Shown here: positions 1-36,046 of the stretch, one piece after another
Position numbering within the stretch: position 1 is the stretch's first letter
Layout: the number at the start of each line of letters is the position of its first letter
Notes under the pieces: generated by a model
What the model was told of the DNA's origin: nothing
Seen by the model: the letters and a program-made list of their open reading frames with translations, nothing else
Databases searched by the model: none
Made by a program: the position numbers and the translations under genes
Assembly (NCBI GenBank): GCA_002720975.1
Contig: PBIX01000026.1
Location: forward strand, 5,946 to 41,991
Direction: 5' to 3'
DNA length: 36,046 nucleotides
Origin: Planctomycetota bacterium
GTDB lineage: Bacteria > Planctomycetota > UBA1135 > GCA-002686595

Positions 1-2231
1 TTGCCAGCCTTTTCGATCAGAGCCTGCACATCGCCCGCGCGGGTGTCCTCTGAGGTCAGCACTGCGACGTCCAGCTTCACTCCGGGGAAACGCGGGATGG
101 ACTTGTAGCCTTCGGCCTCCTGCGGCGCACCCAGGACCTGGTCCAGGGAGACCTCGGCCACGGCCACATCGCAGGCCAACTCCCCCTCCAATCCGAGAGC
201 CACGGCCACCTCCGGATGCAGCTCGGCAAGGCGCACCAGCGGCGGCTCCGAATCCCCCAATCGCGCGACCAGGGCGCGTGCGGGATGGGCCCATGAGAGG
301 GGCTCATCATCCAGGGTCCACACCGGGGCCTCGATTTCCAGGTGCGCGAAGAGATCCTGCAGCACACCGCGAAGATGCAAGAGCCGGGAGTCATCGAAGG
401 CGGCGTCCGGTGCGGCACAGGGCTTGGCCCAGGCGAGGGCCAACTCATGGCGTTCGATGGGCTGGCCGTCTTCGGCATCGGGGTTCGGCACGTAGGCCTT
501 GCCCACCTCAAAGAGGCGCAGGTCATCGCTCTGGCGACGCCCCTCAGCGAGGAGGCCCAACAGACTCGGCAGCACGGCGCGGCGCACGCGCGACATACCC
601 GCGGCCACGGGATTGACCACCTCGACATGAGGCTCGGCCGTCCATCCCAGGGTCGCCAGCAGGTCGTCAGACTGAAAGCTGTAGCTCAGCACTTCGTGCA
701 TCTGGCCAGGGCCAGCCAGGCGATCCTGTATGCGTCGCACGAGATTGCGACGAGCGTCCACCGGTGGTGGCACCACGTCCGCAACCAAGGCAGCCTCCGG
801 AACGTTGCCGTAGCGATGGATGCGGCCGACCTCCTCGACCAGATCCTGGGCGATGGTCAGGTCCTTGGTGGCTCGCGCCGAAGGGATGGCCACGGTCCAC
901 GTGCCCTCGCCCTGCGTGCAGCCCAGACCCAAGCGCTCAAGAATGGAGCGGATCGCATCGTCCGCCAGCTCCACACCGAGAGCCCGGCGGACATGGTCGC
1001 CCGACAACTCGATCTCCATGGCCGGGTCCGTCCAATCTCCACAGTCGCTGATGGCAGCGGGGAGACGCACGTCCGGCTGCCATTCCGTCAGCAGATGCAC
1101 GAAGTGCGCCAACGCCTTGGGTGGCAGGGTCGGATCCAGGTGCTTTTCGAAGCGCGCTGAAGAGTCCGTGCGCAGACCCAATCGTGAGGAAGTTCGGCGT
1201 ACTGTAGCGGGGTGGAAGGTGGCAACCTCAAGAAGTCGACTGGTGCCGGTCTCTCCCACCCTCGAATCCTGTCCGCCCATGATCCCCGCCAGAGCCACGG
1301 GTTGCTCGGCGGAGCACACGAGCATGTCGCCCGTTTGCAGGGCGCGCTCTTCACCGTCCAGAGTGGTGAACTTGCACGCCTCGGCCGCCTCGCGCACGAC
1401 GATCCCCCCGGGCACTTCTGCCAGATCAAACACGTGATTGGGTTGACCCAGGTCCAACATGACAAAGTTGGAGAGGTCGACGAGCCCATCGATGGGTCGC
1501 TGGCCAGCGGCGAGGAGCAGGTGGCGCATCCAGCTGGGCGACGGACCTGCTGCCACATCATCCAAGACGAGCCCCATGTAGCGCGAGCAGGCCGGGGTCT
1601 CGATGCGCACGTCGAAGGCAGACTCAGAGCCCACCTCGGGTAGAGACAGATCAAGCGGCTTGAGGGGTCGATCGTAGATGGCACCCAGTTCGGCGGCCAA
1701 TCCACGCACGCCCCACAGATCCGGGCGGTGGGTCAGGGACTTGTTGTCGATCTCGATGACCCAGTCCTCTATATCGAGCGCCTCGGCCACGGAGGTGCCC
1801 ACCTGTGCATCGGGGGGCAGGACCCAGATACCGTCGTGCTCGTCCCCGAGCTCCAACTCGCGCACGGAGCAGATCATCCCGCGCGACTCCACGCCGCGAA
1901 TCTTGGACTTCTTGATCTTGAAGTCACCGGGCAGGCGCGTGCCCACGACGGCCACAGCGACCTTCTGCCCCGCGTCCACGTTGGGCGCACCGCACACGAT
2001 CTGCAGAGGCTCTTCCTCCCCCACCGCCACCCTACACAGGCTGAGCTTGTCCGCATCCGGGTGCGGCTCGCGCGTAAGGACCTCGCCCACGCACACCGAA
2101 GCCATGTGGGGCGCGAAGGGCTCCAGGCCCTCAACCTCGCAGGTAGAGAGGGTCAGATCCTCGCAGATCTGCTCAGGAGTGAGCCCCTCCAGGTCCACGT
2201 GCCGGCCCAACCATTTGATAGAGACCAACAT
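1..2231 (-). CDS. pheT: Phenylalanine-tRNA ligase beta subunit (3' end beyond window)
   Basis: Beta subunit of the cytoplasmic alpha2beta2 phenylalanyl-tRNA synthetase, which attaches Phe to tRNA-Phe and edits mischarged Tyr. Reading starts at ATG 2231 (MLVSIKWLGRHVD, a typical PheT start) and stays open to base 1, giving 743 residues; bacterial PheT is usually about 800, so roughly the last 50-60 are missing. An EMAP-like tRNA-binding domain lies at about 40-150 (HPDADKL, IVCGAPNV, IRGVESRGM). The B3/B4 editing region is at about 205-380 and the B5 domain at about 395-475. The start of the FDX-ACB anticodon-binding domain is at about 708 (SIPRFPGVKLDVAVL). The start codon shares one base with the pheS stop (TGATG), so the two subunits are probably translationally coupled. 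The cut is the window edge, not a broken gene. Confidence 0.97.
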   Translation of the reverse strand, partial: MLVSIKWLGRHVDLEGLTPEQICEDLTLSTCEVEGLEPFAPHMASVCVGEVLTREPHPDADKLSLCRVAVGEEEPLQIVCGAPNVDAGQKVAVAVVGTRLPGDFKIKKSKIRGVESRGMICSVRELELGDEHDGIWVLPPDAQVGTSVAEALDIEDWVIEIDNKSLTHRPDLWGVRGLAAELGAIYDRPLKPLDLSLPEVGSESAFDVRIETPACSRYMGLVLDDVAAGPSPSWMRHLLLAAGQRPIDGLVDLSNFVMLDLGQPNHVFDLAEVPGGIVVREAAEACKFTTLDGEERALQTGDMLVCSAEQPVALAGIMGGQDSRVGETGTSRLLEVATFHPATVRRTSSRLGLRTDSSARFEKHLDPTLPPKALAHFVHLLTEWQPDVRLPAAISDCGDWTDPAMEIELSGDHVRRALGVELADDAIRSILERLGLGCTQGEGTWTVAIPSARATKDLTIAQDLVEEVGRIHRYGNVPEAALVADVVPPPVDARRNLVRRIQDRLAGPGQMHEVLSYSFQSDDLLATLGWTAEPHVEVVNPVAAGMSRVRRAVLPSLLGLLAEGRRQSDDLRLFEVGKAYVPNPDAEDGQPIERHELALAWAKPCAAPDAAFDDSRLLHLRGVLQDLFAHLEIEAPVWTLDDEPLSWAHPARALVARLGDSEPPLVRLAELHPEVAVALGLEGELACDVAVAEVSLDQVLGAPQEAEGYKSIPRFPGVKLDVAVLTSEDTRAGDVQALIEKAG

Positions 2232-3250
2232 CAGAACTGCTCCAGGAAGCGTAGATCCCCACCCAGCAGGTGGCGCACGTCATCGATGCCATAGCGCAGC
2301 ATCACGAGACGCGAGAGGCCCAGGCCGAATGCGAACCCACTCCATTCATCAGGGTCGATCCCCCCCATGCGCAGCACGTTCGGATGAACCAATCCACAGG
2401 GCAGGAGCTCGATCCATGTGGTGCGCTTGCACACGCTGCAGCCCTTCTCGCAGAAAGGACAGCGGGCATCCAGCTCGAAACCAGGCTCAACGAACGGGAA
2501 GTAGCCGGGGCGCAGGCGCACGTCGAGATCGCGCCCGAAGATCCCACGCAGGAGGGTCTTCATGGCACCGATCAGGTGCCCAACGGAGATATCCTTACCC
2601 ACAACCAGACCTTCCATCTGATGGAAGGTGTGCTCATGGCTGGCGTCGGTGGTCTCCTGACGGAACACCTTGCCGGGCGCCACGGCACGGAACGGCGGCT
2701 CAAGCTGTTCCATAGCACGCACCTGCACCGGACTGGTGTGGGTGCGCATGACCAGGTGACCCTCGGGATCGCAGAAGAACGTGTCCTGGGAGTCCCGAGC
2801 CGGGTGGTCGGAGGGAATGTTCAAGGCCTCGAAGTTGTAGTGGTCGAGCTCCACCTCGGGACCATCCAACACGCTGTACCCCATGGACGTGAAGAGGTCC
2901 TCAAGCTCACGGGTGACCTGGGTGATGGGGTGCAGAGAGCCACGACGCTGAACTGCACCAGGCAGCGTCGGATCGAAGCCCTCGCCACTCAGCTGAGCGG
3001 AGAGCGCCTCCTGCGCCAGCGCGGCCTTGCGCTCCTCGATGGCTTCCAGGACCGCGGTCTTGACCTCGTTGGCCCCCTGGCCAGCGGCGCGCCGCTCGGA
3101 GGGCTCCAGCGTGGGGATCGCAGCCAGGAGCCCAGCCACAACACCCTCCTTGCCCAGGTACTCGCGATCCACGGCACGCAGGGACTCGGCCTGGGTGGCC
3201 GCAGCCACCTTGGCCCGCGCTTCGCTCAGGATCTGCTCCAGGTCGGTCAT
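2231..3250 (-). CDS. pheS: Phenylalanine-tRNA ligase alpha subunit
   Basis: Catalytic alpha subunit of phenylalanyl-tRNA synthetase, a class II enzyme that works in complex with PheT. It has 339 residues against about 327 in E. coli. The N-terminal coiled-coil arm for tRNA-Phe occupies about 1-85, followed by the class II catalytic core with HPITQV, the motif 2 region around FRQETTDASHEHTFHQMEG, and the motif 3 glycine-rich end (GFAFGLGLSRLVMLRYGIDD). ATG 3250 (MTDLEQILSEARAK) is preferred because the reading frame upstream to 3346 gives 32 residues unlike the family. No clear Shine-Dalgarno precedes it. It lies 141 bases downstream of rplT, and its stop overlaps pheT by one base. Confidence 0.97.
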   Translation of the reverse strand: MTDLEQILSEARAKVAAATQAESLRAVDREYLGKEGVVAGLLAAIPTLEPSERRAAGQGANEVKTAVLEAIEERKAALAQEALSAQLSGEGFDPTLPGAVQRRGSLHPITQVTRELEDLFTSMGYSVLDGPEVELDHYNFEALNIPSDHPARDSQDTFFCDPEGHLVMRTHTSPVQVRAMEQLEPPFRAVAPGKVFRQETTDASHEHTFHQMEGLVVGKDISVGHLIGAMKTLLRGIFGRDLDVRLRPGYFPFVEPGFELDARCPFCEKGCSVCKRTTWIELLPCGLVHPNVLRMGGIDPDEWSGFAFGLGLSRLVMLRYGIDDVRHLLGGDLRFLEQF

Positions 3251-3391
3251 GGTATGGGGTGCAGGTTGCGGACGGGACGCGTCAGAAACAAGGACGGAAA
3301 AGAAGAGACCGCCGGGGATCGTGGGATCCACCAGCGGTCTGAACATCCCGTCCCAGGACGGGCCACGGCCGGGACTGCTGGCGGGGAGGCC

Positions 3392-3748
3392 CTAGGCCAG
3401 GGCCCCGCGCGCCTCCTCGATCAGGCCGTCGAAGGCCTTGGGATCATGGATGGCGAGCTCCGAGAGCTGCTTGCGGTTCAGGTCGATACCGGCCTTGGAG
3501 AGGCCGGCAATGAAACGCGAGTAGTTCATGCCGCGCATACGCGCTGCCGCGTTGATGCGAATGATCCACAGGCGCCGGAACTGACGCTTGCGCTGTCGAC
3601 GGTCGCGGTAGCTGTAGGCCCAGGCGCGCAGCAGGCTCTCACGAACCGTGCGCCAGAGCTTCGAACGGCCGCCGCGATAGCCACGGGCCTGCTTAAAGTA
3701 GCGGGTTTTCTTCTGGGCACGGGGTGCCCCATAGGTCACGCGTACCAT
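3392..3748 (-). CDS. rplT: 50S ribosomal protein L20
   Basis: Large-subunit assembly protein that binds 23S rRNA and, in several bacteria, also represses its own operon by binding the leader mRNA. The 118 residues match the E. coli length exactly. The basic N-terminal helix includes KKTRYFKQARGYRGGRS, followed by the conserved WIIRINAAAR and GMNYSRFI segments. The start is ATG 3748, with a good Shine-Dalgarno (GGGAGGTGG) lying within the last codons of rpmI. rpmI ends only three bases upstream, so L35 and L20 are probably translated from one message. Next in the transcript is pheS. Confidence 0.98.
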   Translation of the reverse strand: MVRVTYGAPRAQKKTRYFKQARGYRGGRSKLWRTVRESLLRAWAYSYRDRRQRKRQFRRLWIIRINAAARMRGMNYSRFIAGLSKAGIDLNRKQLSELAIHDPKAFDGLIEEARGALA

Positions 3749-3751
3749 GGA

Positions 3752-3949
3752 TCAGCCACCTCCCATCATGCGCTTGAGCAGCTTGGCCCAGGCACCGCCT
3801 GTAATAATCGGACGCCGCTTGCCACGCTTGTGAGCAGCGTCACGAATAGCGTGCATGTGGCCACGGTGAGGGCGGTTGGACTTGAGCTTCCCGGACTTCG
3901 TCATCCGGAATCGCTTCTTGACCGCGCCTTTGGACTTCATCTTCGGCAT
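3752..3949 (-). CDS. rpmI: 50S ribosomal protein L35
   Basis: Small basic large-subunit protein of 65 residues, the usual family length. It begins MPKMKSKGAVKKRFR and contains the conserved KLKSNRPHRGHMHA-type region. ATG 3949 is chosen over an in-frame upstream start because the family begins MPKMK and because GAGGAAG lies five bases before it. In most bacteria rpmI directly follows infC; here infC is about 2.8 kb away, with a divergent CotH-like gene in between. rpmI therefore probably heads its own transcription unit with rplT, pheS and pheT. Confidence 0.97.
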   Translation of the reverse strand: MPKMKSKGAVKKRFRMTKSGKLKSNRPHRGHMHAIRDAAHKRGKRRPIITGGAWAKLLKRMMGGG

Positions 3950-4192
3950 GGGACTTCCTCGGACAGGGGCCACAGGGCCCGTCAAACGAATCCCCGGTCG
4001 CTGGCATGCCTACCGCTCGCGGGGGTCTGGAAGCACGATGCCCCCAGAACTTGGACGGGCTGAGGATAGTGCCCTGGCCCCTGCGGGCAAGCCCAGCGGG
4101 CTGAAATACGCCACCCTTGCTCGGATCCCTCCCCTGAGAGCCCCGATTGTGGCGTACGCTGAGAGTATCGGATTCCCCTACCCAGCCCCACC
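3950..4192. promoter_or_regulatory. Divergent rpmI / CotH-like leader region
   Basis: A 243-base gene-free stretch between divergent starts, so it must hold promoters for both directions. Read towards rpmI, GGGCC-CTGT-GGCCC can form a hairpin. With flanking GAC/GTC pairing it sits just upstream of the rpmI Shine-Dalgarno GAGGAAG. A second short stem, AGCCC-GCT-GGGCT, lies farther upstream. By position this is where an L20- or L35-type autoregulatory leader would be expected, but no known L20 leader consensus was recognised. I found no convincing -35/-10 pair on either strand. Confidence 0.35.
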
Positions 4193-6748
4193 ATGCGCCT
4201 CCTCTCCCACCTCCTCCCCGGTCTGCTGCTAGTCGGCGGCCTCACCGCGGCGTCCGCACCAGCGACCCAGGACCTCTTCGACGACACGATCCTGCGCGAG
4301 GTTCGCCTCGACTTCATGGATTCGGACTGGTGGCAGAAACTCAAGCAGGGCTGGCCCAACGGTCCGGACATTCTCGCGGACCTGACCATCGACGGCATCG
4401 TCTACCAGGGCGTGGGCGTACGCATCAAAGGCAACAGCTCCTACTTCTTCCTCCCCCCAGGCTCCCAGAAGGTCTCACTCAACGTCACGGTGAACTTCAC
4501 CGATCCGCTCCTGAGGGTCTATGGAATGAAGACCCTGAACCTGAACAACGGCATCGAGGACCCCACCTTCTGCCGCGAGGTCACCTACCAGAATTTCATC
4601 TACGGCTACAGCCCCAATGGTCGCGGCAACCACGTCAAGCTGGTGCTCAACGGTAACGGCTGGGGCATCTATGAGAACATCCAGCAGTACAACAAGGACA
4701 TGCTGGAGGAGTTCTACGTGAACGAGGACGGCGCCCGCTTCAAATGTCCCAACAACCCCAACGGGCCGGGGCTGCGCTACAAGGGAGCCAACAAGTCGGC
4801 CTATTCCGGCGCCTACGAAATCCACGACGATGGCGATCTGACCGACCCCTGGCAGGTTCTGATCGACACATGCGACCGCATCACGAACGAACCACTGACC
4901 AACTACGACACGATCGACGACCAGTTCTCCATCGACCACGCCATGTGGACGGTGGCCCTGGAGAACCTCTTCATGGATGAGGACTCCTACATCTCCAAGG
5001 GCGCCGACTTTCACGTTTACTGGGATCTGCACGAGGGTCGCATGCACCTGCACCAGCACGATGGCAACGAGTCCTTCGGGGTGAGCTTCTTCGGCTGGCC
5101 GGGCGGCACCCTCTGGCAACTATCCCCCCTCCACAACAGTGGCGACGTGAACAAGCCGGTCCTCAGCCGCCTGTGGGGTATCCCCGAGGTCAAGCAGCGC
5201 TACCTGGCGCACCTGCGCACGATGCTCAACGGGGGCTTCGATTGGACGGGCGAAATGGAGGATCAGATCCTGGCCTACAAGGCCATGATCCAAGCCGAGG
5301 TCCTGGCGGACGACAAGAAGATCTACTCCGACCAGGACTTCCTGGACAACTTCACCCAGAACGTGGTCATCTCCGATGGTGCCGGAGGCACCATGACCGC
5401 GCCGGGTCTGCAGCTGTTCGTGGAGGGCCGGCGGTCATTCCTGTTGGCCCACCAGGCGGTCAAGAAGAAGGCTCCCGTCATCCCGGCCGTCTGGCACACC
5501 CCCGTGAACCCTTTGCCCGGCCAATCGACGCGCGTCATGGCCCGCGTCGCTGGTCCCGACAAGCCGGTGGGGCTGGTCAAGCTCTGGTACCAGCCGGCTC
5601 CGGGGCGCTACTCCCAGATACCCATGCTCGATGACGGGCAGAGTGGAGACGGCATCGCAGGGGATGGCCTGTACGCGGTCGACGTACCCTTCTCCGGGGG
5701 CATCGGACAGCGTGTGTCCTACTACGTCAGCGCTGCATCGGCGACGGCCAACGCGCCCATGATTTTCTCTCCCCTGCGCACCGAGTTCGCCCCCCTGACG
5801 CTGGCCTTCCAGTATGGCCAGAGCGGTGTGAAGATCACCGAGTACATGTACTCCGGCACAGACGGAGAGTTCCTGGAGTTGACCAACGTAACCTCCGCTG
5901 CCATCGACCTGACGGGCTGGAGCCTGGACGACGAGAGCGCGACCCCGGGCACGTTCGACTTGAGCCCGGTCGGCCCCCTGGCCGCAGGCGAGTCCATCGT
6001 GATTTCCGGGGTGGACCCCTCAGGATTCGCCAGCGCCTGGAATCTCGCGGGCACGCGTGTGTTCGGCCCGAACACCCTGGCCCCCCTGGGTCGCGATGAC
6101 ACCATCAATCTCTACGATGCTGGCGGCCAACTGGTGGAGCGCCTTATCTACGGTGACCAGGCCTTGCCTGGTAGCCCACGGGCCAAGGACCAGAGTGCAC
6201 AGGTGTGCCTTGAGGGCCTTGGAGCCGACAACGCCTATCGCTGGCAGTTGGCTCTCGACGGCGATGCTTTCGGGGCTTGGACTTCTGCGGGAGGCGACGT
6301 GGGCAGCCCGGGAACCTGGATCGCCGTGGACTGCCCGGGCCTTGGAGACGCCTACTGCACGGCCACGGCCAACTCCACGGGAGCACCTGCCGTGCTCGCG
6401 GCTGACGGCGACCCACGTGTGGCCCAGAACGATCTGGATCTGCTGTGCAGCTCCTTGCCACCCGGCAAGTTCGGCTACTTCATCATGTCCCAGACCCAGG
6501 ACTTCCGACCCCTGGTGGGCGGCGGGCAGGGCAACCTCTGCCTGGGCGGTGCCATCGTGCGCTTTGCCCAGGACGTCCAGCAGGCCGCATCCGATGGGAC
6601 GGCGAGCTTCTCACCGGACCTCTCGAACATACCCGGTGGAGTACTGATCGCCCCAGGTGAGCGCTGGAGCTTCCAGTTCTGGTACAGGGACTCCAACCCC
6701 GGAGCGACCTCGAACTTCTCCAACGGGGTGGAGATCGGATTCCAGTAG
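4193..6748 (+). CDS. Secreted CotH-kinase-like protein with lamin-tail domain
   Basis: Predicted exported protein of 851 residues. A signal peptide covers about 1-25 (hydrophobic LLPGLLLVGGLTAASA). A CotH-family region at about 30-420 resembles the spore-coat protein kinase CotH, with G-WGIYENIQQYNKDMLEEFY (about 156-175) and HQHDGNESFG (about 287-296) at the expected catalytic positions. A beta-rich middle segment covers about 430-540. A lamin-tail domain follows at about 546-655 (GEFLELTN, IDLTGWSLDD, INLYDAGG). The end (about 715-851) is a module with paired Cys and the segment WSFQFWYRD, ending FSNGVEIGF, like a recurring tail of planctomycete surface proteins as I remember it. Kinase activity is inferred from family only. 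It lies on the opposite strand between infC and rpmI and ends 21 bases from the infC stop. Confidence 0.85.
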   Translation: MRLLSHLLPGLLLVGGLTAASAPATQDLFDDTILREVRLDFMDSDWWQKLKQGWPNGPDILADLTIDGIVYQGVGVRIKGNSSYFFLPPGSQKVSLNVTVNFTDPLLRVYGMKTLNLNNGIEDPTFCREVTYQNFIYGYSPNGRGNHVKLVLNGNGWGIYENIQQYNKDMLEEFYVNEDGARFKCPNNPNGPGLRYKGANKSAYSGAYEIHDDGDLTDPWQVLIDTCDRITNEPLTNYDTIDDQFSIDHAMWTVALENLFMDEDSYISKGADFHVYWDLHEGRMHLHQHDGNESFGVSFFGWPGGTLWQLSPLHNSGDVNKPVLSRLWGIPEVKQRYLAHLRTMLNGGFDWTGEMEDQILAYKAMIQAEVLADDKKIYSDQDFLDNFTQNVVISDGAGGTMTAPGLQLFVEGRRSFLLAHQAVKKKAPVIPAVWHTPVNPLPGQSTRVMARVAGPDKPVGLVKLWYQPAPGRYSQIPMLDDGQSGDGIAGDGLYAVDVPFSGGIGQRVSYYVSAASATANAPMIFSPLRTEFAPLTLAFQYGQSGVKITEYMYSGTDGEFLELTNVTSAAIDLTGWSLDDESATPGTFDLSPVGPLAAGESIVISGVDPSGFASAWNLAGTRVFGPNTLAPLGRDDTINLYDAGGQLVERLIYGDQALPGSPRAKDQSAQVCLEGLGADNAYRWQLALDGDAFGAWTSAGGDVGSPGTWIAVDCPGLGDAYCTATANSTGAPAVLAADGDPRVAQNDLDLLCSSLPPGKFGYFIMSQTQDFRPLVGGGQGNLCLGGAIVRFAQDVQQAASDGTASFSPDLSNIPGGVLIAPGERWSFQFWYRDSNPGATSNFSNGVEIGFQ

Positions 6749-6769
6749 AGAGCGCCGGGACGCGGGTCT

Positions 6770-7549
6770 CTACTCGTCGGTCGGTTCGGTCTCCGGAGTC
6801 GGTTCCGTGACGGCCTCGCTGGCGGGCTCGACTGCGGGCTCAACTGCGGGCTCAACTGCGGGCTCAACTGCGGGCTCGACTGCGGGCTCGACTGCGGGCT
6901 CAACCGGGGCAGCTTCCGCATTCGCCGCTTGAGCCTGCTCCATGGCCTTCCTCTCGCCAGGGTTCCGAGCTGCCTCCTCCGCCGCGCGCTTGTCGCGCTC
7001 TTCCAACTCCTTGGCCTTCTTGCGCCTCTGGTCCGCGGTCAGAGCCGAGAGCATCATGGTCATGCGTCGACCCGCCATGCGCGCCGGCACCTCAATCTTC
7101 GAGAGGTCCTCGAGGTTTGAAGACACGCGCCTCATGACGTCATAGCCGTGCTCGGGGTGAGCCATCTGCCTGCCCCGGAAAATGCAGACCACCTGAACCT
7201 TGTGGCCCTCCTCCAGGAACTTGCGGCCATCGGTAAGGCGATAGGAGAGGTCGTGATCGGAAATGGCGGGCCGCACCCGCATCTCCTTCAACCCGGTGGT
7301 TCCCTTCTTACCACCTCCGCCTTTGCGATCCTTCTTGCGCTGCTGATACTTGAACTTGCCGAAGTCCATGATCTTGCAGACGGGCGGTCGTGCGTTGGGA
7401 GAGACTTCGACAAGGTCGAGGCCCGCATCCTGGGCGAGGCGCTTCGCCTCATTGGTGGCCACAACTCCGTGCTGTTCACCCTTCTCGTCAATCAGACGTA
7501 CTTCGGGGACGCGGATGCGATGATTCAAACGGTAGTCCTGAGTGGCCAC
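6770..7549 (-). CDS. infC: Translation initiation factor IF-3 with repeat tail
   Basis: IF-3 binds the 30S subunit, blocks premature 50S joining and monitors the start codon. The N domain begins DYRLNHRIRVPEVRLI, the linker includes KIMDFGKFKYQQRKKDRK, and the C domain contains RPAISDHDLSYRL and MRRVSSNLEDLSKIE. The start is inferred as GTG 7549, after AAGGAG; no ATG fits the family start. IF-3 genes commonly use rare start codons for autoregulation. At 259 residues it is longer than E. coli (180) because of a tail from about residue 178. That tail is first rich in K, E and A, then has seven VEPA repeats, then an acidic Thr/Glu end. It follows aspS by 169 bases in the transcript. Confidence 0.93.
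   Translation of the reverse strand: MATQDYRLNHRIRVPEVRLIDEKGEQHGVVATNEAKRLAQDAGLDLVEVSPNARPPVCKIMDFGKFKYQQRKKDRKGGGGKKGTTGLKEMRVRPAISDHDLSYRLTDGRKFLEEGHKVQVVCIFRGRQMAHPEHGYDVMRRVSSNLEDLSKIEVPARMAGRRMTMMLSALTADQRRKKAKELEERDKRAAEEAARNPGERKAMEQAQAANAEAAPVEPAVEPAVEPAVEPAVEPAVEPAVEPASEAVTEPTPETEPTDE
6822..6905 (-). repeat. 12-bp minisatellite, seven copies, in infC tail
   Basis: Seven head-to-tail copies of a 12-base unit (plus strand gcgggctcaact or gcgggctcgact; the last ends acc) run without interruption. Read on the minus strand each unit encodes VEPA. Because the unit is a multiple of three, copy-number change would alter tail length without shifting frame. The near-identity of the copies points to recent slippage or expansion. 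Confidence 0.93.
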
Positions 7550-7638
7550 TCTGCTCCTTGTGTCATGGGTTCTGGAATAGTGTTGGGTTAGGGGCCGGGT
7601 TGGGCCCAGGGAGAAAGAGGGAGAGCCTCGGCGGCACC

Positions 7639-7654
7639 CCCACGCTTCCGTGGG
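7639..7654 (-). other. Hairpin in the infC leader
   Basis: CCCACG and CGTGGG are perfectly complementary around a four-base loop, about 90 bases upstream of the infC start in the aspS-infC gap. No U-run follows, so it is not a standard terminator. It could be a processing site, an attenuator part or chance. Confidence 0.3.
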
Positions 7655-7718
7655 TCGGGCCAAGAAGAATAGGGCAGGTGACCCGATCGCGCCATAGATA
7701 GAACGTCAACGCGAATCA

Positions 7719-9527
7719 TCACGACCCTGCCTGAGCAGGGTCCTTTGCGGCTTCCTGTTCGGGGTCCCCTGCCGTTGCCGTCGCAGTGTTACGTACGTGG
7801 ACGTCTGCCAACTGCTCGGCGCTGACTCCTGCGGGCGCATCACACATCACGTCCGTGGCGGTCAGGGTCTTGGGGAAGGCCACGACGTCCCGGATGGAGT
7901 CCAGCCCAAGGGTCAGGGCCACGATGCGATCGAGCCCCACCGCGAAACCCCCATGGGGCGGCGGCCCGTACTCCAGCGCTTCCAGCAGGAAGCCGAATTT
8001 CTCTTGTTGTTGCTCGGCATCAATGCCCAACAACTCGAATACGCGCTGCTGCACTTCCTGCCGGTGGATTCGAATGGAACCCGAGCCCAGCTCCCAACCG
8101 TTCAGGACCAGGTCGTAGGCGCGCGAGTTCATGCTACCGGGATCGGCCTTCATCTCCCAGTCGTCGGGCGCGGTGAACGGGTGGTGCGAGGACGTCCAAC
8201 CGCCGGTCTCTTCGTCACGCTCAAACATGGGGAACGAAGTCACCCAGAGGAATCGGTAGGGTCCCTGGGGGATGAGGTCCAATTGGCGGGCCACAGTGAG
8301 ACGCAGGTCCCCCAGGACGCGCCAGACAACGTCTTCGCTGTCCGCGCAGAAGAGTAGAAGGTCCCCTTCTTCTGCTTCCATGAGGTTCAGGAGGGAAGCT
8401 CCCACCTCGCCTTCGACGAAACGGGCCAGGGGGCCGGCTCCGCCACCTTCCAGGCCGGGCTTCCACCAGGCCAGTCCTTTCGCCCCGAGTTCCTTGGCCT
8501 GTTTCTCCAGGGGCTTCATCTGTCCGCGTGAGACACCCTCGCCACCGCCGGGCACACGGATCGCCATCACGCGACCGCCGTTGTCCAGGGCCGATTGAAA
8601 TACGCCGAACTCGCAGCTCGGCACCCACTCGGCCAGGTCCACGAGCTCCATCCCAAAGCGCAGGTCGGGCTTGTCGCTCCCGAAGCGATTCATGGCCTGC
8701 GCCCAGGTCAGGCGCGGGAAGGGCAGCTCGAGCTCCATGTCCATGGCCTCGCGGAACGTGTCGCCCAGCACGCCCTCCCAGGTCTCGAACACGTCCTCTT
8801 CCTCCACGAAGGACATCTCCATGTCCAGCTGGGTGAACTCGGGCTGACGGTCGGCGCGCAGATCCTCATCCCGAAAACAGCGCGCCACCTGGAAGTAGCG
8901 GTCCATACCGGAGATCATCAAGAGCTGCTTGAAGATCTGTGGGGACTGGGGCAGGGCATACCATTGGGCCGGATGCACGCGCGAAGGGACGAGGTAGTCG
9001 CGCGCGCCCTCCGGAGTGGCCTTGGTCAGGATCGGTGTCTCCACCTCGCAGAAATCCCGCGCCAGGAACGCATTGCGCATGGCGCCGATGAATCGCGAGC
9101 GATGCATGAGCTTGCGCTGCATGTCCGGTCGGCGCAGATCCAGGTAGCGGTAACGCAGACGCAGCTCCACGGCGGTGTCCAGATCCTCGATGATCTCGAA
9201 GGGCGGTATCTTCGATGACGCGAGGCGCTCGATGGCCTCGGCAATGATCTCGATTTCACCGGTGGGGTGCTCGGGGTTCGTGTCCTTGGGTCCGCGCAAT
9301 CCGACCTTGCCATGGATGCACAGGCAATCCTCGGGCGACACGTGCAGGTCCCCCACGACCTCTTCGGGCAGGACCACCTGCAGGCGCGAGTAACGATCAC
9401 GCAGCTCGATGAAATAGATCCCCCCCAGGTTACGCCTGGCGTGGACCCAGCCATTAAGGGTCACTTCGGTCCCCTCGTCTGCCGACGAGAGGGCACCGCA
9501 ATGGTGGGTTCGCTGCCAGTCACTCAT
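7719..9527 (-). CDS. aspS: Aspartate-tRNA ligase
   Basis: Class II synthetase that attaches Asp to tRNA-Asp. It has 602 residues against 590 in E. coli. The N-terminal OB-fold includes GWVHARRNLGGIYFIELRD. Catalytic motif 2 is FRDEDLRADRQPEFTQLD, the bacterial GAD insertion follows DKPDLRFGMEL, and motif 3 is GFAVGLDRIVALTLG. Leu in RRNLGG matches the discriminating E. coli enzyme rather than the His of some non-discriminating enzymes, which weakly suggests tRNA-Asp-only charging. ATG 9527 (MSDWQRTHHCG) is preferred; the upstream extension to 9740 lacks family similarity. It lies 49 bases after atpC, so it is probably read through from the ATP synthase operon. Confidence 0.97.
   Translation of the reverse strand: MSDWQRTHHCGALSSADEGTEVTLNGWVHARRNLGGIYFIELRDRYSRLQVVLPEEVVGDLHVSPEDCLCIHGKVGLRGPKDTNPEHPTGEIEIIAEAIERLASSKIPPFEIIEDLDTAVELRLRYRYLDLRRPDMQRKLMHRSRFIGAMRNAFLARDFCEVETPILTKATPEGARDYLVPSRVHPAQWYALPQSPQIFKQLLMISGMDRYFQVARCFRDEDLRADRQPEFTQLDMEMSFVEEEDVFETWEGVLGDTFREAMDMELELPFPRLTWAQAMNRFGSDKPDLRFGMELVDLAEWVPSCEFGVFQSALDNGGRVMAIRVPGGGEGVSRGQMKPLEKQAKELGAKGLAWWKPGLEGGGAGPLARFVEGEVGASLLNLMEAEEGDLLLFCADSEDVVWRVLGDLRLTVARQLDLIPQGPYRFLWVTSFPMFERDEETGGWTSSHHPFTAPDDWEMKADPGSMNSRAYDLVLNGWELGSGSIRIHRQEVQQRVFELLGIDAEQQQEKFGFLLEALEYGPPPHGGFAVGLDRIVALTLGLDSIRDVVAFPKTLTATDVMCDAPAGVSAEQLADVHVRNTATATAGDPEQEAAKDPAQAGS
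7723..7742 (-). terminator. Hairpin at the aspS 3' end, no U-run
   Basis: A perfect 8-bp stem (GACCCTGC/GCAGGGTC) with a four-base loop overlaps the last aspS codons and ends next to the stop. No T-tract follows on the minus strand, so it is at best a weak or Rho-assisted terminator or an mRNA-stabilising 3' end. It would separate atp-aspS from infC. Confidence 0.4.
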
Positions 9528-9576
9528 GAGAGGCGCAGCATAGCCTTGTTGCCCCGTCTGGGCGAGAACAGGGCAT

Positions 9577-10004
9577 TCAACCCCGTCGCGAGCGGTCAGC
9601 GACCAACTTGCGCATGAGGGCCCTGCGCAGGGCCGCTTCGGCCCGCAGGAAATCGAAGGGCTCGCCGTCAGCTTGGTTCTTGCCTGCACCCAAGCGTTCC
9701 CGTGCCCGCTTGGCGGCGCTTGCGGCGCGCTCCACGTCAATGTCGCTGGCCGGCTCGGAGGCCTCGGTCACAACGCGCACCGTGTTGTCACGCACCTCGG
9801 CGAAGCCGCCGGAGATGAACATCTCTTGACGCTCGCCACCCGCTTCGAAGGCCAGCTGGCCCGCATCCAGCGCGGCCACCATGGGTGCATGCCGCGGCAG
9901 CACTCCCATGCCGCCGTCCAAGGCGGGGAAGGTCACTGCGGATGCCGTGGTGTCGATCACGATCTTCTCGGGGGTGATCACCCGCAAGGTCAGCGCGTCC
10001 GCCA

Positions 10005-10005
<1 letters not shown>
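9577..10005 (-). CDS. atpC: F1Fo ATP synthase subunit epsilon
   Basis: Epsilon subunit of the F1 central stalk, which contacts the c-ring and regulates ATP hydrolysis. It has 142 residues, close to the usual 130-140. The N-terminal beta-sandwich is clear (LTLRVITPEKIV, FPALDGGMGVLPRHAPMVAAL, FISGGFAEV), followed by a helical C-terminal domain from about residue 88 rich in Ala and Arg. Its ATG shares one base with the atpD stop (TGATG). It is the last ATP synthase gene, followed by aspS. Confidence 0.96.
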
Positions 10006-12357
<2,352 letters not shown>

Positions 12358-12361
12358 GGGT

Positions 12362-13933
12362 TTAGGCCTGGATCTGCGCCTTGACCGCGGTGATGGCCCC
12401 GTCGAGGACCGCCTTGGTCTCGTCGGGGATGCCCTTCTTGGCCGTGGTGATCTGCTCGGCCACCTCGGGGTGGGAGTCGTTCACGTACTCGATCAGGGCG
12501 CGCTCGAACTCGCTCACCTGATTGACGGCCAGATCATCGAGAGCTCCTGTTGAGCCGGCGTACAGGATCACGACCTGGTCCGTCACCTTGACCGGCACGT
12601 ACTGGCCCTGCTTGAGAATCTCCACGAGGCGCTCCCCGCGAGTCAGTTTTGCTTGGGTGGCCGCGTCCAGGTCGGAGCCGAACTGGGCAAAGGCCTGCAG
12701 TTCGCGGAACTGAGCCAGGTCCAGACGCAGCGAGCCAGCCGTCTTCTTCATCGCCGGAATCTGTGCAGCGCCACCCACCCGCGACACCGAAATACCCGCG
12801 TTCACCGCGGGCCGGATACCGGAGTTGAACAGACTGGATTCCAGGAAAATCTGGCCATCCGTGATCGAGATCACGTTGGTGGGAATATAGGCGGAAACGT
12901 CGCCTTCTTGAGTCTCCACTACGGGCAGAGCGGTCAGAGTTCCCCCACCGGCCTTGAAGCGCGGGTTGACCTCGGGAGCGTTGTCCGCGAGCTTGGCCGC
13001 GCGTTCGAGAAGACGACTGTGCAGATTGAAGACGTCACCGGGGAAGGCCTCGCGTCCCGGGGGACGGCGCAGCAGCAACATCACCTGACGGTAAGCCAGA
13101 GCCTGCTTGTAGAGGTCGTCGTAGAAGATAGCCACGTGGCGGCCCTCGTCCCGGAAACGCTCGCCCATGGCGCAACCGCCGTAGCACGACAGGTACTGCA
13201 TGGAGGCTTCGTCAATGGCCGATGCCAAGACGACGATGGTGTAGGCCATGGCTCCGGCCTGCTCCAGGCGGCGCACAATGTCGACCACAGTGGACTGCTT
13301 TTGGCCCACGGCTACGTAGATGCAGATGACCTGCTCGGGATTGGTCGGGTCGCCACCACCAGTGTTGGCCTGGGACAGGATGGTGTCCACGATCAGGGCG
13401 GTCTTGCCCGTCTGGCGGTCACCGATGATCAGCTCACGCTGGCCGCGACCAATGGGGATCATGGCATCCACGGCCTTGATCCCGGTCTGCAGGGGCTGGT
13501 CCACGGGCTGGCGCTCCACCACGGAGGGGGCGTCCTGCTCAATGGGGCGCAGGTCGTCGTCGGTCGTGCCAAGCGGGCCCTTGCCGTCGACGGGATCGCC
13601 GAGGGCATTCACCACGCGACCGAGCAGCTGCGGGCCGGTCGGAACGGAGATGATGCGGCCCGTGGCCTTCACAGTATCCCCTTCACGAACCTTGGCCGCG
13701 TCGCCGAGCAGCACGCACCCTACGTTGTCCTCTTCGAGGTTCAGAGCAATGCCGCGCACGCCGCCGCCGAACTCGAGCAGCTCGTTCATCATGCAGTCGT
13801 CTAGGCCGTAGACGCGGGCCACGCCGTCACCCACGGAGAGCACGGTGCCCACGCTCTGCATACGGGTGTCGCCTTGGTAGTTCTCGATCTCTTTCTCGAG
13901 GATCGAAGTGACTTCAGCGGGTCGAAGGTCCAT
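12362..13933 (-). CDS. atpA: F1Fo ATP synthase subunit alpha
   Basis: Non-catalytic nucleotide-binding alpha subunit of F1, 523 residues (E. coli 513). The N-terminal segment that docks to delta reads [17 protein letters not shown]. The Walker A loop GDRQTGKT is at 171-178. The regions [27 protein letters not shown] and the C-terminal helical domain are all present. It starts at ATG 13933, 93 bases after atpH. Confidence 0.99.
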
Positions 13934-14026
13934 GGGAGTGTTTCCTGTCTAGAAGGCCCTGGAGTGAGCCGTCGTCTGTTGTGTGAAGAGAGATGGTTTG
14001 TTTGAGATGTCTCGTGGGGTGATCCC

Positions 14027-14596
14027 CTAGGAGTCCACGGCCGGCAGCCGCGCCTCCATCATGCGTCGTCGCAAGCCGTCCATACGGCCCTGCAGCGATT
14101 GATCGATCATACTTGTGCCGACGAAGACGCGTACGCCACCGACCAGGTCGGGGTCCACACGTCCGGTGAGGGTCACGTCCTTGCCGAGCCGCTTGGAGAG
14201 GTCGCGGCTCAGGGCCTCAAGCTCGGCTGAGTCGAGCAGGCGGGCGGACTCGACGATGCCCTTCGCTGCTCCGCGCTCCTCCAGGAGCCGCTGCTCAAAG
14301 GCCGCGCCAATCTGCAGCAGGACCTCCTCGCGTCGACGCTTGAAGAGCAGGCTCACGAAGCTGCGGGTGTGGGGGTTGGCGTTTTCCAGGAGGCTGTCGA
14401 ACTTGGTCAAGCGCTCGGAGGTGCTACCTGTTGCGCCTTCAAGGAAGGCCACCACGGCCGGGGATTGACACGCCAGCGCGATGCGCTCGATGTCCGCACT
14501 GACCTGGTCAAGCACGCCTCGGCGACGCGCAAGACCAAACAGGGCATCGGCCCAACGGCCGGTTACCTGATCCACGGCTGCGGCAACGACACCCAC
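14027..14596 (-). CDS. atpH: F1Fo ATP synthase subunit delta
   Basis: Delta subunit, which joins the peripheral stalk (b dimer) to the top of F1. It has 189 residues with an N-terminal helical bundle (VTGRWADALFGLARRRG). The C-terminal part reads VTLTGRVDPDLVGGVRVFVG, the family signature. The start is GTG 14596, sharing one base with the atpF stop (TAGTG). No ATG is available near the family start, so GTG is well supported. Confidence 0.96.
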   Translation of the reverse strand: MGVVAAAVDQVTGRWADALFGLARRRGVLDQVSADIERIALACQSPAVVAFLEGATGSTSERLTKFDSLLENANPHTRSFVSLLFKRRREEVLLQIGAAFEQRLLEERGAAKGIVESARLLDSAELEALSRDLSKRLGKDVTLTGRVDPDLVGGVRVFVGTSMIDQSLQGRMDGLRRRMMEARLPAVDS

Positions 14597-15141
14597 TACG
14601 CGCCTGCTCCGTCCGCGGGTCCGCCCACGATTTCGGCCACAACGCGGCGGTCATCCTCGCTGCCCACCTGGCGACCGATCACCTGAGAGGCTGCCGAGAG
14701 AGAAAGCTCCACCACCTCGGCACGAATGGCCGAGAGAGCTTTGTCCTGCTCGGACTGGATGGCAGCCCGAGCGCTCTCGATCATGGCATCCGCTTCCTTC
14801 TTGGCGTTCTCGATGATGTCCCGCTCACGGGCATCCGCCCGCTCGCGCGCTCCGGCCAGGAGCTTGGAGGCCTCCGCCTGGGCTTCACCAAGGCGCACCT
14901 CCACCTCGGCCCGGGCCTTCTCGGCCTCCTCACTGGCCCGAGAGGCCAGGGTCACGGCCTCAGCGGCCTTCTCATCGCGGGCGTTCGCCATGACGGCGAT
15001 TTTGGAGAAGACCATCTTCCACATGGGGAAGAGGGCCAATCCAAAGATGATCACGGTCCAGAGGAAATTCCCCGCACCGCCAACATCCAGCGGATTGAAT
15101 CCGCCTCCGCCGCCACTGACTGTGAGTATCGAAGCAATCAT
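14596..15141 (-). CDS. atpF: F1Fo ATP synthase subunit b
   Basis: Peripheral-stalk b subunit, 181 residues. One membrane helix lies at about 25-45 (NFLWTVIIFGLALFPMW), followed by a long charged coiled coil rich in Ala, Glu and Arg. ATG 15141 is chosen because GGAAGG sits eight bases upstream; an in-frame GTG at 15150 is less likely. Only one b-type gene is present, so the stalk is expected to be a homodimer rather than a b/b' pair. It overlaps atpH by one base. Confidence 0.96.
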   Translation of the reverse strand: MIASILTVSGGGGGFNPLDVGGAGNFLWTVIIFGLALFPMWKMVFSKIAVMANARDEKAAEAVTLASRASEEAEKARAEVEVRLGEAQAEASKLLAGARERADARERDIIENAKKEADAMIESARAAIQSEQDKALSAIRAEVVELSLSAASQVIGRQVGSEDDRRVVAEIVGGPADGAGA

Positions 15142-15190
15142 GGTCTGCACCTTCCGGGCCTATGAAAGAGATCGCAGGGGTGTGCTCCCG

Positions 15191-15225
15191 CGCCGCCGAA
15201 GCCCTCCTGACGGAGCGCAGCGGCG
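15191..15225 (-). other. Composite hairpin between atpE and atpF
   Basis: CGCCGC/GCGGCG outer arms enclose a second stem, CTCC/GGAG, in the 97-base atpE-atpF gap. It could protect the upstream atpE message or slow read-through, which would suit the high copy number of subunit c. Only pairing is seen; function is inferred. Confidence 0.3.
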
Positions 15226-15238
15226 ACACAGGCACCGA

Positions 15239-15529
15239 TCAACCAATGGCGATCAGCAGGGTGACGACCACACCGAAGAGGGCTACACCCTCGATGAACG
15301 CCGCGAGGATCAGCGAACCGCCACTGATGTCCTTGGCGGCCTCGGGCTGACGGGCGATGCCTTCAGCGGCGCTGGCACCGATGCGGCCGATGCCCATACC
15401 TGCGCCCACGGCGGCGATGCCGGCACCAAGGCCTGCACCCATTTTTGCCATACCGCTGACTGATGCCTTGGCAAGCTCAACCATTTGGGCGTGAGCCTCG
15501 GGATCCATGACTTCTTGAATGACTTCCAT
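15239..15529 (-). CDS. atpE: F1Fo ATP synthase subunit c
   Basis: Proteolipid c subunit of the rotor ring, 96 residues. Two membrane helices lie at about 31-57 and 72-95, joined by the polar loop ARQPEA. The ion-carrying carboxylate is Glu80 in AAFIEGVALF. The residue after it is Gly rather than Ser or Thr, and the helix-1 Gln typical of sodium rings is not seen, so proton coupling is more likely. An extra hydrophilic N-terminus of about 30 residues (MEVIQEVMDPEAHAQ) precedes helix 1, making it longer than the 79 residues of E. coli. A GGAG lies 11 bases before the start. Confidence 0.97.
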   Translation of the reverse strand: MEVIQEVMDPEAHAQMVELAKASVSGMAKMGAGLGAGIAAVGAGMGIGRIGASAAEGIARQPEAAKDISGGSLILAAFIEGVALFGVVVTLLIAIG

Positions 15530-15549
15530 TTTCGGGGTTTCTCCGTTTG

Positions 15550-15568
15550 GCCTCGCGAGTTGCGAGGC
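15550..15568 (-). other. Perfect hairpin before atpE
   Basis: GCCTCGC and GCGAGGC form a perfect 7-bp stem with a 5-base loop, in the 111-base gap between atpB and atpE, about 20 bases upstream of the atpE start in the transcript. Such a stem could mark mRNA processing or stabilise the atpE message. No U-run follows, so termination is unlikely. Confidence 0.45.
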
Positions 15569-15640
15569 GGGACAGTGGGGTTGTTGAAGAGTTGAATACT
15601 GAGAGTGGCGTAAACGCCTAAAACTCCGAGCGGGCAGCGC

Positions 15641-16609
15641 CTAGTGCTCGGGGTGGAGGGAGGAGCCGACGAAGATCGCCGACAAGATGGTGAAGACGTA
15701 CGCCTGCATGAATGCGACGAAGGCCTCGATGATCATGATGAAGACGCCGAAGGCGACGGCGGGCAGCGCTGTGGCGTAGCCCATCGAGCTGAACGAATTG
15801 CCGGCGAAGTAGAAGATAAGCCCCATGAACGAGAGGACGACCATGTGGCCGCCGGTCATGTTGGCGAACAGTCGAATGGTCAGCGCGAAGGGCTTGACCA
15901 GGACGCCCACGACCTCCACCACGAACAGCAGCGGCCAGAGCGCCAGCGGGACGTGAGGCACCAGGTTCTTCCAGTAGGCCACCGGCCCCTGAACAACCAT
16001 GCCGCCGATGATCATCATCACGAGCACGATCAGGGCCAGGGCCGCAGTAACCCAGATGCAAGCGGTTGGCGTCACGGATCCTGGCACGAGCCCCATCAGG
16101 TTCATGAACAGGATGAAGAAGAACAGGCACAGGAACAGGGGCATGAGCTTCTCGGCATGGGCGCGCTGCATGTTGGGGCGCACGATCTCATCGCGCACGT
16201 ACATGCAAGCCCCGGCCAGGAAGCGCGTCACCGCATCGCCCTTGCCGTCCTTCATGTGCCGCGGGACACCCGCAAAGCCGATCAGGATCAGCAACACGGC
16301 CGCCAGCTGGAAGATCTGCAGGTTGAAGGCCACCAGGTGGACGCCGTCCGAGGGGTCCTGGTTGTAATCGAACACCGCCAGGCTTGCGGGCAATGAGAGT
16401 TTGAACAAGGGCTCGCCATGTGCATGGTCGTCGGCCTCGTGCCCAGCCTCCTCATGGTGCGGCGCCTCCAGGGCAGCCGGCATCAGGTGCATGTAGAGGG
16501 CATTGAAAGCGCCCGAGTTCTCCGCGCTGTGATGCGGAGTGAAGTGTGTCGTCGCCACGCAGGCACAGACCACCACCGCCAACATGATGATGGGACGCAG
16601 GAGACTCAT
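15641..16609 (-). CDS. atpB: F1Fo ATP synthase subunit a
   Basis: Membrane stator subunit a, which provides the proton half-channels. It has 322 residues. The essential Arg is R246 in LTIRLFANMTGGH; further membrane helices include PLFLCLFFFILFMNLMGLVPG and VAFGVFIMIIEAFVAFMQAYVF. A hydrophobic N-terminus (about 6-20) is followed by an unusual His-rich stretch at 22-64 with nine His (HFTPHH, PHHEEAGHEADDHAHGE) before the first family-type helix. ATG 16609 overlaps the atpI stop by four bases (ATGA) and has a good Shine-Dalgarno (GGGGAGGGTG). Confidence 0.97.
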   Translation of the reverse strand: MSLLRPIIMLAVVVCACVATTHFTPHHSAENSGAFNALYMHLMPAALEAPHHEEAGHEADDHAHGEPLFKLSLPASLAVFDYNQDPSDGVHLVAFNLQIFQLAAVLLILIGFAGVPRHMKDGKGDAVTRFLAGACMYVRDEIVRPNMQRAHAEKLMPLFLCLFFFILFMNLMGLVPGSVTPTACIWVTAALALIVLVMMIIGGMVVQGPVAYWKNLVPHVPLALWPLLFVVEVVGVLVKPFALTIRLFANMTGGHMVVLSFMGLIFYFAGNSFSSMGYATALPAVAFGVFIMIIEAFVAFMQAYVFTILSAIFVGSSLHPEH

Positions 16610-16986
16610 AGTGCACCCTCCCCTCGAATGAGAATGCGTGAGTTTTCCCACGTCGTACTGAAGAGGCCCACGAGTGCAGATACTGCGTAGGCCAGGGCAA
16701 AGGCCATCCAATCCGCGTAGGCCCCCGCCGCGTCCAGGTACCGCAGGCACAGGACGGATATGAGCAGGCAGACGATCTTCATGCCAAAGCCTTCAAGCAA
16801 TCCCTGCATGGCCCGACCAGGTTGGGTGTGAATCACATGCTTCAGCCACAGCCCCGCAGTCAGGCTGACAAAAGTACCGAAGGCGAAGCCGGTCACGATC
16901 CCGCGCGCGACCAGGCCCTCGAACTGCATGGCGACGAGGGCTGCGGCACCGAAGCCGACGAACGAGATGATCGCAGTGCGCGACAT
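16606..16986 (-). CDS. atpI: ATP synthase subunit I-like membrane protein
   Basis: A 126-residue membrane protein with about four hydrophobic segments (IISFVGFGAAALVAM, GIVTGFAFGTFVSLTAGLWL, FGMKIVCLLISVLCL, WMAFALAYAVSALVGLF). Its place between atpZ and atpB fits AtpI, a chaperone-like factor for c-ring assembly in other bacteria. Sequence recognition is weak, so the name rests mainly on position, length and topology. ATG 16986 (MSRTAIISF) is preferred; the longer frame upstream overlaps atpZ. Its stop overlaps atpB by four bases. Confidence 0.75.
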   Translation of the reverse strand: MSRTAIISFVGFGAAALVAMQFEGLVARGIVTGFAFGTFVSLTAGLWLKHVIHTQPGRAMQGLLEGFGMKIVCLLISVLCLRYLDAAGAYADWMAFALAYAVSALVGLFSTTWENSRILIRGEGAL

Positions 16987-17030
16987 GTGACGGGGGCAGG
17001 CTGAAAGGGCTTGGAAAACGATGGATGGAT

Positions 17031-17279
17031 TCAGGGCTCGGACCGCCAGCGACCCACTGCTCGCAGCAACGAGAGTGTGCCACCAAAGAAACCGAGACCA
17101 ACGCCCAGGATGAGCCCCCAGGGACGGCTCCCGAGTCGCCCATCGACCCAATGACCCGCGAGGGCAAAGAGGCTGATCACAGCGCCGAACTGCACGCCGA
17201 TCCCCGCAAAGCGACCCAACGTGTGGAGGGGACCCTGGTGGGTCTCTTCCGAAGGCACGGGGGGCGGATCGGGGGTCAT
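17031..17279 (-). CDS. atpZ: AtpZ-like small membrane protein
   Basis: An 82-residue protein with a Pro-rich N-terminus (TPDPPPVPSEE) and two membrane helices (GIGVQFGAVISLFALAGHWVDGRL is one; WGLILGVGLGFFGGTLSLL the other). The LAGHWVDGRLG and GLGFFGG patterns match the AtpZ/putative F0F1 subunit family found at the head of atp operons, proposed to aid Mg/Ca handling or assembly. ATG 17279 is chosen; the upstream in-frame extension to 17474 is Arg/Pro-rich and unlike the family. It is the first gene of the ATP synthase operon. Confidence 0.8.
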   Translation of the reverse strand: MTPDPPPVPSEETHQGPLHTLGRFAGIGVQFGAVISLFALAGHWVDGRLGSRPWGLILGVGLGFFGGTLSLLRAVGRWRSEP

Positions 17280-17677
17280 GGGTGCAGTCAGTGCGGACTG
17301 TGAACCGGGCGGTCGAAGGCCGAATCGGGCCCTGTCATACCAAGCCCGAAGAGGGCCGGAATCTGGGGACCGGAACGGAGTTTCGGACCTGAGCTTCGAA
17401 TTGACAACGGCCAGCGCTCCGAGGGGGCTCCTGTGCCCCAAAACGAAGATCAAACCGCTTTTCAGGCCGAACAATGTAGGGGTGTGAGCCTCCTCGTCAA
17501 TGCCCGGAGGGGAAATTGTGCCAGCACCGGGCGCACCCGCTTCCCTCCCCGAGATCGCCCGGCTAGCATGCTCGCCCGTTCGCCGACGTCAGTCCCAAAC
17601 CGGGTCCCGGCGGACCGGAATCCGACCTTCGCGCAGGGCATGGCCCTGCTCCCCTACCCCTTGCCCCCATCCGCCCC
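17280..17677. promoter_or_regulatory. Divergent atpZ / ndk intergenic region
   Basis: A 398-base stretch without a convincing gene between the ATP synthase operon and ndk. It must hold at least two promoters. On the minus strand TATGAC (17339-17334) is a possible -10, about 55 bases before atpZ, but no good -35 matches it. On the plus strand TTGACA occurs at 17401, with no -10 at standard spacing. No repeat or structured RNA was recognised. Confidence 0.35.
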
Positions 17678-18148
17678 GTGGAACGCACCCTCGTCCTCCT
17701 CAAGCCCGACTCCACCCAGCGTGGCCTCGTCGGCCGCATCCTGACCCGTTTCGAAGAAAAGGGCCTCAAGCTCATCGGCCTCAAAATGCGACAGTTCCCC
17801 GAGGAGCACCTGCGCGAGCACTACGCAGTGCATGCTGAGCGCCCCTTCTTCAACAACCTGGTGAGCTACATGGGCTCAGGCCCCGTGGTGGCCCTCGTCC
17901 TTGAGGGTCTGGAAGCCATCTCCGTGGTGCGCACCCTCGTCGGAGCCACGAACGGCCGTGAATCGGCCCCGGGTACCATCCGCGGCGACTTTGGCATGAG
18001 CTTCTCCAACAACCTGGTGCACGCCTCGGACAGCAGCGAATCCGCGGCGACCGAGCTGGCCCTCTGGTTCCCCGACGCCGATGAACTGGTGGAGTGGAGC
18101 CCGGCGGATCTGGAGTGGCGCTACAACGTGGGCGAGGAGCTGGCCTGA
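17678..18148 (+). CDS. ndk: Nucleoside diphosphate kinase
   Basis: Transfers the gamma phosphate of ATP to other nucleoside diphosphates through a phospho-histidine. It has 156 residues (E. coli 143). It begins ERTLVLLKPDSTQRGLVGRI, with the catalytic His115 in NLVHASDSSESA and the nucleotide-binding GATNGRESAPGTIRGDFG. The start is GTG 17678, the only start fitting the family, with no clear Shine-Dalgarno. The end overlaps the start of the NFACT gene (see next). Confidence 0.97.
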   Translation: MERTLVLLKPDSTQRGLVGRILTRFEEKGLKLIGLKMRQFPEEHLREHYAVHAERPFFNNLVSYMGSGPVVALVLEGLEAISVVRTLVGATNGRESAPGTIRGDFGMSFSNNLVHASDSSESAATELALWFPDADELVEWSPADLEWRYNVGEELA

Positions 18149-19686
18149 GGCAGCAGCCCGACAGCATCCCGTCCCTTCAGGCCGGCCACGTTGCCGAGCT
18201 GGTGGCGGAATTGCAGCCCCTACTCAAGGGCTGCAGCGTGCGGGAGATCCAGCCCCTACCCCCACGCGACCTGCTACTGATCGTCGAGCCGCCCCCCACA
18301 CCGGACGGCCCCCCCATCCTGCGCCTGCGCTTGAGCGCGAGCCCCGAGACCGCCCGCCTGCATCTGCAGCAGGATCGGGTTCTCGTCCATGATGGCCCCG
18401 AGGGGCCCTTCTTCAAGCTCCTGAACGAGGAGCTGGCGGGCGCCACCGTGCGGCGCGTGGAGCAGGTGCGCGGCGATCGGATCGTGCGACTGGAGTTCGG
18501 CGCCACGCCCTCCGGACGCCGACGTGCCCTCATGGCGGAGTTGGTGGGACGCCACTCCAACCTGATCCTGGTGGGGCCCGAGGACGAGGTCCTCGGCTTG
18601 CTGGTGCCTGCTCCGACCCGCAAGGCCCACACGCCACGCATCGTGCTGGGCCAGGCCTGGTCCCCGCCGGGCGGCAAGGCCGGACCGGGCGCGGACTCGG
18701 CAAGCCTGGCAGAGGTCTACGCCGAGCCCGACGCGCTTCCCCCCGGCCCCGTCAAGGACCGCGCCCCTCTCTCCTGGCGTGTGGAATGCGCCGTGGGCGG
18801 GGCGGCACAGCTCAATCGACGGGACAGTCTCCGCAAGAAGCTGCAGTCCCGGGCCCAGCGCAAGCTCACACGCGCGCGCGGGCTGGTCAAGGGACTCCGC
18901 AAGCGCTCCTCTGCGGTCGAAGGAGCGGAGCGCGTGCAGCAGGATGGGGAGTTGCTCAAGTCCGTGGTGGGCACCCTGAAACGCGGACAGAGCAGCGTCG
19001 AGGTCCCCGACTGGTTCACCGAAGGCGCCCCTCCGCGCACCCTGGAGCTGGATCCTCGTCGGCAGCCCGCCGAGAACGTGCAACGCTACTTCGATCGGCA
19101 CAAGAAGCTCCTGCGCGGGCGTGAGTCCCTGGAGCGAGAACTGCAGCTGGCACAGGACAAGGTGACCGGGCTTGAGGCCCTCCTGCTTGCGGCCGAGGAC
19201 GATGACCAGGATCCCGCCGCCCTCGACGCACAAGCGGTTGAGGCGGGCCTGCTCGACAAGCCCCAGGAAGCCGATCCGCGCAAGCGCAAGGCCCCCGAGC
19301 CACGCAAGCCCTACCTCTCCTATCGGGTGCACGGAGACCTGGAAGCTCGCGTGGGCCGCACGGCCAAGGACAATGACGACCTCACCTTCCGCCATGCCCG
19401 GGGCAATGACCTCTGGATGCACACGGCGGACTGCCCCGGGTCCCACGTGGTGCTGAGACTGGAGCGCGGGCAGGAGGCGCCGCAAGAGGCCATTCTGGAA
19501 GCGGGCATGCTGGCCGTCCATTTCTCGCCGGCGCGCCAGACGGGCCGGGCCCAGGTGCACGTCGCGCCCGTCAAGCAGGTCCATAAGCCCCGCGGCGCCA
19601 AGCCGGGCCTGGTGACCCTCTCAGGTGGCAAGACCATGCACGTACGGGTGAAACAAACACGACTGGCCGAGCTACTACGCGGATAG
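18145..19686 (+). CDS. rqcH: NFACT/RqcH-type ribosome quality-control protein
   Basis: Member of the Rqc2/NEMF/RqcH family, which binds stalled 50S-peptidyl-tRNA and in B. subtilis adds C-terminal Ala tails as degradation tags. It has about 513 residues. The NFACT-N domain (about 15-200) contains the Asp-Arg pair D111-R112 in GDRIVRLEFG, corresponding to the pair needed for tailing. Coiled-coil arms follow at about 230-390. The C-terminal NFACT-R domain (DUF814) has GRTAKDNDDLTFRHARGNDL and MHTADCPGSHVVLR. The best start is CTG 18145, overlapping the ndk TGA by four bases (CTGA) after GAGGAG; GTG 18094 inside ndk is the alternative. Confidence 0.88.
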   Translation: MRQQPDSIPSLQAGHVAELVAELQPLLKGCSVREIQPLPPRDLLLIVEPPPTPDGPPILRLRLSASPETARLHLQQDRVLVHDGPEGPFFKLLNEELAGATVRRVEQVRGDRIVRLEFGATPSGRRRALMAELVGRHSNLILVGPEDEVLGLLVPAPTRKAHTPRIVLGQAWSPPGGKAGPGADSASLAEVYAEPDALPPGPVKDRAPLSWRVECAVGGAAQLNRRDSLRKKLQSRAQRKLTRARGLVKGLRKRSSAVEGAERVQQDGELLKSVVGTLKRGQSSVEVPDWFTEGAPPRTLELDPRRQPAENVQRYFDRHKKLLRGRESLERELQLAQDKVTGLEALLLAAEDDDQDPAALDAQAVEAGLLDKPQEADPRKRKAPEPRKPYLSYRVHGDLEARVGRTAKDNDDLTFRHARGNDLWMHTADCPGSHVVLRLERGQEAPQEAILEAGMLAVHFSPARQTGRAQVHVAPVKQVHKPRGAKPGLVTLSGGKTMHVRVKQTRLAELLRG

Positions 19687-19731
19687 AGGGTGCCGCCGCA
19701 CTCCATCCTCTCTATCGACTACACTCCCCCC

Positions 19732-20760
19732 ATGCCCCCCCTCCCCCGTATGACCATCGGTAAGACCGGCACAGCGATCCTGTGCAGCCTGACCCTGCTG
19801 GGTGCTTGCAACTCCCAGGACAAGAAGGGCATGACCAAGGAGGCCCAACTGGGGCTCCACCTGGAAGGGGGCCTCGGGTACTTCACAGCGGGCGACCTGG
19901 ATCGCGCACAGGTACAGGTCCAAAAGGGCTTGGCGTTGGACCATGACAATGAGCGCCTGCTGCTGCTGCTCGGCGATATCCACCAGCAGCGCGGGACGAC
20001 CGCTGACATCCGGGCCGCCGAAGCCATCTTCCGCGCCCACCCCGCCCAGCACGATTTCCGCGTCCAGCTCGGCCTGGGCATTGCGCTCGAACGACTTGGG
20101 GTTCTATTTGAGGATGCCGCGTCCGCCATCCGGTCCGGTGACCGCACAACGGACGCGCTGGACCCAGCCAAGCGCGCCGACGAACTGGAATCCCACGCCC
20201 AGGAAGCCTGGACCGAATGCAAGGCGTGCTACCTCGAGACCCTTGAGATCCACCTGGGCAACACAAAGGCCGTTGCAGGACTGGTACGGGTCTGCGCGCT
20301 CCTGGGTGATGAGGCTGCAAGCATCCGCTGGGGACGTGAGTACATCGAAATCCTGAAGAGCGCCAGCCGCGTCCGTCAGCTCGAGCTGGAGGATGCCACC
20401 CTGGCCGCCAACCGTGAGAGCGAACTGAAAGGCGCCATCGCCCTGAACGATGAAGCCACTATCAAGACACACCTGCACATCAGCACGATCTACACACGCC
20501 AAGAGAACCTGCAGGGGGCCGTGGACGAGCTGGGGGCGGTGATCGCCATCAATCCGGATCTACCCCAGGCTTACAGCCGCAGAGCGGCCATCTACTTTCG
20601 CCTGGCGCAGTATCAGCGCGCCTCCGACACCATGAATACCTTCCTCAAGCTGTCGGCGCACCTGCCCTTCGACCACCCCGACATCCGTCAGGCCTATGCT
20701 CTACTGAGGCGCTGCAAGGACGCCCTGTCCGCAGGGGATCTCGTGGGCTCGAAGAACTGA
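19732..20760 (+). CDS. TPR-repeat lipoprotein
   Basis: Predicted exported lipoprotein of 342 residues. The N-terminus MTIGKTGTAILCSLTLLGAC has a basic start, a hydrophobic core and a lipobox, with Cys26 as the lipidation site if ATG 19732 is used; ATG 19750 is equally plausible. TPR-like helical pairs are seen at about 35-80 (YFTAGDLDRAQVQVQKGLAL) and 250-315 (YTRQENLQGAVDELGAVIAI, YFRLAQYQRASDTMNTFLKL). No catalytic motif is present; a scaffolding or envelope role is inferred only from the fold. It starts 45 bases after the NFACT gene and has no clear Shine-Dalgarno. It converges on the histidine phosphatase gene, with 21 bases between stops. Confidence 0.8.
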   Translation: MPPLPRMTIGKTGTAILCSLTLLGACNSQDKKGMTKEAQLGLHLEGGLGYFTAGDLDRAQVQVQKGLALDHDNERLLLLLGDIHQQRGTTADIRAAEAIFRAHPAQHDFRVQLGLGIALERLGVLFEDAASAIRSGDRTTDALDPAKRADELESHAQEAWTECKACYLETLEIHLGNTKAVAGLVRVCALLGDEAASIRWGREYIEILKSASRVRQLELEDATLAANRESELKGAIALNDEATIKTHLHISTIYTRQENLQGAVDELGAVIAINPDLPQAYSRRAAIYFRLAQYQRASDTMNTFLKLSAHLPFDHPDIRQAYALLRRCKDALSAGDLVGSKN

Positions 20761-20781
20761 ACTCCCCCACCCGGGATCCGT

Positions 20782-21384
20782 TCACTTCGGTGCGGAGACC
20801 TCGCCGTAGCGCAGCTCGATGGTCTTGGCCGCTGGTGGATCCTTTGAGTCTTCAGTCGGCAGCACCGTGACGAACAAGCGGTCGTATTCGGAATCCTCCA
20901 AGGCCGGAGTTCCGCGCAGGGACACCAAGTCCTCCACACGCCCCCCCAAAGCCAGGACCAGACCCGGTGTGGTGTTGGAGTGGCCGCTGACAACGGCGAC
21001 CGACCCGGCGGGCAGCTGGGCCAGTTGCTGGACGAAGGCGTTCAGGTCGGCGGGCGAGTAGGCTTCGACTTTCAGCTTCAGCGCCGTCGCCAGAGGCTCC
21101 AGGGTCTGGCGTGTGCGGCGCGTGTCCGTGCTGAACAGATGGGTGACTCCCGCGCCCTGTAGCAACCTCGCCAGCGCACGACTCCGGGCTTGCCCACGCT
21201 CGGTCAACTCAGGGTCCCGACGGTCCGCGAGGTTCTTCTCCGCATGCCGCAGGGCGATCACGGTCACGGGTTCGAGGCGTTGAGGGACGGTAGAGTCCGC
21301 AGAGGCCGGCTCCGGATTCTGGGTCAGGCCCAGGGTGAGTAGAACCAGGGCGGACAACAGCGCTGGGCGCAGGGAGGGTTGCAT
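20782..21384 (-). CDS. Exported histidine phosphatase family protein
   Basis: A 200-residue member of the phosphoglycerate mutase-like histidine phosphatases. The catalytic RHAEK motif contains His47, with the second His135 in VVSGHSNTTP; STDTRRTRQT supplies the phosphate-binding Arg. An N-terminal signal peptide (about 1-29, ALLSALVLLTLGL) points to export. The substrate cannot be told; the short SixA-like length and the GHSNTTP pattern fit small secreted phosphatases. It is divergent from argR, with 126 bases between starts. Confidence 0.88.
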   Translation of the reverse strand: MQPSLRPALLSALVLLTLGLTQNPEPASADSTVPQRLEPVTVIALRHAEKNLADRRDPELTERGQARSRALARLLQGAGVTHLFSTDTRRTRQTLEPLATALKLKVEAYSPADLNAFVQQLAQLPAGSVAVVSGHSNTTPGLVLALGGRVEDLVSLRGTPALEDSEYDRLFVTVLPTEDSKDPPAAKTIELRYGEVSAPK

Positions 21385-21442
21385 GCCCCCAGTATGACGG
21401 GCGGGCCCGCTATCCCCCTCAGAAGTTTCTACGCCCGATGTC

Positions 21443-21470
21443 TTGACGGGCCCCGAAATTGATGCATATT
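21443..21470 (+). promoter_or_regulatory. argR operon promoter candidate
   Basis: TTGACG at 21443-21448 matches the -35 consensus at five of six bases, and CATATT at 21465-21470 matches -10 at four of six, with a 16-base spacer. It lies 40 bases before the argR start and overlaps the ArgR-box candidate, as expected for a repressible promoter. Confidence 0.55.
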
Positions 21471-21476
21471 TATGCG
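21463..21476 (+). promoter_or_regulatory. ArgR operator (ARG box) candidate
   Basis: TGCATATTTATGCG matches the general ARG-box pattern TGMATWWWWATKCA at 13 of 14 positions and is a near-perfect palindrome (GCATA-TT-TATGC). A second, poorer pair of GCATA half-sites lies at about 21485-21500, before the argR start; ArgR hexamers typically bind two adjacent boxes. It overlaps the proposed -10. Confidence 0.7.
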
Positions 21477-21510
21477 TTCTCGCCGCATATTCTGTGCATA
21501 CTATTCATCC

Positions 21511-21966
21511 ATGAGCCCCTCATCAGTCAAGACAGCACGCCGAGATGCCATTACTGAGCTTCTCCAGGCGGAGTCTGTGCATAATCATGCCGAACTGGCC
21601 GCCCTCCTCGAAGCACGTGGCCATGGGGTCAATCAGGCCACCCTGTCCCGTGATCTGCGCGATCTGGGAGTCGTCAAGGGCCCCGATGGCTACACCCTCT
21701 CCGGTGCAGGAAGCCCCACCCCGGAGAGCTCGGGCCAGCGGCTCACCCTCGCGGTTCGGCAGTACCTCTCCTCTGCGGTTCAAGCCCAGAACCAGGTCCT
21801 CTTGAGGACTCCGCCAGGGGGCGCCCAGCCCTTGGCTCTGGCCCTGGACGGCGCCGGTCATGCGGATCTCCTGGGTACCGTGGCCGGCGACGACACGATC
21901 CTGTTGATCGCCGCCGACGGCCCGGGCGCCACGGGACTGCTGGCCTGGCTCGAGGGCTTGGAATGA
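21511..21966 (+). CDS. argR: Arginine repressor
   Basis: DNA-binding regulator that uses arginine as corepressor. The 151 residues match the family. The N-terminal winged helix at about 5-60 has VNQATLSRDLRDLGVVK as recognition region. The C-terminal oligomerisation domain has the arginine-binding motif GTVAGDDT at 122-129. ATG 21511 (MSPSSVKTARR) is chosen; the in-frame extension to 21472 would run through the operator. As first gene of the arginine operon, behind an ARG-box-like site, it is probably autoregulated. Confidence 0.95.
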   Translation: MSPSSVKTARRDAITELLQAESVHNHAELAALLEARGHGVNQATLSRDLRDLGVVKGPDGYTLSGAGSPTPESSGQRLTLAVRQYLSSAVQAQNQVLLRTPPGGAQPLALALDGAGHADLLGTVAGDDTILLIAADGPGATGLLAWLEGLE

Positions 21967-22988
21967 AACGTGCCATCGTGGTGGGCAGTAGCGGCTATGC
22001 GGGCCGGGAGTTGTGCGGCCTGCTGGCCGGCCACGCCGGGATCGAGCTGTGGGCGAGCATGTCCGCGCGCTCGACGCCCCCATCCCACGGACCGACGGCC
22101 GAGGATCAGATCGCGCTGGATCCCGAACGGTTTGGTGAAGCGGACGTGGTGTTCCTGTGTACACCCCACGGCAAAGCGGCAGCCCTGGCGCGCATGGCGT
22201 TGGACGCAGGGAGCGCCGTGGTGGATCTCTCCGCGGACCTGCGCCTCCGGGATCCGAAACACTATGCGGAGGTCTATGGACTCCCCCACCCGGCGCCCGA
22301 ACTCCTGGAGCAAGCGGTCTACGGGCTGACCGAACGCGCGAGGACTCAGCTCGCGGGAGCGCAGGCGGTAGCCAACCCCGGCTGCTACCCCACCTCGATT
22401 CTCCTCCCTGTCCACCCCCTGCTGGACGCCAACCTGCTTGCGCCCCAGGTCCCCATCGTCGCCGATGCCAAGAGCGGCGTCTCCGGCGCCGGCAAAGCCC
22501 CCACAGAGGTCACACACTTCGGCAACGTGCACGAGAACTTTCGCGCCTACCAGATCGGCATCCATCGCCACGAACCCGAGATGGCCCAAGAGGCGGGTGT
22601 CGATCGTCTGGTCTTCGTGCCGCACCTGCTGCCCTGCCTGCGCGGAATCCTCACGACCCTCTACCTCACACCCCACCCGGGCCAGGCCCCCGAAGAGCGC
22701 GCCGACGAGTTCCGCGCCTGCCTGCGCGAGGCCTATGCGGGCGAACCCTTCGTGCAGGTCCTGGATAAAGGGACGCCCGAGCTGAAGGACGTACTCCACA
22801 CCAATCGTTGCCATATCGCCGTGCACCCTGCCGGGCCATTGGTGGTGGTGACGAGCGCCCTCGACAACCTGGTCAAGGGGGCGGCGGGTCAGGCACTGCA
22901 GAACGCCAACCTGCTGCTGGGCTTGGAAGAGACCCTGGGCCTGCCCGGAGCTCTGCACCGCCCAGCCCAAGCGGAGGTCCTGGTATGA
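21963..22988 (+). CDS. argC: N-acetyl-gamma-glutamyl-phosphate reductase
   Basis: Third step of arginine synthesis: NADPH-dependent reduction of N-acetylglutamyl phosphate to the semialdehyde. It has 341 residues. The nucleotide-binding loop GSSGYAGREL is at the N-terminus, the active-site Cys141 lies in ANPGCYPTS, and DAKSGVSGAGKAP and HRHEPEM are conserved family segments. The ATG overlaps the argR stop by four bases, and its own stop overlaps argB in the same way. Confidence 0.98.
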   Translation: MKRAIVVGSSGYAGRELCGLLAGHAGIELWASMSARSTPPSHGPTAEDQIALDPERFGEADVVFLCTPHGKAAALARMALDAGSAVVDLSADLRLRDPKHYAEVYGLPHPAPELLEQAVYGLTERARTQLAGAQAVANPGCYPTSILLPVHPLLDANLLAPQVPIVADAKSGVSGAGKAPTEVTHFGNVHENFRAYQIGIHRHEPEMAQEAGVDRLVFVPHLLPCLRGILTTLYLTPHPGQAPEERADEFRACLREAYAGEPFVQVLDKGTPELKDVLHTNRCHIAVHPAGPLVVVTSALDNLVKGAAGQALQNANLLLGLEETLGLPGALHRPAQAEVLV

Positions 22989-23812
22989 GCTCCCAGCCTC
23001 TGCTCGTCATCAAGGTCGGTGGCGACCTGCTCGAGAGCGGTGCCACATTGGAGACGACCGCCGCTTCCATTGCCGCCACCCAACGCGCGGGCTACCGCGT
23101 GGTGGTGGTCCACGGAGGTGGTTCAGCGATCGCCAGGCTGGCCAGCGCCCTGGGCCTGGAGGAACGCAAGGTGGACGGCCTGCGAGTCACGGACGCCGCC
23201 ACGGCCGAGGTGGCTCTGGCCGTGCTCGCAGGAACCCAGGGCAAGTCCCTGGCCGCCGCCCTCGGCAGACAGGGTTGCGAGGCCGTGTCCTTGTGCGGCG
23301 CGGACGCTCACCTGCTGACGGCGCGGGTGGTGCGCGATGGCGACCTGGGTTTTGTTGGTGAGGTGGACCATGTGGACGTGGCGCTCATCGAAGACCTCCT
23401 GGCCAAGGGCCGCACACCCCTGATCGCCCCCATGGCTCCCCTCGCCTCCGAGCACGAAGAGCCGGGCTCCCCCCTCCACAACATCAATGCCGACACGGCC
23501 GCTGGCCCCATCGCCCAGGCCCTACAAGCCGACGCCCTGCTCTTTGTCACAAACGTGGAGGGGGTCCTGGATGGCGACGGCAAGTGCCTCCGCCAGCTCG
23601 ACCGCGGGACAGCCCGGCACCTGCAGGCCTGCGGCGTACTCAGCGCCGGGATGCTGCCGAAGATCGAGGCCGCCCTGGATGCGGCGCAGGCCATGCCCGG
23701 GGCGCGGATCCGCATCGCCGGGACGGGGCCTGATTCCGCTCCCCTGCACACCCTCATCCAAGAAGAGCGGGGAACGCTCATCTGCCCTCGGAAGGTGGTC
23801 GCCCATGGCTAG
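22985..23812 (+). CDS. argB: Acetylglutamate kinase
   Basis: Phosphorylates N-acetylglutamate, the second step of arginine synthesis. It has 275 residues of the amino-acid-kinase fold: VIKVGGDLLE and VVVHGGGSAI bind phosphates, HNINADTAAGPIA and LLFVTNVEGVL follow, and GMLPKIEAALDA closes the site. The protein starts directly at the first strand (MSSQPLLVIKVGG) and lacks the N-terminal helix of arginine-inhibited NAGKs, so it is probably arginine-insensitive like the E. coli form. It begins at ATG 22985 inside an ATGA overlap with argC. Confidence 0.97.
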   Translation: MSSQPLLVIKVGGDLLESGATLETTAASIAATQRAGYRVVVVHGGGSAIARLASALGLEERKVDGLRVTDAATAEVALAVLAGTQGKSLAAALGRQGCEAVSLCGADAHLLTARVVRDGDLGFVGEVDHVDVALIEDLLAKGRTPLIAPMAPLASEHEEPGSPLHNINADTAAGPIAQALQADALLFVTNVEGVLDGDGKCLRQLDRGTARHLQACGVLSAGMLPKIEAALDAAQAMPGARIRIAGTGPDSAPLHTLIQEERGTLICPRKVVAHG

Positions 23813-24998
23813 CGCCCTCATGCCCACCTACCGCCCTGCCGGCACGGCCTTCAGCTCGGGAGCAGGCGCCTCGCTCTTCGACGCCGAGGGCAGGGAGTGG
23901 ATCGACCTGCTCTCCGGCCTGGGGGTCACGGTCCTGGGCCACTCACATCCTCGCTGGGTCGCCGCCGTCCAAGAACAGGCGGCGCACCTGGTCCACACCT
24001 CCAACCTCTATCCCCAGGCCCCAGCCGAAGAGGTGGCCGAGCGCCTGTGCGATCTGACGGGGATGGACAGCGTCTTCTTCAGCAATAGTGGTACCGAGGC
24101 CGTCGAGTGCGCCCTCAAGTTGGCGCGCAAGGCCGCAGGTCAGCGCAGACCACAAGCACCCACTCATTTCCTGGCGATCGAGGGCAGCTTCCATGGGCGC
24201 AGCCTGGGCAGCCTGTCGGTGACCTCCAACCCCGGCTATCGGATCCCCTTCGCCCCCACACTCAAAGCACACTTCGTCGAGCGCGACTCCCTGAGAGACC
24301 TGGAGCAGGCCTTCGCACAGGGTTCACCGGCAGCCCTCATCGTCGAACCGATACAGGGCGAGGGCGGCCTGCACGTCCTGGAGGGCTCATTCCTGCGCCG
24401 TGCGCGGGAGCTCTGCGATCAGACGGGCACCGTGCTCATCAGCGACGAGGTGCAATGCGGCCTGGGTCGCAGCGGCCCCTTCCTGGCCTACGCCGAAGCG
24501 GGCGTCCTGCCCGACGTGGTCACCCTGGCCAAGCCCCTGGCGGGCGGCCTGAGCGTGGGCGCCACCCTGGCCTGCGCCGACCTCTCCAGCACCTTCCAAC
24601 CCGGCGACCACGGCTCCACCTTCGGCGGGGGTCCCCTGGTCATGACCGCGGCCCGGGTTGTGCTGGATGAGCTGACCCACGGCGGCCTCCTGGAGGAGCT
24701 CACGCCCAAGGCCGAGTACCTGACCGCAGGCCTGGACGATCTGGTCGGTCGCCACGACGCCGCCACCGAGCGGCGTGGACGCCATTGGATGCAGGGCCTT
24801 GTCCTGCCCGGACAGGCGGTGGCAGCCCAACAGGGCCTTGCCGACCGCGGGTTCCTGGCGGGCACCGCCGCCGGCGACGTGCTGCGCTTCCTGCCGCCCT
24901 ACGTCCTCACCCACGAACAGCTCGAGCGGGCCCTCGCGGCCCTGGACGAGACCCTCACCGCCCTTCCCCAACCCCAAGCCCTTCCGAGTATCCCGTGA
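23805..24998 (+). CDS. argD: Acetylornithine aminotransferase
   Basis: PLP-dependent class III aminotransferase converting N-acetylglutamate semialdehyde to N-acetylornithine; such enzymes may also serve lysine synthesis. It has 397 residues. FFSNSGTEAVECALKLARK binds the cofactor phosphate, DEVQCGLGR is present, and the Schiff-base lysine is K243 in TLAKPLAGGLS. ATG 23805 is preferred: GGAAGGTGG lies upstream and it overlaps the argB stop by eight bases. ATG 23820 is a second choice. The long open frame upstream of it is only the shadow of argB. Confidence 0.95.
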   Translation: MASALMPTYRPAGTAFSSGAGASLFDAEGREWIDLLSGLGVTVLGHSHPRWVAAVQEQAAHLVHTSNLYPQAPAEEVAERLCDLTGMDSVFFSNSGTEAVECALKLARKAAGQRRPQAPTHFLAIEGSFHGRSLGSLSVTSNPGYRIPFAPTLKAHFVERDSLRDLEQAFAQGSPAALIVEPIQGEGGLHVLEGSFLRRARELCDQTGTVLISDEVQCGLGRSGPFLAYAEAGVLPDVVTLAKPLAGGLSVGATLACADLSSTFQPGDHGSTFGGGPLVMTAARVVLDELTHGGLLEELTPKAEYLTAGLDDLVGRHDAATERRGRHWMQGLVLPGQAVAAQQGLADRGFLAGTAAGDVLRFLPPYVLTHEQLERALAALDETLTALPQPQALPSIP

Positions 24999-25981
24999 GC
25001 ACCCACTCCTTCCCCCACAAAGACCTGGTCAGCGTGGCCGACCTCAGCAACGAGCACATCCTGTGCATCTTCTCCACAGCCGCCGCCCTCAAGGCGGAGC
25101 GCGACCGCTACACGGACCTCCTGGCCGGCAAGCGTCTCGCCATGGTGTTCGAGAAGGAGAGCCTGCGCACACGCTTCACCTTCGACATAGGCATGCAGGA
25201 CCTGGGAGGCAGCGCCGTGTTCCTGGACCACACCAGCGCGCGCCTCGGAAGCCGCGAGTCCGTACCCGACATGGCCAAGAACCTGGAGCGCTGGGTGCAC
25301 GCCATCGTGGCGCGTACCTACAAGCATCGCGCCGTGACCGAGCTCGCCAAGCATGCGCAGATCCCCGTCATCAACGGGCTCTCGGACTTCCTGCACCCCT
25401 GCCAGGCCCTGACCGACTTCTTCACCCTCTGGGAGAAGTGGGGCTCGGTAAAGGGCAGGCGCATCACCTACATCGGCGATGGCAACAACACCTGCCACTC
25501 CCTGATGCACGTGGCCTCGATCCTCGGGGCACACATCACGGTCTGTACCCCGGAGGGCTACGAGCCCAACCTCAAGGTCATGAACGAGTGCCTCACGGCG
25601 GCGGCCCGGTCCGGCTCTGAGGTGACCTGTTGCAATGACCCGGTGGAGGCCATGCAGGGCGCCGAGGCCGTGTACACGGACGTCTGGGCCTCCATGGGCC
25701 AGGAGGACGAGACCGAAGAGCGCAGCGCGATCTTCGCCGAGTACCAGGTGAATGAGAGCCTGCTCGACCACAGTGAGAACGCGCTCTTCATGCACTGCCT
25801 GCCGGCCCACCGCGGCCAGGAGGTGAGCGCCGGGGTGATCGACTCCGAACACTCCATCGTCTTTGACATCGCCGAGAACCGACTCCACGTTCAGAAGTCC
25901 ATCCTGGTCTGGCTGCTGGCACCGCAGCTGGCCCCCCACTCCTCGGCACCCGCCGACAGCCTTCAGCCCCAACTCGCATGA
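24995..25981 (+). CDS. argF: Ornithine carbamoyltransferase
   Basis: Makes citrulline from ornithine and carbamoyl phosphate. It has 328 residues. The carbamoyl-phosphate motif is SLRTR at 56-60 (a common variant of STRTR); HPCQAL and the catalytic HCLPAHRGQEVS follow. The ornithine-binding loop DVWASMG is present, which separates it from acetylornithine and succinylornithine carbamoyltransferases. The start is GTG 24995, overlapping the argD stop by four bases (GTGA). A Pro/Ser/Ala-rich tail of about 20 residues ends the protein. Confidence 0.96.
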   Translation: MSTHSFPHKDLVSVADLSNEHILCIFSTAAALKAERDRYTDLLAGKRLAMVFEKESLRTRFTFDIGMQDLGGSAVFLDHTSARLGSRESVPDMAKNLERWVHAIVARTYKHRAVTELAKHAQIPVINGLSDFLHPCQALTDFFTLWEKWGSVKGRRITYIGDGNNTCHSLMHVASILGAHITVCTPEGYEPNLKVMNECLTAAARSGSEVTCCNDPVEAMQGAEAVYTDVWASMGQEDETEERSAIFAEYQVNESLLDHSENALFMHCLPAHRGQEVSAGVIDSEHSIVFDIAENRLHVQKSILVWLLAPQLAPHSSAPADSLQPQLA

Positions 25982-27189
25982 GCGCTCCCAAGATCGTCCT
26001 CGCCTACTCCGGCGGCCTCGACACCTCGATCATCATCCCCTGGCTCAAGGAGGAGAAGGGTATGGAGGTCCACTGCCTGGCCGGAGACGTGGGCCAGGGA
26101 GCCGAAGAGTTGGTCGGCCTGGAAGAGAAAGCGGCGCAGTCGGGCGCGGCCTCCTGTCGGGTCGTGGACCTGCGCACGGAGTTCCTGACCGAGTGCGTCT
26201 GGCCCTCCCTCAAGGCCCTGGCGGTCTACGAGGGCCGCTATCTCCTGGGGACCTCCTTGGCGCGACCGGTGCTGGCCCGGGCCCAGGTGGCCTACGCCCA
26301 GGAGGTGGGTGCCGAGGCCCTCTGCCACGGCTGCACGGGCAAGGGCAATGACCAGGTGCGCTTTGAGCTCGGGTACATGGCCTTCGCCCCGGAGATGCAG
26401 ATCATTGCACCCTGGCGCGAGTGGTCCATCACCAGCCGCGAGGAGGCCATCGACTACGCCGCCGAACACGAGATCCCCATCGTGGCCACGCGCAAGAAGA
26501 TCTACTCCCGCGACCGCAACCTGTGGCACATCTCCCACGAGGGCGGGGCCATCGAGGACCCCTCCAACCCGCCGCCCGCAGATGCCTGGCAGTGGACGAC
26601 TGATCCCAAGGCAGCGCCAGATGAGGCGCAGTGCGTCACGCTGACCTTCGACAAGGGCGTGCCCGTCGCCGTGGACGGACAAGTACTGGAGCCCGTCCCG
26701 CTCTTGGAGCGACTCAACGAGGTGGGTGCGACACACGGGGTGGGCCGTGTGGACATCGTCGAGAACCGGCTCGTGGGCATGAAGTCCCGCGGCCTCTACG
26801 AGACTCCCGGCGGCACGATCCTGATGGAGGGGCTGCGCTCCCTGCGCGCCCTGTGCGTGGAGCGGGACAGCGCCGACCTTGCGGACCGCCTGGCTCCGGA
26901 GTGGGCACGTCTGGTCTACAACGGCCAGTGGTTCCATCCCAAACGGGAGGCCATGGATGCCTTCTTCAACTGCCTGGCCCAGACCCAGACGGGCGAGGTC
27001 ACCGTCGAGCTGTTCAAGGGCAAGGCCACGTCCTTGCACGCTTCAAGTCCCAACAGCCTGTACAACGAGAACCTGGCCTCCTTCACCATGGGTGAAGGCT
27101 TCCAGCCCCAGGACTCTGAAGGGTTCGTGCGCCTGTTCGGTCTGCCGGGCACCGTGGCCCAGGCCGTGGCCGGGGAGTCACGGGTATGA
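25978..27189 (+). CDS. argG: Argininosuccinate synthase
   Basis: ATP-dependent joining of citrulline and aspartate. It has 403 residues (usual 400). The PP-loop ATP site AYSGGLDTS is at 9-17, and further conserved segments are GTSLARPVLAR, CHGCTGKGNDQVRFE and KSRGLYETPGGTIL. ATG 25978 overlaps the argF stop by four bases. Confidence 0.99.
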   Translation: MSAPKIVLAYSGGLDTSIIIPWLKEEKGMEVHCLAGDVGQGAEELVGLEEKAAQSGAASCRVVDLRTEFLTECVWPSLKALAVYEGRYLLGTSLARPVLARAQVAYAQEVGAEALCHGCTGKGNDQVRFELGYMAFAPEMQIIAPWREWSITSREEAIDYAAEHEIPIVATRKKIYSRDRNLWHISHEGGAIEDPSNPPPADAWQWTTDPKAAPDEAQCVTLTFDKGVPVAVDGQVLEPVPLLERLNEVGATHGVGRVDIVENRLVGMKSRGLYETPGGTILMEGLRSLRALCVERDSADLADRLAPEWARLVYNGQWFHPKREAMDAFFNCLAQTQTGEVTVELFKGKATSLHASSPNSLYNENLASFTMGEGFQPQDSEGFVRLFGLPGTVAQAVAGESRV

Positions 27190-28580
27190 GTCCCAACGAG
27201 AAGATGTGGGGCGGCCGCTTTGATGGGACAGGTGACCCGGCCTTCGAGGCCTTCAACTGCAGCCTCGGGTTCGATGCGCGCCTCCTGCAGGAGGACCTGG
27301 AGGGCAGCCGCGCCTGGGCCCGGGCCCTGGGTCAGGCCGGAGTGCTCGAGGAAGGGGAAGTGGAGCAGCTGGTCGCCGCCCTCGAACAACTGGGCACGGA
27401 GCTGCGGGACGATCCCACGCCCCTCAGCCAGAGCGCAGCGGAGGACATCCACGGCTTTGTGGAGCACGCCCTACAGGCCCGCCTCGGCGACCTGGCGCGC
27501 AAGCTGCACACAGGACGCTCGCGCAATGACCAGGTCGCCACCGACCTGAAGCTGCACCTGCGTGGTCAGGCGGCCGAACTGTGCGCAGGGACGCGGGAGT
27601 TGATGAGCGCCCTGGTGGACCTGGCCCACGACACGGCAGAGCTGGCCCTGCCCGGTCATACCCACCTGCAGCGGGCGCAAGCCGTGACGGCCGGCCACCA
27701 TGCCCTGGCCTACGTGGAGATGCTTGGCCGGGACGTGTCGCGGCTCGAGGCCGCCCAGGTTCGGTCCGACACCTGTCCCCTGGGTGCGGCGGCCCTGGGA
27801 GGCACGGCCTGGCCCGTGGACCGCGAAGCCCTGGCCGCGGACCTGGGCTTTGGCGCGGGCCCCACGCGCAACAGCATGGACGCGGTCAGCGACCGCGACC
27901 ACGCCACGGAGGTCATCTTCGCGTGTTCACTACTGATGGTGCACCTCTCACGGCTGGCCGAGGACTGGATCTTCTACTGCAGTCAGGAGGCGGGCTACCT
28001 GCGCCTCGGAGACGAAGTATCCACGGGCTCCAGTCTGATGCCCCAGAAGCGCAACCCCGATGCCCTAGAGTTGGTGCGCGGCAAGTGCGCCCGGGTTCAG
28101 GGTGACCTGACCACGATACTCACCCTGCAGAAAGGCCTACCGCTGACCTACGACAAGGATCTGCAGGAGGACAAGGAGTGCCTGTTCGACGCATTGGATA
28201 CCACCCGCGCCTGCCTGCAGGTGACGACTACGGTGGTGCGCAGCGCGCGCTACGACGCCGAGCGCTGCCGCGCCGCCTGCGCCGGGGGATTCATGGAAGC
28301 CACGGATCTGGCCGACCTCCTCGTCCAGGCCGGCCTGCCCTTCCGCGATGCTCATGGTCGGGTGGGCGCCGCCGTGCGCGCCGCAGAGAGCAAGGGCGTG
28401 TGCCTGGCGGACCTCGACGCCTCCGACAGAGAGCAGCATCTGCCCGAATTGGCAGGCGTGGACCTGGCCAGCGTCTTATCCGTGGAGGCCTGTCTTGATC
28501 GACACGACTGCCTGGGAGGCACCGCGCCCCATCAGGTCCAGGCCCAGGCCCGGGCCTGGAAAGAGAGGCTGCAAGCATGA
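27186..28580 (+). CDS. argH: Argininosuccinate lyase
   Basis: Last step: splits argininosuccinate into arginine and fumarate. It has 464 residues of the fumarase/aspartase superfamily. It begins KMWGGRFDG, with HTGRSRNDQVATDLKL, GHTHLQRAQAVT and the signature GSSLMPQKRNPD at about 281-292. It overlaps argG and the following gene by four bases each. Confidence 0.99.
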   Translation: MSPNEKMWGGRFDGTGDPAFEAFNCSLGFDARLLQEDLEGSRAWARALGQAGVLEEGEVEQLVAALEQLGTELRDDPTPLSQSAAEDIHGFVEHALQARLGDLARKLHTGRSRNDQVATDLKLHLRGQAAELCAGTRELMSALVDLAHDTAELALPGHTHLQRAQAVTAGHHALAYVEMLGRDVSRLEAAQVRSDTCPLGAAALGGTAWPVDREALAADLGFGAGPTRNSMDAVSDRDHATEVIFACSLLMVHLSRLAEDWIFYCSQEAGYLRLGDEVSTGSSLMPQKRNPDALELVRGKCARVQGDLTTILTLQKGLPLTYDKDLQEDKECLFDALDTTRACLQVTTTVVRSARYDAERCRAACAGGFMEATDLADLLVQAGLPFRDAHGRVGAAVRAAESKGVCLADLDASDREQHLPELAGVDLASVLSVEACLDRHDCLGGTAPHQVQAQARAWKERLQA

Positions 28581-29140
28581 GCTCCGTCACCATTCGGTCG
28601 GCGACCCTCACCGACGCCGCTGCCATCCTCGAGCTGGTCAACCGCCTGGCGGCCGAACAGGTCATGCTGCCCCGCTCCCCGGCCTCGGTCATCGAACGCA
28701 TCCGGGACTTCGTGGTGGCCGAGGTGGATGGCGCCTTCGCCGGTTGCGGGGCCCTGGCCATCGTCTGGTCCGACATGGCGGAGATACGCTCCATCGCCGT
28801 GGACCCCGCCCATCAGGGACTGGGCCTGGGCCGCCGCATGGCAAAGACCCTGATCGCCGAGGCACGCCAGTTGGGGCTGCCCCAGGTCATGGCCTTCACC
28901 TACGTGACCGGGTTCTTTACGGGACTGGGCTTCGAGGTCGTCGAGTACTCACGCCTGCCCCACAAAGTCTTCAACGACTGCCTGAACTGTCCCAAGTTCT
29001 ACTCCTGTGACGAGACGGCCGTGCTTCTGGCGCTGGTACCGAAGGAGGAGCTCCCCGCACCCCTCGGCGGGCCAACTCACCTGCCCCTGCCGGGCAAGGG
29101 CGGCCTTCGGCCAGGGATGCCTACACCAAATTCGACCTGA
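28577..29140 (+). CDS. argA: Short N-acetylglutamate synthase (GNAT type)
   Basis: A 187-residue GNAT acetyltransferase, probably making N-acetylglutamate, the first step. The acetyl-CoA loop is Q80-GLGLGRR, after IRSIAVDPAHQ. A Cys motif C135-x2-C138-x5-C144 followed by DE (DCLNCPKFYSCDE) matches the short ArgA-like family and may bind metal. It lacks the amino-acid-kinase domain of classical ArgA. The last 30 residues are Pro/Gly-rich. Its ATG overlaps the argH stop by four bases, making it the last gene of the operon. The family assignment is good; activity is inferred from operon context. Confidence 0.85.
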   Translation: MSSVTIRSATLTDAAAILELVNRLAAEQVMLPRSPASVIERIRDFVVAEVDGAFAGCGALAIVWSDMAEIRSIAVDPAHQGLGLGRRMAKTLIAEARQLGLPQVMAFTYVTGFFTGLGFEVVEYSRLPHKVFNDCLNCPKFYSCDETAVLLALVPKEELPAPLGGPTHLPLPGKGGLRPGMPTPNST

Positions 29141-29152
29141 GCCTGCTCGGGT

Positions 29153-29845
29153 CTACTGGTCGTCCGCGGTCCCGCGCAGCTGACGCTTGGGATTGCGCGC
29201 CAGGTTCGAACTCCCGCGGGTGGTCCTCTGGGGAACCACCCAACCCTGCTCGGGAATCAACTCGAGAGCCGAGTCGTGGATGGCCGCACCGCCGGGCTCG
29301 ACGGGGCGCAGATGTCCGGGATTCAAGGTGGCGGGGTCATCCCCGTGCACGGCCGAGTGTGTCCTGACGGTCACTCCACCCTCCACTCCACCCGGCCCGG
29401 GACCAACGTTCAGCCCCGAACCCTCCCCACCCAGGAAGTGAATCATGCCCAGAGCGAAAACCAACCCCGCAGCGGCGGCCAGGCTGGCCACTCTCAAGCG
29501 CGGGAAGGAGCGTATGGGCGCCGGGCCGGCTAGGGGCATGCTTGCGGGCCGCTGGGGAACGAGCACCTCTCGCTCCGCCTCCGTACCCGCAATCAGTCCC
29601 TCGGCAATCAGGCCGGCTCGTACCCCACCCCACACAGATCCGCCTTCGGGTGAAGACTCATCAGACTGCAGCATGGAAACCAGCGCTCCCCGTGCCTGAC
29701 GGGCACGGTCCTCATGGAGGCGACAGGTCTCGCAATCGTCCAGATGGGCCTTCACCTGGGCCAACTCCTGAAGCTCCATGTCGCCACCCACGTAGAGGGG
29801 CAGAGCGGCACGGACATCGGCGCAGTTGGGCGAAGGATTGGACAT
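29153..29845 (-). CDS. Zinc-binding anti-sigma factor
   Basis: Predicted membrane anti-sigma factor of 230 residues. The cytoplasmic N-terminus has a ZAS-type zinc motif: C8 and H-x3-C-x2-C (HLDDCETC, about 35-42). One membrane helix follows at about 120-140 (VASLAAAAGLVFALGMIHFL), then a Gly/Pro/His-rich exposed domain to the end. It lies 94 bases after the sigma gene in the same direction, the standard arrangement for a cognate pair. The signal sensed is unknown. Its stop is 12 bases from the stop of the convergent NAGS gene. Confidence 0.85.
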   Translation of the reverse strand: MSNPSPNCADVRAALPLYVGGDMELQELAQVKAHLDDCETCRLHEDRARQARGALVSMLQSDESSPEGGSVWGGVRAGLIAEGLIAGTEAEREVLVPQRPASMPLAGPAPIRSFPRLRVASLAAAAGLVFALGMIHFLGGEGSGLNVGPGPGGVEGGVTVRTHSAVHGDDPATLNPGHLRPVEPGGAAIHDSALELIPEQGWVVPQRTTRGSSNLARNPKRQLRGTADDQ

Positions 29846-29939
29846 GGTTGGGGGGGAATCGGTGTGCTTGCGTTCTTCAGGGGGGTCTACGGGACCCGGG
29901 GCGTAGCCGTTGGCGGAGTTCTGGCAGAAAGTGGGGCCT

Positions 29940-30620
29940 TCAGGCCTCTTCCCCCCCAGCGCCGGAGTCCCAATCTGATCCCTCGGCCGACCTCAAGCGT
30001 GCCTGAGCCAAGCGCGTACGGCGCTCCCACTCCTCCTGGAACAGCTTGCGGCCCCTGTGGAGGCGCCAGCGCACGGTGACGTGGGTGGCCCCCACTATTT
30101 CAGCAATCTCTGTGCAGGGCAGCCCTTCCAGCTCCCTCAGGACCAGTACCGACTGGAAGTGCGGGGCCAGGGCTTCCAGGCAGGAGCGCACCTCATCACC
30201 CGTCTCGCGGCTCTCCAGCGCGTCGGAGGGCAGGGCCTGGCTGGGATCGGGCAGGTCGATCTGTCCAGGACCGTCCTCGTCCTCGGTCGAAGTGGATTGG
30301 GTGGGGCGGCGCTTGCGCAGGTGATCGATGCACAGGTTGGTGACGATGCGGAAGAGCCACGTGCTGAAATCATGCTGGAAGTCAAACCGCTCCAGATTCT
30401 TGAAAACCCGCAGGAAGGCCTCCTGGGTGAGGTCCTGGGCGTCCTCGTCCGTGGGCACCATCTTGCGCGCCACGTGCCGCGCCCGCTTCTCGTAGCGCCG
30501 GACCAGGTCCCCGAAAGCATCCTCCTCCCCCTCGAGCGCCCGACGGATCAGGGCATGATCCACCTGGCGGGGGGTGGGCTCGGATTGAGCACCGGAATCA
30601 CTGGGAGACGTAGAGGACAT
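29940..30620 (-). CDS. ECF-family RNA polymerase sigma factor
   Basis: A 226-residue extracytoplasmic-function sigma factor. Region 2 at about 20-105 has the core-binding and -10 recognition segments (DAQDLTQEAFLRVFKNLERFD, FSTWLFRIVTNLCIDHLRKR). An acidic linker (TEDEDGPGQIDLPD) leads to region 4 at about 140-195 (VLVLRELEGLPCTEIAEI, HVTVRWRLHRGRKLF), and an extra C-terminal tail of about 30 residues follows. ATG 30620 (MSSTSPSDSG) is chosen; in-frame ATG 30677 is possible. It is followed by its likely anti-sigma factor. No self-regulated ECF promoter was recognised in the 130 bases before it. Confidence 0.93.
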   Translation of the reverse strand: MSSTSPSDSGAQSEPTPRQVDHALIRRALEGEEDAFGDLVRRYEKRARHVARKMVPTDEDAQDLTQEAFLRVFKNLERFDFQHDFSTWLFRIVTNLCIDHLRKRRPTQSTSTEDEDGPGQIDLPDPSQALPSDALESRETGDEVRSCLEALAPHFQSVLVLRELEGLPCTEIAEIVGATHVTVRWRLHRGRKLFQEEWERRTRLAQARLRSAEGSDWDSGAGGEEA

Positions 30621-30750
30621 GGCAGGGGCGTGGACCTTGAACCTAGTGTATCGGCCGTCCTTTCCCAGCACCTGCATACGAGATCGAAGAGGAAGGCCCA
30701 CAGGGGGCCTACGCAGGGGCAATCAGATCGTTGGCGGCCGGCAGCCCCCC

Positions 30751-31707
30751 TCAGACCGTCGGGAAGCGACCCTCCACGGCCCCCATCCGGCGGAATTTCT
30801 CGCGGCGGTCCGCGACAAGCTGCTCGGGATCCACCCCCTCCAGCTCGTCCAGGTGTTCGAGGATCGAGTCGCCGAGGTTCTGGAAGACCACCTCGGGATC
30901 CCGGTGCGCGCCCCCCAGGGGTTCGGCCACCACGCCGTCGATGACCCCCAGCCGGGTGAGGTCCTTGGATGTCAACTTCAGGGCACTGGCAGCCTCGGGC
31001 GTCCGTGCTCCGTCCTTCCAGAGGATGGCCGCACAGCCCTCGGGACTGATCACCGAGTAGTAGGAGTACTGCAGCATCAGGACCCGGTCCCCCACGCCGA
31101 TGCCCAGGGCACCGCCGGAGCCTCCCTCGCCGATCACCACACACACAATGGGGACAGCCAGCTCGAACATGCCAAGAATGTTCTCGGCGATGGCGGCCGC
31201 CTGGCCGCGCTCCTCGGCGCCGATGCCCGGGTAGGCACCGGGCGTGTTGATCAGGGTGACGATGGGCAGCCCCAGCTTGGCTGCCAGGCGCATCTTGCGC
31301 AGGGCCTTGCGGTAGCCCTCGGGGTGGGCACAGCCGAAATTGGTCTCCAGGCGCTCAGGGGTGGTTTTTCCCTTGCGATGGCCCACGAGCATCAGGCGTC
31401 GCCCGCGCAGGGTGGCGAAGCCGGTCACGATGGCCCGGTCGTCGCCGTAGCTCTTGTCACCGTGGAGCTCGATGAACTCGTCGAACATGTGGTCGATGTA
31501 GTCCGAGGCCACGGGGCGCTCCGGGTGACGGGAAACATTGACCGACTCCCAGGGGTCCAGGTCGGAGTAGGTCTCGGCCAGGGCCGTCTCGATCTTGTTG
31601 CGCAGGGCGCCGATCTCCTTGGAGATGTCCAGATCGTTCTTCTGCGAGAGCTCGGTCAGCTCCGCCAGCTGCGCCTCCATGTCCCGGATGGGGGCCTCGA
31701 AGGCCAT
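30751..31707 (-). CDS. accA: Acetyl-CoA carboxylase carboxyltransferase subunit alpha
   Basis: Carboxyltransferase alpha subunit that, with AccD, moves CO2 from biotin to acetyl-CoA to form malonyl-CoA for fatty acid synthesis. It has 318 residues, the E. coli length being 319. The N-terminal helix (AQLAELTELSQKNDLDI) is followed by HGDKSYGDDRAIVTG, NTPGAYPGIGAEERGQA, GEGGSGGALGIGVGDRV and EGCAAILWKD. ATG 31707 (MAFEAPIRDME) is chosen on length; no Shine-Dalgarno is seen before it. Upstream in-frame starts (to 31890) give residues unlike the family. No accD is in the window. Confidence 0.96.
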   Translation of the reverse strand: MAFEAPIRDMEAQLAELTELSQKNDLDISKEIGALRNKIETALAETYSDLDPWESVNVSRHPERPVASDYIDHMFDEFIELHGDKSYGDDRAIVTGFATLRGRRLMLVGHRKGKTTPERLETNFGCAHPEGYRKALRKMRLAAKLGLPIVTLINTPGAYPGIGAEERGQAAAIAENILGMFELAVPIVCVVIGEGGSGGALGIGVGDRVLMLQYSYYSVISPEGCAAILWKDGARTPEAASALKLTSKDLTRLGVIDGVVAEPLGGAHRDPEVVFQNLGDSILEHLDELEGVDPEQLVADRREKFRRMGAVEGRFPTV

Positions 31708-32169
31708 CCCGGGCGAGGCGTCGGATTTACGGCGTTCCTCAGACAAGGTGATTCGCGTGGAGGGGAGCAGGAGGGGGCGGGGCCTGACGTGCACCATATT
31801 CGGGGACCGCGCCTGAGAAGGCAAGCCCAATGGACTGCACCGGCCGAAGATGCTCCACGGCACCCAGCGCGAAGCTGGGCACGCTTGCACGCCTTCTCGG
31901 ATGCCCTGCGGTTGGCGTTGGTAAGGTCAGGCTAGCTCACCGTGCTCGACTCAATCTCCGGGAGTCGCTTCCGGGTGCAACGGGCAGGTCAAATTTGGTC
32001 GCCCCACCCACAAAAGTGGCTGGGAGGGCTTTCGGTACACTCGCTCCTGAGCCCCCCCCGAACGTTTGGTCCAGCCACGGACGTCTGGAGTTCGTTCTTC
32101 AGTCCACCCATGATTGCCCTAGTTGAAACGGTGCCCACCCTTATCTCCTTAATCCCCTCCTGCACTGCC
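31708..32169. promoter_or_regulatory. Divergent accA / Tricorn-like protease intergenic region
   Basis: A 462-base stretch with no convincing gene. It must hold the promoters of accA (minus) and the protease (plus). TTGAAA at 32123 could be a -35 for the protease, but the nearest -10-like hexamer is too far (about 19-20 bases). An open frame from 31942 runs into the protease gene, but its residues do not look like protein before the signal peptide at 32170. Confidence 0.3.
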
Positions 32170-35100
32170 ATGAATACCCACTGCCGATCGTCGTTGCTCT
32201 CCCTCTTGGCAATCACCCTTTGTGCCGCCTCCCCCGGGCATGCCCAAGTGGGCCAAGCCGGCATGTTGCGTTATCCCGATGTCAGTCAAACTCAGATTGT
32301 GTTCGTCTACGCCAACGATCTCTGGCTGGTGGACCGTGCCGGTGGTTTGGCAACACCCTTGGCAAGCCCAGCGGGGGCCGAGCGCAACCCGCGCTTCAGC
32401 GCCGACGGAAAGACCATCGCCTTCAGCGGCAACTACGAAGGGGATAGCAACCTCTACACCATGAACGTGGGCGGGGGCATTCCTTTTCGAGTCACCCATC
32501 ACCCGGGTGGCGATCAGTTCACGGACTGGACCGCGGACGGGAGATTGGTGTTCTCCACCTCGGCGTTCACAGGACAGCGGAGAGCAGCGCAGATGTTCAC
32601 TGTGCCCGCCACGGGCGGACTGCCCACCAAAGTGTCCATTCCTTATGGTGCGAACGGCACCATCCGCGCCGATGGGCGCATGTTGGCCTACACCCCGAAC
32701 AGTCGGGACAATCGCAACTGGAAGCGCTATTTGGGGGGGACGGCCACGGACGTTTGGCTCTTCGATCTACAGGACAAGACCTCGCAAAGGGTGACTCATT
32801 GGGAGGGGACCGATAGTTTTCCGATGTGGCATGGGGATGACCTGTACTTCGTGTCGGATCGCGGAAGTGAGCAACGGCTCAACGTTTGGAAGTCCGACGC
32901 CCAGAGCGGCGAGCTCAGTCAAATCACGCGCTTCACCGATTTCGACGTGAAGTGGCCGGCGATTGGCCCCGGGGACAAGGGCCAGGGCGAGATCGTCTTT
33001 CAGAACAATTCCGGGCTGTTCCTGCTCGACCTCGGCAGCGGTCAGACCCGTCAGGTTTCGGTGAAAATCCCCGGTGCCCGCGAGTCGATTCGCCCGCGCA
33101 TGGTGGATGTGTCCGATGCGATCAGCGCCGGCGGTCTCTCGTCCACGGGCAAGCGCGTGGCCGTGGAGGCCCGCGGCGACATTTGGACCTTGCCCGCGGA
33201 TAAGGGCAAACCCCGTAACCTGACCCATTCGGATGGGGTTGCGGAGCGCGATCCTTCCTGGAGTCCGGATGGGCGTTGGGTGGCTTATTTTTCGGACGCC
33301 AGCGGCGAATACGAGTTGACCCTGACCCAATCCGACGGTCGCGGCGAGACGCGCCAGCTGACCCAGGACACGGAAGGCTACAAGTACCAGCCCGTCTGGT
33401 CGCCGAACTCCGAGCAGATCGCGTACAGCGACCGCTCGGGGACGATCTACTTGCACAACATCGAGGCCGCCACGACCACCCGCGTGGATCAACACGGCCG
33501 CGCGGAATGGGGAGTGGAACTGAATTGGTCCCACGACTCCCGTTGGCTCACATTCAGCACGCCTGGTGCCAGTGCGTTGGGGTCTTCGATCATGTTGTAC
33601 GACACGACTTCGGGGATCTTGGAGCGCGTGACCAGCGACATGTTCAGCGACTCGAATCCAGTGTTCGACCGCAAGGGGGACTACCTCTACTTCGCCAGCG
33701 TGCGCAACTTCAATGGTCAGCGTGGATCGGCCATCGACTCAAACTACGTGTATGAGAATGCCCAGGTACTCTTGGCTGTTCCCCTGCGCAAAGATGTGGA
33801 GTTCCCCTGGGCGGAAGAAAGCGATGAGGAGACCTGGGGCGAGGAGGACGAGGAAGATGGCGAGGAGCCGGGCAACGACGAGGATGACGGCGAGACGCAA
33901 GACCCCGATTCAGATTCGGACTCTGACGAAGAAGAAGAAGAAGACGAGCCCGCCGACGATGGTGTCTCCGGGGCATGGTCCGGTCAGCTGGATATTCCCG
34001 AGACGGGTTCCATCGACGTGCGCATGACGATCACGATGAGCGGTGGAACACTCTCCGGGACCATCAGCAGTGCGCTCGGCACCGCCACAATGACGGGCAC
34101 CCTCGACCTCAAGTCGGGTGAGTGCAGTGGAGACATCCACACCGATACAGGTATCACTATGCCTTTTACGGGCAAGCTCTCGGATGGCTCCCTCTCCTGG
34201 ACCATCGTCAGCCCTGACGGCAACGCCCGCATGACTTGCGACCGTGCCTCTCCCTCAAGCTCCGACGACGAGGCGGACGAGGACGAAGATGAACCCGCAA
34301 AAGTGGTCGAGATCGACATCGAGGGCTTCGAACGGCGTGCCCTGCAACTCCCGGTCAGCGCGGGCAGCTTCGGCAGCCTGGCGGTCAACCACAAGGGCCA
34401 ACTGCTCTACAGCCGACGGGGCAATGATGGTGGCATCAAGCTCTACGGCCTGACCGACGACGACCAAACCGAGAAGAGCGTCACCGGCGGAGGGGGCTTT
34501 AGCCTCTCGAGCGATGGCAAGAAGCTCTTGCTGTTGCGCGGCAGCGCGCCGTCCATCGGCAAGGCGGGGGAGAGTAGCTCCCCCAAGAACGTCAAGACCG
34601 ACGGCATGGACAGCTGGATCGATGCGCGCCAGGAATGGCCCCAAATCTACACGGATGCCTGGCGCCTGTTCCGGGACTACTTCTATGCAGAGAACATGCA
34701 CGGGGTCGATTGGAAAGCCGTGCACGATGCGTACCGCCCGATGATCGACTTCTGCGTGACGCGCAATGACGTGGACTACGTTCTGCGCGAGATCGTCTCT
34801 GAGCTGAACTGCGGGCATACGTACGTTCGCGGCGGTCCCATGGAGAGAGGGCCGCGGGTTGGCGTAGGCCTCTTGGGTTGCGACTACAGCTTGGAGGACG
34901 GTGCCTACCGCATCACCAAGATCATCGAAGGGGGAGTTTGGGACGCGGATGCCCGCGGTCCCCTGAGCAAGACCGGAGTGGACGTTCACGAGGGCGACTA
35001 TCTCCTGGCGGTGGACGGCGTCCCGATGGATACCTCCGTCGACCCCTGGGCCGCCTTCGTGGGCAAGGGAGGCCAGGCCGTCGAACTGACGGTTTCGAGC

Positions 35101-35853
35101 GCACCGATTCTGGACGACCAGGCACGCCGAGTACGGGTCAAGACGCTCACGAGCGAGAGCAGCTTGCGCTACAGAAACTGGATTGAGACCAACCGAGCCA
35201 CAGTGGAGAAGGACTCCGGAGGCCGCGTGGGTTACATCTACGTGCCCGACACGGGCTCCCGCGGCCGTAATGACTTCTTTCGCCAACTCTACGGACAGGC
35301 GCACCTGGATGCCTTGATCGTGGACGAGCGTTGGAACGGTGGCGGCTCCTTCCCCAACCGCGAGATCGAGGCACTCAACCGTCCGCGCACGAACTACTGG
35401 GGGCGCCGTTGGGGCATGAGCTGGGCCACTCCCCATGACAGCCACCAGGGCCCCAAGTGCATGCTGATCAACCGCGACGCAGGTTCCGGTGGGGATATGT
35501 TCCCGTACCTGTTCCGTCAGGCCGGATTAGGCAAGTTGATCGGCACGCGCACCTGGGGCGGCCTGGTGGGCTACTCCGGGAGCCCGTCATTGATCGACGG
35601 CGCGACTTTGGCCATCCCTTCCTTTGGTTTCTTTGAGCTGGATGGAACCTGGGGTGTCGAAGGCTACGGCGTCGCCCCGGACATCGAGGTATTGGACGAC
35701 CCTGCACTGATGCAGGACGGTGCCGATCCTCAACTGGCCAAGGCCATCGAGCAGATGCTCTTGGAGCTGAGCACGGCGCGGGCCTACACGCCGCCCGCAC
35801 GTCCGGCCAACCCGGATCGCACGGGCATGGGGGCAGCAGAGCAGGATCGCTAG
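32170..35853 (+). CDS. Tricorn-like exported peptidase (S41) with inserted domain
   Basis: A 1227-residue protein of the Tricorn peptidase family. A signal peptide covers about 1-27 (LLSLLAITLCAASPGHAQ). Beta-propeller repeats follow from about 35 to 545 (AERNPRFSADGKTIAFSG, RDPSWSPDGRWVAYFS). An acidic linker runs from 549 to 597, then an extra beta-rich domain at about 598-693 (GAWSGQLDIPETGSIDVRMT), then a second acidic linker (699-708). The end of the second propeller, a PDZ domain (about 895-995) and the S41 catalytic core follow. Likely catalytic residues are His883 (ELNCGHTYV), Ser1106 (NRDAGSGGD) and Glu1164 (WGVEGYGVAPDIEV). ATG 32170 is chosen by the signal peptide. A proteolytic role in the periplasm is inferred. 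Confidence 0.9.
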   Translation: MNTHCRSSLLSLLAITLCAASPGHAQVGQAGMLRYPDVSQTQIVFVYANDLWLVDRAGGLATPLASPAGAERNPRFSADGKTIAFSGNYEGDSNLYTMNVGGGIPFRVTHHPGGDQFTDWTADGRLVFSTSAFTGQRRAAQMFTVPATGGLPTKVSIPYGANGTIRADGRMLAYTPNSRDNRNWKRYLGGTATDVWLFDLQDKTSQRVTHWEGTDSFPMWHGDDLYFVSDRGSEQRLNVWKSDAQSGELSQITRFTDFDVKWPAIGPGDKGQGEIVFQNNSGLFLLDLGSGQTRQVSVKIPGARESIRPRMVDVSDAISAGGLSSTGKRVAVEARGDIWTLPADKGKPRNLTHSDGVAERDPSWSPDGRWVAYFSDASGEYELTLTQSDGRGETRQLTQDTEGYKYQPVWSPNSEQIAYSDRSGTIYLHNIEAATTTRVDQHGRAEWGVELNWSHDSRWLTFSTPGASALGSSIMLYDTTSGILERVTSDMFSDSNPVFDRKGDYLYFASVRNFNGQRGSAIDSNYVYENAQVLLAVPLRKDVEFPWAEESDEETWGEEDEEDGEEPGNDEDDGETQDPDSDSDSDEEEEEDEPADDGVSGAWSGQLDIPETGSIDVRMTITMSGGTLSGTISSALGTATMTGTLDLKSGECSGDIHTDTGITMPFTGKLSDGSLSWTIVSPDGNARMTCDRASPSSSDDEADEDEDEPAKVVEIDIEGFERRALQLPVSAGSFGSLAVNHKGQLLYSRRGNDGGIKLYGLTDDDQTEKSVTGGGGFSLSSDGKKLLLLRGSAPSIGKAGESSSPKNVKTDGMDSWIDARQEWPQIYTDAWRLFRDYFYAENMHGVDWKAVHDAYRPMIDFCVTRNDVDYVLREIVSELNCGHTYVRGGPMERGPRVGVGLLGCDYSLEDGAYRITKIIEGGVWDADARGPLSKTGVDVHEGDYLLAVDGVPMDTSVDPWAAFVGKGGQAVELTVSSAPILDDQARRVRVKTLTSESSLRYRNWIETNRATVEKDSGGRVGYIYVPDTGSRGRNDFFRQLYGQAHLDALIVDERWNGGGSFPNREIEALNRPRTNYWGRRWGMSWATPHDSHQGPKCMLINRDAGSGGDMFPYLFRQAGLGKLIGTRTWGGLVGYSGSPSLIDGATLAIPSFGFFELDGTWGVEGYGVAPDIEVLDDPALMQDGADPQLAKAIEQMLLELSTARAYTPPARPANPDRTGMGAAEQDR

Positions 35854-36046
35854 ACGCGGGCCGCGGATTTGCGCTGGCTGGGCCTCTTCCACTGGCTCAG
35901 CGCCCCTTGGTATGCCTTGCCCCCACCGTGACCGCGGGCGGGGGGAGGCAAGCCGAGGCCGGGCGATGATTCCCTCCTCCCGCCACGCTACACTGCCTGC
36001 CCTTCTCCCCCCGACCCAGCCCCCCCCCCCCCCCCCCCCCCCCCCC
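35854..36046. other. Gene-free end with 27-base C run
   Basis: No gene is visible after the protease stop. A stem with cttgcc (35916-35921) and ggcaag (35947-35952) plus G/C pairing could form, but no T-run follows, so it is a weak terminator candidate. Bases 36020-36046 are all C, preceded by C-rich sequence. This may be the end of an assembled contig or a true homopolymer. Confidence 0.6.

Follow-up and report, generated by a model that had tools for sequence, protein, structure and literature searches.

The best solved relative of the protease described here is the Tricorn protease of Thermoplasma acidophilum (PDB 1k32, 1n6d; phmmer E 1.8e-83 for 1n6d), a peptidase of family S41 in which two propellers are followed by Tricorn_C1, PDZ and S41 domains. 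The second described system that is relevant to this locus is the calycin superfamily (lipocalins, fatty-acid-binding proteins and avidins), eight-stranded barrels in which a first-strand Trp latched by a last-strand Arg or Lys is the structural signature (PMC2954199). In the window, that is, the whole stretch of 36,046 nucleotides that was analysed, a predicted barrel of the calycin type was found inserted into a protease of the Tricorn type.

The protease gene is located at 32170-35853 (+), starts with the ATG at 32170 and encodes 1227 amino acids with Pfam matches to PD40, Tricorn_C1, PDZ_Tricorn and Peptidase_S41. The first (beta6-like) propeller and the N-terminal part of the second (beta7-like) propeller occupy residues 32-548 (32263-33813, +), as judged by PD40 repeats, model strands and the alignment of Thermoplasma Tricorn up to chain position 520. 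The propeller resumes at residues 713-800 (34306-34569, +), where Thermoplasma Tricorn is aligned again from chain position 538, and the VEIDIEGFERR segment at this point is kept in homologues with and without the inserted domain. The Tricorn_C1 domain (residues 820-876; 34627-34797, +; PF14684, E 2.5e-20), the PDZ_Tricorn domain (residues 900-990; 34867-35139, +; PF14685, E 2.1e-25) and the S41 peptidase domain (residues 1019-1174; 35224-35691, +; PF03572, E 6e-18) follow the propellers in the same order as in Thermoplasma Tricorn, and the predicted model of the whole protein matched 1k32 with E 3.6e-57 and a TM score of 0.87 by target length. The candidate catalytic residues H883, at the C1/PDZ junction, S1106 and E1164 correspond to the TSH, AGSDGD and VENYG motifs of Thermoplasma Tricorn. 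Since these residues are aligned with the Tricorn active site and are invariant among 23 homologues, the protease looks catalytically intact. The two enzymes differ in that the Ser beside the catalytic His of Thermoplasma Tricorn is replaced by Gly and that, unlike Thermoplasma Tricorn, the window protease begins with an apparent Sec signal peptide (MNTHCRSSLLSLLAITLCAASPGHA, ending before Q; judged by eye).

Elsewhere in the window, an 851-aa frame at 4193-6748 (+) encodes another modular protein, in which a CotH kinase domain is combined with a Lamin Tail Domain. The segments at 10005-13933 (-) and 30751-31890 (-) belong to a housekeeping context with ATP synthase alpha/beta-type, tRNA synthetase and arginine biosynthesis genes, and the frame adjoining the protease reads by eye like acetyl-CoA carboxylase alpha. 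No link between these neighbouring housekeeping genes and the protease was seen in the window.

Where Thermoplasma Tricorn has 17 residues between the two parts of the second propeller, there are 164 in the window protein. A preliminary description of this DNA had placed here a compact Thr/Gly/Ser-rich segment between two acidic stretches, and its open frame, numbering and motifs were all recovered (ECSGD at 651, MTCDR at 688 and VEIDIEGFERR at 713, with DDGVSG from residue 596). Residues 549-597 are 65% Asp/Glu and 84% Asp, Glu, Gly, Ser or Asn, residues 699-708 are 90% acidic, and in residues 598-693 Thr/Gly/Ser make up 45% and acidic residues 10%. The best limits are slightly refined, with acidic linker 1 at residues 549-595 (33814-33954, +; 65% Asp/Glu), the domain at residues 596-694 (33955-34251, +) and acidic linker 2 at residues 695-712 (34252-34305, +). 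The acidic stretch is far beyond chance, as the richest 49-residue stretch holds 32 Asp/Glu, whereas 1000 shuffles gave at most 20 and the rest of the protein at most 11. Having just an acidic or charged loop is nevertheless usual in this family, so linker 1 is nothing special and it is the domain within the loop that is.

Structure prediction with AlphaFold2, using 46 homologous copies as the alignment, gave eight strands for residues 596-694 with pLDDT 95.4 and pTM 0.84. In the model of the whole protein (1200 residues, 23 sequences in the alignment, mean pLDDT 78.7), residues 551-594 and 696-708 have pLDDT below 50, so that linkers of 47 and 18 residues are predicted to be disordered, and the eight strands between them persist. 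The segment 598-693 is thus not predicted to be disordered, and the earlier suggestion of a discrete all-beta fold is borne out by the models. Residues 596-694 are predicted to be an autonomous domain, able to fold by itself and attached to the propeller as a tethered unit. In the Foldseek comparison with the PDB, the best E-values were obtained for fatty-acid-binding proteins (3.9e-4, TM 0.57), with retinol-binding proteins also among the best, and TM scores with these two groups were 0.55-0.64. By query length, the highest TM scores were those of the designed barrel 6czg (0.80), a domain of quinohemoprotein amine dehydrogenase, 1jju (0.79), and Cap15, 7n34 (0.75).

The domain is called calycin-like because of its predicted fold, an eight-stranded antiparallel up-and-down barrel, together with the latch residues read from its sequence, G601-x-W603 in strand 1 and R692 in strand 8. 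Among the copies compared, Gly at 601 is conserved in 107/107 and Trp at 603 in 104/107; at position 692, 103/105 have Arg or Lys. Unlike the known calycins, the domain is shorter and is inserted into a loop rather than free-standing, and no significant sequence match to the Pfam or PDB representatives of named calycin families (lipocalin, FABP, avidin) was obtained. The window domain has no match in Pfam, where the best E-value among 46 members was 0.0024 (GH43_C), and the best hit of a profile search against the PDB reached only E 0.12; a streptavidin-like resemblance in the same search (E 0.25 or worse) is read as a lead on the fold.

Several candidate relatives were considered and rejected. 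The barrel of the quinohemoprotein amine dehydrogenase alpha subunit (PF14930, 1jju) shares 24% identity with the domain over 103 columns of the structural match, and planctomycete copies of PF14930 also have GxW at the start and Arg at the end. A common origin was not supported, with an hhalign probability of 9.4% over 32 columns; no PF14930 match was found in the window's own genome. Kinship to DUF3471, which adjoins a copy of the domain in L204, was given a probability of 0.2%. The plant LRR-receptor matches of a raw sequence search (E 2e-10) consist of many weak overlapping stretches with a best single E of 0.7, and are compositional. The fold as such is already known; the domain family itself is absent from Pfam (2025) and NCBIfam (2026), and no description of the insert or the domain was found in the open-access literature.

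To place the insertion in the protein family, 113 Tricorn sequences were compared, including 79 loci with named organisms. The domain is present in 53/113 and absent in 60/113, and it is invariably found in one and the same loop, which by our own reading of the strand order in sequence and model follows the third strand and precedes the outer strand of a late second-propeller blade. In the domain-less Tricorns the site is occupied by a charged low-complexity loop, and nearly all Tricorn homologues in the genomes of 61 relatives have just 50-110 charged residues there. A diverged domain hidden in the long empty loops was rejected, since all of them read by eye as low-complexity Lys/Glu/Asp/Pro sequence. 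The earlier proposal of an insertion into a second-propeller loop therefore holds, and an integral propeller blade common to all homologues is contradicted by the 60/113 Tricorns and Thermoplasma Tricorn that have the site without the domain.

On a tree of the Tricorn core built without the loop, at least 10 changes between presence and absence were counted, of which 7 are forced by well-supported branches; this is a quick LG+G4 tree with SH-aLRT support only, and the metagenome bins in it are possibly contaminated. Domain and core distances among Tricorns are correlated (Mantel r 0.58 with two distant rows excluded; 0/2000 permutations as high), indicating long retention of the domain in many lineages.

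Some Tricorns deserve separate mention. A distant subfamily (L074, L081, L079 and L083; about 25-29% identity) has the domain at the corresponding loop, as checked for L074 and L081, which suggests an independent or very old insertion. In L159, a bin labelled UBP7, two adjacent tandem Tricorn paralogues (frames of 1107 and 1158 aa) are both domain-less. The Tricorns of L098, L100, L104 and L111, whose bins carry the labels Chthonomonas, Verrucomicrobia or Kuenenia, group inside sequences of Planctomycetota; either these labels may be wrong or the genes may have been transferred.

The rate of sequence change differs sharply between the domain and its host. In comparisons of the window protein with three congeners or near relatives, dN/dS was 0.42-0.67 for the domain and 0.07-0.10 for the protease core at similar dS, so that within the genus the domain evolves about 6-8 times faster than the protease. 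When inward positions were assigned by strand alternation, 6/37 inward positions were variable, all of them Ile/Leu/Val/Met swaps, compared to 15/35 outward and 11/27 loop positions. Inward changes being few and conservative and outward changes many, the barrel is maintained even as its surface, rich in Ser/Thr, diverges. Hydrophobic residues occupy the inward positions, and no conserved polar ligand residue was found among them.

Two other ideas in the preliminary description fared less well. A conserved disulphide between C652 and C690 is not supported by the 107 copies, in which position 652 is normally Leu, Phe, Val or Ile and position 690 normally Ala or Gly; only the first Cys is found in L066 and L072, both positions face inward, and from the alignment the two cysteines are read as lineage-specific. 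The domain itself is unlikely to bind calcium, given its composition (10% acidic) and the lack of an EF-hand or other Pfam match. As also proposed there, the domain may bind a substrate or the cell surface.

The suggestion that the domain recurs as a GxWxG-type module in other secreted hydrolases was supported by profile search. Besides Tricorns, the profile matches VPS10/sortilin-like BNR proteins with PDZ domains, M28 peptidases, with two tandem copies, and amidohydrolases of Planctomycetota, in which the homologous domain is terminal or lies between catalytic domains rather than in a propeller loop. With a wider profile at E <= 1e-4, the domain was detected in 154/392 Planctomycetota genomes (39%), with five copies in the window's own genome. 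One of these is a second copy in the C-terminal part of a VPS10/BNR and PDZ protein (L165:1-3090, contig G000:C110), and a third, more diverged one follows an amidohydrolase fragment on its C-terminal side (L166, G000:C63). Three tandem copies were observed in a 1594-residue VPS10/BNR-PDZ protein with EF hands (L168:1069-5850, -, in G405). A 364-residue protein in which two copies stand in tandem without any further Pfam domain (L205:1012-2103, +, in a bin labelled Verrucomicrobia) is possibly a free-standing form of the family. Among genomes labelled as other phyla, 4/14 have copies, which sit with beta-lactamase, GH62/malectin/esterase or 3-keto-disaccharide hydrolase domains, and several of these bin labels look doubtful. 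The nearest neighbour of a copy belongs to the same host class for 58/60 Tricorn and 17/18 amidohydrolase copies, and since copies group by host class, transfer between protein classes appears to be old rather than frequent.

Because the same barrel occurs in several unrelated secreted hydrolases of the phylum, the domain looks like a reusable accessory module. The reading that we favour, with moderate confidence, is a mobile, flexibly tethered calycin-like accessory domain in a second-propeller loop of a secreted Tricorn-type protease, probably with a role in recognition or adhesion, which is the simplest role for a self-folding unit on a flexible tether that is reused on unrelated secreted hydrolases. 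By analogy, the barrel would act as the binding modules appended to other secreted hydrolases do: its outer surface, which is polar, variable and rich in Ser/Thr, would touch a partner, which may be a protein substrate, a component of the envelope or some other secreted protein, and this contact would keep or steer the protease at the site. Catalysis would remain in the S41 domain, and any effect of the domain on substrate entry is, like the binding role, inferred. The rapid change of the surface fits variable partners and also fits a neutral spacer, and fast surface evolution together with repeated loss argues against one conserved, essential ligand. A wider version, tentative and rather unlikely, is that this uncatalogued calycin-type family acts throughout Planctomycetota as a general add-on, to secreted hydrolases as well as to repeat proteins, much as carbohydrate-binding modules or dockerins do, and targets its hosts to a shared surface or matrix component.

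Second in our ranking, and unlikely overall, is the explanation that the domain amounts to neutral, or almost neutral, decoration: a spacer able to fold by itself would enter a disordered loop that tolerates it and later be lost, and would stay folded only because misfolded insertions harm the protease. The patchy presence on the core tree, the dN/dS of the domain with conservation limited to the interior, and the relatives that thrive with an empty loop all agree with this explanation, but a mere decoration would not readily account for retention in several classes of secreted enzymes and in so many of the sampled genomes, sometimes in tandem, or for the correlation of domain and core distances.

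Less likely still are a gate and a carrier of small molecules. The second propeller of Thermoplasma Tricorn is regarded as the substrate route, and the location of the insert in this propeller would suit a gate or assembly module, with the barrel over the propeller opening or between subunits, limiting the entry of polypeptides or controlling the oligomer; this is improbable, however, as disordered linkers of this length are better suited to a mobile tether than to a fixed gate and the domain also occurs in M28 peptidases and amidohydrolases, proteins without such a channel. That the barrel encloses a small hydrophobic ligand, as fatty-acid-binding proteins do, is very improbable: this would agree with the best Foldseek E-values and the hydrophobic inward positions, but the barrel has about 99 residues compared to about 130 in fatty-acid- and retinol-binding proteins and low TM scores to them, the shorter designed barrel 6czg fits best, and the tightly hydrophobic interior holds no conserved polar ligand residue.

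The domain occurs in at least four classes of secreted enzymes, and a name for the family would allow annotation of one to several domains per genome. Its recurrence also offers a testable way into the question of how secreted proteases and amidohydrolases are positioned by planctomycetes. For Tricorns, it means that one specific propeller loop repeatedly gains and loses a folded module, and this loop therefore provides natural pairs of proteases that differ in the presence of the domain and whose functions can be compared cleanly.
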